Source of the DNA: Polaribacter filamentus
GTDB taxonomy: Bacteria > Bacteroidota > Bacteroidia > Flavobacteriales > Flavobacteriaceae
Assembly: GCF_002943715.1 (NCBI RefSeq)
Contig: NZ_MQUA01000013.1
Location: forward strand, 2,679,501-2,743,500
Direction of reading: 5' to 3'
Length of the DNA: 64,000 nucleotides
Part shown: positions 1 to 64,000 of the stretch, piece after piece
How positions within the stretch are numbered: position 1 is the first letter of the stretch
Layout: the number at the start of each line of letters is the position of its first letter
Program-made: the position numbers and the translations under genes
Notes under the pieces: generated by a model
The model's input: the letters and a program-made list of their open reading frames with translations, nothing else
The model's database searches: none
What the model was told of the DNA's origin: nothing

Positions 1-31
1 TCTGGGCATTTATTTTACAACATGTAGCATA

Positions 32-63
32 TACAAAGAGGTGGTTAAAACCACCTCTTTGTA
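32..63. terminator. bidirectional hairpin terminator
   Basis: A perfect 15-bp inverted repeat (32-46 and 49-63) with a 2-base loop lies just past the stop of the minus-strand cytochrome oxidase subunit IV gene. A and T tracts around it suit rho-independent termination, probably in both directions. Confidence 0.75.
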
Positions 64-69
64 TTTAAA

Positions 70-411
70 TTACCATTTTACAAGTGGTGCTAATGTACTG
101 TGCAGATAACCGCCTTCTATTAAAAACAATGTTACTAAATAACAGATTAGAAAAAGAGCAGTCCAAATTGCTGCGCGTCTAAACCATTTCTTTTCTCCTT
201 CCATGTGCATGAAAGTCCAAGTAATATAATATGCTTTTAATAGCGTAAGTATAATAAAAATCCAGTTTAACGGACTTGTACCTAAAATACTTGTTAAATG
301 TAAAACTTCTGGTTTTACAATTCCTAAATAAACTTCAACAATTGTAACTACAGATAGTAAACCAAATACCATCCATATCCTTTTTACATTAGATTCGTGT
401 GCGTGTGCCAT
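70..411 (-). CDS. cytochrome c oxidase subunit IV family protein
   Basis: A 113-residue membrane protein with three predicted transmembrane helices. The segment ILTLLKAYYITWTFMHM is typical of the small subunit IV (CtaF/CyoD-like) of caa3-type heme-copper oxidases, which stabilises the catalytic core in the inner membrane. It is the last gene of a minus-strand run of ctaB, two subunit III genes and this one, 20 bases after the previous stop, and a strong hairpin follows it. Subunits I and II are not in the window. Confidence 0.85.
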   Translation of the reverse strand: MAHAHESNVKRIWMVFGLLSVVTIVEVYLGIVKPEVLHLTSILGTSPLNWIFIILTLLKAYYITWTFMHMEGEKKWFRRAAIWTALFLICYLVTLFLIEGGYLHSTLAPLVKW

Positions 412-431
412 CTTTTGCTATTATTTTATAA

Positions 432-1412
432 TTAAACTAAGTAGAAAAAAGTAAATACAAATACCCAAACTAAATCTACAAAGTGCCAATATAATCCTAC
501 TTTTTCTACCATTTCGTAGTGCCCTTTCTTTTCATAAGTACCGATCAAAACATTAAAGAATATAATGATATTAATTATGATTCCTGAAAGCACGTGAAAA
601 CCGTGAAAACCAGTAATAAAGAAAAAGAAGTTAGCGAAGATTGTCTTTCCGTACTCATTTGCATTTAAGTCAGCTCCTTCCACAACCTTTTGGCCGTTTG
701 CCAATTCAGCCAGACCTTTTTCTCTAGAAAGAATATATTTCTTTTTAGTATCTAAATCAATTTTTTCTATCCTAATTTGTACAGAAGGATCTGCTTTGTA
801 AGAAGCTGTAATTTGAGCTAATGAATATTCAGGAACTTCCTCACCACTAACAAACCATAAACCATTCTTTTTGGTGTGCGTTACTCTTTCGTCCATTCTA
901 TTTCCAACAACAAAGTCTGATAACGCTATTTGGTGACCATCTTTTACAAATTGCAAAACTTTACCATTGGTCGTTTTTACGGCCCCATAAGATCCATTAA
1001 TAAAAGTATTCCATTCCCAAGCTTGAGAACCTACGAATATTAAACCTCCAATAATTGTCGCAAACATATACCAAGCTACTTTACTTTTTTGCATTTTATG
1101 ACCAGCATCTACAGCCATTACCATCGTTACTGAAGAAAAAATCAGTACAAATGTCATAAAAGCCACATAATACATAGGATAATTCCCATGTATAAATGGC
1201 ACGTGCGTAAACACCTCGTCTGCAATTGGCCATGAATTTATAAATTTAAAACGGGTTAAACCGTAAGCTGCTAAAAACCCTGAAAAGGTTAACGCATCAG
1301 AAACGATAAAAAACCACATCATCATTTTACCATAACTTGACCCAAATGGGCTAACTCCTCCGCCGCTCCAAGTGTTTTTCCCGTCTGAAGGTGTAGCAAT
1401 ATTTGCTTCCAT
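432..1412 (-). CDS. cytochrome c oxidase subunit III (long form)
   Basis: A 326-residue heme-copper oxidase subunit III. The N-terminal helices, the EWNTFI segment and the C-terminal FFFFITGFHGFHVLSG and LYWHFVDLVWVFVFTFFYLV segments are diagnostic. A soluble stretch of about 110 residues (roughly 140-250, rich in Lys, Asp and Glu) interrupts the helices; from memory, flavobacterial homologues carry the same kind of insert, so this looks like a lineage feature. It lies next to a shorter subunit III gene, an arrangement seen with caa3-type oxidases of Bacteroidota. Confidence 0.9.
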   Translation of the reverse strand: MEANIATPSDGKNTWSGGGVSPFGSSYGKMMMWFFIVSDALTFSGFLAAYGLTRFKFINSWPIADEVFTHVPFIHGNYPMYYVAFMTFVLIFSSVTMVMAVDAGHKMQKSKVAWYMFATIIGGLIFVGSQAWEWNTFINGSYGAVKTTNGKVLQFVKDGHQIALSDFVVGNRMDERVTHTKKNGLWFVSGEEVPEYSLAQITASYKADPSVQIRIEKIDLDTKKKYILSREKGLAELANGQKVVEGADLNANEYGKTIFANFFFFITGFHGFHVLSGIIINIIIFFNVLIGTYEKKGHYEMVEKVGLYWHFVDLVWVFVFTFFYLV

Positions 1413-1467
1413 AAATATTCTCTGTTAATTAATGCTTAATTTAGATTGTAAAAATAACTATTTTTCA

Positions 1468-2055
1468 TCACTTAATAAAAGAGAAAAAGAAAAATAGATA
1501 AATCCATAATAGATCTACAAAATGCCAGAAGATTGCACCTAGTTCAAAACCAAGCATATCGTCTTGTTTGTATTTGTATTTAAAATGATTATAAATAACA
1601 ACCAAAAGTACAACTAGACCGGCAAACAAATGCAAAACGTGCATAAAAGTGATCCCAATTATAAATGAAGTTGAAACTGTACTTTCCGGACCTGTAAAAA
1701 ACAACCCAATACTTTTAAGCTGATTAAAACCAACATATTGTTGCCAAACAAAACCGATCCCTAAAAGTAATGTTACAACTAACAAAATTAATGACAATTG
1801 CCTTTTGTTTTGTTTTAAAAACCTTTGTGATAAAAATAATGTAATACTACTTGCTACTATTAAAATTGTGCTTACATAAAATGACTGTGGCAAATCGAAC
1901 GAAACCCAATCATTACGATTCATACTAATTACGTATGCGCTTGTTAATCCTGCAAAAAACATCACCATGCTAATCATAGAAATCCATAACATTGGTTTTG
2001 CAGATTTCTTTTTAGCGACTATATACTCTTGTTTTAAAACTTGTTCTCCTACCAT
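1468..2055 (-). CDS. cytochrome c oxidase subunit III (short form)
   Basis: A 195-residue membrane protein with five predicted helices and the subunit III signatures GITFMHVLHLFAGLVVL and FWHFVDLLWIYLFFFFS. It lacks the soluble insert of its downstream paralogue. The start overlaps the end of ctaB by 7 bases, which suggests translational coupling. Together the pair implies a caa3-type terminal oxidase operon for aerobic respiration. Confidence 0.9.
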   Translation of the reverse strand: MVGEQVLKQEYIVAKKKSAKPMLWISMISMVMFFAGLTSAYVISMNRNDWVSFDLPQSFYVSTILIVASSITLFLSQRFLKQNKRQLSLILLVVTLLLGIGFVWQQYVGFNQLKSIGLFFTGPESTVSTSFIIGITFMHVLHLFAGLVVLLVVIYNHFKYKYKQDDMLGFELGAIFWHFVDLLWIYLFFFFSFIK

Positions 2056-2960
2056 ATTTTAATGTAAAATTTATCTACTACATATATAACTTGCACAACA
2101 GTAATGTACAAAACACTAGATAACATTAGTTTTCGCGCATCTGTATTTTTTTCTGATTTATGCAACTGAACTGCATAATATAACATTACTACCCCTAATA
2201 AAGCAACAATTACTGCGGTTGCTGGATAAATATAAAAATTTCCTGATAATTTTAATACTGGAGCGATTGAAACCAATATCATTATAAGCGTATAAAAAAT
2301 AATTTGTTTTACAGCCCTTTTATCCTTGGTATTCATGGGTAACATATTAAATCCTGCTTTTTTATATTCTTCAAATTGCAACCAACCAATTGCCCAAAAA
2401 TGTGGGAATTGCCAGAAAAACTGAATCATAAATAAAAACCCTGCTTCTATACCAAAATGATCTGTTGCTGCAACCCAACCTAACATAAAAGGAATAGCAC
2501 CCGGAATTGCCCCCACAAAAACAGCCAATGGTGTTACCGATTTTAAAGGAGTGTAAGCGCAAGTATATAAGAAAATTGAAATTGCACCAAACAAAGCGGT
2601 CTTTGGGTTGATACTATATAGAATTGAAATTCCTAAAACCGTAAATAGAATAGCAATTGCCATTGCAAAATTTACAGACATTCTTTCCGTTGGCAAAGGC
2701 CTGTTTAGGGTACGAAGCATAATTGCATCTGTATCTTTCTCAATAATTTGATTAAAAGCATTAGATGCACCAACCATAAAGAAACCCCCTAAAGCTAGTA
2801 ATAAAAGCGTAGTGTAATTAATAGTGTCTACTGCTAATAAATAACCTGCAACCGAAGAAAAAACCACACTTAAAGAAAGACCAACTTTTGTGAGTTGTTT
2901 TAAGTCTGAAAAAAGTGCACTCATTGATGTTCTTGTCTCTGAAATTGCTATTGAATCCAT
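2049..2960 (-). CDS. ctaB: protoheme IX farnesyltransferase (heme O synthase)
   Basis: UbiA-family prenyltransferase that farnesylates heme B to heme O for the oxidase encoded downstream. The first Asp-rich motif is visible as NAFNQIIEKDTDAIMLRTL followed by NRPLP, and about nine membrane helices follow. I chose the ATG at 2960 (303 residues). A TTG start at 2981 would lie inside a TAnnTTTG -7 box (2979-2986), so it is unlikely. First gene of the cytochrome oxidase run. Confidence 0.92.
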   Translation of the reverse strand: MDSIAISETRTSMSALFSDLKQLTKVGLSLSVVFSSVAGYLLAVDTINYTTLLLLALGGFFMVGASNAFNQIIEKDTDAIMLRTLNRPLPTERMSVNFAMAIAILFTVLGISILYSINPKTALFGAISIFLYTCAYTPLKSVTPLAVFVGAIPGAIPFMLGWVAATDHFGIEAGFLFMIQFFWQFPHFWAIGWLQFEEYKKAGFNMLPMNTKDKRAVKQIIFYTLIMILVSIAPVLKLSGNFYIYPATAVIVALLGVVMLYYAVQLHKSEKNTDARKLMLSSVLYITVVQVIYVVDKFYIKIW

Positions 2961-2978
2961 AGTTCTTGTAATCGACTG

Positions 2979-2986
2979 CAAAGATA
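2979..2986 (-). promoter_or_regulatory. putative -7 promoter element of the ctaB-cox operon
   Basis: The minus strand reads TATCTTTG, matching the Bacteroidota -7 consensus TAnnTTTG, about 18 bases before the ctaB ATG. No clear TTG -33 box sits at the usual distance, so confidence is limited. Confidence 0.4.
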
Positions 2987-3040
2987 TTTTATAAATATCA
3001 ATTTACCATAGAAATTTTGAGGTTTTGTTTGTTAAAAATT

Positions 3041-3068
3041 AAAAAACCCACTCAATAAATTGAGTGGG
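3041..3068 (-). terminator. rho-independent terminator
   Basis: A 9-bp perfect stem (3047-3055 with 3060-3068, 4-base loop) is followed on the minus strand by a T-rich run. It would end transcripts coming from the MOSC and small-protein genes upstream. Confidence 0.7.
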
Positions 3069-3308
3069 AAAATTGCTATGAAAAAGAAAAAGTGTGACTT
3101 ACTTAAAAATCACAAGTAAAGGTAATTTAATATTTTTTAAAAAAACATTAAATTATATTTTTTTTATAATTTTTGCATTTCATCCTTTTTTTTTGCTCTT
3201 TTATTTTTTAACCGCAATTAATAAGCCTAATTTAAAGAAAAACCTATTTCTCTAATTCAGAATTTAGTAATTTTTTATTATTCGGAATTCATAAATTTTC
3301 TGTTTTTA
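3069..3308. other. AT-rich spacer with no recognised gene
   Basis: About 240 bases of very AT-rich DNA with long A and T runs. I see no credible reading frame or RNA structure; it is probably the trailer of the small minus-strand gene before the terminator. Confidence 0.5.
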
Positions 3309-3536
3309 TTAAAAAATAAAATAATAAATACTATCAAAAACTACATCATGTAAAGATCCATCATTTTTATTTAAGAAAAGTGAATCATTTTTAAAATAAT
3401 AGGTTCCTTTTTTAGTACAAACTTCATTTTTTAAAGCTTGTTTAACTTCAAGAGTTTTATCAGTAAATAGTATAATTTTTGAGGTTATCTCTACTCCCAT
3501 TGAATTTTTAAAGAATATTTTCTTATTTTTAAACAA
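3309..3536 (-). CDS. hypothetical 75-residue protein
   Basis: I do not recognise this frame. It encodes a short Lys- and Phe-rich protein with no clear signal peptide; the second half (KKGTYYFKNDSLFLNKNDG) has the pattern of a small beta-rich protein. It begins 18 bases after the end of the frameshifted small membrane gene upstream and points the same way, so it could be the last gene of a MOSC operon. It could also be a decayed remnant or chance frame. Confidence 0.3.
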   Translation of the reverse strand: MFKNKKIFFKNSMGVEITSKIILFTDKTLEVKQALKNEVCTKKGTYYFKNDSLFLNKNDGSLHDVVFDSIYYFIF

Positions 3537-3553
3537 AAATTTTCTTTGATATT

Positions 3554-3804
3554 TTATGCAAATAAAGAAATATGAAAGATGAGAATAATTAGCAAAGGCA
3601 TAAAGTTAAACGACAATCTTTTGATAGAAAAATTATACAAATCATAAAAAGTGATTACCAGAAAAGCAATGGCAAATAAATTGTAAGTCCTGTAATTATT
3701 GATAAATTTGCAACTTCAAAGCAATAATCTACCAAATAAATTAGATTTAAAAAGGGTAAAAATGCATATACAATAAGTACTAAATGTGTTTTCTCGAATT
3801 TCAT
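3554..3804 (-). pseudogene. small membrane protein, frameshifted
   Basis: The ATG (3802-3804) overlaps the stop of the MOSC gene in a TAATG junction, the usual sign of translational coupling. The first 49 codons give a hydrophobic protein (MKFEKTHLVLIVYAFLPFLN onward) ending at a TAA at 3655-3657. Shifting the frame by one base near that stop opens a second hydrophobic stretch (VITFYDLYNFSIKRL, then PLLIILIFHISLFA) ending at 3554. Joined, the two would make a membrane protein of roughly 83 residues with two or three helices. No family recognised. Either a one-base sequencing error or a recent frameshift. Confidence 0.45.
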
Positions 3805-4361
3805 TAGATACCTTCTTCTTTTTTTCTTTTTATTAATAAGTCTGCAATTGTTGAATTTTCTGGACAGCTTTTTATTTGTATAAACTCATCATCAACCTTT
3901 ACAAAACCTGTTTGTAGCACTTTAAAATACACGCCACAAAAAGTAGTATTCCAAAATTGTTTTACAATTTTCATAGTGTTAAAACGAATTCCCAATTTAT
4001 AACATGGGCTTCTTTGCAAGGTTGCTTCTAAAATTGTTTCGCCAACTTTAAAAGTATCACCCACATGAATTTTTGTTTCATCAAGGTCATCGATTGTTAA
4101 ATTTTCTCCGAACATTCCTAAACTCCATTCTAACTTCGGATACAAAGGTTTCCAAAAATCATAATGTTTTAGAGAATATCCATAAATAGCCTGCTCAATT
4201 CCTCCATGATTTTCACGATCACAAATTGCATCTCCTTTTACTTCTTCCTTATCTAAAAAAACAGGCGTATTAATAGGAAATTTAAAAATACCCGTTGTTA
4301 CCTTCTCCCTCATATAAATGATTTCCTTTCGTTCACCAATATTTGTAGATACAATTTTCAT
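3804..4361 (-). CDS. MOSC domain-containing protein (YiiM-like)
   Basis: A 185-residue MOSC (molybdenum cofactor sulfurase C-terminal) protein. Typical segments are DRENHGGIEQAIYGYS, GMFGENLTIDDLDE, the Cys-bearing RSPCYKLG, and CGVYFKVLQTG. Such proteins bind sulfur or molybdenum cofactor; the YiiM subgroup is linked to reduction of N-hydroxylated compounds. The conserved Cys is present. No molybdopterin genes lie nearby, so the substrate cannot be inferred. The stop overlaps the start of the next small gene. Confidence 0.85.
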   Translation of the reverse strand: MKIVSTNIGERKEIIYMREKVTTGIFKFPINTPVFLDKEEVKGDAICDRENHGGIEQAIYGYSLKHYDFWKPLYPKLEWSLGMFGENLTIDDLDETKIHVGDTFKVGETILEATLQRSPCYKLGIRFNTMKIVKQFWNTTFCGVYFKVLQTGFVKVDDEFIQIKSCPENSTIADLLIKRKKEEGI

Positions 4362-4392
4362 TTATATTTTTTTAAATACTTTCAGTATTTTT

Positions 4393-4415
4393 AGATACTG
4401 AATCAAGTTCAGCAT
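4393..4415. repeat. short palindromic intergenic repeat (REP-like)
   Basis: An imperfect palindrome (ATACTGAA, 5-base spacer, TTCAGCAT) between the MOSC and enoyl-CoA hydratase genes. A near-identical copy lies at 15601-15622 before the ArsS gene, which supports a dispersed repeat family. Confidence 0.6.
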
Positions 4416-4428
4416 AAACTTTTCAAGT

Positions 4429-5199
4429 TTACTTTTTAGAGAATTTGGCCAACGCATTTTTAGTGAATTCTGATAAAACCAATTCTCCTGAAACAGCAGC
4501 TCTTTCGGCTAATAAATCATCCCAATTTTGGGTATTTTCCCATAAAACCTTTTTCATCTCCGCTAAAGCCGATGGATTGTAAGATGCTAATTTCGATGCA
4601 AATATTTCTACTTCTTCATCTAATTCTTTAATCGTTTCAAAAACTTTAGCATACAACCCTTTTTCTTTTGCCCAATAAGCATTTTTCCAATCGGTAGCAT
4701 CTAAAGTTAATTCTGACAAACCTGCAACTCCTATTTTACGTTTTACGGCTGGTTCAATTACAAAAGGACCAATACCAATCGTAAATTCTGACAATTTAAT
4801 TGCTGCATTTTCTGTTGCCAACACATAGTCGCAGGCAGCAGCCAAACCAACTCCTCCTCCTACAGTTTTTCCTTGAACTCGACCAATAATAAGTTTACCA
4901 CAAGTTCTCATGGCGTTTAGTACGTTCGCAAAACCAGCAAAAAATCTTTTACCTTCTTCTAAATTTGAAATAGCAACTAATTCATTAAAAGAAGCACCCG
5001 CGCAAAACGCTTTTTCTCCTTCGGATTTTAAAATGATTACAGAAATAATATCGTTTTTCGCAATTGAATTCAGTTCTTTTGTAAGTCTTTCTAACAATTC
5101 ACTTGGAAAAGAATTACCTGCAGGATGCCCAAATTCTATAGTCGCAATATTCTTTTGAAAGCTGGTGTATAAACTTCCATTTTGTCTAGTAGTTGTCAT
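4429..5199 (-). CDS. enoyl-CoA hydratase/isomerase family protein
   Basis: Crotonase-fold protein of 256 residues. The oxyanion-hole segments AFCAGASFNELV and GKTVGGGVGLAAACD are clear, and EFTIGIGPFVIEPAVKRKIG fits the trimer-forming region. Homologues are often annotated as methylglutaconyl-CoA hydratase or as general enoyl-CoA hydratase in amino- or fatty-acid breakdown; the sequence alone does not settle the substrate. I chose the ATG at 5199 rather than a TTG 9 bases upstream because a promoter lies at 5216-5246. Monocistronic as far as visible. Confidence 0.87.
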   Translation of the reverse strand: MTTTRQNGSLYTSFQKNIATIEFGHPAGNSFPSELLERLTKELNSIAKNDIISVIILKSEGEKAFCAGASFNELVAISNLEEGKRFFAGFANVLNAMRTCGKLIIGRVQGKTVGGGVGLAAACDYVLATENAAIKLSEFTIGIGPFVIEPAVKRKIGVAGLSELTLDATDWKNAYWAKEKGLYAKVFETIKELDEEVEIFASKLASYNPSALAEMKKVLWENTQNWDDLLAERAAVSGELVLSEFTKNALAKFSKK

Positions 5200-5215
5200 T
5201 AAATTCAAGTTTGTT

Positions 5216-5246
5216 CAAAAGTAGCTTTTTATTGATAGAAAATCAA
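5216..5246 (-). promoter_or_regulatory. putative promoter of the enoyl-CoA hydratase gene
   Basis: The minus strand shows TTG (5244-5246), a 20-base spacer and TACTTTTG (5216-5223), fitting the Bacteroidota pattern TTG-N17-23-TAnnTTTG about 17 bases before the chosen ATG. Confidence 0.55.
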
Positions 5247-5270
5247 TCTAAAATTATGAAGTTATGCAGA

Positions 5271-5305
5271 ATAAAAAAAGTCATCACAGAATTTGCAATG
5301 ACTTT
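5271..5305 (-). terminator. rho-independent terminator of the SemiSWEET gene
   Basis: An 8-bp stem (5277-5284 with 5298-5305) is followed on the minus strand by a run of T, 27 bases past the stop of the sugar transporter gene. Confidence 0.65.
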
Positions 5306-5331
5306 CATTTTTTTTATAAAAAATTCATTTC

Positions 5332-5589
5332 TTATTTGTACTTCAATTTCATAACCACTAAAAACAAAGATGATATTGCTGTAATTGAATTTGCTAAAAT
5401 CATTGGCAAACTCCTTAAATGAATGCCGTAAATTAACCATAAAACAATCCCGATAAAAAAGGTTGTGTACATTGTTAAAGAAAGTCCTGAAGTATCTTTT
5501 GTTTTATAGGTTTTAAAAACTTGTGGCAAAAATGAGGCTGTTGTTATAAACGCAGCAACTAAACCAATAACTTCGTAAAAATCAATCAC
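5332..5589 (-). CDS. SemiSWEET-type sugar transporter
   Basis: An 85-residue protein with three transmembrane helices, the half-size bacterial relative of SWEET transporters, which works as a dimer to carry sugars across the inner membrane. The PQ-loop signature is visible in FITTASFLPQVFKTYKTKDTS, and the conserved Asn follows in MILANSITAISS. The start codon is GTG; no in-frame ATG precedes it. It stands alone and has its own terminator. Confidence 0.88.
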   Translation of the reverse strand: MIDFYEVIGLVAAFITTASFLPQVFKTYKTKDTSGLSLTMYTTFFIGIVLWLIYGIHLRSLPMILANSITAISSLFLVVMKLKYK

Positions 5590-5599
5590 TATTTTTTAT

Positions 5600-5795
5600 T
5601 TTTTTTTGATGTATTCCGATCTTACTAAATCAAGTTTCAGTAATAATCTTTCGATTTTTTTAAATGAGATTTCTCAATCGCCTAAAAAGACACTTTTCGA
5701 AATGACAAATAAATTATAGAAACCGACTAGCAGATCGCTTCATGCCTCGAAATGACATTTTACAAACAAACTAATAACCTGAAAAGGCTGCGCCT
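5600..5795. repeat. degenerate intergenic repeat region downstream of leuS
   Basis: The segment holds TTCGAAATGACAAA and, further on, CTCGAAATGACATT, after GAGATTTCTCAATCGC and CAGATCGCTTCATGC. Such 'bad-codon' style REP fragments are common between flavobacterial genes. No reading frame is supported. Family assignment is from pattern memory only. Confidence 0.45.
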
Positions 5796-8700
5796 CTAGC
5801 TTACTATGTTTACGATTTTTCCAGGAACAATAATTACTTTTTTAGGAGCTTTACCTTCTAGTTGTGCAATCGTTTTTTCGTTTTCTAAAACTGCTTTTTC
5901 TATTTCTTCTTTTGATAAATCTAACGGAAGCTCTAGCGTAAAACGCATTTTTCCGTTAAAAGAAATAGGATAATTTTTAGCGCTTTCTACCAAATGTTTT
6001 GCATCAAAAACAGGGAAATCAACTGTTGAAATCGATTTTTTATTTCCTAACTGACTCCATAACTCTTCTGAAATATGAGGTGCATATGGCGATAATAAAA
6101 CCAATAAAGGTTCTAAAATTTCACGTTTGTTACAATTTAAAGCAGTTAAACCGTTTACAGCAATCATAAAGGTAGAAACAGACGTATTAAAAGAGAAATT
6201 CTCGATATCTTCTTCTACTTTTTTAATTGTTTTGTGTAAAACTTTTAATTCTTCTGATGTTGCTTTTTCTTCTGAAACTTCAAAAACTTCTTCGTTATAA
6301 TATAGCTTCCACAATTTCTTCAAGAAAGAAGAAACTCCAGAAATACCTGCCGTATTCCAAGGTTTTGCTTGCTCTAAAGGACCTAAAAACATCTCAAATA
6401 AACGCAAACTGTCAGCACCATATTGAGTTACAATATCATCAGGATTTACAACATTATATTTAGACTTAGACATTTTTTCTACTTCACGAGAAACTTCGAA
6501 AGCACCATCTTCTTCTATAATAAATTCTGCATCTTTAAATTCTGATCTCCAATTTTTAAACGCTTCTAAATCTAATTCATCCGAAGAATTTACATAAGAA
6601 ACATCCGCATGAATTGAACGCACTTTTAAAACTTCTTTATTCCATAAAATAGATTTAAAGCCTAGTTTTTTTGCAAGCTCTAAAAGAGTTCCGTATAAAT
6701 TCTTCACTTTTAAAAGATCCGCCTCAGCTACGTGATATTTTTCTATAATTCCATCATCATTTATTGTAGGTTCATTCCAGAAATCATAATAAAGAATGCT
6801 GTTTTTATTGATAACATCAATAACTGATTTACTAAAAAGTATTTTTGTATCCGTAGTACTAATTAAATCGTCGTTTTCAGCGATAAAACTGCCTTCAAAA
6901 ATAGACACGAAAGCAGATGTTCCCAAAATCATTCCTTGGTTAATCAGTTTTTTCGCAAACTCATCTACAGGCACAATTCCTTTATCAAACAAGAATTTTT
7001 GCCAAAAACGTGCGTATAATAAATGGCCAGTTGCATGTTCAGAACCTCCAATATATAAATCTACTTCTTTCCAATATTCTAAAGATTCTTCGCTTGCAAA
7101 TTCGGTTGAATTTGTAGCATCCATATATCTATTAAAATACCAAGAACTTCCTGCCCAACCTGGCATTGTATTTAATTCTAAAGGAAAAACTGTTTTGTTT
7201 TTCAACTTCTCATTAGAAACTACTTTCTTTCCACGAGAATCCCACGCCCATTCTGTTGCATTTCCTAAAGGTGGCTTCCCATCTTCCGTTGGTAAGTATT
7301 TTTCAACTTCCGGCAACACAATTGGCAAGTGTTTTTCGTCAATCATTTGTGGCATTCCATCTTTATAATATACCGGAAAAGGTTCTCCCCAATAACGTTG
7401 TCTGCTAAAAACAGCATCACGCAAACGGTAATTTATTTTTCCGTAACCAAAACCACGTTTCTCCATTTCAAAAATGGCTAATTTTAATGCTTTCTTATAT
7501 TTTAATCCTGATAAAAAATCTGAATTTGCAATTTTCGTTCCGTCTTTATCAGTATGCGCAGCTTCCGAAATATCAACTCCTTCAAAAATATTCGGAATCG
7601 GAATATTAAAGTGTTTTGCGAAATCGTAATCACGCTGATCACCACAAGGAACTGCCATAACTGCGCCTGTTCCGTAGTTTGCTAAGACGTAATCTCCAAT
7701 CCAAATTTGTACTTTCTCACCAGAAAAAGGGTGAATTGCATACGCACCAGTAAACGCGCCAGAAATGGTTTTTACATCTGCCATTCTATCACGCTCAGAA
7801 CGTTTTGCAGTTGCTGTAATATAATTTTGAACGGCTGCTTTTTGTGCATCCGTAGTAATTTTTGCAACTAATTCATGTTCTGGAGCTAATGTCATAAAAC
7901 TTACTCCGAAGATAGTATCTGGTCTTGTTGTAAAAACTTCAATTTTATAAGAATTCTCTACTGCGACCGGAGTAGCATCGTCTTTACTTTCTAACTTTTC
8001 AATTGGTTTTGAAAACTGAATTGTATTGTTTATTTTAGCAACAACAGCCAGTACGTTATCAATAACTTCTTGATTGGTAAAACGAAGAAAATTAAATCCT
8101 TCACTTGTAAAAAACTCTGATCTTGCGGCTTCCTCTTCTTTGCCAGAAAACTCAACAATTATATTTTTTGCTAAACACACATAATCCACTAAAAATGTAC
8201 CAATTGTATATTTTTTTCTGAATTTTGCTGCGCCTTTTTTGTTTTTTAATTCATCCCAAAGAATTGCTTCTGCTTTTGATAAATTTAAACGCAATTCTTT
8301 TAAAGCTTCTAATTCTTTGTACGATAATTTTACTTCGGATGTTAATTTTGCAGCACCTGAATCTACTTTAAAAGAAACCATTGCACCTTGACTTCTACCA
8401 ATCCAATTTCTTTGAGATTCTTTCAATGGTTGTGGCCAATCAATCGTTTCTAAACCATCTAACAAACGCTGCGCGTATGCAGAAATTCGCATCGACCATT
8501 GTGTCATCTTTTTTCTGACAACAGGATAACCGCCACGTTCGGAAACTCCGTTTACAATTTCATCATTTGCTAAAACGGTTCCTAAATCAGGACACCAATT
8601 TACTTCTGTATCCGATAAAAAAGTTAAACGATATTGTAATAAAAGTTCTTCTTGTTCTTTGGTTGAAAACGCATTCCATTCATCCGAAGAAAAAGAACTA

Positions 8701-9239
8701 ATTTCTTCATCACAAACGGCATTTACAGTTGTATTTCCTTCCTTTTTAAAAACAGAAATTAAAGTAGAAATATCTTCTGCTTTATCTGTGTCTTTATTAT
8801 ACCAAGAATTGAATAATTGGATAAAAATCCATTGCGTCCATTTATAATATTCCGGACTCGAAGTACGCACTTCTCTACTCCAATCGAAAGAAAAACCAAT
8901 TTGATCTAATTGTCTTCTGTATGTTTTAATATTTTCTTCGGTTGTTTGCGCTGGATGTTGCCCTGTTTGAATTGCATATTGTTCTGCTGGCAAACCAAAA
9001 GAATCATATCCTTGCGGATGCAATACATTAAAACCTTTATGACGTTTGTAACGCGCATAGATATCACTTGCAATATAGCCTAAAGGATGGCCAACATGTA
9101 AACCTGCTCCTGACGGATAAGGAAACATATCTAACACATAATATTTAGGTTTCTCCGATTCATTATTGGCTTTAAAAGTTTGGTTTTTTGCCCAAAATTC
9201 CTGCCATTTCTTTTCAATTTCTAAGTGATTGTATTGCAT
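5796..9239 (-). CDS. leuS: leucyl-tRNA synthetase with large inserts
   Basis: Class I synthetase that charges tRNA-Leu. HIGH motif at residues 48-51 (GLHVGHPLGY), the editing-domain segment FTTRPDTIFG (436-445) with VMAVPCGDQRDYDF (527-540), and KMSKS at 922-926 are intact, so both synthesis and editing look possible. At 1147 residues it is some 200 longer than other Bacteroidota LeuRS proteins. About 134 residues (295-428) sit in the editing domain between AMVSFKVDS and YKIEVFTTRP and resemble DUF559. A second extra stretch of about 80 residues (roughly 785-868) precedes KMSKS, inside a region that is already expanded in Bacteroidota. The reading frame is unbroken. Confidence 0.95.
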   Translation of the reverse strand: MQYNHLEIEKKWQEFWAKNQTFKANNESEKPKYYVLDMFPYPSGAGLHVGHPLGYIASDIYARYKRHKGFNVLHPQGYDSFGLPAEQYAIQTGQHPAQTTEENIKTYRRQLDQIGFSFDWSREVRTSSPEYYKWTQWIFIQLFNSWYNKDTDKAEDISTLISVFKKEGNTTVNAVCDEEISSFSSDEWNAFSTKEQEELLLQYRLTFLSDTEVNWCPDLGTVLANDEIVNGVSERGGYPVVRKKMTQWSMRISAYAQRLLDGLETIDWPQPLKESQRNWIGRSQGAMVSFKVDSGAAKLTSEVKLSYKELEALKELRLNLSKAEAILWDELKNKKGAAKFRKKYTIGTFLVDYVCLAKNIIVEFSGKEEEAARSEFFTSEGFNFLRFTNQEVIDNVLAVVAKINNTIQFSKPIEKLESKDDATPVAVENSYKIEVFTTRPDTIFGVSFMTLAPEHELVAKITTDAQKAAVQNYITATAKRSERDRMADVKTISGAFTGAYAIHPFSGEKVQIWIGDYVLANYGTGAVMAVPCGDQRDYDFAKHFNIPIPNIFEGVDISEAAHTDKDGTKIANSDFLSGLKYKKALKLAIFEMEKRGFGYGKINYRLRDAVFSRQRYWGEPFPVYYKDGMPQMIDEKHLPIVLPEVEKYLPTEDGKPPLGNATEWAWDSRGKKVVSNEKLKNKTVFPLELNTMPGWAGSSWYFNRYMDATNSTEFASEESLEYWKEVDLYIGGSEHATGHLLYARFWQKFLFDKGIVPVDEFAKKLINQGMILGTSAFVSIFEGSFIAENDDLISTTDTKILFSKSVIDVINKNSILYYDFWNEPTINDDGIIEKYHVAEADLLKVKNLYGTLLELAKKLGFKSILWNKEVLKVRSIHADVSYVNSSDELDLEAFKNWRSEFKDAEFIIEEDGAFEVSREVEKMSKSKYNVVNPDDIVTQYGADSLRLFEMFLGPLEQAKPWNTAGISGVSSFLKKLWKLYYNEEVFEVSEEKATSEELKVLHKTIKKVEEDIENFSFNTSVSTFMIAVNGLTALNCNKREILEPLLVLLSPYAPHISEELWSQLGNKKSISTVDFPVFDAKHLVESAKNYPISFNGKMRFTLELPLDLSKEEIEKAVLENEKTIAQLEGKAPKKVIIVPGKIVNIVS
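7956..8354 (-). other. DUF559 (Vsr-like nuclease fold) insert within leuS
   Basis: LeuRS residues 296-428. The core (310-405) reads like DUF559: LRLNLSKAEAILWDEL, FRKKYTIGTFLVDY, IIVEFSG and FNFLRFTNQEVIDN match the family order. Asp352 and Glu363 line up with the usual acidic residues, but the normal IDGxQH tail is changed (FSGKEE), so nuclease activity is doubtful. No intein splice motifs are seen. The insert lies in a strand-to-strand loop at the start of the CP1 editing domain. Confidence 0.75.
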
Positions 9240-9261
9240 CTATTTTCTTTTTAAGAAGCTG

Positions 9262-9291
9262 CAAATTTACGTTTATTCTTGTTAACAGTAA
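9262..9291 (-). promoter_or_regulatory. putative leuS promoter
   Basis: The minus strand reads TTA (9289-9291), 19 bases, TAAATTTG (9262-9269), close to the Bacteroidota TTG-N19-TAnnTTTG pattern, 23 bases before the leuS ATG. Confidence 0.5.
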
Positions 9292-9415
9292 ATTGGAATT
9301 CTGAATAAAAAATCAGAAATTAACTGTTTAAATAATTTTTAAATTTAATTTAACAAAATAGAATGCAATTCTCCTTTTCATTTTAGTAACTTTCATCAAT
9401 AAAAACCAAACTCAA

Positions 9416-9563
9416 ATGAAAAAATACTTATTACTTTTATACTCACCACTATTTTTATAGGATGTAAAAATTCATCCGAAGAAAAAAAAGGAGAGAAATC
9501 GCCAGAATTAAGCATCAACTACAAAAAATAAAACTAGATAACGGTCTAGAGGTCGTTTTTCAT
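9416..9563 (+). other. out-of-frame 5' end of the M16 peptidase gene
   Basis: An ATG at 9416 opens a lipoprotein signal peptide that only reads through if one base is restored near 9440: MKKYLLLL, then LTTIFIGCKNSSEEKK with lipobox FIGC. A second one-base loss in the A6 run at 9523-9528 separates LSINYKK from KLDNGLEVVFHV, which joins the long downstream frame. The true protein is thus probably a lipoprotein about 49 residues longer than the open frame. Confidence 0.7.
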
Positions 9564-12263
9564 GTGGATACATCAGATCCTGTGGTTGCCGTAGAATTGA
9601 TGGTTCATGTTGGTTCTGCTAGAGAAATTGAAGGTAGAACTGGATTTGCACATTTATTTGAACACTTATTATTCTTAGAATCAGAAAATTTAGGAAAAGG
9701 AGGTTTAGATAAAATGAGCGCAAGAATTGGTGGTTCTGGTGCAAACGGCTCTACTTCTAGAGACCGAACAAATTACCTGCAAACGGTACCAAAAGATGGT
9801 TTAGAAAAAATGATTTGGGCAGAAGCCGATAAATTAGGCTGGTTTATAAACACCGTTACAGACGAAGTTTTGGCAAAAGAAAAGCAAGTTGTTAAGAATG
9901 AAAAAAGGCAGAGTTATGACAACAGACCTTATGGACATAATCAATATGTAATTGACAAAAATTTATATCCGAAAGATCATCCTTATAATTGGCAAGTAAT
10001 TGGATCTTTAGAAGATTTGCAAAATGCAACTTTAGCCGATGTAAAAACATTTTTTAAAAAATGGTATGTTCCAAATAATTCTACTTTAGTTTTATCTGGA
10101 GATATTGATATTGAGCAAGCTACAAAATGGGTTCACAAATATTTTGAAGAAATTCCTAAAGGAACAGAAGAAATTCCTGCGCTTGTTAAAAGAGCCGGAA
10201 AAGTAGATGAAACTAAGTCTTTTTATTATGAAGACAACTTTGCTAGAGTACCTCAATTAACAATGGCTTGGCCAACGGTAGCTTCTTATCATCCAGATTC
10301 TTATCCTTTAGAGGTTTTAACTGAGTATTTATCCAGCGGTAAATCTGCTCCATTAAATGAAGTTTTGGTTGATGATTTAAAATTAACATCAAACACAACA
10401 ATGTATAATTACAGTTCTGAATTAGCAGGACAAACACAACTTTTAGTAAGAGCTTTTGACGGCATACAATTAGACGCAATAAAAGCCGGAATTGAAAAAG
10501 CGTTTGAAAAATTTGAAGCAAAAGGAATCTCCGAAAAAGATTTAAACAGAATAAAAGCGGGTCAAGAAACTAATTTTTACAGCAGTTTATCTAGTGCTTT
10601 AGGCAAAGGAACGGGTTTAGCTTCCTACAATACTTATACAGGGAATCCTGGTTTTGTAACGGAAGATTTAAAAAACACAATCGCTGTAACCAAAGAAGAT
10701 GTGATGCGTGTTTATAACCAATACCTCAAAAATAAAAATTACATTGCTACTAGTTTTGTTCCTAAAAACGTGGCTGATTTAGCTTTAAAAGGTGCTGTTT
10801 TAGCGGATGTTGTGGAAGAAGTAATTGTAACGGGAGCTGAGGAAAAATTTGACCCGAAAATTGCTGCAACGTATGAAAAAACTCCTTCAACTTTTGATAG
10901 AAGCATCGAACCTCCTTATGGTGAAACTCCTTCTTTAGCGGTTCCAAAAGTATATGAAAGTAGTTTAGAAAATGGTTTAAAGATATTCGGAATTGAAAGC
11001 AACGAAGTACCACTTGTGCGTTTTAATATTACTATTGATGGCGGCCAGTTATTAGAATCTTTCGATAAATTAGGCGTTGCCAATTTAACTGCAGGTCTAT
11101 TAAACAAAGGAACTAAAAATAAAACAGTTAAAGAACTAGAAGAAGCAACTCAAGAATTAGGCGCTTTAATTTATATTTCTTCTGATACTGAAAACATTAC
11201 TTTAAGCGGAACAACTTTAGCTAAAAACTACAACAAAACATTGGCTTTAGTGCAAGAAATGCTGTTAGAACCAAGGTTTGATGAAACAGAATTCGACTTA
11301 TTAAAAAAAGCAACAATTGCAAATTTACGTCAAGAAGAAGGAAATCCGAATGCTGTTGCAAACAATGCGTACAATGAGTTGATTTACGGAGAAGACAATA
11401 TTCGTTCTAAAAATACTTTAGGAACTTTAACATCCGTAGAAAAAATAACTATTGAAGATCTTAAAGCATTTTATAAAAATTATATTTCTCCTTCTGCTGC
11501 CAAAATGTTGGTTGTTGGAGACATATCAAAAGAAAAAGTAGTCGCTTCTTTAGAAAGTTTGAACAAAAATTGGATGGCCAAAGAAGTTAAAATTCCTGTT
11601 TATAAAACTCCTGATGCTCCAACAAAACCTGTCGTCTATTTTTATGACATTCCGAATGCAAAACAATCTGTTTTACAATTTGGTGCACCAGCCTTAGCAG
11701 CAACGGATAAAGATTATTACGCGGCTTCTGTAATGAATTATATTTTAGGCGGTGGTGGTTTTGCTTCTAGACTAACGCAAGAATTGCGTGAAGGAAAAGG
11801 GTATACCTACGGAATTCGTTCTGGTTTTTCTGGCACAAAAGCAAAAGGAAATTTTACAATTTCTAGCGGTGTAAGAAGTAATGTTACTTTAGAATCTGCA
11901 CAAGCAGTGAAGAAAATTTTAGAAGAATACCCAACTACTTTTTCTGATAAAGATTTAGAAACTACCAAAAGTTTCTTAATTAAAAGTAATGCTAGAGCTT
12001 TTGAAACTGATAGAGCAAAATTACGAATGCTATCTGACATGAGTGCTTATGGTTTAAAATCTGATTATGTTAAAGACCAAGAAAATACAGTTAACAACAT
12101 AACGAAAGAGCGAATTAAAGAATTGGCTCACAAATATGTGAATCCTAATAAAATGATTTGGCTAGTTGTGGGTGATGCCGAAACGCAATTAGAACGCATG
12201 AAAGAATTAGGGTATGGAGAACCTATCTTGTTGAATGAAAGACAGAAAAAGATAAAGAAATAA
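9564..12263 (+). CDS. M16 family zinc peptidase (pitrilysin/insulinase type), 5' frameshifted
   Basis: A protein of about 950 residues with two M16 halves. The N-terminal half carries the inverted zinc motif HLFEH (residues 30-34 of this frame) and the downstream NEKRQSYDNRPYGHN region that supplies the third ligand. The second half (from about 460) has the same fold without HxxEH (GGQLLESFDKLG), and GGGGFASRLTQELREGKGYTYG forms the substrate-contact strand. Likely a surface- or periplasm-anchored peptidase. The first ATG of the open frame is internal to the domain; the real start is at 9416, separated by two single-base losses. Either sequencing errors or a recent loss of the lipoprotein signal. 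Confidence 0.85.
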   Translation: MDTSDPVVAVELMVHVGSAREIEGRTGFAHLFEHLLFLESENLGKGGLDKMSARIGGSGANGSTSRDRTNYLQTVPKDGLEKMIWAEADKLGWFINTVTDEVLAKEKQVVKNEKRQSYDNRPYGHNQYVIDKNLYPKDHPYNWQVIGSLEDLQNATLADVKTFFKKWYVPNNSTLVLSGDIDIEQATKWVHKYFEEIPKGTEEIPALVKRAGKVDETKSFYYEDNFARVPQLTMAWPTVASYHPDSYPLEVLTEYLSSGKSAPLNEVLVDDLKLTSNTTMYNYSSELAGQTQLLVRAFDGIQLDAIKAGIEKAFEKFEAKGISEKDLNRIKAGQETNFYSSLSSALGKGTGLASYNTYTGNPGFVTEDLKNTIAVTKEDVMRVYNQYLKNKNYIATSFVPKNVADLALKGAVLADVVEEVIVTGAEEKFDPKIAATYEKTPSTFDRSIEPPYGETPSLAVPKVYESSLENGLKIFGIESNEVPLVRFNITIDGGQLLESFDKLGVANLTAGLLNKGTKNKTVKELEEATQELGALIYISSDTENITLSGTTLAKNYNKTLALVQEMLLEPRFDETEFDLLKKATIANLRQEEGNPNAVANNAYNELIYGEDNIRSKNTLGTLTSVEKITIEDLKAFYKNYISPSAAKMLVVGDISKEKVVASLESLNKNWMAKEVKIPVYKTPDAPTKPVVYFYDIPNAKQSVLQFGAPALAATDKDYYAASVMNYILGGGGFASRLTQELREGKGYTYGIRSGFSGTKAKGNFTISSGVRSNVTLESAQAVKKILEEYPTTFSDKDLETTKSFLIKSNARAFETDRAKLRMLSDMSAYGLKSDYVKDQENTVNNITKERIKELAHKYVNPNKMIWLVVGDAETQLERMKELGYGEPILLNERQKKIKK

Positions 12264-12331
12264 GACAGCTTCGCCTTTAAAATCGAGAACCTAGACTTAA
12301 TTCTAACGAACTAAAATGGTTCTGTTTTTTT

Positions 12332-12369
12332 AAAAAATCCCAATTTCAAATTTGAAATTGGGATTTTTT
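12332..12369. terminator. bidirectional terminator between M16 peptidase and fabD
   Basis: A perfect 19-bp inverted repeat without a loop (12332-12350 and 12351-12369), with an A run on one side and T run on the other, between two convergent genes. Confidence 0.85.
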
Positions 12370-12446
12370 TGATATCCAATAATATAAAACTACCGCAATA
12401 AATTTTGCATCAAAATTCTTGTCTCTTTTAAGTCTTGTTTCTAAAA

Positions 12447-13331
12447 CTACTCAAAACTAGCTCCAGTAGCAGCAACACTTCTATCAATTTTGCGCATTAA
12501 ACCTTGTAAAACTTTACCAGGTCCAACTTCTATAAACTCAGTTGCTCCGCTAGCAATCATTGCTTGTATAGATTGGGTCCATTTTACAGGCGCAGTTAAT
12601 TGTAGCATTAAGTTTTTCTTAATTTCATCAGGATCTGTGACAGCATTTGCAGTTACATTCTGATACACCGCACACGTGGGTTTACTAAATGTAGTCGCTT
12701 CAATTGCAGCTGCTAATTCTTCTCTTGCTGGCTCCATCATTGGCGAATGAAACGCTCCACCAACCGGTAATATTACTGCCATTTTCGCACCTTTTTCTTT
12801 TAATATTACACACCCTTTTTCTACCGCTTCAATTTCTCCAGAAATCACTAATTGACCTGGGCAATTGTAATTTGCAGCAACAACGATTCCGACTATTGCA
12901 GCACAAACCTCCTCCACTATATTATCTTCTAAACCAATAATAGCGGCCATTGTAGAAGGTGCTATTTCACATGCTTTTTGCATTGCTAAAGCACGTTTAG
13001 AAACTAATTTTAAGCCGTCTTCGAAAGATAAAACTCCATTTGCAACCAAAGCAGAAAGTTCTCCTAAAGAATGACCTGCAACCATTTCTGGCTGAAATGA
13101 CGCCCCTAAAACTTTGGCTAAAATTACCGAATGTAAAAAAATTGCTGGCTGCGTAACCTTCGTTTCTTTTAAATCTTCTGCAGTTCCTTCAAACATAATA
13201 TCGGTTATTGAAAACCCCAAAATCTTATTAGCTTTTTCAAATAATTCTTGCGCTAAAGTAGACTTTTCGTATAAATCCAATCCCATTCCTGTAAATTGTG
13301 CTCCTTGTCCAGGAAAAATATATGCTTTCAT
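12447..13331 (-). CDS. fabD: malonyl-CoA:ACP transacylase
   Basis: Loads malonyl groups onto acyl carrier protein in the cytosol for fatty-acid synthesis. The 294-residue length is normal. FPGQGAQFTGMG opens the protein, the nucleophile Ser88 is in GHSLGELSA, Arg111 binds the malonyl carboxylate (VSKRALAMQ), and His195 is in GGAFHSPMM. It stands apart from other fab genes and is transcribed alone toward a shared terminator. Confidence 0.95.
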   Translation of the reverse strand: MKAYIFPGQGAQFTGMGLDLYEKSTLAQELFEKANKILGFSITDIMFEGTAEDLKETKVTQPAIFLHSVILAKVLGASFQPEMVAGHSLGELSALVANGVLSFEDGLKLVSKRALAMQKACEIAPSTMAAIIGLEDNIVEEVCAAIVGIVVAANYNCPGQLVISGEIEAVEKGCVILKEKGAKMAVILPVGGAFHSPMMEPAREELAAAIEATTFSKPTCAVYQNVTANAVTDPDEIKKNLMLQLTAPVKWTQSIQAMIASGATEFIEVGPGKVLQGLMRKIDRSVAATGASFE

Positions 13332-13529
13332 AAAATATGTATTTTAACAACTATTTATTCATTTAATTATCGGCAAAAATAATCATTTTTATTGGAAGCT
13401 AATCCCGCTTTTCGCACTCGCTTTTTTGTAAAAACAAAAAGAGCTCAAACAATTGCTGCAATCGGGGCTACACCTATCAATTTACTTTTAGGTCTTTAAA
13501 GCTGATAAAATATGTATTAAATTCGCATA

Positions 13530-14216
13530 ATGACAATAAAAGACAAACAATTAGCAGATAGTATTTATTTAATTCTTGCTGCATTATTTATAGCTTCTTT
13601 AGTAGCATCAAATTTAATCTTTCAAAAATTTTTTTTTTGGGAACCTTTTGGATTGTATCGCTTTGAAATTTCTGTAGGAATTTTACCGTATCCAATTACA
13701 TTTTTAATTACAGATATTCTATCAGAAATTTATGGAAAGAAAAAAGCAAATCAAGTAGTAATTGCAGGGATTTTTGCTTCCTTTTTTTCAATAACCATTA
13801 TTTTAATTGCAGATTTTACTCCTGCAATTGAAAATTCACCAATTAATAACAAAATATTTCATCAAGTTTTTGGTTTGTCACCTTTGGCAGTTTTTGCTTC
13901 TATGATTGCTTATTTATTTGCTCAATTTATAGATATAAGAATATTTCATTTCTGGAAAAACATCACAAAAGGCAGACATTTATGGTTGCGAAATAACTTT
14001 TCTACATTTGCATCTCAATTTATAGACACTTTTACAGTACTCGTTTTATTGTGCTCTTTTAACATTCTTCCTTGGTATATTTTTACATCTTTGTTAATAA
14101 GTGGTTTTCTCTTTAAAGTAATTATTGCGATTTTGGATACACCTATTTTATATGGAGTTGTTTTTCTTTTTAGAAAAAGATTCAACTTAAAAGTTGGTGA
14201 AGAAATTTTAGAGTAA
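13530..14216 (+). CDS. yhhQ: queuosine precursor transporter
   Basis: A 228-residue inner-membrane protein of the YhhQ/VUT (DUF165) family, which imports preQ0/preQ1 for queuosine in tRNA. Six or so helices; signatures are SNLIFQKFF, LPYPITFLITDILSEIYGKKKA and the LRNNFSTFASQFIDTFTVL stretch. The queA gene at 48.6 kb belongs to the same pathway but is not linked. Precedes the ArsS cluster; the 43-base gap to the next gene leaves co-transcription open. Confidence 0.88.
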   Translation: MTIKDKQLADSIYLILAALFIASLVASNLIFQKFFFWEPFGLYRFEISVGILPYPITFLITDILSEIYGKKKANQVVIAGIFASFFSITIILIADFTPAIENSPINNKIFHQVFGLSPLAVFASMIAYLFAQFIDIRIFHFWKNITKGRHLWLRNNFSTFASQFIDTFTVLVLLCSFNILPWYIFTSLLISGFLFKVIIAILDTPILYGVVFLFRKRFNLKVGEEILE

Positions 14217-14259
14217 TTTTTGTAATTAACTCAAACTAGCTTCGTCTATATATTTAGAA

Positions 14260-14982
14260 ATGAAAATAAGAATGAAAAAAATAGGTTTAGTATTAGTTGT
14301 CATTTTATTTGTATTAAAACTACATGCACAAACTACTGTTTTTGATGATTTATTACAGAAAAATTTAACTAAAAACGGAATTGTAGATTACAAATCTTTC
14401 AAAATTGACGAGGCTAAATTAGATAGCTATATTTCCTATTTAGAAAAAACTTCTCCAGAAAAAACTTGGTCAGAAAATAAACAAAGAGCCTTTTGGATAA
14501 ATGCTTATAACGCATACACAATTAAAATTATCATAGAAAATTATCCACTAAAATCAATTATGGATATCAAACAAGAAGGAAATTCGGCTTGGAAAATTCC
14601 GTTTGCAAAAGTTGGAAACAAAATCTATACGCTAGATTATATAGAGCACAAAATTTTACGTAAAACAGTATTCGACCCAAGAATTCATGTGGGTGTAAAT
14701 TGCGCTTCTGGTTCTTGTCCGAAGTTATCAAATATTGCATTTACAGAAGAAAATATAGATTCAGAATTATCGAGATTAATGAAAGACTTCATCAACGATT
14801 CATCAAGAAATAAAATTTCGAAAGAGACCCTTGAGATTTCTTCAATTTTTGATTGGTTTAAAGATGATTTTACCAAAAAAAGTTCTTTAATAGCGTATTT
14901 AAATACCTATTCTAAAACTAAAATAAACGCAAATGCTAAAATCTCTTATTTGAAATATGATTGGAGTTTAAACAGCAAATAA
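14260..14982 (+). CDS. DUF547 domain-containing secreted protein
   Basis: A 240-residue protein with an N-terminal signal peptide (MKKIGLVLVVILFVLKLHAQ; an ATG at 14272 fits it better than the one at 14260). The DUF547 core is clear: RAFWINAYNAYTIKIII, VNCASGSCPKLSNIAF and a C-terminal YLKYDWSLN. Its Cys and His residues recall thiol-peptidase-like folds, but function is unknown. DUF547 genes often neighbour ArsS in bacteria, and here it lies just upstream of that cluster on the same strand. Confidence 0.85.
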   Translation: MKIRMKKIGLVLVVILFVLKLHAQTTVFDDLLQKNLTKNGIVDYKSFKIDEAKLDSYISYLEKTSPEKTWSENKQRAFWINAYNAYTIKIIIENYPLKSIMDIKQEGNSAWKIPFAKVGNKIYTLDYIEHKILRKTVFDPRIHVGVNCASGSCPKLSNIAFTEENIDSELSRLMKDFINDSSRNKISKETLEISSIFDWFKDDFTKKSSLIAYLNTYSKTKINANAKISYLKYDWSLNSK

Positions 14983-15018
14983 ATTATTACCTTTCGCTTT
15001 TTAAAAAGAAAAAAACAC

Positions 15019-15354
15019 ATGTCAAAAACATATTACGATGCTGCTGATTTAAGAAAATTTGGGAAAATAACAGAATGGAGCGAGGAACTAGGAAATAAGT
15101 TTTTTGATTATTACGGAAAAGTTTTTGAAGAAGGAGCCTTAACGGCTCGCGAAAAGTCTTTAATTGCCTTGGCAGTTGCGCATACAGAACAATGCCCATA
15201 TTGTATTGATGCGTATACAAAAGATGGTTTGCAACGCGGAATTACCAAAGAACAAATGATGGAAGCGATTCATGTTGGTGCAGCAATTAAAAGTGGTGCA
15301 ACCTTGGTTCACGGTGTTCAAATGATGAATAAGGTAAACAAGTTAGAAATGTAA
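15019..15354 (+). CDS. arsenosugar biosynthesis-associated peroxidase-like protein
   Basis: A 111-residue protein of the carboxymuconolactone decarboxylase/AhpD fold. The redox motif CPYC in VAHTEQCPYCIDAYTKDG and the following helix (MMEAIHVGAAIKSGATLVHG) are diagnostic, and the sequence matches the subfamily that accompanies ArsS. It probably acts as a small thiol-dependent reductase or peroxidase in the arsenosugar pathway; the exact reaction is not known. A 270-base gap with repeats separates it from arsS. Confidence 0.88.
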   Translation: MSKTYYDAADLRKFGKITEWSEELGNKFFDYYGKVFEEGALTAREKSLIALAVAHTEQCPYCIDAYTKDGLQRGITKEQMMEAIHVGAAIKSGATLVHGVQMMNKVNKLEM

Positions 15355-15397
15355 GCAGAGAACCATTTTTGTTTTTAGCAAAAATGTATGAATCGCT

Positions 15398-15622
15398 TAT
15401 CCTGAGTTTTTACGAAGGATCTTAAAGTAATTAATTTCTAAAAAAATACATAGACAAACTCTGAGGAATTCTTCTTCAAAATCGATTTTTCGAAAATAAA
15501 AAAAATCATTAGAATAAATCCATCAAAAAAAAACCAAACCAAAGTTTTCTACTTAAATAAAGTAAAGAATTAAAACATAAATTCAGAATTTCATCAAAAA
15601 GATACTGAAACAAGTTCAGCAT
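15398..15622. repeat. REP-like intergenic repeats before arsS
   Basis: Two palindromic repeat remnants are visible: TATCCTGAG...GAAGGATCTT near 15398-15423, and GATACTGAA, spacer, TTCAGCAT at 15601-15622, the latter nearly identical to 4393-4415. The second ends two bases before the arsS ATG. No gene is seen in the segment. Confidence 0.55.
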
Positions 15623-15624
15623 AT

Positions 15625-16680
15625 ATGGCTACAAAATCATTAAAAGCAAGAAATAACGATATCGCAAATACATCTCGTCAAATGGAAATTCTTTCTGAAG
15701 GAATTTTCGCAAACGGAGAATTACCAACTTTTGCTGAAAAAATTAAAGAAACAAATCAGTTTCCTTTACGCCCTAAGAAACTAGAAATTTTACAGATAAA
15801 TTTGGGATATATGTGCAACCAAGTTTGTTCTCATTGTCATGTGGATGCTGGCCCAGACAGGAAAGAAATCATGACTTTAGGCACCATGAAACAATGTTTG
15901 GAAGTCATTAAAAAAACAGAAGCACATACGTTAGATTTAACTGGTGGCGCACCAGAAATGAATCCTAATTTCAGATGGTTTGTAGAAGAAGCATCCAAAG
16001 CCGGAATTAAAGATTTCATTGTGCGTTCTAACCTAACAATTATTAGAGCAAATAAAAAATACCACGATTTGCCTGAGTTTTTCAAAAAACATAAGGTGCA
16101 TGTGGTTTCTTCTATGCCGCATTGGACACGTGGAAAAACAGATAAACAACGTGGTGATGGTGTTTTTGATAAATCAATAAAAGCATTACAAGAACTAAAT
16201 GCCGTTGGTTATGGATTAGAAGGTTCTGATTTGAAATTAGATTTAGTATACAATCCTTCAGGAGCTTTTTTACCTGGAGATCAAACGGCGTTAGAAAATG
16301 ATTTCAAAAAAGCGCTAAAAGGTGATTTTGATATTAATTTTCATAATCTTTTTGCAATTACCAATTTACCAATTAGTCGTTTTTTAGATTATTTAATTGC
16401 TTCAGAAAATTATGAAGATTATATGATTTCTTTGGTAGATGCATACAATCCTGCCGCCGTTGCAAATGTAATGTGCACAAATACGCTTTCTATAAGTTGG
16501 GATGGTTGGTTATATGACTGCGATTTTAATCAGATGTTAAATTTAAAAGTCGCGAGTAAAGTTAAACATATTTCAGATTATAACGAAGAATTATTACAAG
16601 ACAGAAATATCATAATCAATCAACATTGTTATGGTTGCACTGCTGGCGCAGGAAGCAGCTGTCAAGGAGTTGTTGCTTAA
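15625..16680 (+). CDS. arsS: arsenosugar biosynthesis radical SAM protein ArsS
   Basis: Radical SAM enzyme of 351 residues. The cluster-binding motif CxxxCxxC is MCNQVCSHCHVDAG (residues 72-79), LDLTGGAPEMNP is the GGE-like SAM site, and the C-terminal part carries CDFNQML and CYGCTAGAGSSCQG, the Cys-rich tail that is a selenocysteine site in some homologues but Cys here. Family knowledge: ArsS transfers a 5'-deoxyadenosyl group from SAM to dimethylarsenite to make the arsenosugar precursor. The methyltransferase ArsM needed before it is not in the window. Confidence 0.92.
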   Translation: MATKSLKARNNDIANTSRQMEILSEGIFANGELPTFAEKIKETNQFPLRPKKLEILQINLGYMCNQVCSHCHVDAGPDRKEIMTLGTMKQCLEVIKKTEAHTLDLTGGAPEMNPNFRWFVEEASKAGIKDFIVRSNLTIIRANKKYHDLPEFFKKHKVHVVSSMPHWTRGKTDKQRGDGVFDKSIKALQELNAVGYGLEGSDLKLDLVYNPSGAFLPGDQTALENDFKKALKGDFDINFHNLFAITNLPISRFLDYLIASENYEDYMISLVDAYNPAAVANVMCTNTLSISWDGWLYDCDFNQMLNLKVASKVKHISDYNEELLQDRNIIINQHCYGCTAGAGSSCQGVVA

Positions 16681-16719
16681 TTAATTGCTTAAGGAGCATA
16701 CGCTGTTGTTAAAATAAAA

Positions 16720-17397
16720 ATGAAAACCAAAACTGCCATATTATTATTTGCAAATTCTGCTAAAAAAGAAGCAGAGAGAAAATCGTTTCTTTCTGTGGAT
16801 GTTTTTTCTGCATTGAATCGTCAAATCTTAAAAACGGTAGAAAAATCTGGAATTACATTTTTTCATTTTACCGAAAAGCAACAAATTGGAAGCTCTTTTG
16901 GCGAACGTTTTTCAAACGCTATTGAATCAGTCTTTAAAAAGGGATTTACAAATATAATTACTATTGGTAACGACACGCCGCATTTAAAAACCCATCATTT
17001 AATTGATACTTTGCATCAATTAGAAAAAACCGATTTGGTTCTAGGTCCTACAAAAGACGGTGGTTTCTATTTAATGGGAATTAAAAAAGAGCATTTTAAT
17101 ACAGAAACTTTCTTGAAATTACCTTGGCAAACCAATCGTTTGCATGCCTCAATTGTTTCGATTTCAAATTCTAAAAATTTAGAAATACAGTTTTTAGAAC
17201 TGTTAATGGACCTTGACTCAAAGGAAGATATAGAGAGCATCATCAATAGTTTTAAAGGAATTTCATTATCAATTTTAAAACTTTTATATCAATTATTCTT
17301 TAGTATTAAAAATATCTTTTTTGAGTACAAAATCTACATTTACAAAACTTCTTTTTCACAAAACTTCAACAAAGGCTCCCCATCTATTTTTGCGTAA
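16720..17397 (+). CDS. DUF2064/TIGR04282-like glycosyltransferase homologue
   Basis: A 225-residue GT-A fold protein. The C-terminal half of the domain shows GNDTPHLKTHHL and VLGPTKDGGFYLMGIKK, the DUF2064 signature, but the N-terminal nucleotide-binding loop RNPELGKAKTRL of its paralogue at 25.0 kb is missing (here AILLFANSAKKEAERK). It may therefore have lost or changed its catalytic role, or work with the paralogue. The tail after about residue 185 is basic and hydrophobic. It lies 39 bases after arsS, probably in one transcript. Confidence 0.8.
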   Translation: MKTKTAILLFANSAKKEAERKSFLSVDVFSALNRQILKTVEKSGITFFHFTEKQQIGSSFGERFSNAIESVFKKGFTNIITIGNDTPHLKTHHLIDTLHQLEKTDLVLGPTKDGGFYLMGIKKEHFNTETFLKLPWQTNRLHASIVSISNSKNLEIQFLELLMDLDSKEDIESIINSFKGISLSILKLLYQLFFSIKNIFFEYKIYIYKTSFSQNFNKGSPSIFA

Positions 17398-17463
17398 TTC
17401 GGGTCTATATTGATTTCTAAAATCAATAAAAAATCAAATTTATTTTACACAAAAAAAGATTAA

Positions 17464-20400
17464 ATGAAACACTTTTTTATGTGGGTTCTATTGCTTTTTG
17501 CGAGCAATAGCTTTTCACAAATAAAAATTACGGGTACAATTACACAGAAAAATACAGGAGAAAAAATTCCTTATGTTAGTATTTCGTCCTCAATAAGAAA
17601 CGGAACAACTTCTGATATTAACGGAGAGTATAGCATCGAAATTTTAGAGAAAAACACTTATTTAACTTATTCTTCTTTAGGATATAAAACTCAAAAAATC
17701 GCCATTGGTAATCAAACAGTTATTAACATTCAATTAGACGAAATAGAAACTAATTTAAACGAAATTGTAGTTACTGCTTTGGGTGTAAATAGAAACACCA
17801 AAGAACTTGGTTATGTAGTTCAAGAAATAAAATCTAAAGATATTTCCGAAATAAAAACACCCAATTTTTTAGATAATTTAGCAGGTAAATTAGCCGGAGT
17901 TACCATTTCTCAGGGTGCAACAGGTGTTGGTTCATCATCAAAAATAACCATTCGGGGTGAAGCTTCTTTTTCTAATAATAATCCGCTTTTTGTGGTTGAT
18001 GGAACGCCCATAAACAACAACACCGTTTTTAATTTTACCAATGAAGCTGCTGCAGGTTTTCAAGAAATAGATTTTGGAAACGGCGCAATGGAAGTAAATG
18101 CCGATGATATTGAATCTGTTACGGTTTTAAAAGGACCAAGTGCTGCTGCGCTTTATGGCACTCGAGCTTCTAACGGTGTGATTGTGATTAAAACAAAAGA
18201 CGGAACGAAAAAAAAAGGTTTAGGAATTAGCATCAATTCTTCTATTACTTTTGATACTGCTTTTCGTTTGCCTGATTTTCAAAATGAATATGGACAAGGA
18301 AATTCTGATAACTTTAAATATGGAAATGGTTTAGGCAACGGAATTAATGATAATATTACGTATTCTTGGGGACCAAGATTAGACACAGGAAACTTGATTG
18401 CGCAATTTGATTCTCCTGTTAACTTGCCAAATGGAACTATTGTTCGTGGTGGAGACACTTCTCTATATAATGGTTTGCCAATTACGCCCACTTTATTTAA
18501 ATCAAACCCTAATAATTTAAAAGATTTCTATCAAACAGGAATTACAACGAGTAATAATATTTCTATAAATGATGAATTTGACAGCGGCTCCTATCGCCTA
18601 TCTTTTACAAATTTAGACAGTGAATCTATTATTCCTGGAGTAAATTTAGATAGAAAAACGGTGGCTTTAAAGATGAATTTTAATCCGACAGAAACGACAA
18701 AAATAACTTCTTCTGTGAGCTACGTAAATTCTAGTAGTGACAATAGACCTGCAAATGGTTACGGAAGTGAAAATGTAAATTACTCTTTGGTTGCCTGGGG
18801 TCCGCGTTCTTTAAATATCAACAGTTTAAGAAACTATTGGCAACCTGGTTTAGAAGGTGTTCAGCAGTATTCTTTTAACTATACGTATTTTGATAATCCT
18901 TTTTTTATTTTACAAGAAAACACCAATTCTTTTAATAGAGACCGTCTTTTTGGAAATGTTGCTATAAACCATAAATTCACTGAAAACCTGAGTATTTCTC
19001 TACGTTCTGGAATGGATTATTCATCAGAAAAAAGAGAATTTAAACGTAATTTTAGTTCAAATCGCTTTAAAAACGGAGCCCATGCAGAACACGATGTTTT
19101 TTATAGAGAAATAAACACCGAATTCTTACTCAACTATAAAAATAATTTTGGTTATTTTTCTTTTGATACTTCTTTTGGAGGAAATAGATTAGACCAAAAA
19201 GCATCCACCAAACAGAGTCAAACTACAAACTTGGCGCAACCTGGTATTTTTAGTTTAAACAATGCAGCGTCTCCAATAGAAGTTTTTCAATTTAATTCTC
19301 AAAAAAGAATTAATTCTTTGTACGGAATTGCAAAATTGGGTTACAAAGATTATTTATATATAGATATTACTGGCAGAAATGATTGGTCTAGTGCATTAGC
19401 AACTCCATTTTCTGTGGATGGAACTTCGTTCTTTTATCCATCAATTTCATCGAGTTTTATTTTATCAAACTATACAAAATTACCAGAAAACATCTCATTT
19501 GCAAAATTAAGAGCCAGTGCTGCACAAGTTGGTAATGATACGAATCCATATCAAACTTCGGGTGCTTTTGTATCACAAACAACCTTTAACGGACAACCTA
19601 CTTTTAGCAATCAAAATTTTATCCCGAATGCAAACCTAAAACCAGAAGTTACTACTTCGTATGAATTTGGTGCAGATGTAAGATTCTTTAAAGATCGATT
19701 AAGTGTAGATTTTACGTATTATAATGCAACTACAAAAGATCAAATTATTTCTTTACCCATTCCAATTTCATCAGGATACAATCAACAAGTTGTAAATGGT
19801 GGAAAAGTAAATACGACGGGTGTAGAAATTATTTTAGGCGGAACACCTATTAAAAACAAAAATTTTACATGGAATACTATTTTTAATTTTGCAACAAACA
19901 AATCGGTCATTAAAGATTTGCCGCAAGAAAACGGTCGTTTAACATTAGCGTATAGCAGAATTTATGACAGCGCAAATCAAACAGTTTGGTTTCAAGTAGA
20001 AGAAGGCGGAGAGGTTGGAGATTTTTACGGAACAGGATATAAAAAAAATGCTGAAGGTCAGTTTTTAATTGATGATAATGGAAGTTATATTGCAGACAAT
20101 ACTTTACAGAAATTAGGAAACTACAATCCTGATTTTACTTTAGGATGGAGTAATTCTTTTCAATACAAAAATTGGAATGCTAGTTTTTTGTTTGATTGGC
20201 GTCAAGGAGGCGAAATTGTTTCTAGAACTAGCGCTTTAGGTAATGTTGGCGGCCAATTAGCAGAAACTTCTTTTAGACCAGATACTGGAATTGTAGCGCA
20301 AGGAGTAAACGTAAATACAGGACAACCAAACACCATTGCTGTTTCTGCAGAAAGCTATTACCGAAAATTTTACGATAGAAATCACGAAGAAAATAATGTC

Positions 20401-20658
20401 TATGATGCTTCGTTTTTAAAAGTACGTCAGTTTTCAATTGGTTATACGTTGAATTTAAATGAAGGTTTTTTAGGATTACAAGATGTTTCTACAATGAACT
20501 TTTCTTTTATAGGAAACAATTTGTTTGTGATTACAGAAAATCCACATTTTGATCCAGAGCAATTAGCGGTTCAAGGAAATGGTTTTGTAAGCGGAGTGGA
20601 AGATATGAGTTACGCTACCAGCAGAAGTTTAGGTTTTAAAGTAGCATTTAATTTTTAA
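17464..20658 (+). CDS. SusC/RagA family TonB-linked outer membrane protein
   Basis: A 1064-residue outer-membrane transporter. A signal peptide (residues 1-19) is followed by a CarboxypepD-like domain (about 20-100), the plug with the RagA signature LYGTRASNGVIVIKTKDG (about 228-245), and a 22-strand barrel ending in FKVAFNF. SusC proteins import oligomers or nutrients with the lid lipoprotein SusD, which is encoded 5 bases downstream. Being inside the ArsS cluster suggests a nucleoside-, sugar- or phosphate-linked substrate, but nothing in the sequence names it. Confidence 0.93.
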   Translation: MKHFFMWVLLLFASNSFSQIKITGTITQKNTGEKIPYVSISSSIRNGTTSDINGEYSIEILEKNTYLTYSSLGYKTQKIAIGNQTVINIQLDEIETNLNEIVVTALGVNRNTKELGYVVQEIKSKDISEIKTPNFLDNLAGKLAGVTISQGATGVGSSSKITIRGEASFSNNNPLFVVDGTPINNNTVFNFTNEAAAGFQEIDFGNGAMEVNADDIESVTVLKGPSAAALYGTRASNGVIVIKTKDGTKKKGLGISINSSITFDTAFRLPDFQNEYGQGNSDNFKYGNGLGNGINDNITYSWGPRLDTGNLIAQFDSPVNLPNGTIVRGGDTSLYNGLPITPTLFKSNPNNLKDFYQTGITTSNNISINDEFDSGSYRLSFTNLDSESIIPGVNLDRKTVALKMNFNPTETTKITSSVSYVNSSSDNRPANGYGSENVNYSLVAWGPRSLNINSLRNYWQPGLEGVQQYSFNYTYFDNPFFILQENTNSFNRDRLFGNVAINHKFTENLSISLRSGMDYSSEKREFKRNFSSNRFKNGAHAEHDVFYREINTEFLLNYKNNFGYFSFDTSFGGNRLDQKASTKQSQTTNLAQPGIFSLNNAASPIEVFQFNSQKRINSLYGIAKLGYKDYLYIDITGRNDWSSALATPFSVDGTSFFYPSISSSFILSNYTKLPENISFAKLRASAAQVGNDTNPYQTSGAFVSQTTFNGQPTFSNQNFIPNANLKPEVTTSYEFGADVRFFKDRLSVDFTYYNATTKDQIISLPIPISSGYNQQVVNGGKVNTTGVEIILGGTPIKNKNFTWNTIFNFATNKSVIKDLPQENGRLTLAYSRIYDSANQTVWFQVEEGGEVGDFYGTGYKKNAEGQFLIDDNGSYIADNTLQKLGNYNPDFTLGWSNSFQYKNWNASFLFDWRQGGEIVSRTSALGNVGGQLAETSFRPDTGIVAQGVNVNTGQPNTIAVSAESYYRKFYDRNHEENNVYDASFLKVRQFSIGYTLNLNEGFLGLQDVSTMNFSFIGNNLFVITENPHFDPEQLAVQGNGFVSGVEDMSYATSRSLGFKVAFNF

Positions 20659-20663
20659 AAAAC

Positions 20664-22103
20664 ATGAAAAAATTTATATACATATTTGCAATTCTAGGAG
20701 TTAACTTCATCAGTTGCACCAAAGATTTTGAAGAAATAAATACTAATCCGAATGCACCTGTTTTTGTGCAACCCAATTTATTATTAAGACAAGTAATTTA
20801 CGATTTTGGCGAAAACATGAGCTATGAAGGTTTTGTTGCGGGCGATTTATTAGCGCAACACAGAACCGCATTAGACTTTAATTTATTTGACAGACACGAT
20901 TTAAAAAGTCCACAATTAGGCGGTAATCCTTGGCCAATATTTTACACCAATTTACGCGATACTGAAATCATTTTAAAACAAGCCAAAGAAAATCAGGCTT
21001 TTGCCGTTTATCAAGGACCTGCCTTGATTTTAAAAGCATATATGGCAGCTGGATTAACAGATTTATTTGGTGATGTTCCTTATTTTGAAGCTTTCAACGG
21101 AATTGAAGGATCGGTAACACCAGCGTATGATTTACAGTCAGCTATTTATCAAAATGAAAACGGAATTTTAGATAATTTAGATAAAGCAATTGCAGCAATA
21201 AATGCATATACTGGTTCTATACCTTTAGAAGGAGATATTTTATACAATGGAAACCTAAACGGCTGGATACAATTTGCAAACTCATTAAAAATAAAATATC
21301 TCATCAGAATTTCGGGTAAAGTAAATGTTTCTTCCGAATTGCAAACATTGTTTACTGAGGGAAATTATATCAAAAATAATATAGAAAATGCCATTTTTGA
21401 TTTTACAAATACAGAACCAAACAGTTTTAGACTAGCACAATTGCGAGTAGGCGATTTTAATAATTTTGTACTCTCTGAAACGATGGAAGAAATTTTGATC
21501 AATTTAAATGATGCTAGAATTACTACTTTTTTTAGACCGTTTTCAAACTCAACTTCCAATGAGTTTAATGGCTTAATTAACGGAATTGATGCATCATCAA
21601 CTTCAATAGCTTTGTCTGATTATTCTTTAGCAGGAAATGCTTTTAGAGAAGACACCTCTTCTTTAGACGCTAATTTTATGACTGCTTGGGAAACTAGTTT
21701 TTTACTGGCAGAAGCTGCTGAAAAAGGATTGATAAATGCCAACGCAGAAACTTTATATAATTTAGGCGTTACACAAGCATTTGACTATTGGAATACCAAC
21801 TTACCGACAAACTATTTAACTGGGAATGCTAATTTTAATGCTATTGGGAAAACCCCTTTACAACAAATTATTACCCAAAAATGGATTGCTTCTGTAATTT
21901 ACGGCTACGAAGGTTGGATTGAATATAGAAGAACAGGTTTCCCTGCTCTAAAAAAAGTTTCAGCAAGTTTAAACAACGGCAATATTCCGGCAAGAATGCC
22001 TTATCCTGCTGAAGAAGCAACCTTAAATCAAGAAAATTATAAAGTGGCAGAAACGACCACAAATGGAAATAGTCTAGACGTAAAAGTTTGGTGGAACGAA
22101 TAA
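20664..22103 (+). CDS. SusD/RagB family outer membrane lipoprotein
   Basis: A 479-residue lipoprotein; the lipobox FISC puts the lipidated Cys at residue 18. The body resembles the SusD-like_2 group (NTNPNAPVFVQPNLLLRQVI, AGLTDLFGDVPYFEAFNG, WIEYRRTGFPAL). It would form the surface lid over the SusC barrel and bind the ligand. The start follows the SusC stop by only 5 bases. Helical TPR-type repeats are implied but not countable by eye. Confidence 0.92.
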   Translation: MKKFIYIFAILGVNFISCTKDFEEINTNPNAPVFVQPNLLLRQVIYDFGENMSYEGFVAGDLLAQHRTALDFNLFDRHDLKSPQLGGNPWPIFYTNLRDTEIILKQAKENQAFAVYQGPALILKAYMAAGLTDLFGDVPYFEAFNGIEGSVTPAYDLQSAIYQNENGILDNLDKAIAAINAYTGSIPLEGDILYNGNLNGWIQFANSLKIKYLIRISGKVNVSSELQTLFTEGNYIKNNIENAIFDFTNTEPNSFRLAQLRVGDFNNFVLSETMEEILINLNDARITTFFRPFSNSTSNEFNGLINGIDASSTSIALSDYSLAGNAFREDTSSLDANFMTAWETSFLLAEAAEKGLINANAETLYNLGVTQAFDYWNTNLPTNYLTGNANFNAIGKTPLQQIITQKWIASVIYGYEGWIEYRRTGFPALKKVSASLNNGNIPARMPYPAEEATLNQENYKVAETTTNGNSLDVKVWWNE

Positions 22104-22169
22104 AAAGCCTCCCTTAATTGCTCCAAAGGAGTGAAACTGTTGTGAAAAAAATAAATAAAAAGAGAAAAC

Positions 22170-23552
22170 ATGATAACATCAATTATTCATATGAGTGAGA
22201 ACTCACTCCCTTCGGCAGGTTTGGGGTGGGCTTTTCAATGGGCGTTGATTATAGTATCAAGTTTAATCTTGTTCTTTTTATCACCACTAGCAAAAACAAC
22301 CGACCAGTTCTTTAAAGCTGTGAATCAAAAAAAGGCTCCAAATACGTTGGTATTAATGGGCAGCTTAATCATCTCTTGGATTTTTGCTAAAAGTATTACC
22401 AATGCAGCAAATCTTGGTTTAAGTTTTGGTTTAGTTGGAGGCGTTGCGTATGCTGCATATTATCTTTCGTTTGCCGTTGCCGGAATTATTATTTATCAAC
22501 TAAGAACAAAAGGAGGTTTTAAAAGCATCCACGAATTTCTAATCTCTAAATTCGGAAAAAATGCGATGGCAATTTTTTCTATTTTAATAGCTTTTAGGTT
22601 ATTTAATGAAGTTTGGAGCAATACCATGGTTATTGGTACTTATTTTGGAGAACAAGGAAGTACACCTTATTACTGGGCAATTATTGTATTTACAGTTTTA
22701 ACCTTAGCCTACGCTATAAAAGGCGGTTTAAGTAGCTCTATTTTCACGGATGTTATTCAAATGGTATTATTCTCTGTTTTATTAATCATTATTTTAGGAA
22801 CTATTTTTTCTACGGATGACTTTTCATCCAAAGAGGTTATAGACTCAGGAACTTGGAGCTTTGAATTGGGATTAAACCTATTTTTCGCAGCGATTATTCA
22901 ATCTTTTAGTTATCCATTTCATGATCCTGTTTTAACAGACAGAGGTTTTATTTCATCACCCAAAGTAACAAGAAAAAGTTTTTTATGGGCGAGTTTTTTA
23001 GGTGCAATTTGTATTATTTTATTCAGTTTTATAGGGATTTACGCACAAAAAAAAGGCATGCAAGGACAGGCTGCTGTTGAAGTTGGAAAAGCCCTTGGCG
23101 TCGTTATTTTATTAGTCATTAATTTTATTATGATTACCTCTGCGGCTTCCACATTAGATTCCACTTTTTCGTCATTTTCTAAACTATTAGCAATCGATTT
23201 AAAGATTAAAAAAACAGTTTCCTTTGGAAGAATTGCAATGATTGTAATTGCTGTCTTAGGAACGCTTCCTGTATTTTTTGGAGCAGAAATTTTATCAGCA
23301 ACGACCATTTCTGGAACAATGGTAATTGGCCTCACGCCTATTTTTATTTTTTGGAATGTAGAAGTACCAAAAATTAGCTTTTATTTAAGTGTTTTCTGCG
23401 GATTAATCTTCGGAATTTTATTAATTTTCAATCAATTTCCAGAAAGTTTGATTTTCACAAAAGGGAAGTACGCAGATTTACTTTGGGTAAATGTTTGGGG
23501 AATTTTAAGTTGTAACATGTTATATTTTATTCCGAAATGGGTCAGAAAATAG
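22170..23552 (+). CDS. sodium:solute symporter family protein
   Basis: A 460-residue inner-membrane transporter of the SSS fold with about 11-12 helices. TSAASTLDSTFSSFSKLLAIDL is the family signature, and FTDVIQMVLFSVLLII and YPFHDPVLTDRGF are typical. An ATG at 22191 is an alternative start. The stop overlaps the next gene by 16 bases, so co-translation is likely. With SusCD just upstream it could carry the same substrate across the inner membrane; this is an inference from context. Confidence 0.88.
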   Translation: MITSIIHMSENSLPSAGLGWAFQWALIIVSSLILFFLSPLAKTTDQFFKAVNQKKAPNTLVLMGSLIISWIFAKSITNAANLGLSFGLVGGVAYAAYYLSFAVAGIIIYQLRTKGGFKSIHEFLISKFGKNAMAIFSILIAFRLFNEVWSNTMVIGTYFGEQGSTPYYWAIIVFTVLTLAYAIKGGLSSSIFTDVIQMVLFSVLLIIILGTIFSTDDFSSKEVIDSGTWSFELGLNLFFAAIIQSFSYPFHDPVLTDRGFISSPKVTRKSFLWASFLGAICIILFSFIGIYAQKKGMQGQAAVEVGKALGVVILLVINFIMITSAASTLDSTFSSFSKLLAIDLKIKKTVSFGRIAMIVIAVLGTLPVFFGAEILSATTISGTMVIGLTPIFIFWNVEVPKISFYLSVFCGLIFGILLIFNQFPESLIFTKGKYADLLWVNVWGILSCNMLYFIPKWVRK

Positions 23553-24364
23553 AGAATTTAGGTAAAATACCAGGTAAAATAATCCTTTTTGGAGGAATTT
23601 ACAGCAATCTACAAGCTTTAGAGGCTTTGAAACAAATTTCAGAAAAAGAGAATATTGCGCCAGAAAACTGTATTTGTACAGGAGATATTGTTGGCTATTG
23701 CGCTCAACCAGAAGAAACCGTGCAACTGTTTAAATTATGGGGCGCAAAAAGTATTGTTGGTAATGTAGAAATCCAATTAAGAGAAAATGCTCAAGATTGT
23801 GGCTGTGAATTTAAAGAAGGTTCTAGATGTGATGGTTTTTCACAATTATGGTATCCGTATGCGCAAAGTAAATTATCAGAAAATTCTTTAGAATTTCTAA
23901 AAACGTTACCAAATCATATCAATTTTCAATATGCTGGTAAAAATATAACTGTTGTTCATGGTTCGTATTTTAATGTATCAGAATTTATATTTAAATCCAC
24001 CGACTGGGAAGTTAAAAAACCAAATTTTGATGCAACAGATTCTGATGTTCTCATTGCTGGTCATTGTGGTTTGCCTTTTTACCATCAAGAAGAAAATAAA
24101 CTTTGGTTAAACCCTGGTGTTATTGGAATGCCTGCAAATGACGGAAATCCTAATGTTTGGTATGTAATTTTAGAAGACTCGAATGATTTGTTTAACTTTA
24201 CACATCACACATTAAATTACAATTTCAAACTAACAAGTAAGTTGATGCAAAATGGATTGCTTCCAGAAGAATATTCGCGAACCATTGTTACCGGAATTTG
24301 GGATAATACAGAAATTTTACCCACATTTGAAAGTGGTTTACAAGGATTCGGAATTCAATTATAA
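23537..24364 (+). CDS. phosphoesterase-fold protein with altered metal ligands
   Basis: A 275-residue calcineurin-like metallophosphoesterase homologue. The order of blocks is right, but ligands differ from the usual set: GDxH is GGIYSN, GNHD/E is GNVE, and GHTH is GHCG, while CTGDIVGYCAQP and VVHGSYF are kept. Four Cys (CGCEFKEGSRC region plus CICTGD) may bind another metal. I recall close homologues sharing these changes, so this looks like a subfamily with a different activity rather than decay. The 5' end overlaps the symporter gene. Confidence 0.78.
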   Translation: MGQKIENLGKIPGKIILFGGIYSNLQALEALKQISEKENIAPENCICTGDIVGYCAQPEETVQLFKLWGAKSIVGNVEIQLRENAQDCGCEFKEGSRCDGFSQLWYPYAQSKLSENSLEFLKTLPNHINFQYAGKNITVVHGSYFNVSEFIFKSTDWEVKKPNFDATDSDVLIAGHCGLPFYHQEENKLWLNPGVIGMPANDGNPNVWYVILEDSNDLFNFTHHTLNYNFKLTSKLMQNGLLPEEYSRTIVTGIWDNTEILPTFESGLQGFGIQL

Positions 24365-24371
24365 ATTTAAA

Positions 24372-24863
24372 ATGAAGAAAATTTTAATACTTTTTTTAGT
24401 CGTTAGTTCAACTACTTTTGCGCAGAAAAAATTAGATAAACTGCTAAATAAATGGAACAACAAAAATGTTCCTTATATGTCTGTGGAAACACTAGCAATG
24501 CCAAAAACGAAGGCTATTTTGTTAGATGCTAGAGAAGAAAAAGAGTATAATGTCAGTCATATAAAAGATGCTCTTTTTGTTGGTTACGATGATTTTAAAA
24601 TCCAAGAGACTTTAAAAAAATTACCAAAAGATAAAAACACTAAAATTGTGGTGTATTGCTCTTTGGGTATTCGTTCAGAAAAAATTGCGGACAAACTCAT
24701 CAAAGAAGGTTACATGAATGTTTATAATTTGTACGGTGGAATTTTTGAATGGAAAAATGCCGATTTTCAGGTGATTGATGCGTTCGGAAACGCCACAGAA
24801 AAAGTGCATACTTTTAATGAAGGTTGGAGTAAATGGTTGAAAGAAGGTGAGAAAGTGTATTAG
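24372..24863 (+). CDS. rhodanese-like domain protein, secreted
   Basis: A 163-residue protein; the ATG at 24372 gives a signal peptide (MKKILILFLVVSSTTFAQ), so longer upstream starts inside the previous gene are rejected. The rhodanese active-site Cys is in VVYCSLGIRSEKIA, and LLDAREEKEYNVSHIKDA is the conserved first motif. Rhodaneses carry sulfur or bind oxyanions such as arsenate in related families. Located in the ArsS cluster, 7 bases after the phosphoesterase gene. Confidence 0.87.
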   Translation: MKKILILFLVVSSTTFAQKKLDKLLNKWNNKNVPYMSVETLAMPKTKAILLDAREEKEYNVSHIKDALFVGYDDFKIQETLKKLPKDKNTKIVVYCSLGIRSEKIADKLIKEGYMNVYNLYGGIFEWKNADFQVIDAFGNATEKVHTFNEGWSKWLKEGEKVY

Positions 24864-25032
24864 TTGTTGGCAGTAAAATAGTCCGCATTTAGCATTAGCA
24901 GTTTTTAGTGATTACTGTTACGTATTAAAACTATAAATAAAAAAAGCAAATGAAAATTATCATACATAGGTGCAGAACATAAAACCTATGTTTCTATGTG
25001 GTAAAAAATTTAAAACACAATTTATTTTATCA

Positions 25033-25650
25033 ATGATAAAAAATCTAAAAAGTAAAAATCTATTACTAATTTTCACTAGAAATCCTGAATTAGGAAAAGC
25101 AAAAACACGTTTAGCAAAAACTGTTGGTGATGAAACTGCTTTAGAAATCTATAAACTTTTATTAGAAAAAACGTGTAATGTTTCAGCCAAAGTTACAGCT
25201 GATAAAGCGGTATATTATTCCGTAAAAGTCAGATATGAAGATATTTGGGATGAAAACAGTTATCAGAAACACCAACAAGTTGGAGAAGATTTAGGAATTA
25301 GAATGCTACATGCTTTTAAAAACGGATTTGATGCTGGGTATCAAAAAGTACTAATTATTGGAAGTGATTTGTGTGATTTAACATCAGAAATTATTGAAAG
25401 TGCATTTGTAGAATTAGATACTAATGATGTTGTTATTGGCCCTGCAGAAGATGGCGGTTACTATTTATTAGGAATGAATTCCTTGCATACAGCTATTTTT
25501 AAAAATAAAGATTGGGGAACTTCATCTGTTAGAAAAGATACTTTAGCAGATTTAAAAGATAAAAAAGTACATTTGTTACAAGAACTGAATGATGTGGATG
25601 TTTTTGAAGATATTGAACACCATCCTGCTTTTCAACAATTTTTAAAATAA
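25033..25650 (+). CDS. TIGR04282 family arsenosugar biosynthesis glycosyltransferase
   Basis: A 205-residue GT-A fold protein (DUF2064) with the full signature: FTRNPELGKAKTRLAKTVG, LIIGSDLCDL and IGPAEDGGYYLLGMN. The family accompanies ArsS and is thought to process the nucleoside-arsenic precursor into the sugar product. I chose the ATG at 25033; an in-frame ATG at 24970 adds a basic stretch not typical of the family. The stop overlaps the next start as TAATG. Confidence 0.88.
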   Translation: MIKNLKSKNLLLIFTRNPELGKAKTRLAKTVGDETALEIYKLLLEKTCNVSAKVTADKAVYYSVKVRYEDIWDENSYQKHQQVGEDLGIRMLHAFKNGFDAGYQKVLIIGSDLCDLTSEIIESAFVELDTNDVVIGPAEDGGYYLLGMNSLHTAIFKNKDWGTSSVRKDTLADLKDKKVHLLQELNDVDVFEDIEHHPAFQQFLK

Positions 25651-26465
25651 TGAAAAAACAACAATTACAAGAAACTATCGATTTTTTAAAATCCGAAGGA
25701 ATTACACAGCCAGAAATAGGGATTGTGCTAGGAACAGGTTTAGGAAAATTAGTGCAAGAAATTTCAATTGAAAAAGAAATTGCCTATGCTGACATTCCCA
25801 ATTTCCCTGTGGCAACAGTAGAATTCCATTCTGGAAAATTAATTTATGGAGAATTGTCAGGAAAAAAAGTACTTGTAATGGCCGGTAGGTTTCATTTATA
25901 TGAAGGTTATAATGCTTGGGAAATTACTTACGGAATTAGAACAATGCACGGTTTAGGAATTAAAAACTTACTAATTTCGAATGCGGCAGGAGCAATTAAT
26001 TTATCCTACAAAAAAGGCGATTTAATGCTGATTAACGACCACATAAATTTACAAGGAAGTTCGCCTTTGGCTTTTAAAGGCGCTAATGATTTTGGTAACA
26101 TTTTTGCCGATTTATTAGAACCGTACTCGAAAGAAATCAACCAAAAAATAAAAAACATTGCTAAAGAACATACCATTCTTTTGCATGAAGGAGTTTACAC
26201 GAGTGTTTTAGGACCTCAACTAGAAACGAGAGCAGAATACAGAATGTTGCAAATTTTAGAAACAGATGCTGTTGGTATGAGCACTGTGCCAGAGGTTATT
26301 GTTGCCAAGCAACTTAATTTGCCTTGTGCTGCTATTTCCGTTTTAACAGACGAATGTGATCCTAAAAATTTACAACCTGTTAATATTGCAGAAATTATTG
26401 CCATCGCAGGTAAAGCAGAACCTAAAATGATTACACTTTTTAAAGAAGTAATAAAAGTTTTATAA
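25650..26465 (+). CDS. purine nucleoside phosphorylase
   Basis: A 271-residue trimeric-type purine nucleoside phosphorylase. GTGLGKL, the phosphate-binding GRFHLYEGY, LLISNAAGAIN, and VGMSTVPEVIVAK with SVLTDECDP are all present. It splits purine nucleosides with phosphate to base and ribose 1-phosphate. In an ArsS cluster it could remove adenine from the dimethylarsinoyl-adenosine intermediate, leaving the arsenic sugar phosphate; this role is an inference. Last gene of the run, with a terminator 10 bases on. Confidence 0.9.
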   Translation: MKKQQLQETIDFLKSEGITQPEIGIVLGTGLGKLVQEISIEKEIAYADIPNFPVATVEFHSGKLIYGELSGKKVLVMAGRFHLYEGYNAWEITYGIRTMHGLGIKNLLISNAAGAINLSYKKGDLMLINDHINLQGSSPLAFKGANDFGNIFADLLEPYSKEINQKIKNIAKEHTILLHEGVYTSVLGPQLETRAEYRMLQILETDAVGMSTVPEVIVAKQLNLPCAAISVLTDECDPKNLQPVNIAEIIAIAGKAEPKMITLFKEVIKVL

Positions 26466-26474
26466 TCCAAAAGG

Positions 26475-26509
26475 ACACTTACCGTTTCAAAAAACTGATA
26501 GGTGTTTTT
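26475..26509 (+). terminator. terminator of the arsenosugar cluster
   Basis: A stem of about 8 pairs with one mismatch (26475-26483 with 26497-26505) followed by a T run, right after the phosphorylase stop. Confidence 0.6.
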
Positions 26510-26975
26510 CTAAACATTATTTATGTAGTATGCCTATTTACAACTGCAAACTAGTATAACTTCCGACTTTTAAAAGTATTCTATTTTCTTCTTTCCCCGT
26601 GCTTAGCCTAGATCTAAGCTTGTTTCTACTTTTTCAGAAAGAACATTCCAATCCAAAAAAAAGAATAGCTTTCGAAAGTTATAAAACTGAATACGAATAC
26701 TTTGCACTTCACTAAATTAAAAATACATAATTTGATACTTAAAGCAACAGCTCTTAATATAAAAAATAATAGAATCTAAAAAGCATCTATTTAAAACTGC
26801 TTCTTAATTATTGGTTGCTATTTAAAAAAATACGGGTAAACCGAAAACCAAATTAGAGTAGGCACATATTTTAAAACTATATAAACCCTTTGTGCATTTT
26901 AAATTAAACTAATTTTAATATTGTTTATATTTCTATTAAAAATAAACTTATTGATATATTGTATTGTTGTTAAAG
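26510..26975. other. long spacer without a recognised gene
   Basis: About 470 AT-rich bases. I cannot read a convincing N-terminal part of the pseudogene that follows; the sequence may be its eroded 5' end or a plain spacer. Confidence 0.4.
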
Positions 26976-27645
26976 ATGTTATTTTTATTAAACTTAATTG
27001 TACTGCCTGCCTTGTCAAATTCAGCGGCACAATTGTTTAATGATATTTTAGGAATTGTAAATATATCAATTGCTAATTTTCAATTAGTACAAATCAACGC
27101 GCTTCTTTTTTGGGCTTGAATTTTAATCTTTTTTGTGGTGGTGGATTTTGTGCAATGATGTACGCACAGATTGTTGCATCAATTCGAATTTCTTTGGAGT
27201 TTCCACAAAGTGCATCACTCTGTAAAACATATAGGTTTTGCCGCTCATTTGCGTTATCGTTGGATGGAATCGCTAATCTACGGTTCTATAAAATACATTC
27301 CGTTAGCAATTATTGGCGGCTTTTGTGCACAAGATGTTGCGCTAGTTCATTTCTTTAACATTACCAATGGTCATTTAAATCACGCAAAATATTAATTGGG
27401 ATTATAGTTTTTTAAACTATTTTTTAAAAAACACAAAAATGCGTATTTGACATCATGCAAAAGAGTTGTCAAAAGAAATAATCAGTGGTGTTAATTATGC
27501 AATAACTTTAAGCATTCGGGATTATATTTTCAAAATAAATTACATTCCGTATTCTGGTAGAGATCTAGAATTAGGTTTTGACGGTGATGAACATTTCCCC
27601 AAAAATTTCATCAAACAAGAATTTTATACTTTAGAAAAAAATTAA
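26976..27645 (+). pseudogene. sterol desaturase/fatty acid hydroxylase family pseudogene
   Basis: The reading runs NLIVLPALSNSAAQ, then FFVVVDFVQ, THRLLHQFEFLWSFHKVHHS, KHIGFAAHLRYRWMES and, in another frame, HHAKELSKE and GRDLELGFDGDEHFPKNFIK. The His boxes (HRLLH, HKVHH, HH) are those of di-iron membrane hydroxylases. Three in-frame stops replace Trp or Tyr positions (two look like TGG to TGA), and one frameshift lies near 27387. The N-terminal third is missing or unreadable. Clearly dead. Confidence 0.82.
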
Positions 27646-27649
27646 ATTA

Positions 27650-28375
27650 CTAATTCCTCCCTTTTTCCCCAGGATATAAACTAGGTAAATTATCACTTTG
27701 AAAAAAGGCCTTTGTATCAATATTTATTCCCGTTACTTTTCCTTTAAAGGCAGCACCTGTATCAATATTCCATACATTGGCAATGTTCATTGGCAAAGGC
27801 TCGTTGTAGTTCGTTGTTGGTGTATGACCAATGTAAATTTCTTTGTAATGCAACAATCTCTTCGGATAAAACATGGAGACTTTTTGGATGTTTTTATCCA
27901 TCACCAAAAGCATCTCCCACAGCGATCTGTCTAAATAAAAAAGTTCTTTAAATTTCTCATTTTCAACACCATGAACAGAAGTAAAACCGGCATGTAAAAA
28001 CAACCTATTTTGAACGTCTAAATGATACAAAGGCAAATTTTCTAAAAAAAGTAGATGTTGGTGCCTTTTTTCATCCGGAAAGCCTTCATAACTCTCCATC
28101 GTTTCTTTGCCACCATGCATATACCAGGACGGATGCACCACATCACTTTTCAACCAATTTTGACACCAAAAATCATGGTTTCCTTTAAGTATAATACAGT
28201 TAAACTTCTCTGAAAGATTGATTAAAAAATCGATGACTTGGGCAGATTCACTCCAACCATCTACATAATCGCCCATAAAAATAAGTGTGTCTTCTTCCTT
28301 AATTTCTAACTTATTTAAAACCTGAAGTAAGGCTTTTAATCCGCCATGAATATCGCCAATTGCAAAAGTGCTCAT
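27650..28375 (-). CDS. metallophosphoesterase (serine/threonine phosphatase-like)
   Basis: A 241-residue phosphoesterase with a full ligand set: GDIHG (residues 7-11), GDYVDGW, KGNHDFW, LHAGF and GHTPT. This matches the bacterial PrpA/ApaH-like group, which cleaves phosphoproteins or dinucleoside tetraphosphates; the sequence does not tell which. It stands alone, facing the sterol desaturase remnant, and has a TAATTTTG box at 28393-28400 upstream. Confidence 0.85.
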   Translation of the reverse strand: MSTFAIGDIHGGLKALLQVLNKLEIKEEDTLIFMGDYVDGWSESAQVIDFLINLSEKFNCIILKGNHDFWCQNWLKSDVVHPSWYMHGGKETMESYEGFPDEKRHQHLLFLENLPLYHLDVQNRLFLHAGFTSVHGVENEKFKELFYLDRSLWEMLLVMDKNIQKVSMFYPKRLLHYKEIYIGHTPTTNYNEPLPMNIANVWNIDTGAAFKGKVTGINIDTKAFFQSDNLPSLYPGEKGRN

Positions 28376-28693
28376 CTAAATTTTATTTTTTGCAAAATTA
28401 AGGCTTTATCAAAAAGAAGGAAGGAATTTTATATTAAATTTAGATCAAAAACACTAGTCAATCCGAAAAACCTAAGCCTACTTTAAAATTGTTTTGATTA
28501 TTATTAATTTAAATCCCTAAGAACCAAGCACATTATTTTAATCTCTCAGATTTTTCTTAAAATGGAAGTTTTAGTCTTTATTGTTCCTTAAATTTTAATC
28601 TAATAAGGGAATTATTTCTTGTGAAAAGAAGAGAAAAAGAAGATTCCAAAAAAGAAAGAAAATTAAAGTAACTGTTTCAGCTTCACAAATAAA
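28376..28693. other. spacer with no recognised gene
   Basis: About 320 bases between two minus-strand genes. Apart from a possible -7 box (TAATTTTG on the minus strand, 28393-28400) for the phosphatase, I see neither a frame nor a hairpin. Confidence 0.4.
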
Positions 28694-29695
28694 TTATTGT
28701 TGATATAATTTTCTAATTAGGTCTTCTGCTGGTTTATTTTGTGGTGTAAATCTATTGTTATTTCCGCCGCCAACTTCGCTGTGTTTATGAAACCATTTCC
28801 AAGCAAAGCCGCCAGCAAACCAATCTTCTTTCCAAAACTGATTGTGTATTGCTTGCAAGCCATTTACCTGTGCTTGTAAATTCACATTGCCTTCTAACCT
28901 ATCTACAAACCACGGTTGTTTTGCATTGTAATCGACACTTCTATAACCAAATTCTGTAAATAAAATTGGTTTATTGTATTGCTTCTGGATTCTCATAATT
29001 TCTTCTTTATGAGACTTCCAACCAATTTCTAATTCTGCCACGGTTGGGTTTTTTTTATCACTTAACGGAAAATATGCATCAATGCCAATAAAATCGACTT
29101 CACCCCAAAAAGGAACCCTTTTAAATTCATCCCAATTTGCGGCATAGGTTAATTTTCCTTTATAAATTTCTCTAATTTCTTTAATCAGCTTTTGCCAATA
29201 ATTAGGTCTGTTGATCACAAATTTTTCTAGTTCTGTTCCTATACAAAGAATATCAGCATGTATTTCTTGTGCAGCTTTTGCGTATGTTAAAATAAATGCT
29301 GAATATGATTCTTCTAAAATTCTCCATTGTTCTTCAGAATGCATTTCTATTAAACCCGTAAATTCTCCGCGCCAAACCCAAATTTGTGGTTTCACCATAA
29401 TTTTTACATCATTCTTTTGAAACTCTTGTGCATATTGCAATAAACCGTTTTTGGTTTCTCCAAACCATTGTTTGTCTGTATTGTGTGTAATTTTGGGTGA
29501 TGCTAATTCTTTTATAAAACCAAAAGGCATCAAAGCTACATAATTGCTTTGAATCTTTAAAACCGGATTTGTGTGTGTAGTATCAATTTTATCTCTTGAA
29601 GCCACAAAACTTAATCCGTTAATTTTTTTCGTTTGACTTTTGCAGGATATTTGCAAAAAGATGAGTAGTAAAAATAGAAGTTTTGTTGTTTTCAT
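28694..29695 (-). CDS. GH113-like glycoside hydrolase lipoprotein
   Basis: A 333-residue TIM-barrel protein with a lipoprotein signal (lipobox QISC, Cys18). KPQIWVWRGEF, CIGTELEKF (Glu155, likely acid/base) and ILFTEFGYRSVD (Glu248, likely nucleophile) fit family GH113, whose known members are beta-mannanases. No other polysaccharide genes adjoin it, so the substrate stays open. It probably sits on a membrane surface. A decayed outer-membrane gene lies directly upstream. Confidence 0.82.
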   Translation of the reverse strand: MKTTKLLFLLLIFLQISCKSQTKKINGLSFVASRDKIDTTHTNPVLKIQSNYVALMPFGFIKELASPKITHNTDKQWFGETKNGLLQYAQEFQKNDVKIMVKPQIWVWRGEFTGLIEMHSEEQWRILEESYSAFILTYAKAAQEIHADILCIGTELEKFVINRPNYWQKLIKEIREIYKGKLTYAANWDEFKRVPFWGEVDFIGIDAYFPLSDKKNPTVAELEIGWKSHKEEIMRIQKQYNKPILFTEFGYRSVDYNAKQPWFVDRLEGNVNLQAQVNGLQAIHNQFWKEDWFAGGFAWKWFHKHSEVGGGNNNRFTPQNKPAEDLIRKLYQQ

Positions 29696-29721
29696 AAATC
29701 TCCTAAAAATACTAATTTTAA

Positions 29722-30591
29722 TTAAAACAACGGTCTCAAACCGACGTTAAAACTTTGCCTTAAACCGGTATCATCTCCTCTTATAAACTTGCTGAATAAA
29801 ACTTCTAGATTTAAGGTGGTATTTAATTGATATTTCTCTACTAAACCAACGGATGTATGGTCTTGCATAAAGTCTCCTATTCGCTAATAATGTTACACAA
29901 AACCTAAAACAGTCGTTTTATCCCTTGGAAAATAACTCATAAAAACACCCGGAGCTAGCACAAAAGTATTATTTGCAAAACTAGCTTCCTCGCCAAAATT
30001 ATACTCGGTATTTAACTCCATAAATAATTGCCATTTTCCGTTTGGATAGATATGATCATAGAAAAAACGATTTTAAAATGTAAATGCAGCTTTATCTAAA
30101 AATACACCATTCACATCAGATTCATCCTCAATTTAAGGAATATGAAACGCACTTTGAATAGAGAAATTGCCAATAGTTGAAATTGGCTGCCATTTTACAG
30201 CCGGCGCAAAAGAAGACAAGCCATTTATTGAACTAGCATCCTGCGCCAAATTAAAAACAGCGGTTATACTTTTTCCGTTTATCGTATTTGATCTATATTC
30301 TAACAACAAACCAATATTTAAGCGGTTGTTATCAGAAATTCCTGTAAAAACATTTACGGTTGATGTAAAATAAGTTTCTTTTGCTTTATCAGAATTCACT
30401 CCAATATAACTTCCTCTTGTTTCCTTATATAAGATATTAAAAAGCTTAATATCTCACTGTCCTTTGCTTAATCATTTTAACGGCGTATCGGTTTGTATAT
30501 TACTTTTTATAGTATCATCTCATTGAACAACAGTATTAAAGCTAATAAGTAAGGTTGCAATACAGATACTCTTAAAAAATCTATTTTTCAT
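29722..30591 (-). pseudogene. outer-membrane beta-barrel protein pseudogene with seven premature stops
   Basis: One frame of 290 codons from the ATG at 30591 to the stop at 29722 gives a beta-barrel-like protein: signal peptide MKNRFFKSICIATLLISF, then ETYFTSTVNVFTGISDNNRL, GLLLEYRSNTINGK, VKWQPISTIGNFSIQSAFHI, PNGKWQLFMELNTEYNFG, and the C-terminal FNVGLRPLF. Seven internal stops (three TGA, three TAA, one TAG) interrupt it, yet there is no indel. Each stop is one transition away from a Gln or Trp codon. Resembles a flavobacterial hypothetical outer-membrane family. Confidence 0.82.
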
Positions 30592-30755
30592 TCTTAGGAT
30601 AAATTTATAACTTAACTATTAGTATAAACAAGTCTTTACAATAGCTAAATACTTACATGTTTTTAGGTATTTTTTTATTTATAACTATTCTAAATTAGTT
30701 TTCACCATTAAGGTCTTAACTTTAACATCGACTTAAAAGTAGAAATTAACCAACT

Positions 30756-32102
30756 ATGGAACATATTGTAATTATTGGAAATGGAATTGCCGGAATTACT
30801 GCTGCAAGACATATTAGAAAAAATTCTGATAAAAAAATTACGGTAGTTTCTGCCGAAACCAAATACTTTTTTTCCAGAACTGCCCTTATGTATGTGTATA
30901 TGGGCCATCAAAAATTTGAGCATACGCAACCTTATGAAAATTGGTTTTGGGATAAAAACCGCATCGATCTAAAAGAAGGTTTGGTAGAAACCATTAATAC
31001 AGATCAAAAAAGATTAGAATTTAAAGATTTATCAACAATTTATTATGACCAATTAATTATTGCCACAGGTTCGAAACCTAATAGATTTGGTTGGAAAGGT
31101 CAAGATTCAGTGGGTGTTATGGGCATGTATCATAAACAAGATTTAGAAAACTTAGAAAAACACGCACCTAATAATGAAGTTTGTAAAAGAGCCGTAATTG
31201 TTGGTGGTGGATTAATAGGAATTGAACTAGCAGAAATGCTAATAAGTAGAAAAATTCCGGTTACTTTTTTAGTTCGAGAAGATAGTTTCTGGAACGGAGT
31301 TTTACCTGCGCAAGAATCAGAAATGATTAATAAACATATTTTAGAACATCATATAGATTTGCGCTTAAGCACCAATTTAAAAGAAATAAAAGCGGATGAA
31401 AATGGCAAAGTAACATCCGTGATAATTGAAGAAACTGGCGAAGAAATTGCCTGTAATGTTGTTGGCTTAACTGCCGGCGTTACACCGAATATAGATTTTC
31501 TCAAAAATTCAAAAATTGAAACAAAAAAGGGTGTTTTAGTCAACCGTTTTTTAGAAACAAATATTGCTGATGTTTTTTCAATTGGCGATTGTGCAGAACA
31601 AAAAGAACCGATTGGACAACGAAGAACTATTGAAGCGGTTTGGTACACAGGAAGAATGATGGGAGAAACGGTTGCACAAACAATCTGCGACAATAAAACC
31701 GAGTACAAACCGGGTCATTGGTTTAATTCAGCCAAATTTTTAGACATTGAATACCAAACGTATGGCTGGGTATTTAGTGAAGTAACTAAGCAAGAAAATG
31801 AAAGTTATTTTCAGTGGCAGCATCCAAAAGAAAATAAATGTATTACAATTTCTTATGATGCAACTTCTAGACAATTTTTAGGGATTAATACCTTCGGGAT
31901 TCGAATGAGACATGAAATTTTTGACAAATGGCTTTCCCAAAATAAACCTATAGAACATGTTCTAGAATTTCTGACGGATGCAAATTTTGACCCTGAGTTT
32001 TACAAATTACACGAAGCGGAAATTGTGGCGAAATTCAATCAAGAAAACAATACAAATATCCAATTAAAAAAGAAAAGTTGGAAAAGAATATTCAGTATTT
32101 AA
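30756..32102 (+). CDS. FAD/NAD(P)-dependent oxidoreductase
   Basis: A 448-residue flavoprotein of the pyridine-nucleotide disulfide reductase fold. The FAD loop IVIIGNGIAGITAARH opens it, the NAD loop is AVIVGGGLIGIELAE, and FSIGDCAE is the second FAD motif. It resembles the reductase part of nitrite reductase or rubredoxin reductase-like enzymes, with an extra C-terminal domain of about 130 residues. The polyferredoxin gene starts 67 bases downstream, so electron transfer between the two is likely but unproved. Confidence 0.85.
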   Translation: MEHIVIIGNGIAGITAARHIRKNSDKKITVVSAETKYFFSRTALMYVYMGHQKFEHTQPYENWFWDKNRIDLKEGLVETINTDQKRLEFKDLSTIYYDQLIIATGSKPNRFGWKGQDSVGVMGMYHKQDLENLEKHAPNNEVCKRAVIVGGGLIGIELAEMLISRKIPVTFLVREDSFWNGVLPAQESEMINKHILEHHIDLRLSTNLKEIKADENGKVTSVIIEETGEEIACNVVGLTAGVTPNIDFLKNSKIETKKGVLVNRFLETNIADVFSIGDCAEQKEPIGQRRTIEAVWYTGRMMGETVAQTICDNKTEYKPGHWFNSAKFLDIEYQTYGWVFSEVTKQENESYFQWQHPKENKCITISYDATSRQFLGINTFGIRMRHEIFDKWLSQNKPIEHVLEFLTDANFDPEFYKLHEAEIVAKFNQENNTNIQLKKKSWKRIFSI

Positions 32103-32169
32103 GGGTATTAATTAGTGAAAAATCAACCAAATCAACCAAATCAATTTATCATAAAACTAAAATATTATT

Positions 32170-33792
32170 GTGAAATTTATAAAAAACCTAGGTTTAATAA
32201 TCTTTATTATTGGATTAACGATCTTTACGGCATCCGTTTTTACAGGCTCTTTTAACTTAACTCAACCGGAATTAAATTCTTATATTTCTGATAAAGGATA
32301 TAAAAGTGAAATCATAAAAGCAGAACTTTCTAAAGCAATCGTTATTACTAATGATATTAATATTTTTGAATTTTCAAGCAAAGTAAGAGCGGCTTTTGAA
32401 ACCTCTAATAATTATTATGATGCACAAATTGCAAAATATAGCGCAGAAAAAAATTGGGCTAAAAAAAGTGAGCAATATGCATATAAAATTTTTGGAAAAC
32501 CTCATTCTTTAAGTTACGAACTAGCTAAAAAATCAGGCAAAGGGTTTATTAAAGAAAACCCCGGTCTCGTTTGGTTTTTAACTTTTGGATTGGGAATTAT
32601 CGGAGCGTTATTATTTATCCTTCCAAATCTAATTTTATTAGGAAAACCGGGTATAAAAAACGACGGAATTTACCACGAATCTGCCACAAATCGCGGCTGG
32701 ATTGCTTGGTTGGTACTTGTTTATTTAGTTACTTTTTATTTAGTGCTGTATTTTAGACCAGATTACGTGGTAAACTGGACGTTTATTTTTGATCCAATTA
32801 GCAACTTTTTAAATGGCGGTGATGCTAGTCAATGGTTTGTTTACGGATTTTTATATTGTACCATTATGTTGGTTATGGGTGCAAGGATGTACATTAAATA
32901 CAGACATGATAAATATCAAATTGTAAGAACAACTTCTGTTTTATTTTTTCAAATCGTATTTGCTTTTTTAATTCCGGAAATAATGACTAGCTTAAATATG
33001 CCGGGATACGATTTTAAAAATGCCTTTCCTTTAGACTATGATTTTTTCTTCGAATGGAATATAGAAAGCCTTAAGAATAGCGGCGGAATTGGGATTTTTA
33101 TTTTAGTTTGGGGAATTGTATTAACCTTAGTAATTGTGCCAGTAATGGTGTATTTCTTTGGTAAAAGATGGTACTGCTCTTGGGTTTGTGGTTGTGGAGG
33201 TTTGGCAGAAACTTTAGGTGATCCTTACAGACAAAACTCAGACAAAACATTAAAATCATGGAAATTGGAAAGATGGTTAATTCATTCTGTTTTAGCATTT
33301 TCCTTATTGATGACCGTAGTTACTTTGTATTGCTATTTTTCTGGAGCACAATCTTTTTTAGGCATTAAATCTCAATGGATAAAAGATACCTATAGTTTTT
33401 TAATTGGTGCTTGGTTTGCAGGTGTAATTGGTACAGGGTTTTACCCTATTTTTGGTAACCGTGTTTGGTGTAGGTTTGGTTGTCCTTTAGCTGCTTATTT
33501 AGGGTTTGTGCAACGTTTTAAATCGCGTTTTAGAATTACAACCAATGGCGGACAGTGTATTTCTTGCGGAAATTGTTCTACCTATTGTGAACAAGGAATT
33601 GATGTTAGAGCGTATGCACAAAAAGGTGAAAACATTGTGCGTTCTAGCTGTGTTGGTTGCGGAATTTGTTCTGCGGTTTGCCCAAGAGGAGTTCTAAAAT
33701 TAGAAAATGGGCCAGAAGACGGGAGAATAAATCCTACAGAAATTTTATTAGGAAATGATGTTGATTTAATGAATCTAATTAATAAAAAATAA
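32170..33792 (+). CDS. membrane-bound 4Fe-4S polyferredoxin (NapH/NosR-like)
   Basis: A 540-residue inner-membrane protein starting with GTG. About seven helices, the pair WYCSWVCGCGG (Cys336, 340, 342) and VWCRFGCPLAAYLG typical of NapH/NosR/CcoG, and two ferredoxin motifs at CISCGNCSTYC (463-473) and CVGCGICSAVC (494-504). A periplasmic helical segment of about 100 residues lies after the first helix. It would pass electrons between quinol or flavin and a partner enzyme, perhaps the flavoprotein just upstream. Confidence 0.88.
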   Translation: MKFIKNLGLIIFIIGLTIFTASVFTGSFNLTQPELNSYISDKGYKSEIIKAELSKAIVITNDINIFEFSSKVRAAFETSNNYYDAQIAKYSAEKNWAKKSEQYAYKIFGKPHSLSYELAKKSGKGFIKENPGLVWFLTFGLGIIGALLFILPNLILLGKPGIKNDGIYHESATNRGWIAWLVLVYLVTFYLVLYFRPDYVVNWTFIFDPISNFLNGGDASQWFVYGFLYCTIMLVMGARMYIKYRHDKYQIVRTTSVLFFQIVFAFLIPEIMTSLNMPGYDFKNAFPLDYDFFFEWNIESLKNSGGIGIFILVWGIVLTLVIVPVMVYFFGKRWYCSWVCGCGGLAETLGDPYRQNSDKTLKSWKLERWLIHSVLAFSLLMTVVTLYCYFSGAQSFLGIKSQWIKDTYSFLIGAWFAGVIGTGFYPIFGNRVWCRFGCPLAAYLGFVQRFKSRFRITTNGGQCISCGNCSTYCEQGIDVRAYAQKGENIVRSSCVGCGICSAVCPRGVLKLENGPEDGRINPTEILLGNDVDLMNLINKK

Positions 33793-33891
33793 GTATTTAG
33801 TTAACAGTTTCTAATCAAAATTAACATCGCTTAAAATTCTGAGTGCATCTATGAGAAAACTCAGGTTATCTGCCTGCAATAACTCCTAAAA

Positions 33892-34359
33892 ATGAAACAT
33901 TTTTTTATCATTTATATCATAGTCACTATTTTTTTTCTGATCAAAAGAAATATCAAAAAGAATTCTATGCAAACGGACAAATAGAAAAAGAAGGTTGTAT
34001 TTTAAACAATAGTAAAATTGATTATTGAAAATTCTATTACAAAAACGGAAACCTGAAAAAAGAAGGTCTTTTTAAAGATAATTTAGAAACAAAATATTGG
34101 TACTTTTACAGTCCGAATTCTTTCAAAAAAAAGGTCATTTCAATATGAGAAACAAGATGATTGGTGGTTATTTTATGATAAAAACGGACAAGTACATCAT
34201 AAATATTAATTGCAAAATAATTAGACAAATGGGAATTGTTTAATATATCAGAAAAGTAAATTAATAAAAGCTTCCAAATTTAAGGACGGAAAAAAGCTAC
34301 GTGAATGGAAAGATTTATCATCCTTTAAAAAAGAAAACACCCTGAGTGATTTAAGCTAA
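33892..34359 (+). pseudogene. MORN-repeat (YwqK-like) protein pseudogene
   Basis: Stitched from several frames: KKYQKEFYANGQIEKEG, KFYYKNGNLKKEGLFKDN, DDWWLFYDKNGQ, and KASKFKDGKKLREWKDLSS. The FYxNGxxKKEG pattern is that of MORN-type repeat proteins. Three premature stops (TGA, TAA, TAG) and about three one-base shifts, two near A or T runs, interrupt it. Its stop abuts the start of the glycosyltransferase gene, so it was probably the first gene of that operon. Confidence 0.75.
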
Positions 34360-35052
34360 ATGAAACCAATCATAAAAGTTATTATTCCTGCTTATAATGA
34401 GCAAGATGCTATTACAAAAGTTATTAACGACATCCCCAAAATAGTGGATGAAATAATTGTTATTAGCAATAATTCTACTGATAATACAGAAATAAATGCA
34501 CAAAATGCAGGTGCAACGGTTTTAAAAGAATCAAGAAAAGGATATGGTTATGCTTGTTTAAAAGGAATTGATTACATTGAAAAACAAAAAATAAAACCAG
34601 AAATTGTTGTATTTTTGGACGGTGATTATTCCGATTACCCAGAACAATTAACAGCAATTATTGCACCGATTATAAATGACAATATTGATTTTGTAGTTGG
34701 AGCTCGTGTAAAAAAATTACGTGAAAAAGGGTCAATGACGCCACAACAAATTTTCGGAAACTGGCTTGCAACCTTTTTAATGAAGCTTTTGTTTAGAGCA
34801 AAATTTACAGATTTAGGCCCATTTAGAGCTATTAAATATGATAAATTACTAGCATTAAATATGCAAGATAAGACGTATGGTTGGACTGTGGAGATGCAAT
34901 TAAAAGCATTAAAGCAAAAATTGACATATACAGAAATTTTTGTGAAATATAGAAACAGAATTGGTGTTTCTAAAGTATCCGGTACAATAAAAGGTACTAT
35001 ATTTGCAGGAATTAAAATTTTAGGTTGGATTTTTAAATACAGTTTTAAATAA
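34360..35052 (+). CDS. family 2 glycosyltransferase (soluble)
   Basis: A 230-residue GT2 enzyme. KVIIPAYNEQDAITKVI opens it, VVFLDGDYSDYPEQL carries the DxD-like metal site, and TDLGPFRAIKYD and YGWTVEMQLKAL match dolichol-phosphate mannosyl- or glucosyltransferase relatives. No membrane anchor is seen. It overlaps the next gene by one base (TAATG), and the three glycosyltransferase genes form one transcript. Confidence 0.87.
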   Translation: MKPIIKVIIPAYNEQDAITKVINDIPKIVDEIIVISNNSTDNTEINAQNAGATVLKESRKGYGYACLKGIDYIEKQKIKPEIVVFLDGDYSDYPEQLTAIIAPIINDNIDFVVGARVKKLREKGSMTPQQIFGNWLATFLMKLLFRAKFTDLGPFRAIKYDKLLALNMQDKTYGWTVEMQLKALKQKLTYTEIFVKYRNRIGVSKVSGTIKGTIFAGIKILGWIFKYSFK

Positions 35053-36542
35053 TGTTTTTAGAATATTTTATTATTATCGTCTACACGGTCTCGCTACTGC
35101 TCATTTTCATGTATGCAGTTGCGCAATTAAACTTACTTATAAATTATTTAAAATACAAAAACAAACAAGATAACTCAGTTAAATTCGACTTCACAAATCC
35201 AGAAGAGGTTCCTTATGTAACAATACAACTACCCGTTTTTAACGAGTTGTATGTGATGAAACGTTTATTAAAAAACATAGCTAAAATAGACTATCCTAAA
35301 GAGAAATTAGAAATTCAAGTTTTAGATGATTCTACAGACGAATCTATAGAAATGACTTCTAAGTATATTAAAAAAGTTCAAGAATTAGGGATTGACATTC
35401 AACATATTAGAAGAACAAATAGACAAGGTTACAAAGCTGGGGCTTTGAAAGAAGGCTTAAAAACAGCAAAAGGCGAATTTATTGCCATTTTTGACGCAGA
35501 TTTTCTACCAAAACCAAATTGGTTGTATGAAACTGTTCCGTATTTTAAAGATCCCCAAATAGGAGTTGTTCAAACAAGATGGAGTCATATTAACAGAAAT
35601 TACTCTACACTTACAAAAATTCAGGCATTTATGCTCGATGCGCATTTTACCTTAGAGCAAGTAGGTAGAAATAGCCAAGGCCATTTTATAAATTTTAATG
35701 GAACTGCAGGTGTTTGGCGTAAAGAATGCATATACGACGCGGGCAATTGGGAAGGGGATACACTTACGGAAGACATCGATTTAAGTTACAGAGCGCAACT
35801 TAAAAATTGGAAATTCAAATATCTTGAGAAAGTAGAAACTCCTGCTGAACTTCCAGTAGTTATTAGCGCGGCAAGAACTCAGCAATTTCGATGGAATAAA
35901 GGTGGAGCTGAGAATTTTCAAAAAATGGCAAAACGCATTCTTCTTAGTAAAAATATTTCTGTCAAAACAAAAATTCATGGTTTATTACACTTATTGAATA
36001 GCTCTATGTTTATTTGTATTTTTCTAGTGGCCATTTTAAGTATACCAATGTTATATATTAAAAATGAGTACGCACATTTAAAAAATTACTTTTATATAAT
36101 GAGTTTTTTTGTAATGAGTTCATTAATATTTTTTGTTTGCTATTGGTATATGTACAAAAACATTTTTGGCAACGGAATTAAAAATTTCCTTAAATATATA
36201 TTTGCTTTTTTAACATTCTTTTCTGTTGCAATGGGATTTTCATTACACAATACAATTGCAGTTCTAGAGGGTCATTTTGGCAAAAAAAGCGAATTTGTTA
36301 GAACACCAAAATTCAATATTATCACTTTAAAAGATGGATGGAAAAACAACAAATACATCAAGAAAAAACCATCTATTCACGTAATTTTAGAAGGAATGTT
36401 AGCCTTATATTTTGTTTTTGGAATGTACAGCGCCTTTATTGTTGGTGATCAAGGAGGAGATTTTGGACTATTTCCTTTTCACTTTATGCTTTTTGTGGGG
36501 TTTGGTTATGTCTTTTTCAAGTCGGTTTTTTCTAAAGCATAA
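35052..36542 (+). CDS. cellulose synthase-like family 2 glycosyltransferase
   Basis: A 496-residue membrane GT2 enzyme. An N-terminal helix is followed by the catalytic domain with DDSTDES, FDADFLPKPNW, LTEDIDLSYRAQ and the processive QQFRWNKG (QxxRW) motif, then four or five C-terminal helices. This layout fits enzymes that extend a sugar chain at the inner membrane, using a nucleotide sugar. The product is not predictable. One-base overlaps join it to both neighbours. Confidence 0.87.
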   Translation: MFLEYFIIIVYTVSLLLIFMYAVAQLNLLINYLKYKNKQDNSVKFDFTNPEEVPYVTIQLPVFNELYVMKRLLKNIAKIDYPKEKLEIQVLDDSTDESIEMTSKYIKKVQELGIDIQHIRRTNRQGYKAGALKEGLKTAKGEFIAIFDADFLPKPNWLYETVPYFKDPQIGVVQTRWSHINRNYSTLTKIQAFMLDAHFTLEQVGRNSQGHFINFNGTAGVWRKECIYDAGNWEGDTLTEDIDLSYRAQLKNWKFKYLEKVETPAELPVVISAARTQQFRWNKGGAENFQKMAKRILLSKNISVKTKIHGLLHLLNSSMFICIFLVAILSIPMLYIKNEYAHLKNYFYIMSFFVMSSLIFFVCYWYMYKNIFGNGIKNFLKYIFAFLTFFSVAMGFSLHNTIAVLEGHFGKKSEFVRTPKFNIITLKDGWKNNKYIKKKPSIHVILEGMLALYFVFGMYSAFIVGDQGGDFGLFPFHFMLFVGFGYVFFKSVFSKA

Positions 36543-37972
36543 TGTCTTTTGTCTCAAAAAATAAAGTTACGCTACTATCTTTAATAAGCACAATTCTTTA
36601 TTTTTTATTTGCCTATTTTTTAGAAAGAACAGCGTTTTACGAACTCACATTTTTGTGGGTTTTTCTCTTTGGATGTTTTTATCTTTTAATGAAAAAAAAC
36701 ACTCTTTCTTTTACTAATTTAGCAAGTATTTCTATTCTTTTTAGGCTGATATTTTTGTTTTCAATTCCGAATCTATCACAAGATTTTTATCGATTTATTT
36801 GGGATGGAAGGATGATTTTAGAAGGTTTTAACCCTTATTTATCTTTGCCCGAAACCTTTATTCAACAAGGGTTTTACCCAATTTCTGATGCGTCAGAATT
36901 GTATCATGGAATGGGCGAATTAAATGGAAGCCACTATACAAATTATCCACCTTTAAATCAATTGTGCTTTTTAATTGCAGCATTATTTTCTAGTAAAAGC
37001 ATTTTTGGTTCAGTTATCATTTTAAGGTTGCTCATTATTCTTGCTGATATTGGAATTTTATATTTTGGAAAAAAACTTCTAGAAAATCTAAACCTTCCTG
37101 TAAAAAATATTTTTTGGTATGCTTTAAATCCGTTTGTTATTATAGAATTAACGGGGAATTTACATTTTGAATCTGTAATGATTTTCTTTTTAATTTGGGG
37201 ATTATACAAATTACAGCAACAAAAATGGATTTTAGCCGCAATTTTAATCGCTTGTTCTATTTCTATAAAATTAATTCCGTTATTATTTTTACCCTTGTTT
37301 TATCAATGGTTTGTAAAAGGGGGCATCCTGGCGAACAACATAAAGCAACCGGTTGACGAAAAAGAAATAATAGTAATAAAAACACCTCTAAAAAAATGGA
37401 TTTCGGCCTTTACAGAAATGAAAAAGCTCTTGTTATTTTATGCTATAACACTAGGAACAACAGCACTATTTTTTCTTCCTTTTTACACATCAAAATTAAT
37501 TACAAACTACAAAAGTTCGGTTAGTTTATGGTTTACAGAATTTGAATTTAACGCAAGTTTTTATTACCTTTTTAGAGCTATTGGTTTCCTTTTTAGAGGT
37601 TGGAATGAAATTGTATTAATCGGAAAAATCACGACAATTTTAACCATCCTTTTTATAATTACAATTAGTTTATTCAGAAAAAACATAACGTTAGTTCAAT
37701 TGATAACAGCCCTTTTATTTGGTTTGTGTTTCTATTACTTTACAGCAACAACCGTTCACCCTTGGTATTTGGCAACACCAATAGTTTTATCGGTTTTTAC
37801 AAAATATAAATTCCCTATAGTTTGGAGTTTAGTAATTATTTTAAGTTATCAAGGATACTCTAATTTCCCTTGGAAAGAAAATTTATGGTTGGTAGCTATT
37901 GAATATTTTGTAGTATTTTCTTTTTTAATTTATGAAATAAAAAAAATAAGAGTGACAAAGCTTACAATTTAA
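36542..37972 (+). CDS. membrane glycosyltransferase (GT87/mannosyltransferase-like)
   Basis: A 476-residue polytopic protein with about 11 helices. The early loop carries NLSQDFYRFIWDGRMILEGFNPY, with the conserved Asp typical of GT-C enzymes that use polyprenyl-phosphate sugars, and PPLNQLCFL follows. The family assignment (GT87/DUF2029-like) is by pattern. With the two GT2 genes upstream it suggests synthesis of a lipid-linked sugar and its transfer to a periplasmic acceptor. Confidence 0.75.
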   Translation: MSFVSKNKVTLLSLISTILYFLFAYFLERTAFYELTFLWVFLFGCFYLLMKKNTLSFTNLASISILFRLIFLFSIPNLSQDFYRFIWDGRMILEGFNPYLSLPETFIQQGFYPISDASELYHGMGELNGSHYTNYPPLNQLCFLIAALFSSKSIFGSVIILRLLIILADIGILYFGKKLLENLNLPVKNIFWYALNPFVIIELTGNLHFESVMIFFLIWGLYKLQQQKWILAAILIACSISIKLIPLLFLPLFYQWFVKGGILANNIKQPVDEKEIIVIKTPLKKWISAFTEMKKLLLFYAITLGTTALFFLPFYTSKLITNYKSSVSLWFTEFEFNASFYYLFRAIGFLFRGWNEIVLIGKITTILTILFIITISLFRKNITLVQLITALLFGLCFYYFTATTVHPWYLATPIVLSVFTKYKFPIVWSLVIILSYQGYSNFPWKENLWLVAIEYFVVFSFLIYEIKKIRVTKLTI

Positions 37973-38030
37973 TAATTTATTGAAAAATGAGTGAGTATAT
38001 TTTTATATATTCGTATTTAATTTTGTTTAC

Positions 38031-39044
38031 ATGGGAAAGCTTACGATAAAAGATATTGCAAAAGAATTTAATGTTTCTATTTCTACTGTTTCTAAAGCAC
38101 TGAATGACAGCTATGAAATTAGCGAAGCTACCAAATCAAAAATTCAAAAATATGCCAAAGAGCATAATTATAAACCAAACTTTAATGCCTTAAGTTTAAA
38201 AAATAGAAGCACCAAAACTATTGGAATAATTATTCCTACAATGTTAAAGTATTTCTTTGCACAGGTTTTTAAAGGAATTGAAAAAACTGCTCTAGAAAGA
38301 GGATATAAAGTAATTGCTTGTATCTCAAATGAATCTTATACTAAAGAAGTTGAAATTATAGAAATGCTCTCTAATGGAAGTATCGATGGTTTTATTTTGT
38401 CGATGTCTAAAGAAACCGAACTTAAAAAAGAATTTAATCATTTTAAAGAAACAATAGAAAATGGCACTCCCATTGTGATGTTTGATAGAGTTGCAGCGCC
38501 AATAGATTGTGATAAAATCATTACTGATGATTTTAATGGTGCTTTAAATACTGTTGAACATTTATACAAAACAGGGCATAAAAATATTGCTTTTGTATCT
38601 ACATTAAGTAATTTACATATTGGCGAACAGCGTTTATTGGGTTACAAAAAAGGGTTAGAAAATGTTGGTTTACCATTTAATGAGAAGTTGGTAGTTAATA
38701 TTTTAGACAAAGATTACAAAGAATACGAAGCTATTTTGATTCCTTTTTATAAAGAAAATAAAATTGATGGAGTTATTACAACTGGTGAATCTGCAGCAGT
38801 TGCTGCTATGAAAGCAGGTTTAAAATCTGGTCTTGAAATACCAAAGGATTTATCTGTAATTGCGTTTTCTAACGGAATTCTGGCAAGACACTCCAGCCCA
38901 AAAATGACAACTATTAGTCAGCATGGAGAACAAATGGGAGAAACTGCTGCTAAAATTTTGATTGATAAATTAGAGAAAAAACATACAGAAATTGTCACTA
39001 AAGTGATAAAAACTGATTTAGTAATTAGAGATTCCTCAAGATAA
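38031..39044 (+). CDS. LacI family transcriptional regulator
   Basis: A 337-residue repressor. The helix-turn-helix is LTIKDIAKEFNVSISTVSKA (residues 3-22), followed by the hinge and KTIGIIIPTML that opens the periplasmic-binding-like effector domain (about 62-337). TTGESAAVAAMKAG and ISQHGEQMGETAAKILIDKL are typical. The sugar phosphatase-like HAD gene 1 base downstream suggests regulation of sugar use. A TAATTTTG box at 38018-38025 is too near the ATG to be certain. Confidence 0.92.
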   Translation: MGKLTIKDIAKEFNVSISTVSKALNDSYEISEATKSKIQKYAKEHNYKPNFNALSLKNRSTKTIGIIIPTMLKYFFAQVFKGIEKTALERGYKVIACISNESYTKEVEIIEMLSNGSIDGFILSMSKETELKKEFNHFKETIENGTPIVMFDRVAAPIDCDKIITDDFNGALNTVEHLYKTGHKNIAFVSTLSNLHIGEQRLLGYKKGLENVGLPFNEKLVVNILDKDYKEYEAILIPFYKENKIDGVITTGESAAVAAMKAGLKSGLEIPKDLSVIAFSNGILARHSSPKMTTISQHGEQMGETAAKILIDKLEKKHTEIVTKVIKTDLVIRDSSR

Positions 39045-39045
39045 A

Positions 39046-39855
39046 ATGATGGATTTTTCTAAAGTGAAATTAGTAGTTTCTGATATGGACGGAACTTTGT
39101 TAAACTCAAAGGGTAAAGTGAGTCCGCAATTTTTTAATCTTTTTAAAGAACTACAAAAACGTAACATTTATTTTTGCGCCGCAAGTGGTAGGCAACACAA
39201 TAGTATTGTTGATAAATTAGCTAGCATAAAAAATGATATTCATGTTATTGCAGAAAATGGTGCAATTGCGAAGAAGGGTGAAGAAATTCTATTATTAACT
39301 TCTTTAGCCTCAGAAAAAATTACCAGTATTATTCCGGTTTTAAGAAGCATAAAAGATGCCAATTTGGTTTTGTGTTCACAAAATTCTGCGTTTATAGAGA
39401 GTAAAGACGAACGTTTTATTTCTTTATTTCAAGAATATTATTACAGTTTTCAAGTAGTTGATGACTTAATGAAAGTTGCAAAAACAACACCTGTTTTAAA
39501 AATTGCAATTTATCATTTTGATTCTTCAGAAGAATTTATTTATCCGGCAATACAGCATTTAAAAGATGATTATTTGTTAAAAATTTCTGGTCAAAATTGG
39601 TTAGATATTTCTGATAAAAAAGCGAACAAAGGAAATGCTTTAAGGGAGCTTCAAAAGCTTTTAAATATTACCAAAGAAGAAACGATGGTTTTTGGTGATT
39701 ATCATAATGATATAGAAATGATGCAGGAAGCTGACTTTAGTTTTGCTATGAAAAATGCGCACAAAGACATTAAAGAACTTGCAAACTACGAAACGGAAAA
39801 CAATGATAATTTTGGGGTTGAAGTTATTTTAGAAAAACTGATTGCTTCTTTATAG
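39046..39855 (+). CDS. Cof-type HAD hydrolase
   Basis: A 269-residue sugar-phosphate phosphatase of the Cof/YidA type. VSDMDGTLLNSKG holds the nucleophile Asp and the second Asp, AASGRQHNSI the motif II region, KANKGNALREL the Lys, and FGDYHNDIEMMQEA the acidic motif. It would dephosphorylate sugar phosphates in the cytosol. It starts one base after the LacI gene (ATGATG), so the two are co-transcribed. Confidence 0.9.
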   Translation: MMDFSKVKLVVSDMDGTLLNSKGKVSPQFFNLFKELQKRNIYFCAASGRQHNSIVDKLASIKNDIHVIAENGAIAKKGEEILLLTSLASEKITSIIPVLRSIKDANLVLCSQNSAFIESKDERFISLFQEYYYSFQVVDDLMKVAKTTPVLKIAIYHFDSSEEFIYPAIQHLKDDYLLKISGQNWLDISDKKANKGNALRELQKLLNITKEETMVFGDYHNDIEMMQEADFSFAMKNAHKDIKELANYETENNDNFGVEVILEKLIASL

Positions 39856-39979
39856 TTTTTCAACAGCGTTTTTTATTTCCATTTATTCACTGATATTAAA
39901 ACTCTCTTTTCTGGATTTTTGCCGCAGAATCTCGCACAAAGACTATGCTTTCTTTGTTACTGTGTGCGTAGAAGAAAAA

Positions 39980-40771
39980 TTACACGTCTATGGAAACAAC
40001 TAAACCTTCATTACTTCTCACATTAAAAACAGTTTCATCCTCAAAAATTAAATATTGACCTTTTATTCCAACTAATTTACCCGTGTAACTTGGCGTTTTA
40101 ATTAAATTTAAACTTTTAGGTTTCTCTGGATATTTTAAAACAGGAAAGTTTATGTGAGTTTCCGAATTATTTTCAATAAAATACTGTTTTGCTTCATCAG
40201 GAATAAACTCTTTTAACTTCTCTCTCCACTCCACCAAGTTTTCATCTTCAATATCATTCTTAAGCATTTTGCGCCAATTGGTTTTATCGCCAACATAATT
40301 CTTTAAGGCAACCTCTGTAATTCCTGCTAAATATCTGTTTGGCACCTCAACTATTTCGATGGCTTCATGCGCTCCTTGATCAATCCATCTTGTTGGTATT
40401 TGCTGTTTTCTAGTTACACCAACTTTTACATTGCTAGAATTTGCCAAATACACAATATGCGGTTGTAATTGTACCGATTTTTCATAAGCCAAATCTCTGT
40501 CTTCAATATCTAAATGTGCGGTACTTAATTCCGGTCTCATAATCCAATCTGCGGCATTCGGAATCTCAAAAAAGCAATTTTTACAAAAACCTTGTCTGTA
40601 AATTTTCTTTTCTAAGTGACAATTTAAACATTCGTAGGTAACAAAACGTATAGTTATCTCTTTATTTAACAACTGATTAACATTCAAAAAATCAGATTTC
40701 ATATCTAAATAATACTGAATTTCCGCTAAATTTTCAGTTTTCATTTTTTTTAGGACTCCTTGATATTCCAT
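39980..40771 (-). CDS. DUF2797 domain-containing protein
   Basis: A 263-residue protein. Four Cys in CLNCHLEKKIYRQGFCKNC form a probable zinc ribbon (residues 48-68), and VYLANSSNVKVGVTRKQQIPTRW is the most conserved stretch of DUF2797. The function is unknown; the fold around VGVTR recalls GIY-YIG-like domains, but this is a guess. I chose the ATG at 40771 over a TTG six bases upstream. It is divergent from the GH3 gene, with 59 bases between. Confidence 0.85.
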   Translation of the reverse strand: MEYQGVLKKMKTENLAEIQYYLDMKSDFLNVNQLLNKEITIRFVTYECLNCHLEKKIYRQGFCKNCFFEIPNAADWIMRPELSTAHLDIEDRDLAYEKSVQLQPHIVYLANSSNVKVGVTRKQQIPTRWIDQGAHEAIEIVEVPNRYLAGITEVALKNYVGDKTNWRKMLKNDIEDENLVEWREKLKEFIPDEAKQYFIENNSETHINFPVLKYPEKPKSLNLIKTPSYTGKLVGIKGQYLIFEDETVFNVRSNEGLVVSIDV

Positions 40772-40830
40772 AACCAATTTTTAGTATTTTTAATGCCTCA
40801 CAAACGTACGTAAAAAACACAACTTTATCC

Positions 40831-42339
40831 ATGGCTTTTCCCATTGTAAATTCTATAATTTCTTGGTTTTTAAGAAAACGAGTGCATCAAATAGAGCTAT
40901 TTTTAAAATACCCTATTAATGTGCAAGAAGAACTTTTATTAAAGCTCGTTTCAACTGCAAAAAATACTGAATTTGGAAAAGAATATAATTTTTCATCCAT
41001 CAAAAATTATAAAGATTTTGCTAAAAACATTCCAATTCAGAAATACGAAAGTATAGAGCCTTTAATAGAACGTTGCAGAAAAGGGGAGCAAAATTTATTT
41101 TGGCCAACAGCTATAAAATGGTTTGCAAAATCTAGCGGAACTACAAATGCAAAAAGTAAATTTATACCCGTAAGTGATGAAGCGTTAGAATATTGCCACA
41201 TGAAAGCCGGTAAAGACATGTTGTGTTTGTACATCAACAACAATGAGGAAACACAGTTGTTTACTGGCAAAGGTTTAAAATTAGGCGGAAGCTCTGCAAT
41301 TTACGAAGACAACAATTCTTACTTTGGCGATTTGTCTGCAATTATTACAGAAAACCTACCGTTTTGGGCAGATTATAGTTCTGCCCCTAGTCAAGGAGTT
41401 GCTTTAATGGCCGAGTGGGAAACCAAAATGGAAGCTATTATTGATGAAACCATCCATGAAGATATTACAAGTTTGGTTGGCGTACCAAGTTGGATGTTGG
41501 TGCTTTTAAACAGGGTTTTAGAAAGAACAGGTAAAAATAATATTACAGAAGTTTGGCCTAATTTGGAGGTGTATTTTCATGGCGGCGTAAACTTTAATCC
41601 ATATCGAGAACAGTATAAAAAACTGATTCCGAAAGCGGATTTTAAGTATTATGAAATCTATAATGCTTCCGAAGGATTTTTTGCAATTCAGGATAGAAAC
41701 GATTCTAAAGAATTATTGTTGATGTTAGATTATGGAATTTTCTATGAATTTATTCCGATGTCAAAATATAAAGGAGAAAGTTCTAAAACAATTCCTTTAT
41801 CAAAAGTAAAAATAGGAGTTAATTACGCCTTAATTATTACTACCAATAGTGGCTTGTGGCGCTATTTAATAGGCGATACGATTCGGTTTACCTCGTTATC
41901 CCCTTTTAGAATTCAAATTACAGGAAGAACAAAACATTATATAAATGTATTTGGCGAAGAATTAAATATAGAAAATGTAGAAGATGCTTTAAAATTAGCT
42001 TGTGAAAAAACAAATGCATTAATTACGGATTATACGGTAGGTCCTATTTTTATGAAGGATAAAAAAAGTGGTGGTCATGAATGGGTAATTGAGTTTAATC
42101 AAATACCTGAAAACATGAACTATTTTACCGAATTATTAGACAATGCTTTAAAGTCTATCAATTCTGATTATGAAGCAAAACGGTACAACTCTTTAACACT
42201 TGCAATGCCAAAAATTCATGTGGCAAAAGAGGGTTTGTTTTATGATTGGCTAAAAAATAAAGGCAAACTTGGCGGACAGCATAAAGTACCAAGATTATCA
42301 AATTCTAGAGAGTTTGTTGAGGAATTATTAGAGTTATAA
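40831..42339 (+). CDS. GH3 auxin-responsive promoter family protein
   Basis: A 502-residue acyl-adenylate-forming enzyme. The ATP-binding loop is KSSGTTNAKSKFIPVS, YNASEGFFAIQ is motif II, and LWRYLIGDTIRFTS is motif III. In plants GH3 proteins join amino acids to plant hormones; bacterial members probably make acyl-amide conjugates, substrate unknown. The stop is one base from the stop of the convergent gene, with no room for a terminator. Confidence 0.9.
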   Translation: MAFPIVNSIISWFLRKRVHQIELFLKYPINVQEELLLKLVSTAKNTEFGKEYNFSSIKNYKDFAKNIPIQKYESIEPLIERCRKGEQNLFWPTAIKWFAKSSGTTNAKSKFIPVSDEALEYCHMKAGKDMLCLYINNNEETQLFTGKGLKLGGSSAIYEDNNSYFGDLSAIITENLPFWADYSSAPSQGVALMAEWETKMEAIIDETIHEDITSLVGVPSWMLVLLNRVLERTGKNNITEVWPNLEVYFHGGVNFNPYREQYKKLIPKADFKYYEIYNASEGFFAIQDRNDSKELLLMLDYGIFYEFIPMSKYKGESSKTIPLSKVKIGVNYALIITTNSGLWRYLIGDTIRFTSLSPFRIQITGRTKHYINVFGEELNIENVEDALKLACEKTNALITDYTVGPIFMKDKKSGGHEWVIEFNQIPENMNYFTELLDNALKSINSDYEAKRYNSLTLAMPKIHVAKEGLFYDWLKNKGKLGGQHKVPRLSNSREFVEELLEL

Positions 42340-42340
42340 A

Positions 42341-44221
42341 CTACTCCTTTTCGCAATTCTCACAGTATGTTTTTCTTAAATACTCATTCTCTAATAGTTG
42401 AAAAGTAACACCGTTATCTAAAGAAGAATTAAACAATTTACAAAACCTTTCTCTGTTCATATTAATTGAGTTTAACATAATTGTTCTGTAATTTTTTGAA
42501 GCAACATTATATTTGTTAGTGATTGTTAAATTTAGATAATAGAACAATAAATCTTCATCTATAGTAATGGTTCTTACTTTTTCTTCTAACAAATCTGTAG
42601 CATCATCAATATTAGCATAATACGTTAGAAATTGCGCTAAGCTTAAATAATCATAATCGGATAAATTAAAGTTTTCATAGCTGTCTACTATAAATTCTAC
42701 AGAGACATCTTTTTCGTCATACTTTCTTGCTTTCAAGTTTTTTTCTGCTTTTACAATATGAAAGTTTACCAACATTCTGTCAATTAAAGGTGTACTAACT
42801 TCATGATTTTTAAGACCTATAATTTCGTTTTTAAAATCTGAATCTTTGATTTGTTCCCAATTATTTCTCCAAATAACAAATTTTAAAACCACCAAATTAT
42901 ATTTTATTCTTCCGTTTTTTGGATCTATTTTTTCAAGTGATTTTAATTCATCGAAAGCAATTTTAGCATAACTTACATTCAACAAATATTTAAACATACT
43001 GTTTTTTGTTAAAACAGGTATAAACTTTACTTGCTTTGGTACATTTAATTCTCTTAATTTATCTGGTGAATTTTCATCCTTTAATTTCTCAAAAAGTGAG
43101 TTTTGTACAACTAATGCTTCTTCAATATTCTCATCTTCAATCAGTTTATTAAAAGTAGAAATTAAAACACTAGTGGTCATCTCCTTGTATTTATCTTTCT
43201 TTTCTAAATCAAGAATAATAACTGCTTTTCTATGATTTTGCAAATACACTTCTAAACCAGCAGAAAGTGCACCAATTAATTTTTGTTTGATTTCTTTTTT
43301 TGAGAGTTCTTTTAGATACTCATACTTGCTTGTAGTAATATCATTTAAAAACTCCACCCAATTTTCTGATGATGAAATTTCTGTAACTATATCCGGTTTT
43401 TGGAAGGATTGTAGCGATTTAGCAATACTATTTGCACGTTGTTTTTGCAATTCTAAGTTTCTTTCTAAACTGCCTTCAATAGAAGAATATGCTTTTATAT
43501 TTATTTTTTTAATATTAAAATTAGTCAATTTTAAAGAATCATATAAGGGTTTTATATCTTCTGGTAAATACGATGATTTGTTTTTTTGAAACGGAATTAC
43601 AAAATTTAATTTCTTGTATTTCGTGCTAAATTTATCATTGCTACTTGTTATTCTTTCTGATTTATACGTAAGTGAATCCAAATAAACACCCATATCTAAT
43701 AAACCCCAAGGATACGATTCTAGATTGTAGACACTTTGATATCTGCAAAGCACTTTATTGTTTAAAAACAGTATGTTAAATTCTAATTCTTCATCCCTCA
43801 AGTTTTCCGGAACAGTGCCTACAAACGTTTCAAATCGATCGCCTTTAGTAGGTTTAAACCCTCTAACTAATTGTTGCGCATAAACAGGCTCTAAAATAAC
43901 ACCTCTTATCTGAGTATCATCTATATTTTTATCGCATTCATATCTAGATTTCGCAACCACATCGATGGCAATTCCGTCACCAGATTTTTTAAACAAGTTC
44001 ATTGCCCATGCTTCATCTGTTACCTTAAAATATAATTTATCATTTTCCCGAACGATAGAAAAACCAACTTCTTTAGGTTTGTTTTTGAAATAACTATTAA
44101 AATAGGAGCATTTATTATCTTGATTTGAATTTTGTGTAAAAATTATATCAAAAGCATTTTGAGCTTTTATGGAAGAAAAACAAAAGAGGGAAATTAAAAT
44201 AGCAAAAAGTATTTTTTTCAT
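42341..44221 (-). CDS. secreted protein with OmpA-like segment
   Basis: A 626-residue protein with signal peptide MKKILFAILISLFCFSSIKA. Residues about 220-345 resemble an OmpA-type peptidoglycan-binding fold (KINIKAYSSIEGSLERNLEL and QKQRANSIAKSLQ), but the order and the long helical C-terminal region (about 350-620, possibly TPR-like, ending in CENCEK) are unusual. The N-terminal region (25-200) is beta-rich. I do not recognise the full architecture. Probably periplasmic or outer-membrane associated. Monocistronic on the minus strand. Confidence 0.65.
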   Translation of the reverse strand: MKKILFAILISLFCFSSIKAQNAFDIIFTQNSNQDNKCSYFNSYFKNKPKEVGFSIVRENDKLYFKVTDEAWAMNLFKKSGDGIAIDVVAKSRYECDKNIDDTQIRGVILEPVYAQQLVRGFKPTKGDRFETFVGTVPENLRDEELEFNILFLNNKVLCRYQSVYNLESYPWGLLDMGVYLDSLTYKSERITSSNDKFSTKYKKLNFVIPFQKNKSSYLPEDIKPLYDSLKLTNFNIKKINIKAYSSIEGSLERNLELQKQRANSIAKSLQSFQKPDIVTEISSSENWVEFLNDITTSKYEYLKELSKKEIKQKLIGALSAGLEVYLQNHRKAVIILDLEKKDKYKEMTTSVLISTFNKLIEDENIEEALVVQNSLFEKLKDENSPDKLRELNVPKQVKFIPVLTKNSMFKYLLNVSYAKIAFDELKSLEKIDPKNGRIKYNLVVLKFVIWRNNWEQIKDSDFKNEIIGLKNHEVSTPLIDRMLVNFHIVKAEKNLKARKYDEKDVSVEFIVDSYENFNLSDYDYLSLAQFLTYYANIDDATDLLEEKVRTITIDEDLLFYYLNLTITNKYNVASKNYRTIMLNSINMNRERFCKLFNSSLDNGVTFQLLENEYLRKTYCENCEKE

Positions 44222-44290
44222 AGCATTTAATTTGCACCAATTTATAAAAATTTATCAAATTAAAAACACTTAAATAGCCAAAATATAAAA

Positions 44291-45268
44291 CTAAACCTTT
44301 CGCTCTACAACGTAATTAATCATCATTATTAAAGAACTTTTATAAGGTGATTCTGGGTAGCTTTCTAAAGTAGCCAAAGCTCGATTTTTGTAATCGTACA
44401 TTTTATTTGTAGTGTATTCTATACCGCCATTTTCTTTTACAAAATCGATCACTTCTTTTACACGTTTTTTATCCTTATTGTGTTTTTTAATTGAATTTAT
44501 CAACCAGCTTTTTTCCTCAGAAGTACAGGTATTTAAAGTGTGAATTAAAGGCAAGGTCATTTTTTGTTCTTTGATATCAATCCCGGTAGGTTTGCCAATT
44601 TTATCGTCTGTATAATCAAACAAATCGTCTTTTATCTGAAAAGCAATACCTATGTATTCTCCAAATTTTCGCATTTGTTGCACAGTATCTTGTTTTGCGC
44701 CAACAGAAGCAGCGCCGATTCCGCAACAAGCAGCTATTAAAGTAGCTGTTTTCTGGCGGATAATATCAAAGTAAACATCTTCTGTAATGTCTAACTTTCT
44801 TGCTTTTTCTATCTGTAATAATTCGCCTTCACTCATTTCACGAACTGCGATAGAAATCAGTTTTAACAAATCAAAATCTTCGTTATCGATCGATAATAAT
44901 AATCCTTTAGACAATAAAAAATCGCCTACTAAAACTGCGATTTTATTTTTCCAGAGTGCATTAACAGAGAAAAACCCTCTACGCCTGTTGCTATCGTCAA
45001 CTACGTCGTCATGCACTAAAGTTGCTGTGTGAATTAACTCTACTACGGATGCGCCTCGATAGGTTCGTTCGTCAAAACCACCGTCAGAAACCATTTTTGC
45101 CACTAAAAAAACAAACATTGGTCGCATTTGTTTTCCTTTTCTACGAACAATATAAAAAGTAATTCTATTTAAAAGCGGAACTTTAGACAACATAGAATCT
45201 TTGAATTTTCTTTCAAAGAGTTCCATCTCCTTTTTAATGGGAAGTTTTATAAGTTCTACTGGTTTCAT
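44291..45268 (-). CDS. polyprenyl diphosphate synthase
   Basis: A 325-residue trans-isoprenyl diphosphate synthase. The first Asp-rich motif is HDDVVDDSNRRRG and the second is FQIKDDLFDYTDDK; RKGKQMRP is the allylic-substrate Arg region. Likely makes the menaquinone side chain. I chose the ATG at 45268, which gives the family-typical start; a longer one (45313) would run into the upstream gene. The upstream gene ends at 45291, so the pair with rlmN may be one transcript. Confidence 0.9.
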   Translation of the reverse strand: MKPVELIKLPIKKEMELFERKFKDSMLSKVPLLNRITFYIVRRKGKQMRPMFVFLVAKMVSDGGFDERTYRGASVVELIHTATLVHDDVVDDSNRRRGFFSVNALWKNKIAVLVGDFLLSKGLLLSIDNEDFDLLKLISIAVREMSEGELLQIEKARKLDITEDVYFDIIRQKTATLIAACCGIGAASVGAKQDTVQQMRKFGEYIGIAFQIKDDLFDYTDDKIGKPTGIDIKEQKMTLPLIHTLNTCTSEEKSWLINSIKKHNKDKKRVKEVIDFVKENGGIEYTTNKMYDYKNRALATLESYPESPYKSSLIMMINYVVERKV

Positions 45269-45290
45269 CCTGTTTTTTTTATAAATATAA

Positions 45291-45779
45291 TTAAAGTATA
45301 AAACGTACACCATAAACTAGAACAACAGGAGAAACATTTAGCTGAACGCTAATTTTTTTAGCAATTCTATAATCTAAACTTATACCCCCAGTACCATTTA
45401 TTTCACCATTAAATATAAAAGTATTTCTAAATGGTATTCCTGTTACATCTTGAAGTCGACCACCATAACCATGCATAATTCCAAACCCATAAATAAAATT
45501 AAGCTTTTCTATTAATTTTATTTGCCTTTTGTAAATAAGAGCAATTGTAAAAAAGTCATACGAATTTTTAAAAACAGCTAATTCTATACTTTTATAATTA
45601 TAACTAGTATACCAAACATCTAAAAAATCAAAGTCTTTTGTATGACTTCCAACAGGTAAAAATGTTATCGACGTTTCTAATTCTTCACCCTTAATTGTTT
45701 CCCAAAAAGATTTCTTTTTATCTTGAGCAGATAAGCTAAATGAACCTAAAATTAATATGCTAATAATAAAATTTTTCAT
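45291..45779 (-). CDS. small outer-membrane beta-barrel-like protein
   Basis: A 162-residue protein with signal peptide MKNFIISILILGSFSLSAQ. The rest alternates polar and hydrophobic residues (YNYKSIELAVFKNSYDFFTI, ISLDYRIAKKISVQLNVSP), which suits an eight-strand barrel. No family recognised with certainty. It lies between rlmN (11 bases) and the polyprenyl synthase gene on the same strand. Confidence 0.6.
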   Translation of the reverse strand: MKNFIISILILGSFSLSAQDKKKSFWETIKGEELETSITFLPVGSHTKDFDFLDVWYTSYNYKSIELAVFKNSYDFFTIALIYKRQIKLIEKLNFIYGFGIMHGYGGRLQDVTGIPFRNTFIFNGEINGTGGISLDYRIAKKISVQLNVSPVVLVYGVRFIL

Positions 45780-45790
45780 AGCTAAAATTT

Positions 45791-46828
45791 TTATGATTTA
45801 TTTGCCAATTGTCCGCAAGCAGCATCAATATCTTTACCTCTACTTTTTCTTACGTTTACCGTAATATCATTCATTTCCAAATTAGAAATATAATTATTTA
45901 TGGCTGATGAACTAGCTTGTTGGAATTCACCATCATCAATAGGGTTGTATTCTATTAAATTAACTTTACAAGGTACAGCTTTACAAAACTCAACCAATGC
46001 CGTGATGTCTTCTCTTTTATCATTAATTCCTTCCCAAACAATATATTCGTAGGTAATTTCTCGTTTTGTTTTTTCATACCAATATTCTAAAGATTCTTTC
46101 AAGTCTTTTAAAGGAAAGTTGGTATTAAAAGGCATTATAGATGTTCTAACTTCATCAATAGCAGAATGCAAAGAAACGGCTAAATTGAATTTCACTTCTT
46201 CATCTGCCATCATTTTAATCATTTTTGGCACGCCAGAAGTAGACACTGTAATTCTTTTTGAGGACATTCCTAAGCCTTCTGGAGAAGTGATCATTTCTAT
46301 AGATTTCATCACGTTTTTATAGTTCATTAAGGGTTCGCCCATGCCCATAAAAACAATATTTGTTAGTTTACGATTGTGATATAATCTACTTTGTTTATCA
46401 ATAATTACCACCTGATCGTAAATTTCATCCGGATTTAAATTACGCATCCTTTTTAAACGAGAAGTTGCACAAAACTTACAATCTAAACTACAACCAACTT
46501 GGCTAGAAACACAAGCGGTTGTTCTTTTTTTAGTCGGAATTAGAACTGATTCAACTATAAAACCATCGTGTAATTTAATTCCGTTTTTGATCGTACCATC
46601 TGCACTTTTTTGCATGGAATCAACCTTAATATGATTGATTACAAAATTTGCTTCTAACATTTCTCTGGTTTCTTTAGAAATGTTGGTCATGTCTTCGAAG
46701 GTATGCAAAGACTTGCTCCAAAGCCATTCATAAACTTGATTTCCACGAAATGATTTATCGCCATTTTCTACAAAAAAATCGCGTAATTGTTCTTTAGTTA
46801 AGGCTCTAATGTCTTTCTTGTTGTCCAA
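45791..46828 (-). CDS. rlmN: dual-specificity RNA methyltransferase RlmN
   Basis: Radical SAM enzyme that methylates C2 of A2503 in 23S rRNA and A37 in some tRNAs. CxxxCxxC is at residues 113-120 (VGCSLDCKFC). The two catalytic Cys are visible: Cys106 in TTACVSSQ and Cys338 in AACGQLANK. VFMGMGEPLMNY and LAVSLHSAIDEVR are family motifs. The 345-residue length is normal. An IS element is inserted about 230 bases upstream. Confidence 0.95.
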   Translation of the reverse strand: MDNKKDIRALTKEQLRDFFVENGDKSFRGNQVYEWLWSKSLHTFEDMTNISKETREMLEANFVINHIKVDSMQKSADGTIKNGIKLHDGFIVESVLIPTKKRTTACVSSQVGCSLDCKFCATSRLKRMRNLNPDEIYDQVVIIDKQSRLYHNRKLTNIVFMGMGEPLMNYKNVMKSIEMITSPEGLGMSSKRITVSTSGVPKMIKMMADEEVKFNLAVSLHSAIDEVRTSIMPFNTNFPLKDLKESLEYWYEKTKREITYEYIVWEGINDKREDITALVEFCKAVPCKVNLIEYNPIDDGEFQQASSSAINNYISNLEMNDITVNVRKSRGKDIDAACGQLANKS

Positions 46829-46870
46829 AATATTACTTTAAAGTTTTAAAAAATTGAAGATTTATTTCTG

Positions 46871-46878
46871 CAAAAATA
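46871..46878 (-). promoter_or_regulatory. putative -7 element of rlmN
   Basis: The minus strand reads TATTTTTG, a match to TAnnTTTG, 42 bases before the rlmN ATG. No good -33 box found. Confidence 0.35.
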
Positions 46879-46920
46879 CGCATATAATTTGAGCTTATGA
46901 TTGTCTTTTGCAAGTACCTC

Positions 46921-47051
46921 TGCGTTAGCGATTGAAGTGGCATCCTTTTTATAACCTTTTTAAATCTGCATCATTGCTAGATTTTATGAGATTGCCACAG
47001 TTTACAAAAAAATAAACTAAACAATGGCAGTTATAAAGAGGTACAACGCAA
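46921..47051. repeat. intergenic repeat, left part, split by the IS element
   Basis: TAGCGATTGAAGTGGCATCC, then GAGATTGCCACAG and, at the IS junction, GCAAAGCGCGACC, which continues after the IS as TTTTTAGGGAACGCCC. I recall similar sequences as dispersed intergenic repeats in flavobacteria. No gene is seen here. Confidence 0.45.
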
Positions 47052-47061
47052 AGCGCGACCT
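47052..47061. repeat. 10-bp target site duplication, left copy
   Basis: AGCGCGACCT, repeated exactly at 48514-48523 on the other side of the IS element. Confidence 0.85.
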
Positions 47062-47078
47062 CAATGTCATTAAGTTAA
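47062..47078. repeat. IS left terminal inverted repeat
   Basis: 17 bases identical to the reverse complement of 48497-48513; similarity weakens beyond that. Confidence 0.88.
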
Positions 47079-47085
47079 GGGATTT

Positions 47086-48270
47086 TCATATGCTATCTTT
47101 TTGATTTTTAGTAACTTTCGGTTTCTCTCTTCTAACATATTTCCTTATATTTCTTTGATAATATCTATTGGGTCTTATAGGGACTAGTTCTTGTTTGAAC
47201 AGTATTTTAATTTGCTCCACAATAGCTTCCATATCTGTATTAGAGAAAAATAAGGATACTATTTTATTCTTCAAAAAGCCATAAGATAAATTGGTGTTTA
47301 TTTTATAAGTTAACTTTCTGTTTTTTGTTTGCTCTATTATTTCATCTTCTAAATCGCTGACGATTAGTGTCTGTACGTTACTAATGAATATAGCTGCATT
47401 GAAGTCTTGTAAAATACTTTGGTTGGAATAGCCTGAAAAATGCGCTACTTTTAATTTGTTTTTCAATTCATCGTAAAAAATTTCTACACCCCATCTTTTA
47501 AAATATAGTTCCTTGAATATTTTATTAGGATACTTCTTGCTATCTAATAAAGAGGTGATTAATAATTCTGTTTCTCCGCTGGGTAATTTCACACGAAGTA
47601 ATCTCACTTTTATCGGGGTATTTCTATCATATTGTTTATCAGATACAACAGCGTTTTTACTTGGGAAAATTTCTACAATTTGACTTGTTTTATTACTGGC
47701 TATAAAAGTTTTAGTAACGCCACTAAAACTTGTTTTAATTCGCATCAAATAATCGATGTTTTTTATGCAATGCGTATTTATAAAATCATAAGAGGGATAT
47801 CCTCTGTCATAAATAATCAAGTCGCGTGCTTTAGTTTTTACCAAATGTAGCAATCCTAAGGCCCTTTCTCCCTCTTTTTTTGGTGATAATTGACTATCTA
47901 AAACATACTTATTTAAAACATCATAGAGTACAGAAACCCTTGCTTGAACGACGCCTGTATCTGTTTGATTTTTTACAAGACCGTAAATACCTTTCAACTC
48001 ATCTGTAAAGGGAAGCGTAATGGAAGAACCGTCAACTGCTAAAACTCTAAATCCATTCCATAATTTTATTCCTAGTTCATTATCGGTATAAAATTCATCA
48101 ATGAGCATCTCACTTAATTTTTTAAAAACTCCTGGTTGTATTTTTTTACGACATTGCACGAAAGCACTTTTTGTAAAAGATTTTAAACTTAATAGACCGC
48201 AGTCTCGTCTTAAATGATTTACAAAGTTTTCTATTTCTATAGAAAGGCTTTTTGTTAAAAAATTCATCAT
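47086..48270 (-). CDS. IS4 family transposase
   Basis: A 394-residue DDE transposase. First Asp in FRVLAVDGSSITLP, second in DLIIYDRGYPSYDF, and the catalytic Glu in RWGVEIFYDELKNKLKVAHF (the Y-(2)-R-(3)-E-(6)-K signature of IS4, in a variant form). The protein spans most of the element, starting about 227 bases from the right end. No frameshift, so it is probably active. Confidence 0.93.
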   Translation of the reverse strand: MMNFLTKSLSIEIENFVNHLRRDCGLLSLKSFTKSAFVQCRKKIQPGVFKKLSEMLIDEFYTDNELGIKLWNGFRVLAVDGSSITLPFTDELKGIYGLVKNQTDTGVVQARVSVLYDVLNKYVLDSQLSPKKEGERALGLLHLVKTKARDLIIYDRGYPSYDFINTHCIKNIDYLMRIKTSFSGVTKTFIASNKTSQIVEIFPSKNAVVSDKQYDRNTPIKVRLLRVKLPSGETELLITSLLDSKKYPNKIFKELYFKRWGVEIFYDELKNKLKVAHFSGYSNQSILQDFNAAIFISNVQTLIVSDLEDEIIEQTKNRKLTYKINTNLSYGFLKNKIVSLFFSNTDMEAIVEQIKILFKQELVPIRPNRYYQRNIRKYVRREKPKVTKNQKDSI

Positions 48271-48496
48271 AAGTAATAAGGTTGTAGAAAAGGATTGTTT
48301 TCTTGTTCTTGTAAAATCTTTTTCTGAAACTCTAAAGCTTTCTTTAAGTTGACTACTAAAAATTTCTTTACCGATCTTTTTAAAAATAAAAATAGGTGTT
48401 TTTTTTCATCTTACATCTAATTGATTATCAGTTAAATATACGAAATTAATTTGAATATAACTAATTTAATTATCTGAATATCAGTTATTTAAATCG

Positions 48497-48513
48497 TTAA
48501 CTTAATGACATTG
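48497..48513. repeat. IS right terminal inverted repeat
   Basis: 17-base perfect partner of 47062-47078. Confidence 0.88.
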
Positions 48514-48523
48514 AGCGCGACCT
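48514..48523. repeat. 10-bp target site duplication, right copy
   Basis: AGCGCGACCT, identical to 47052-47061. Confidence 0.85.
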
Positions 48524-48543
48524 TTTTAGGGAACGCCCAAAAT

Positions 48544-48580
48544 AAAAAAAAACTGACAATTATAAACTGTCAGTTTTTGA
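48544..48580 (-). terminator. terminator of queA
   Basis: A 9-bp stem (48550-48558 with 48569-48577) followed on the minus strand by a T run, 22 bases after the queA stop. Confidence 0.7.
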
Positions 48581-48601
48581 ATTTTAATTGATAAAAGCTA
48601 C

Positions 48602-49651
48602 CTATATAATTAGCATTGCATCTCCATATGTAGAGAATTTATAACCTTCTTTAATGGCAACTTTGTAAGCATCCATTAAAAAATCGTATCCTGCAAATGC
48701 AGCAGCCATCATCATTAATGTAGATTTTGGTGGATGAAAATTTGTAATCATGCTATTTGCGATGCTAAAATCATGCGGAGGAAAAACAAATTTATTCGTC
48801 CATCCTTCAAAAGCATTTAATTCTTGTTTTGAAGAAACTGAAGACTCTACCGTTCTCATTACGGTTGTACCAACTGCACAAATTCTTCTTTTATCAATTT
48901 TTGCTTGGTTAATTTTTGCAACAGCTGCAGCAGGAATTACAATTTGCTCAGAATCTACTTTATGCTTCGATAAATCTTCTACTTCTACAGCACTAAAAGT
49001 TCCTAAACCAACATGCAACGTCATTTCTGCAAAATCAATTCCTTTAATTTCTAACCGCTTTAATAAGTGTTTAGAAAAATGCAAACCAGCTGTTGGTGCA
49101 GCAACTGCGCCTTCATGTTTTGCATAAATTGTTTGATAACGTTCGTCATCTATAGCTTCTACTTCTCTATTGATTGATTTTGGCAAAGGAGTTTGCCCTA
49201 ATTCTAGTAATTTTTCTCTAAAAGCTTCATAACTTCCGTCATATAAAAAACGTAAAGTTCTACCTCTAGAAGTGGTATTGTCTATAACTTCTGCTACTAA
49301 ACTCTCGTCGTCTCCAAAAAATAATTTGTTACCAATTCTAATTTTTCTTGCTGGATCTACCAAAACATCCCACAATCTATTCTCTGCATTTAGTTCTCTT
49401 AATAAGAAAACTTCAATTCTTGCGCCAGTTTTTTCCTTATTTCCAAACATTCTTGCTGGGAAAACTTTTGTATTGTTTAACATCATTACATCACCTTCTT
49501 CAAAGTAATCAATAATGTCTTTAAACATTTTATGTTCTATAGTTTGGTCTTTTCTATTTAACACCATTAAACGAGATTCATCTCTATGTTCTGCAGGATA
49601 CACTGCATAGGATTCCTCTGGCAATTCAAAATCAAATTGTGATAATTTCAT
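48602..49651 (-). CDS. queA: S-adenosylmethionine:tRNA ribosyltransferase-isomerase
   Basis: Makes epoxyqueuosine in tRNA by moving the ribosyl part of SAM onto preQ1. The 349-residue length is normal. [21 protein letters not shown], the [13 protein letters not shown] motif, [15 protein letters not shown] and [13 protein letters not shown] are all diagnostic. A separate queuosine-precursor importer is at 13.5 kb, consistent with salvage plus this step. Transcribed alone from a good promoter. Confidence 0.95.
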
Positions 49652-49675
49652 ATGTATATTTAGCTATAAAAGAGG

Positions 49676-49707
49676 CAAATATACGATATCGGAATAGGCG
49701 TTGTCAA
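49676..49707 (-). promoter_or_regulatory. putative queA promoter
   Basis: The minus strand reads TTGAC (49703-49707), 21 bases, TATATTTG (49676-49683), matching the Bacteroidota consensus, 24 bases before the ATG. Confidence 0.6.
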
Positions 49708-49725
49708 GTGTTTGGTACTTTATAT

Positions 49726-50955
49726 TTATAGTGAACCTATTTTAATACCTATTTGTTGCATATCCTCCCAAAATTTTTGGTAAGATTTGGTAACAACCTC
49801 AGCGTTTAAAATTTTGATAGGAACTCTTAAAGCCAAAGGTGCAAAAGCCATCGCCATCCTATGATCATTGTAGGTTTTTATAGCAATATTTTCATTAATT
49901 ACTAATGATTTTTCTAGATGTAAACTTATATCCGTTACAGAAATTATAGCTCCTAATTTTGATAATTCATCATGCAAAGCAACTAATCTATCTGTTTCTT
50001 TAATCTTTAACGTATGTAAACCTGATAAATTACAAGCAATACCCTCGGCAAAACAAGTTATTGCAATTGTCTGAGCGATATCGGGCGCGTTTTTTAAATC
50101 TATTTCTAAAGTTTCTTTAGCACTTACTTTTACTTTTTTTAGGTTGATAGAATTCTCACCAAAAGTAGTTTGCACCCCAAAATGTTGGTAGATTTCGGCC
50201 AAACATGAATCGCCTTGTAAACTTTCTTTTTTATAGGCTGATAAATTAATTTCTGAACCAACATCGGCCAACGCAATAATTGAATAAAAATAACTTGCTG
50301 AACTCCAATCGGATTCTACAACAACTGTTTGTTTTTGTATTTCTTTCTTCGGATAAACCTTTATTATATTCCCTTCAAAAGAATTTTCAATTCCTAATTG
50401 CGTTAACAGACTCAAGGTCATTTTTATATAAGGCACAGAAGTAATTTTACCAATCAATTCTATTTCTAATCCGTTTTCAAGTTTAGCAGCAATCAACAAT
50501 AATGAAGAAATATATTGGCTACTTACATTACCATGAATTTGAACTTTATCTTTGGTAATTTTTGTTCCTTGAATTCTAATCGGCGGATACCCAACTTTGT
50601 CTTCATAAGTAATAGTTGTACCTAAATCTTTTAGTGCATTTACCAAGATTTCTACGGGTCTGTTTTGCATTCTTTCAGAACCTGTAAGGACCGTTTCTCT
50701 GCCATTATTTGCCGCAAAATAAGAGGTTAAAAAACGCATTGCTGTACCTGCATGACTAATATCTACAATTTCATCATTTGTAGAAAGTGCGTGTTGCATG
50801 TGCACAGAATCATCAGAATCTGACAAATTCTCAATAGAAATTTCTGGAAATAGTTTTTGTAAAATCAGCAATCTATTCGATTCGCTCTTAGAACCAGAAA
50901 TGGTAATACTTTCGTTTATTTTTTTATCCGCTAAAACATTTAACAATATGTCCAT
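49726..50955 (-). CDS. aroA: 3-phosphoshikimate 1-carboxyvinyltransferase (EPSP synthase)
   Basis: Cytosolic enzyme of the shikimate pathway that joins phosphoenolpyruvate to shikimate 3-phosphate. ISGSKSESNRLLIL at the N-terminus, SHAGTAMRFLTSYFA, SSQYISSLLLIA, and LKIKETDRLVALHDEL with NDHRMAMAFAPLAL are the usual motifs. I chose the ATG at 50955 (409 residues) over a TTG at 50967. Divergent from the large Asp-box gene, with 55 bases between. Confidence 0.95.
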   Translation of the reverse strand: MDILLNVLADKKINESITISGSKSESNRLLILQKLFPEISIENLSDSDDSVHMQHALSTNDEIVDISHAGTAMRFLTSYFAANNGRETVLTGSERMQNRPVEILVNALKDLGTTITYEDKVGYPPIRIQGTKITKDKVQIHGNVSSQYISSLLLIAAKLENGLEIELIGKITSVPYIKMTLSLLTQLGIENSFEGNIIKVYPKKEIQKQTVVVESDWSSASYFYSIIALADVGSEINLSAYKKESLQGDSCLAEIYQHFGVQTTFGENSINLKKVKVSAKETLEIDLKNAPDIAQTIAITCFAEGIACNLSGLHTLKIKETDRLVALHDELSKLGAIISVTDISLHLEKSLVINENIAIKTYNDHRMAMAFAPLALRVPIKILNAEVVTKSYQKFWEDMQQIGIKIGSL

Positions 50956-51010
50956 TCTGTAACCCAATTTTAATTCTTATTTTTAACATTCAAACTTACA
51001 ACGAACCAAC

Positions 51011-54000
51011 ATGAAAAAAATTTTTTTGTTAGCAATTTGCATTTTTTTATCTGCGAATGCCAAAGTTACTGCACAAAAAAAATCTACCAAAGTTTCTAAC
51101 GAATATTTTAGTGCCGTAAAATGGCGAAATATTGGTCCGTTTAGAGGCGGAAGAAGTGCCACTGTAACTGGTGTTGCTAATAAGGCTAACTTATTTTACA
51201 TGGGTGCTACTGGTGGTGGTGTATGGAAAACTACGGATGCTGGGAATACTTGGCAGAATATTTCTGATGATTATTTTGGAGGTTCTGTGGGTGCAGTTGC
51301 CGTTTCTGAATCTGATAATAATGTAATTTATGTTGGAATGGGAGAAAAAACAGTTCGTGGAAATGTTTCTTCTGGAGACGGTATTTGGAAATCTGAAAAC
51401 GCAGGTAAAACGTGGAAACATATCGGCTTAAAGAACTCAAGACACATTCCAAGAATGAGAATTCATCCAAAAAATGCGGATATTGTTTTTGCTGCAGTTT
51501 TGGGCGATTTATACAAACCAACGCAAGAAAGAGGTGTTTATAAATCTATTGATGGCGGCGAAAACTGGAAACGTGTTTTGTTTTCTGATGAAAATTCTGG
51601 CGCAATTGATTTAGTTATCGACCCTAATAACCCAAGAATTTTATATGCTACCACTTGGGACGTTAGAAGAACTCCTTACAGCTTATCTTCTGGCGGTAAA
51701 GGTTCTGCAATGTATAAAAGTACTGATGGTGGAGAAACTTGGACGAATATTTCTGAAAACAAAGGTTTGCCAAAAGGCATTTGGGGAATTAGCGGTGTAA
51801 CCGTTTCGCCCGTAAATTCTGATATTGTTTGGGCGTTAATTGAAAACGAAAAAGGCGGAGTTTACAAATCTACAGATGCAGGAAAAACTTGGTCGCTGAT
51901 CAATTCTGAAAGGAAATTACGTCAAAGAGCTTGGTATTACACACGTATTTATGCAGACACGCAAGACCAAGATATTTTTTATGTTTTAAATGTAAATTAT
52001 CACAAATCTACGGATGGTGGTAAAACCTATAAAACTTACAATGCGCCGCATGGAGATCATCATGATTTATGGATTGCCCCAGAGGATAATCAAAGAATGA
52101 TTATTGGTGATGATGGTGGCGCACAAGTTTCTTTTGATGCAGGCGAAAACTGGAGCACAATGAACAATCAACCCACTTCACAATTTTATAGAGTTACTAC
52201 AGATAATCACTTTCCGTATCGAATTTTAGCTGCGCAACAAGACAATTCTACTATTCGAATTTCTCATAGAACTTCTGGAAGATTTATTACAGAATCTGAT
52301 TGGCAAGAAACTGCTGGTGGAGAAAGTGCTCATATTGCTGTAGATCCTTTAAATGATGATATTGTTTACGGAGGGAGTTATGGTGCTCTTTTAACAAGAG
52401 TAAATCACAAAACAAATGAAACTAGAGCTATAAATGTTTGGCCAGACGACCCAATGGGCCATGGCGCAGAAGATTTTAAATATCGTTTTCAGTGGAATTT
52501 TCCAATCTTCTTTTCTCCAAATAATAAAAAGAAATTATATGCAGGATCTAATCATTTGCATGCAACTGAAAATGAAGGACAATCTTGGACAGTTATCAGT
52601 CCGGATTTAACTAGGAACGACCCAAAAACATTAGGTCCTTCTGGAGGTCCGATTACAAAAGACAATACAGGTGTTGAATATTACGGAACTATTTTTGCCG
52701 CAACAGAATCAGCTTTAGAACCTGGTCTAATTTGGACGGGTTCTGATGATGGCTTAGTGCATATCAGTAAAAATAATGGAACAACTTGGGATAACGTAAC
52801 TCCTAAAAAAATGCCAGAATGGATGATGATTAATTGTATTGAGGTAAATCCTTTTACAAAAGGTAGCGCATATATTGTTGGTACAAAATATAAAACAGGC
52901 GATTACAGACCATATATTTACAAAACAGAAAATTATGGTAAAACTTGGATAGAAATTACAAACGGAATTGCAGATGAAGATTTTACGCGTGCCTTAAGAG
53001 CAGATCCAAAGAGAAAAGGGTTGCTATATGCTGGTACAGAAAGAGGTATGTATGTTTCTTTTGATGACGGTGAAAACTGGCAAAATTTTCAGCAAAATTT
53101 ACCAATTGTACCAATCACGGATTTAGCCATTAAAGACGATAATTTAATTGCAGCGACGCAAGGTCGTTCACTTTGGATTATTGATGATTTAACGCCTTTA
53201 CATCAACTAACCGAAGCAACTTTAAAGAAAGAAATGGTTTTATACAAGCCAAAAGATGCGTATAATTTATCTGGCGGAAATGGAAGAACATCGAGAACTG
53301 CAGGAACAAATCATGCAGGCGGAGTAGCTGTAAATTATTTTATCAAGAAAGTAAATGAAAAGGATTCTATTTCTATTTCTTTCTTTGGTTTGAATGATGT
53401 GCTTATCAAAAAATATGCTTCAAAACCCGACAAAGAAAAAGGGGAAGAAGAATTAAAAATAGAAGATGGAAACAATGTTTTTAATTGGGATATGACGCAT
53501 CCTGGGGCAGAAAAAGTAGAAGGAATGATTTTGTGGTGGGCTTCTTTAGACGGCTTAATGGCTTTACCAGGAAATTACAAAGTTGAATTAGCGGTTAACG
53601 GAGTTAAAGAAACACAACTTTTCACTATTTTAAAAAACCCTGTTTCTGAGGCTACTGAAAGTGAAATGAAAGCGCAATTTGATTTTATAAACGACATCAA
53701 TACAAAAATGACAGAGATTCATAAAGGCCTAAAAAACGTACAAAAAGTGAGAGGTCAGGTTGCTGTTTTAAAGAAAGCGATTAAAGACAAGGAAGCTTAC
53801 AAGGAATTGCTAGATTTTGCGGATACTTTGTTAAAAGATATGACTAAGATTGAGGAAACCTTGTATCAAACAAAATCTAAAAGTGGGCAAGATCCTTTAA
53901 ATTTCCCTATCCGTTTAAATAATAAATTAGCACATTTAAATTCACTTACAAGTATTGGCAACTTCGCTCCTACCCAGCCAGCAATCGATTTTAAAAATGA

Positions 54001-54118
54001 AATTGTTGCAGAAATTGATATTGAATTAAAGAAATTGTATTCATTGTTTGACAATGGCGTAAAAGAGCTGAATCAGAAAGTAAAAGAAAGTACTATTGAT
54101 TTGATTCAAATAGACTAA
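51011..54118 (+). CDS. large secreted Asp-box (BNR/sortilin-like) repeat protein
   Basis: A 1035-residue protein with signal peptide MKKIFLLAICIFLSANAKVTA. About eleven Asp-box motifs are visible (KTTDAGNTW, KSENAGKTW, KSIDGGENW, KSTDGGETW, KSTDAGKTW, KSTDGGKTY, VSFDAGENW, ATENEGQSW, ISKNNGTTW, KTENYGKTW, VSFDDGENW), enough for two seven-bladed propellers. This matches the VPS10/sortilin-like glycosyl hydrolase-type proteins common in Bacteroidota. A helical C-terminal part follows (about 880-1035). No catalytic residues can be named. Confidence 0.88.
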   Translation: MKKIFLLAICIFLSANAKVTAQKKSTKVSNEYFSAVKWRNIGPFRGGRSATVTGVANKANLFYMGATGGGVWKTTDAGNTWQNISDDYFGGSVGAVAVSESDNNVIYVGMGEKTVRGNVSSGDGIWKSENAGKTWKHIGLKNSRHIPRMRIHPKNADIVFAAVLGDLYKPTQERGVYKSIDGGENWKRVLFSDENSGAIDLVIDPNNPRILYATTWDVRRTPYSLSSGGKGSAMYKSTDGGETWTNISENKGLPKGIWGISGVTVSPVNSDIVWALIENEKGGVYKSTDAGKTWSLINSERKLRQRAWYYTRIYADTQDQDIFYVLNVNYHKSTDGGKTYKTYNAPHGDHHDLWIAPEDNQRMIIGDDGGAQVSFDAGENWSTMNNQPTSQFYRVTTDNHFPYRILAAQQDNSTIRISHRTSGRFITESDWQETAGGESAHIAVDPLNDDIVYGGSYGALLTRVNHKTNETRAINVWPDDPMGHGAEDFKYRFQWNFPIFFSPNNKKKLYAGSNHLHATENEGQSWTVISPDLTRNDPKTLGPSGGPITKDNTGVEYYGTIFAATESALEPGLIWTGSDDGLVHISKNNGTTWDNVTPKKMPEWMMINCIEVNPFTKGSAYIVGTKYKTGDYRPYIYKTENYGKTWIEITNGIADEDFTRALRADPKRKGLLYAGTERGMYVSFDDGENWQNFQQNLPIVPITDLAIKDDNLIAATQGRSLWIIDDLTPLHQLTEATLKKEMVLYKPKDAYNLSGGNGRTSRTAGTNHAGGVAVNYFIKKVNEKDSISISFFGLNDVLIKKYASKPDKEKGEEELKIEDGNNVFNWDMTHPGAEKVEGMILWWASLDGLMALPGNYKVELAVNGVKETQLFTILKNPVSEATESEMKAQFDFINDINTKMTEIHKGLKNVQKVRGQVAVLKKAIKDKEAYKELLDFADTLLKDMTKIEETLYQTKSKSGQDPLNFPIRLNNKLAHLNSLTSIGNFAPTQPAIDFKNEIVAEIDIELKKLYSLFDNGVKELNQKVKESTIDLIQID

Positions 54119-54162
54119 CTTTAAAAATGAGCAGTTTGCTCAGATAAATTTTTTAAATTCCT

Positions 54163-54209
54163 AAAAAATGATTCTTTTCCTTCTTAAAGTTGGATTAGAG
54201 TCATTTTTT
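54163..54209 (+). terminator. probable terminator of the Asp-box gene
   Basis: AAAAAATGA (54163-54171) pairs with TCATTTTTT (54201-54209) across a long loop. Weak stem but placed just after the stop and ending in T. Confidence 0.45.
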
Positions 54210-54530
54210 GTGTGTAATTCTTTTAAAAAGGCATATAAATTCTAATTCTGGAATCTTTAAAAATAATTTTTATGCCTAAATCTGTACCTACAGATAAATT
54301 TCATTGAATTATATAAACAAATACCTATAATCATATTAAATAATTACTTTAGACAAATTACTTCAGCTTTTTCGATTTAAAAATATCTCTATTTTCCAAA
54401 ACACAGAGATAAACATTCCATAGCACATGTTTTTATTGTTTAACTTTTATTTCAACAAAATAATAAAAACCTTAACAAGTCGAAAAAAGACTTGAAAAAG
54501 AGGTAGACAACACCATTTAATAATTCAATT
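54210..54530. other. spacer with no recognised gene
   Basis: About 320 AT-rich bases before the CHRD gene. It may hold its promoter, but no convincing box pair is visible. Confidence 0.4.
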
Positions 54531-54974
54531 ATGAAGAAAACTTTATTTTTAATGCTAAATATCAGTTTATTTTTGGTTAGCTACAGTAATAACAATGATA
54601 CCGAATTAAAAATGTTAAGAGAATCTTTTAGTATTAATTTAGATAATTCCAATTCAATACCGATGGTGATGGATAGAACAGAAACAGGAACTGCTTACAT
54701 TATACTTGTAGGGGCAAAAATGTTTTATAAAGTTATTATAAACGATTTAGACCCTACGGATGCAATTGCCGCTGGTCATATTCATAACGGTGCTTCTAGT
54801 GCAAATGGCGGAGTTTTATTGAATTTAGACATGACAAATACTGCTCAATTAATTAGCACAAAAAGTTTAACGCTAAGTGCAGAAAACCAAACGAAAGTTA
54901 CAAATGATGCATTATATGTAAATATCCATTCTACAAAAGTAGCTTCTGGTTTATTACGCAGTCAAATTCGTTAA
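54531..54974 (+). CDS. CHRD domain-containing secreted protein
   Basis: A 147-residue protein with a signal peptide (MKKTLFLMLNISLFLVSYS). The CHRD domain has YKVIINDLDPTDAIAAGHIHNGASSANG and ends in DALYVNIHSTKVASGLLRSQI, the HxxxxxxGxxRGQ-like signature with Ser-Gln in place of Gly-Gln. CHRD proteins are extracytoplasmic and of unknown function. It has its own terminator. Confidence 0.85.
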   Translation: MKKTLFLMLNISLFLVSYSNNNDTELKMLRESFSINLDNSNSIPMVMDRTETGTAYIILVGAKMFYKVIINDLDPTDAIAAGHIHNGASSANGGVLLNLDMTNTAQLISTKSLTLSAENQTKVTNDALYVNIHSTKVASGLLRSQIR

Positions 54975-54992
54975 TAAAATTTTACAAGCATA

Positions 54993-55025
54993 AAAAACCC
55001 ATCGTCAAAAGCGATGGATTTTTAC
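54993..55025 (+). terminator. terminator of the CHRD gene
   Basis: CCATCG (54999-55004) pairs with CGATGG (55012-55017), followed by a T run, about 18 bases past the stop. Confidence 0.65.
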
Positions 55026-55261
55026 TTTAAAAGAATATTAAAAGCCAATAGGTAGATTATTAAAATATTCTATAAAACTATCTCAACTATTCTGGAAATA
55101 AGTTTAAATGAACCTTGATTACCATAAGTTTTATTGGTCTTTACCAAGCTAAAACAGACATCTATCTTTAGAAATGTGTCTTCGAGTTAAATTAAGTTTA
55201 CTACAAAAAAAAGTTGATTTTTAAAACGAAATGTAATGTGTTACTTATCTTAACAAATACA

Positions 55262-55543
55262 TTACTTCATTTTTTTATTGGTAACATACAACGCATAAAA
55301 AGCACTAAAAAATAGTTTAGAACCAAAGAAGGTTTCCCATTTTCCGTCATTAAAATTAGCTTCAGCTACGGCTGTAAAATCACCTGAAAATATTTCTGCC
55401 CAGCTATTTATCAGCAATGAAATTAACGTAACAACTATAAAAAAGGGAATCGCAACTTTTGCAAAGTTTTGCCAGAAAATTCTGGTCTGTACTCTTTCAA
55501 AAACGATCTTTGCTCCTGCTGTAAAATTTTGAATAAAGCTCAT
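55262..55543 (-). CDS. hypothetical small membrane protein
   Basis: A 93-residue protein with one clear transmembrane helix (IPFFIVVTLISLLINS) and a second hydrophobic stretch (FFSAFYALYV). I do not recognise the family. Its start overlaps the last base of the MazG-like gene, so the two are co-transcribed; a membrane partner role is only a guess. Confidence 0.6.
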   Translation of the reverse strand: MSFIQNFTAGAKIVFERVQTRIFWQNFAKVAIPFFIVVTLISLLINSWAEIFSGDFTAVAEANFNDGKWETFFGSKLFFSAFYALYVTNKKMK

Positions 55544-55869
55544 TATTTTAATTTTTGGTTATTTTGATGGCGATCATGATCGCGTTTTGTTTTAATATCT
55601 AATTTCTTTTCGAAAGCGTCTTGTAAATTAATTCCGGTTTGATTTGCCAAACACAACACTACAAAAACCACATCTGCTAATTCTTCTCCTAAGTCTTTAT
55701 TTTTATCTGATTCCTTCTCACTTTGCTCTCCATAACGTCTTGCAATAATTCTAGCAACTTCACCAACTTCTTCTGTTAATTGCGCCATGTTCGTTAATTC
55801 GTTAAAATAACGTACTCCGTGACTTTTTATCCAATCATCTACTTGTTTTTGTGCGTTTTCTATGTTCAT
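55543..55869 (-). CDS. MazG-like nucleotide pyrophosphohydrolase
   Basis: A 108-residue protein of the all-alpha NTP pyrophosphohydrolase family. The metal-binding residues are in LTEEVGEVARIIARRYG and GEELADVVFVVLCLANQTG (EExxE and ExxD motifs). It hydrolyses non-canonical or excess nucleoside triphosphates to monophosphates. A degenerate copy of its 3' part lies at 58775-58969. A TATATTTG box on the minus strand at 55907-55914 may be its promoter. Confidence 0.88.
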   Translation of the reverse strand: MNIENAQKQVDDWIKSHGVRYFNELTNMAQLTEEVGEVARIIARRYGEQSEKESDKNKDLGEELADVVFVVLCLANQTGINLQDAFEKKLDIKTKRDHDRHQNNQKLK

Positions 55870-56237
55870 TTTATTGTAATTGTAAAGTTGTAAAGTTACA
55901 ACGCATCAAATATAAAGTTTCTTACTTTAATTGTTTTAATTCTGATTTTTAAAATATCAAATAAGTAATAAAAATTAATCTTAACTGCTGCACTATTTAG
56001 AAATAAACAAATACCAATTTTATAAAACTACATTAGGTAGCTATAGTTAACAACCTCTTTTTTAACCATTTTTTCATCTTTAAACCATTTTGCAAAAATA
56101 TTTATTTAAATAATAGTTTATTTAAACAATTATTCTAATTTTGAATACTAACGTTTTCCACAAAAAAACACAGCAAGTCTCTTTTTTTTTTATCAAACGT
56201 TATAAATTTAGTATAAATCCAAAAGACCCCTATAAAA
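55870..56237. other. divergent intergenic region
   Basis: No gene is seen. It holds a possible minus-strand -7 box (TATATTTG, 55907-55914) for the mazG-like gene and a plus-strand TAATTTTG (56136-56143) that could serve the sensor kinase gene. Confidence 0.4.
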
Positions 56238-56843
56238 TTGGGAAAGAACAAATATAACATACTGCTTGTTTTTTTTATTCTGATAATTATTGCTAATCAG
56301 ATAATTGTTAGTATTTCCATTTCTGAACAAAGTTCTAATGGAGAAACGATAAATATTGCAGGTAAACAAAGAATGTACAGCCAACAAATTACTAAATTGA
56401 CTTTATATTTGAATGATGTAAACAGAAGTCCTTCTCGCATCCAAGATATATCAAATTTGCAAAAAGCTATAGAAAGCTTTAAAAAAGCAGATGTTTACCT
56501 TAAACAAAAAAACCTACTACTTAATAATAGTGAGTCTATAAATATTCTTTTTAAAAAAAATACATCCTATTTTAATAAGATCATTACTTCTTATAGTGAG
56601 TTCATAGAAAACCCTGATAATGAAGCTGTTTATACTCAATTTTTAGAAACGGTAGAAAATAACGAGAAGCCATTTTTAATTACAATGGATGCAATAGTAA
56701 ATGAGTATAACAAAAAATTTTCTGAAAATAGATTATCTTTTTTTAAAAAACTGGAATACTTTTTTCTCTGGTTAACATCCATTTCACTTTTTGCCATTGT
56801 CTTCTTTATGTTTCGGCCAATATTTAAAAAAACAAAGAACTAA
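56238..56843 (+). CDS. sensor kinase N-terminal part (PilJ-type sensor), separated by frameshift
   Basis: A 201-residue protein starting with TTG, with two membrane helices around a periplasmic four-helix sensor. The motif INIAGKQRMYSQQITKLTLY is typical of the PilJ/NarX-like type IV pili methyl-accepting N-terminal domain. The sequence then continues in other frames (NLNIELKKF, VEKK, RIEENLLRTNSVARIGVWEV) into the PAS-kinase part, so it was probably one protein of about 700 residues. Confidence 0.7.
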   Translation: MGKNKYNILLVFFILIIIANQIIVSISISEQSSNGETINIAGKQRMYSQQITKLTLYLNDVNRSPSRIQDISNLQKAIESFKKADVYLKQKNLLLNNSESINILFKKNTSYFNKIITSYSEFIENPDNEAVYTQFLETVENNEKPFLITMDAIVNEYNKKFSENRLSFFKKLEYFFLWLTSISLFAIVFFMFRPIFKKTKN

Positions 56844-56877
56844 CTAATTTAAACATAGAATTAAAGAAATTTAAAAA

Positions 56878-56905
56878 GAAGTAGAAAAAAAGAAGTAGAA
56901 AAAAA
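56878..56905. repeat. 14-bp tandem duplication
   Basis: GAAGTAGAAAAAAA occurs twice back to back (56878-56891, 56892-56905) exactly at the join between sensor and kinase parts. A 14-base duplication shifts the frame. Confidence 0.8.
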
Positions 56906-56938
56906 AGAATTGAAGAAAATTTACTAAGAACGAACTCG

Positions 56939-58360
56939 GTGGCAAGAATTGGAGTCTGGGAAGTAGATTTAGTCAATCAACAACTTTTCTGGAGCAAAAT
57001 AACTAAAGAAATTCACAATACGGATGACGACTATATTCCCTCTCTAGAAAACGCTATAAAATTTTACAAGGAAGGTTATAGTAGAAATAAAATTACAGAA
57101 GTAGTTGCTAATTGTATTGAAAACAACATTCCTTGGGATGAGGAGCTACAAATAGTAACTACAAAAGGAAAAGACATCTGGGTTAGAGCTATTGGGCAAG
57201 CTGAATTTATAAATGATAAATGCGTTCGATTTTATGGAATTTTTCAAGACATTAATACTGTTAAAGTAGCGCAAATTGAATTAAATAAAGTAAATGAAGA
57301 ATTGAATGCTATATTGGATTCGGGGACTATTGCAATTATACGAACAGATACAAATGGTATAATTACTTATTTTAATGAAGGTGCAGAAACATTGTTAGGA
57401 TATAAAAGTGAAGAATTAGTAAATAAAGAAACTCCTGCTATATTTCATGATAAAGAAGAAATTTTAAAACTAAGTAAAGAGTTTTCTACAGAATACAATA
57501 AAGAAATTAATGGTTTTGATATTTTTACTACAATAGCTAAAGAAAACAATGTTCACCCCAAAAAATGGAGGTGTATAAAAAAAGACGGAAGTTCTTTAAT
57601 TATGCAAGTTAGTATTAGCGCTATACAAGATAAAGATAATAATATTATTGCCATTCTAGGTGTTGGGGTAGACATTACAAAACTAACAGAACAAAATAAC
57701 CAATTGGCAAATTTTGCTCAAATTGCCTCACATAACTTAAGAGCACCTGTTAGTAATTTAAATTCTCTATTAGATTTATATGATACTTGTGAAACAACAG
57801 AGGAAAAAGAGTTTACGTTCGGTAAATTTAGAACTGTAATTGCTCATTTATCTGAAACGTTAAATACATTAATTGAAGCAATTAAAATAAAAGAGACAAA
57901 ACAATCTAAAATAGAGATTAAAACCTTGTATTTTAGTGAAAAATTAAAAAAAACAGAAGAAATTATATCCGAAGAAATTAGTAGACTAAATGCGGTGATT
58001 ACTTCAAATTTCTCAGCTACAGATACAATTAAATATAATGAATCTTATTTGGAAAGTATATTTATTAATCTAATTAGCAATTCTTTAAAATATTCGTCAC
58101 CAGAAAGACCTCCAAAAATAGAAGTGACAACTACAATAAATGAAGGGAAAATAGAATTAAAAATCACAGATAACGGACTTGGCATTGATTTAAAAAAACA
58201 TGGACATAAATTATTTGGATTAAATCAAGTTTTTCACAGACATAAAGACTCAAAAGGAGTTGGCTTGTATATTATAAAAAATCAAATTGAATCTTTAAAA
58301 GGAACTATTTCATGTAATAGCGAAGTTAATAAAGGAACAACGATTACTGTAACATTTTAA
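56939..58360 (+). CDS. PAS-domain histidine kinase part, lacking its own start
   Basis: A 473-residue frame opening with GTG. Two PAS domains (about 1-110 and 118-245) lead to the H-box FAQIASHNLRAPVSNL (His265), the N-box NLISNSLKYSS, DNGLGIDL and GVGLYIIKNQIESL. It would pass phosphate to the regulator just downstream. The frame has no upstream ATG; it continues from the sensor part across two frameshifts, so the kinase as read is truncated or in two parts. Confidence 0.85.
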   Translation: MARIGVWEVDLVNQQLFWSKITKEIHNTDDDYIPSLENAIKFYKEGYSRNKITEVVANCIENNIPWDEELQIVTTKGKDIWVRAIGQAEFINDKCVRFYGIFQDINTVKVAQIELNKVNEELNAILDSGTIAIIRTDTNGIITYFNEGAETLLGYKSEELVNKETPAIFHDKEEILKLSKEFSTEYNKEINGFDIFTTIAKENNVHPKKWRCIKKDGSSLIMQVSISAIQDKDNNIIAILGVGVDITKLTEQNNQLANFAQIASHNLRAPVSNLNSLLDLYDTCETTEEKEFTFGKFRTVIAHLSETLNTLIEAIKIKETKQSKIEIKTLYFSEKLKKTEEIISEEISRLNAVITSNFSATDTIKYNESYLESIFINLISNSLKYSSPERPPKIEVTTTINEGKIELKITDNGLGIDLKKHGHKLFGLNQVFHRHKDSKGVGLYIIKNQIESLKGTISCNSEVNKGTTITVTF

Positions 58361-58369
58361 AAATAAAAT

Positions 58370-58774
58370 ATGTCCCAAAAGCAAAGTATCTGTATCGTAG
58401 ACGACGATGAAATTTACAAATTTTTTGTAAAAAAAATATTAGAAATAAAGGGGCTAGCTGATAATGTATTAACATTTCCTGATGGTGAAGAAGCTTATAA
58501 TTATATAAAGGAAAATAGAGGAAACCCAAATTTGTTGCCAGATATAATTTTTTTAGATATTAACATGCCTGTGATGGATGGCTTTCTGTTTATAGAAGAA
58601 TACACTAAGATAAAGCACGAAATTAATAAAGAAATTGCAATCTATATGGTTACTTCTTCAATTGACCCTATAGATTTGGAAAGATCAAAAAAATACACTG
58701 AGATTAAAGGTTTTATAACAAAACCTATTTCAGCTGAAGTATTAGAAAAAATTATCAAAAAACTAAGATCATAA
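58370..58774 (+). CDS. response regulator, receiver domain only
   Basis: A 134-residue single-domain regulator. Acid pocket VDDDE (residues 10-14), phosphoacceptor Asp63 in FLDINMPVMDGF, the switch Thr/Ser in MVTSS and Lys118 in GFITKPIS are present. No output domain, so it may relay phosphate or bind a partner. The ATG lies 9 bases after the kinase stop. Confidence 0.93.
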   Translation: MSQKQSICIVDDDEIYKFFVKKILEIKGLADNVLTFPDGEEAYNYIKENRGNPNLLPDIIFLDINMPVMDGFLFIEEYTKIKHEINKEIAIYMVTSSIDPIDLERSKKYTEIKGFITKPISAEVLEKIIKKLRS

Positions 58775-58969
58775 ATTATTTTGATTTTTGGTTATTTAAA
58801 TGACGATTTTCGCATCGTTTTTGTTTTCGCATTTATTTTTTTTTTAAAAATCATATTAAAAAGCCGTTCTGTTTGATTTTCCAAAAATAGAACTAAAAAA
58901 AACACATCTATAAATTCTAATTCTATTTTTCCCGACTCCATATTTCTTTAATCTCCAAAACGTTAGGAG
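58775..58969 (-). pseudogene. degenerate 3' fragment of the mazG-like gene
   Basis: The sequence aligns over about 190 bases with the 3' part of the intact gene at 55543-55740: TTTTTGGTTATTT, CTGTTTGATTT, ACACATCT and ATAAATTCTAATTCT against ACATCTGCTAATTCT. It keeps no open frame. The similarity ends abruptly at about 58969, where terC sequence begins, so it marks a recombination join. Confidence 0.65.
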
Positions 58970-59535
58970 CCATTATTTTTAGAGCCATTTTAATTAGTTT
59001 TGGTTTATTATTAATAGATAAAACTAACCGTATTGCCGTCTTTTTCGGATTGTTTTTATTATTTACAGCTTTTAAAATGTTAAAAGAAGAAGATGTAGCA
59101 AATGAAAATAAAACGGTGAAAAAGTTGCAAGATTCTTTAAAATATCAACTATTTTAGATGGTGATAAATATTTAACCAAAATAAATGGTAAATATGTTTT
59201 TACTGCCTTATTTGAGTGTTTAATAATTATAGCGTTTAGAGATATTCTTTTTGCTTTAGATAGTATTCCTTCAATTTATACATTTACAACAGACCCTTTT
59301 ATTATATTTAGCTCTAATATTTTTACAATTATAGGCTTGCGATCTAAATACTTTTTTTTAGCAAATATGATAGAAAAGTATAAATTATTAAAGTATCGTA
59401 TTTTTTGTGTCTTTTAAATTAATTGTTGCAAATTGGCTTAAAATATCAGAACGGATTTCTTTAACTTTTATCTTTATATCTCTTTTAACAGCTATATTAA
59501 TTTCTATAAAAACAAAGAAAAATAATACTTTTTAA
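58970..59535 (+). pseudogene. TerC family membrane protein pseudogene (5' truncated)
   Basis: The reading IDKTNRIAVFFGLFLLFTAF, KMLKEEDVANENK, then ILDGDKYLTKINGKYVFTAL, DILFALDSIPSIYTFTTDP, GLRSKYFFLANMIEKYK and WLKISERISLTFIF is TerC. The N-terminal third is gone, replaced by mazG sequence. Two frameshifts are visible (near 59145 and near 59410). Not functional. Confidence 0.78.
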
Positions 59536-59570
59536 CGTTTTTACAATTTAATTTATTGATGTTAATTATA

Positions 59571-59578
59571 TATATTTG
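59571..59578 (+). promoter_or_regulatory. putative -7 element before the MscS gene
   Basis: TATATTTG, a match to TAnnTTTG, 78 bases before the ATG. No TTG at the usual spacing. Confidence 0.35.
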
Positions 59579-59656
59579 CTGCGATTTAAAATGAATTTAA
59601 CCTATTTTATATCAGTTATTTAAATTAACAAACCACGAATTAATATTTATTTTATA

Positions 59657-60478
59657 ATGTCATATTTTAAAAATATTACAATTGCTTTTTTAGGAATATT
59701 CTTTTTTATTAGTATTTCTGCTAATGCCCAAGAAAACAATCTAAAAATAGATAGCTTACAAATTGTAAAAAAAGATTCTTTAAAGAAAAGAGATTCTATA
59801 AACACTAGTTTATTAAAAGATTATAGTACAAAAATTAAACAAATAGAGCAACTAAGAATTAATGATTCTCTAAAAAAAATAGAATTAGAAGATAAATTAA
59901 ACTCCTTAACTACTGCTGATAACTTACAAAAAGAAGAACTATTAAAGAAATTACAAGATTTAAAAGACCAAGAAAACCAAAGAATTAGTGATAAAAAAGA
60001 AAAAATAGCATCTTTAAAAAAGAACGCTAAAGGGTTTCCTGTAACTGGTTTTTTTAAAGACACTTTATTTATTATTTATAGTAGACTTGGAAGTTTTTCT
60101 GCTTCAGATAGAGCTGAAGCCATTTCTGTAAGAATAAAAAAACTTACTGATAATAATAAATTTAATAACACCTCACTAAAAATAATAGAAATTGAAACAA
60201 TTATAGACATTGTTGATAATGAAAAAATTATTTTAAGTATTTCCGATAATGATGCTATCTGGAATAACACCACTAAAGAAGATTTAGCAATACATTACAA
60301 AAACATTATAGAAAATGCCGTTTTAAATTATAAAAAGGAAACGAGCTTAATAACGCTTTTAAAAGAAATTGGTTTAGCACTTTTAATAATTGTTATCTTT
60401 TTATTTTTAATAAAATATTGTGTTAAATTATTTAAATGGTCTGCAAACAAAATACTTGAACAAGAAAATAAAAAATAA
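59657..60478 (+). CDS. MscS-type channel, N-terminal periplasmic part (frameshifted from channel part)
   Basis: A 273-residue frame: signal peptide (MSYFKNITIAFLGIFFFISI), a coiled-coil region (about 60-125, many KxxE repeats), a globular segment (130-220) and a helix at 233-255. The frame ends at a TAA directly after an A6 run (60470-60475). Adding one A restores KINGFNIKTYTLFDAKSLVK and leads into the channel domain, so this is the front half of one gene (about 640 residues). Confidence 0.75.
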   Translation: MSYFKNITIAFLGIFFFISISANAQENNLKIDSLQIVKKDSLKKRDSINTSLLKDYSTKIKQIEQLRINDSLKKIELEDKLNSLTTADNLQKEELLKKLQDLKDQENQRISDKKEKIASLKKNAKGFPVTGFFKDTLFIIYSRLGSFSASDRAEAISVRIKKLTDNNKFNNTSLKIIEIETIIDIVDNEKIILSISDNDAIWNNTTKEDLAIHYKNIIENAVLNYKKETSLITLLKEIGLALLIIVIFLFLIKYCVKLFKWSANKILEQENKK

Positions 60479-60560
60479 ATGGGTTTAATATAAAAACCTA
60501 CACTCTTTTTGATGCAAAAAGTTTAGTAAAATTTATTATTAGCATTAACACTATTTTAAA

Positions 60561-61577
60561 ATGGGTTTTATAATATTACTTATTTATATAGCATTACCAA
60601 TTATTTTTGGTTTTTTCCCATGGACCAAAAATTTTGCAGAAACTCTTTTTGGCTATTTCTTAAATCCTCTTAAAAATGTTCTTTATGGTATTTGGGCTTT
60701 TTTACCAAATCTTTTTACAATTATTGTAATCTTTTTAGTCTTTAATTATACAATTAAAGGAATTCGTTTTTTAAAATTAGAAATTGAAAGAGAAAATTTA
60801 AAACTTTCTGGTTTTTATCCAGATTGGGCTAACCCAACTTTTCAAATTTTAAAAGTAATTTTATATGCTTTTATGTTTGTGCTTATTTTTCCTTATTTAC
60901 CTGGAAGTGAATCCCCAATATTTAAAGGCGTTTCTGTATTTCTAGGATTTTTATTTACTTTTGGTTCTGCAGGTTCTTTGTCTAACATAATTGCAGGTAT
61001 TGTGTTAACCTATATGCGTTTATTTAAAATTGGCGATCGTGTAAAAATTGGTGAAGTTTTTGGTGATGTTATAGAAAAATCGATGTTGGTAACCCGTGTA
61101 AAAACTACGAAAAACGAAATCATATCTATTCCAAACTCTACTGTAATGAGCAGTCATACAATTAATTATAGTAACGAAAGCGAAAATGGCGATGGTTTAA
61201 TTTTACATACAACCATTACAATTGGTTACGATGTTCCTTGGAAATTAATGCACGAAACACTTTTAAAAGCTGCAGATAGAACAGATTTGCTGTTAAAAGA
61301 CCCAAACCCTTTTGTGTTGCAAACTAGTCTAGACGATTTTTACGTTTCTTATCAAATTAATGCCTACACAAAAAACCCTAATAAACAAGCAGGTATTTAT
61401 TCAGATTTGCATCAAAATATACAAGATTGTTGTAATGAAGTTGGTATCGAAATTTTATCTCCACATTACAGAGCTGCAAGAGATGGTAATATGGTTACAA
61501 TACCTGCCAATTATTTAGATAAAAACTACAAAGCACCAAGATTTAAGGTAAGCATTCATAAAGAAGAAAACAAATAA
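60561..61577 (+). CDS. MscS-type mechanosensitive channel, channel domain
   Basis: A 338-residue frame. Helices, then the MscS pore helix (FGSAGSLSNIIAGIVLTYM), the beta domain (FKIGDRVKIGEVFGDVIEKS, ISIPNSTVMSSHTINYS) and the C-terminal alpha/beta domain. Opens on membrane tension to release solutes. The ATG at 60561 is inside the true gene: one T missing in the T4 run at 60566-60569 breaks ILKWVFIILLIYIALP. The two frame breaks are both in homopolymers; all else is intact. Confidence 0.82.
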   Translation: MGFIILLIYIALPIIFGFFPWTKNFAETLFGYFLNPLKNVLYGIWAFLPNLFTIIVIFLVFNYTIKGIRFLKLEIERENLKLSGFYPDWANPTFQILKVILYAFMFVLIFPYLPGSESPIFKGVSVFLGFLFTFGSAGSLSNIIAGIVLTYMRLFKIGDRVKIGEVFGDVIEKSMLVTRVKTTKNEIISIPNSTVMSSHTINYSNESENGDGLILHTTITIGYDVPWKLMHETLLKAADRTDLLLKDPNPFVLQTSLDDFYVSYQINAYTKNPNKQAGIYSDLHQNIQDCCNEVGIEILSPHYRAARDGNMVTIPANYLDKNYKAPRFKVSIHKEENK

Positions 61578-62477
61578 TGAAAAAACTAGAATTATTATTT
61601 GATAACCCACTAATAGTAAAACTTTTAACGATTGTTATAAGTGTTTTAGTTATTTGGTATATAGTAAAATTACCATAAAAAACTTTTTAATAAAATTAGT
61701 GAGATTGATAATACATACAAAGCCAAAAAAATTGGGAGTTTTGTTGGCTATTTTTTTTCAATCATTTTAATCGGAATTTCTTTTAGTGATAAATTGGGCG
61801 GTTTTTCATTAGCGCTTGTGGTTGGAAGGAACGGGAATTTCTTTTGCCCTGAAAGAAGTGATTGGTTCTTTTGTTGGATGGCTTACCTTTATATTTGGAG
61901 ATTTTTATAAAACCGGAGATAGAGTTCAATTAGGCTAAATTAAAGGTGATGTTATAGATATTGGAGTTTTAAAAACCATAATTATGTAAACTGACCAATG
62001 TGATGATTGCGATTTATACAAGGACCGAATTGTTATAGTTGCCAACAGTTTTGTGGATAAAGTACTTGTTTTTAATTACAGTGGCGATTTTCCTTTTTTA
62101 TGGAATGAAATAAAAGCACCTGTTCAGTTTGGAAGTAATTATAAAAAAGAAACCGAAATTTTAGAAAATTTGGGAAAGGAAATTGAAGCTAGTTTAAAAT
62201 AGCGATTTAAAGAAGAATAGGCTGTTTTACAACAAAAATATAAATTAGAAGACGCCCACAAACCGACCCTATGGTTTCTTTAATTGCTAATGATAACTGG
62301 ATTAAACTTACATTGCGATATGTTGTAAGTTATAACAAACAAAGAGCCACAAAAACAGCTTTATCTATAAATATTTTAGAAAAAACAGAAGGTTCTAATG
62401 GCAAACTTAAATTTGCTTCTGTAACTTTTCAATTCGTGGAAGCGCCTGAATTTAAAGTAAATGTAAAACAGGTTTAA
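61577..62477 (+). pseudogene. second MscS-family channel gene, decayed
   Basis: The ATG overlaps the upstream stop (TAATG). Stitched reading: MKKLELLFDNPLIVKLLTIV, GTGISFALKEVIGSFVGWLT, FIFGDFYKTGDRVQLG, IKGDVIDIGVLKTIIM, DRIVIVANSFVDKVLVFNYS, and NWIKLTLRYVVSYNKQRATK. Internal stops follow LG, IM, LK and EE, mostly where Gln is expected (TAA or TAG), and there are at least two frameshifts. Tandem duplicate of a channel gene now dead. Confidence 0.8.
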
Positions 62478-62650
62478 GTTTAAAGATTTCTTTTCATTAC
62501 AATGTCACAAACACAACCTGCTTAAAAAAATTTCATTTCTTCAATAATAAAATACTGTTAAGTTCATCCCAAAAATTCTTAAATAGTATATAAACGACTT
62601 AACTTTACAAGGGGTTTTACAAATAAAACGGATACTAAAATAATATAAAA

Positions 62651-63369
62651 ATGAAAATTTAAAAAATAAAAAAGCAATAATAACTGGAGGCAGTAGAGGT
62701 TTAGGTAAGGCTACAGCTATCGCATTTGCAAAAGAAGGTATTGATGTTGCCATAACTGGCAGAAATGAAGCAACTTTAAAAACTACGGTTTCTGAAATAG
62801 AAAAACTTGGCGTTAAAGCTATTTATGCAGTATTTGATGTTGGTAATTATGAAGAAGTAAAAGCAGGAATACAAAGTATTATAGAACGATTTGAGACTGT
62901 AGATATTTTGGTAAATAATGCAGGAACTGCTGCCTTCGGAACGTTTAATGATATGGAAGTTGAGCAATGGAGCCAAATTATTCAAACTAATGTAATGGGC
63001 ATGTATTATGTTACTAAAGAAGTTTTACCTTATTTAATTGCCAAAAATGAAGGAGATATTATTAACATTTCTTCTACGGCTGGTTTAACTGGTAACGCAA
63101 ATACATCTGCTTATTCTGCATCAAAATTTGCAGTAATTGGCATGTCGGAATCTTTAATGAAAGAAGTGCGTAAAAATAATATTAGAGTTTGCACATTAAC
63201 ACCAAGTACAATTGCTTCGGATATGTCTATAGATTTAGGAATTGCAAATAAAGATTCTGAAGAAAGTGTTTTACAACCAGAAGATTTTGCCGAATTAATT
63301 CTTGCCGGATTAAAATTACCAAGAAGAGCAATGCTTAAAAGTGCTGCTTTGTGGTCTACAAATCCTTAA
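62651..63369 (+). CDS. SDR family 3-oxoacyl-ACP reductase-like protein, start frameshifted
   Basis: Short-chain dehydrogenase of about 239 residues. The frame reads ENLKNKKAIITGGSRGLGKA (cofactor motif TGGSRGLG), VNNAGTAAFGTF, INISSTAGLTG (Ser), and AYSASKFAVIGM (Tyr-x3-Lys). No in-frame ATG precedes the fold: ATGAAAATTT at 62651 would need one more base (ATG-GAA) to join the frame. An internal ATG at 62908 would lose the cofactor site. Probably a single missing G, or a lost start. Confidence 0.75.
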
Positions 63370-63382
63370 AAAAATTCAACCA

Positions 63383-63424
63383 AAAAAAAGAGTCAATAAT
63401 TATTTAATAGCTCTTTCTTTTTTT
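63383..63424. terminator. possible bidirectional terminator
   Basis: AAAGAG (63387-63392) pairs with CTCTTT (63411-63416), flanked by A and T runs, between convergent genes. Long loop, so only moderate support. Confidence 0.45.
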
Positions 63425-64000
63425 CTATTTTAAAAAAACGCAAACTTCCTTATAAAAATCTTTCGGATTTTCTGCATGCAACCAATGACCCGCATTTGAA
63501 ATTTCTACAACTTTGTTGTTAGAGAAGTAATTGTCAATAATTATTTGTTCTGATAAAATAATATAACCAGATTTCTCTCCTTTTAAAAACAAGGCTGGGT
63601 TTTTAAAAGTTAAACCTACAGGCAACGGTTTACCAACTTCAAAATTATTCTCTGTTAACGATTGTAAATTAAATCTAAAGTCTAATTGTCCTTTTTCTTT
63701 CCAATACAAATTTTTCATCAAAAATTGACGAACTCCAATCTCTGGAATATAGTCAGCCAATTGTGCTTCAACTAAGTTTCTAGAAGTATGAATTGCAAAA
63801 TCAACCGAATTTAAACCTGCTAAAATTGTGTTATGATGTGGCTGGTATTCTTTAGGCGAAATATCAACAATAATTAGTTTATCAACCAAATCAGGATACG
63901 TTACAGCAAATAGCATCGCTGTTTTTCCGCCCATAGAATGGCCAATTAAATAAATTTTTCCTAATTGATGATATTGAATATAGTCATACAAATCACCCAC
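63425..64000 (-). CDS. alpha/beta fold hydrolase (5' end beyond the window)
   Basis: The last 191 residues of an alpha/beta hydrolase of the YbfF/esterase type. The nucleophile Ser is in YLIGHSMGGKTAMLFA, an acidic residue follows DISPKEY, and the catalytic His is in NAGHWLHAENPKDF. The N-terminal 60-70 residues lie outside the window, so the ATG at the edge is internal. Substrate unknown. Confidence 0.87.
   Translation of the reverse strand: MGDLYDYIQYHQLGKIYLIGHSMGGKTAMLFAVTYPDLVDKLIIVDISPKEYQPHHNTILAGLNSVDFAIHTSRNLVEAQLADYIPEIGVRQFLMKNLYWKEKGQLDFRFNLQSLTENNFEVGKPLPVGLTFKNPALFLKGEKSGYIILSEQIIIDNYFSNNKVVEISNAGHWLHAENPKDFYKEVCVFLK

Follow-up and report, generated by a model that had tools for sequence, protein, structure and literature searches.

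An in-frame DUF559 domain in the LeuRS editing domain of Polaribacter as the probable disarmed descendant of a nuclease-carrying mobile element

Inteins occupy conserved protein sites in frame, carry a nuclease and splice out of the host protein, and I-Bth0305I is a homing endonuclease that belongs to an intron. A Vsr-superfamily signature has been reported among phage intron-encoded nucleases (PMC11878797). Rickettsia palindromic elements (RPEs) are short palindromic elements of about 150 bp that lie in frame in unrelated protein genes, and their peptide is reported to have no known enzyme activity (PMC10969869). In Caulobacter, the SOS response of a cytosine methyltransferase mutant depends on VsrA, a DUF559 / Vsr-like protein, for which the authors propose a role in mismatch repair and not in mobility (PMC12907096). 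VsrA is a DUF559-domain protein like the insert described here, but it stands alone. Searches of the open-access literature, judged by titles and the beginnings of abstracts, turned up no paper that presents DUF559 as a mobile element inserted in frame or links DUF559 to such insertions.

The window analysed here is a stretch of 64,000 nucleotides from Polaribacter filamentus (contig NZ_MQUA01000013.1), to which all positions refer. Its leuS gene encodes a leucyl-tRNA synthetase (LeuRS) with a DUF559 domain inside the editing domain. In the following feature list and throughout, K-type denotes the degenerate leuS insert lineage to which the window copy belongs, and intact leuS copies are those defined by the DGxxH pattern.

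5796..9239, minus strand: leuS, leucyl-tRNA synthetase, 1147 aa; open reading frame with Pfam matches to the LeuRS editing domain, tRNA-synt_1 and Anticodon_1
7950..8357, minus strand: whole insert, residues 295-430 of LeuRS; from sequence coordinates and the alignment to 1h3n
8019..8303, minus strand: DUF559 domain, residues 313-407; PF04480 match and predicted Vsr-like fold
8184..8186, minus strand: Asp352, kept in 52/52 K-type copies
8130..8156, minus strand: residues 362-370, where VEFSGKEEE replaces (V/I)E(V/I)DGxxH; Glu363 and Lys367 remain, and Asp and His are gone
8304..8357, minus strand: N-terminal linker, residues 295-312; location of the 5' hairpin in intact copies, with a hairpin in 0/52 K-type copies
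7950..8018, minus strand: C-terminal linker, residues 408-430; location of the 3' hairpin in intact copies, variable among relatives, with a hairpin in 0/52 K-type copies
7914..7931, minus strand: TTRPDT motif, residues 437-442, a few residues past the insert; invariant in a 29-sequence alignment

The insert adds 136 residues between AMVSFKVDS and YKIEVFTTRP, and the match of T. thermophilus LeuRS (PDB 1h3n) to the window LeuRS ends at residue 238 and restarts at 240. The initial annotation had located it correctly, whereas the limits it gave (7956-8354, residues 295-428, about 134 residues) are slightly too narrow. Its assignment to DUF559 and the Pfam check that it proposed both hold: PF04480 matches the insert with 64.3 bits against a cut-off of 20.6 (E 1.1e-17), as it matches 33/33 domains of the DUF559 alignment. 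For residues 300-412, AlphaFold2 supplied with a 33-sequence alignment predicts a Vsr-like fold with a pLDDT of 86.9. In the PDB, Foldseek ranks 3hrl first for this model (E 1.9e-5), an entry described as a putative endonuclease-like protein, and the catalytic domain of I-Bth0305I fourth (E 4.1e-3). The VIA-align Z scores are 13.5 for 3hrl, 10.5 for I-Bth0305I (3r3p) and 8.5 for Vsr (1cw0). By its predicted fold, the insert resembles the nuclease of a known family of homing endonucleases. Protist mitoribosomal proteins from Toxoplasma and Tetrahymena (9i05, 9g6k, 6z1p) also match the fold of this dead domain with Z scores of 8.3-8.6; we presume that these matches are perhaps RAP domains, that is, nuclease folds turned to RNA binding. 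The full-length LeuRS model is too poor to place the domain relative to the editing pocket (pLDDT 60.4, pTM 0.34, 408/1147 residues below 50).

The closest solved structure, the DUF559 protein NGO0050 (3hrl), aligns over 91 residues with 34% identity (phmmer E 6.1e-10); unlike the insert, it is a separate chain of 104 residues outside any host enzyme. The likeness to I-Bth0305I is confined to the catalytic-domain fold, over 85 residues. Unlike I-Bth0305I and unlike inteins, the DUF559 insert showed no splicing element, no Hint/splicing (intein) family being found in LeuRS by a Pfam scan at E 0.001, and it stays in the host protein as linkers plus domain. Like RPEs, the elements of this kind place palindromic sequence in frame in unrelated protein genes, as seen in the intact relatives and not in the window copy, which has no hairpins. 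Unlike the small, enzyme-free RPEs, they encode a nuclease-fold domain, keep most catalytic residues and occupy the same sites across genera.

In the window copy, FSGKEEE stands in for (V/I)DGxxH, several residues are deleted, and Tyr takes the place of the RRQH His, so that the catalytic residues of both motifs, which profile membership does not need, are missing. The whole K-type lineage shares this state: in the alignment of 33 domains it lacks the RRQH His and the DGxxH Asp, and the DGxxH His is deleted. Among 52 non-redundant K-type copies, the RRQH His is Tyr in 52/52, the equivalent of Asp352 is present in 52/52, that of Glu363 in 51/52, and the Lys four residues later in 52/52. The earlier statements that Asp352 and Glu363 remain and that the rest of the active site is replaced are therefore borne out, and judged by its sequence the window domain is probably inactive. 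By contrast, the DGxxH-type motif is intact in 49/52 non-K leuS copies, 8/9 RecG copies and 8/8 MetH copies of the domain tree; within the intact class its conservation is circular, and the fair figure for leuS is that of the non-K copies.

Loss of the active site has not released the K-type domain from constraint. By the Nei-Gojobori method, with only pairs of unsaturated synonymous divergence used, the median dN/dS is 0.155 for the K-type core and 0.144 for the LeuRS body (823/1326 pairs, 52 sequences), and 0.095 for the intact core and 0.136 for the body (40/1176 pairs, 49 sequences). With all pairs included, saturated ones too, the median dN is 0.145 in the K-type core against 0.138 in the body, and 0.304 in the intact core against 0.219 in the body. 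Both kinds of insert are under purifying selection, for the intact kind on the evidence of 40 close pairs. The constraint on the K-type domain is about as strong as that on LeuRS itself, and the domain is not freely decaying.

The leuS site is occupied in some relatives and empty in others, a trait of homing endonucleases. A search of 146 sampled genomes of the genus with residues 241-460 as query (220 residues, insert plus flanks) gave 69 degenerate alleles, the window's included, 12 intact alleles, 58 genomes without DUF559 at the site, where the LeuRS match ends ahead of the DUF559 domain, 2 undecided cases and 5 without a match. Identity to the query is 68-83% for the degenerate alleles of the 68 other genomes and 57-61% for the intact ones. 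Sequences were examined for 37 degenerate alleles including the window's, all 12 intact alleles and 21 alleles without DUF559, 2 of which hold an unrelated short insert. The closest named LeuRS, from Polaribacter glomeratus (L221), is 95% identical to that of the window. Chance and an assembly artefact are both ruled out: the same form occurs in 68 other genomes, in P. glomeratus and in Polaribacter sp. BM10 (L211), whose chromosome is complete. In a family sample of 299 genomes, LeuRS was found in 299/299 and DUF559 in 143, with at least 17 intact and at least 5 degenerate leuS inserts in the subset of genomes whose sequences were inspected. A frame-broken leuS insert (G112, L107/L131) from a 64%-complete genome was left out.

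Classification of 220 LeuRS sequences, a sample enriched for occupied alleles, gave 78 empty, 70 degenerate and 59 intact alleles and 13 with another, short insert, which departs from the case that would have spoken against the initial annotation, namely an unrelated insert in all Bacteroidota LeuRS. In empty alleles, the site consists of roughly 31 residues of plain sequence. On a FastTree phylogeny of LeuRS bodies with the insert excluded (207 of the 220 sequences were long enough, and 189 remained after removal of identical ones), the presence or absence of DUF559 requires at least 33 changes and a division into five states at least 47. The three classes of allele (degenerate, intact and empty) are intermingled on this tree, although it has many weak branches and recombination among leuS alleles is possible. 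Other short in-frame repeats sit at the window's leuS site in L117, L121, L122, L126, L127, L128 and L280 (peptides such as TLSAVEGS, CHAEPVEAS and LNQVQHD), and the loop therefore seems to be a general landing place for repeats.

DUF559 also occurs in frame in many unrelated host proteins. The window's own genome carries a second such domain in RecG, where it separates the DEAD domain from the C-terminal helicase domain (G000:C13:1359030-1359338, L001); its active site is degenerate, and the other 8 RecG copies are intact. Pfam matches place further in-frame copies in MetH (two in one protein), IleRS, HsdR, HsdM, an Eco57I-type enzyme, a methylmalonyl-CoA mutase fusion, a second site of LeuRS, two UvrD-type helicases, and type ISP and other methyltransferases; in HemD, histidinol dehydrogenase and a glutamine amidotransferase the domain is terminal. 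In LeuRS, RecG, IleRS, MetH and one UvrD-type protein (L304), it splits a conserved domain or separates partner domains. Intact inserts occupy fixed sites, ahead of TTRPDT in leuS, ATVKGDVHDIG in metH and TATPIPRT in recG, and also sites in ileS and others; some close relatives have them and others lack them. The sampling of this host survey favours in-frame cases, and out-of-frame insertions would not appear as long open frames. In five HemD-like proteins (L007, L019, L025, L050, L051), DUF559 is fused in frame at the N-terminus with hairpin sequence between.

Intact copies carry GC-rich hairpins near their ends, which are translated through in frame into peptides such as PKGE and PPSGxRG. 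The hairpin test covered the 5' and 3' flanks within 130 bp of the core, with hairpin definitions chosen after examples had been seen, and 0-1.6% of control windows were positive. Hairpins at the 5' end, the 3' end and both ends, respectively, were found in 41/49, 37/49 and 32 intact leuS copies, 7/9, 6/9 and 5 RecG copies, 6/8, 5/8 and 4 MetH copies, 5/7, 5/7 and 4 copies in other hosts of the family, and 16/20, 14/20 and 11 copies of a phylum sample; the IleRS copy has none at the 5' end (0/1) and one at the 3' end (1/1). No hairpin flanks were found in the 52 K-type leuS copies (0/52) or in 3 other degenerate leuS copies (0/3). In a stricter inverted-repeat test, the copies that beat all controls were 21/49 intact leuS, 5/8 MetH and 1/7 in other hosts, and 0/1 IleRS, 0/9 RecG, 0/3 other degenerate and 0/52 K-type copies. 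Because this test is weak, as the RecG result indicates, it is the hairpin test that carries the argument on the flanks. In one MetH (L052), two DUF559 copies share a unit of about 418 bp, counted on the alignment, that starts with AGCCCCCC and ends with GGGGGGCT, mutually inverted. The two cores share 82% identity, and the few bases visible beside the units are dissimilar.

We consider it probable that the ancestor of the insert was a mobile element with a nuclease, of a kind that inserts in frame into protein genes and remains unspliced in the product, and the best reading of the window copy is that of a disarmed, retained descendant of such an element. The idea of a selfish element lodged in an essential gene, raised by the initial annotation, now has independent evidence; the widespread in-frame kind, with hairpin-flanked, catalytically intact relatives in many host genes, and the recG copy had escaped that annotation. 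The nuclease of the element would drive its movement or maintenance: it would cut target DNA, act on the hairpin ends, or both, and a new copy would go in during repair. An insertion in an essential gene would survive only when it is in frame and in a tolerant loop. In the K-type leuS lineage of Polaribacter and its relatives, catalysis and hairpins would have been lost and the domain then adopted by LeuRS.

A more specific form of this explanation, not exclusive of it, is that DUF559 is a true homing endonuclease that cuts insert-less alleles and is copied in by break repair, in a cycle of empty, active and dead states. This is possible but somewhat doubtful. The fold match to the I-Bth0305I catalytic domain favours it, as does the coexistence of the three states within one genus. 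Site-faithful lineages speak for it as well. A tree of 118 domains, with the K-type copies thinned to 21/52, needs 10 host-label changes when K-type, intact and other leuS copies are separate labels. The 8 MetH copies form one clade and the 9 RecG copies another, RecG together with IleRS, and both clades branch among leuS copies, although some inner nodes are weak; 17/20 stand-alone genes form a further clade. Because copies cluster by host site, the lineages mostly stay at their own site and rarely jump. In a tree of 126 tips that includes the phylum sample, with the K-type copies thinned to 6, MetH-site copies from other, distant families join those of this family with a support of 97; copies in restriction-modification genes and HemD are placed elsewhere, and host labels need 23 changes and the stand-alone or in-frame state 5.

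Against homing, flanking host sequence gives no sign of co-conversion: synonymous divergence is not reduced near the leuS site, in a set where most pairs are old and weak signals would escape. Pairs whose insert is clearly closer than the body (26 intact, 260 K-type) only somewhat outnumber the reverse (15 and 200), and the K-type domain is constrained rather than decaying. The divergences of insert and body are correlated (r 0.47 for intact, 0.57 for K-type copies), which is expected of largely vertical inheritance and counts against recent movement. We infer mobility from the patchy distribution and the shared ends; no movement was observed in these sequences, and homing is not demonstrated by them.

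The same correlation favours ordinary domain accretion, in which an ancestral gain of DUF559 served LeuRS, for example in tRNA contact, and was followed by many losses, partly through exchange with empty leuS alleles, the other hosts having gained related domains independently. The purifying selection on the K-type core and the single K-type clade (support 100) would also fit. However, this explanation is unlikely in view of the catalytic motif that mostly stays intact in non-K leuS, RecG and MetH copies alike, hosts that need no DNA nuclease for their known role, the hairpin flanks common to different hosts, the numerous unrelated host proteins and the one MetH with two copies having shared ends.

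REP repeats are moved by RAYT transposases, and the hairpin repeats could here be the mobile part, moved by another enzyme with DUF559 as a passenger between them. In L110 and L282, the leuS site holds a hairpin-derived peptide but no full DUF559 core; L282 also has a piece like the last DUF559 helix, and these sequences are possible remnants of the element. Such hairpins without the core, the other short repeats at the same leuS site and the hairpins that border stand-alone DUF559 genes would suit this explanation. In 20 stand-alone regions, taken non-randomly from the stronger matches and two of them from one genome, hairpin density is 5.83 per kb within 250 bp of the gene, 1.23 at 250-500 bp and 0.12-0.56 farther away; 20/20 have a hairpin within 300 bp and 14/20 have them on both sides. 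Nevertheless, we regard the passenger role as improbable: at least 3 hairpins of one pattern occur in 30/143 genomes with DUF559 and in 0/156 without, a comparison uncorrected for phylogeny that partly counts DUF559's own flanks, and most catalytic residues are preserved. Nothing seen supports a part in phage defence or phage conflict, also suggested at the outset, and PADLOC gave no match for the two domains scanned, that of the window and one intact domain.

Returning to the in-frame mobile element as the preferred explanation, we put forward tentatively that it represents a distinct class of mobile element: a nuclease between hairpins that lacks its own start and stop codons in the in-frame form, is permanent in conserved host proteins at a few fixed sites across Bacteroidota and, in one lineage, was disarmed and taken over as a functional part of the LeuRS editing domain. 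Adoption is the least certain step. Because its purifying selection is close to that of LeuRS, the dead K-type domain probably now serves the enzyme structurally or by contacting RNA. Dead nuclease folds that serve RNA binding are known, for example the RAP domain, and contact with tRNA is therefore a natural guess for the K-type domain, by analogy. If this picture is true, the element solves more simply, by landing in tolerant loops, what inteins solve by splicing. It would also explain odd DUF559 'fusions' in genome annotation and give many DUF559 proteins a role, and the series of empty, active, dead and adopted states in one gene would be a natural case of a selfish domain joining an essential enzyme.

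Two other places in leuS also vary. At a second site, just ahead of the (L/T)ELNTMPGWAGSS motif, short in-frame hairpin-like peptides (SSPSGRLGG and its kin) are present in L008, L021, L030 and L115, and a whole DUF559 insert lies at this site in one genome (L309). The stretch of the window at 6540-6908 (leuS residues about 778-900), after NQGMILGTSAFV, differs strongly in both length and sequence between the LeuRS of different Flavobacteriaceae and is seemingly another lineage-specific insert.
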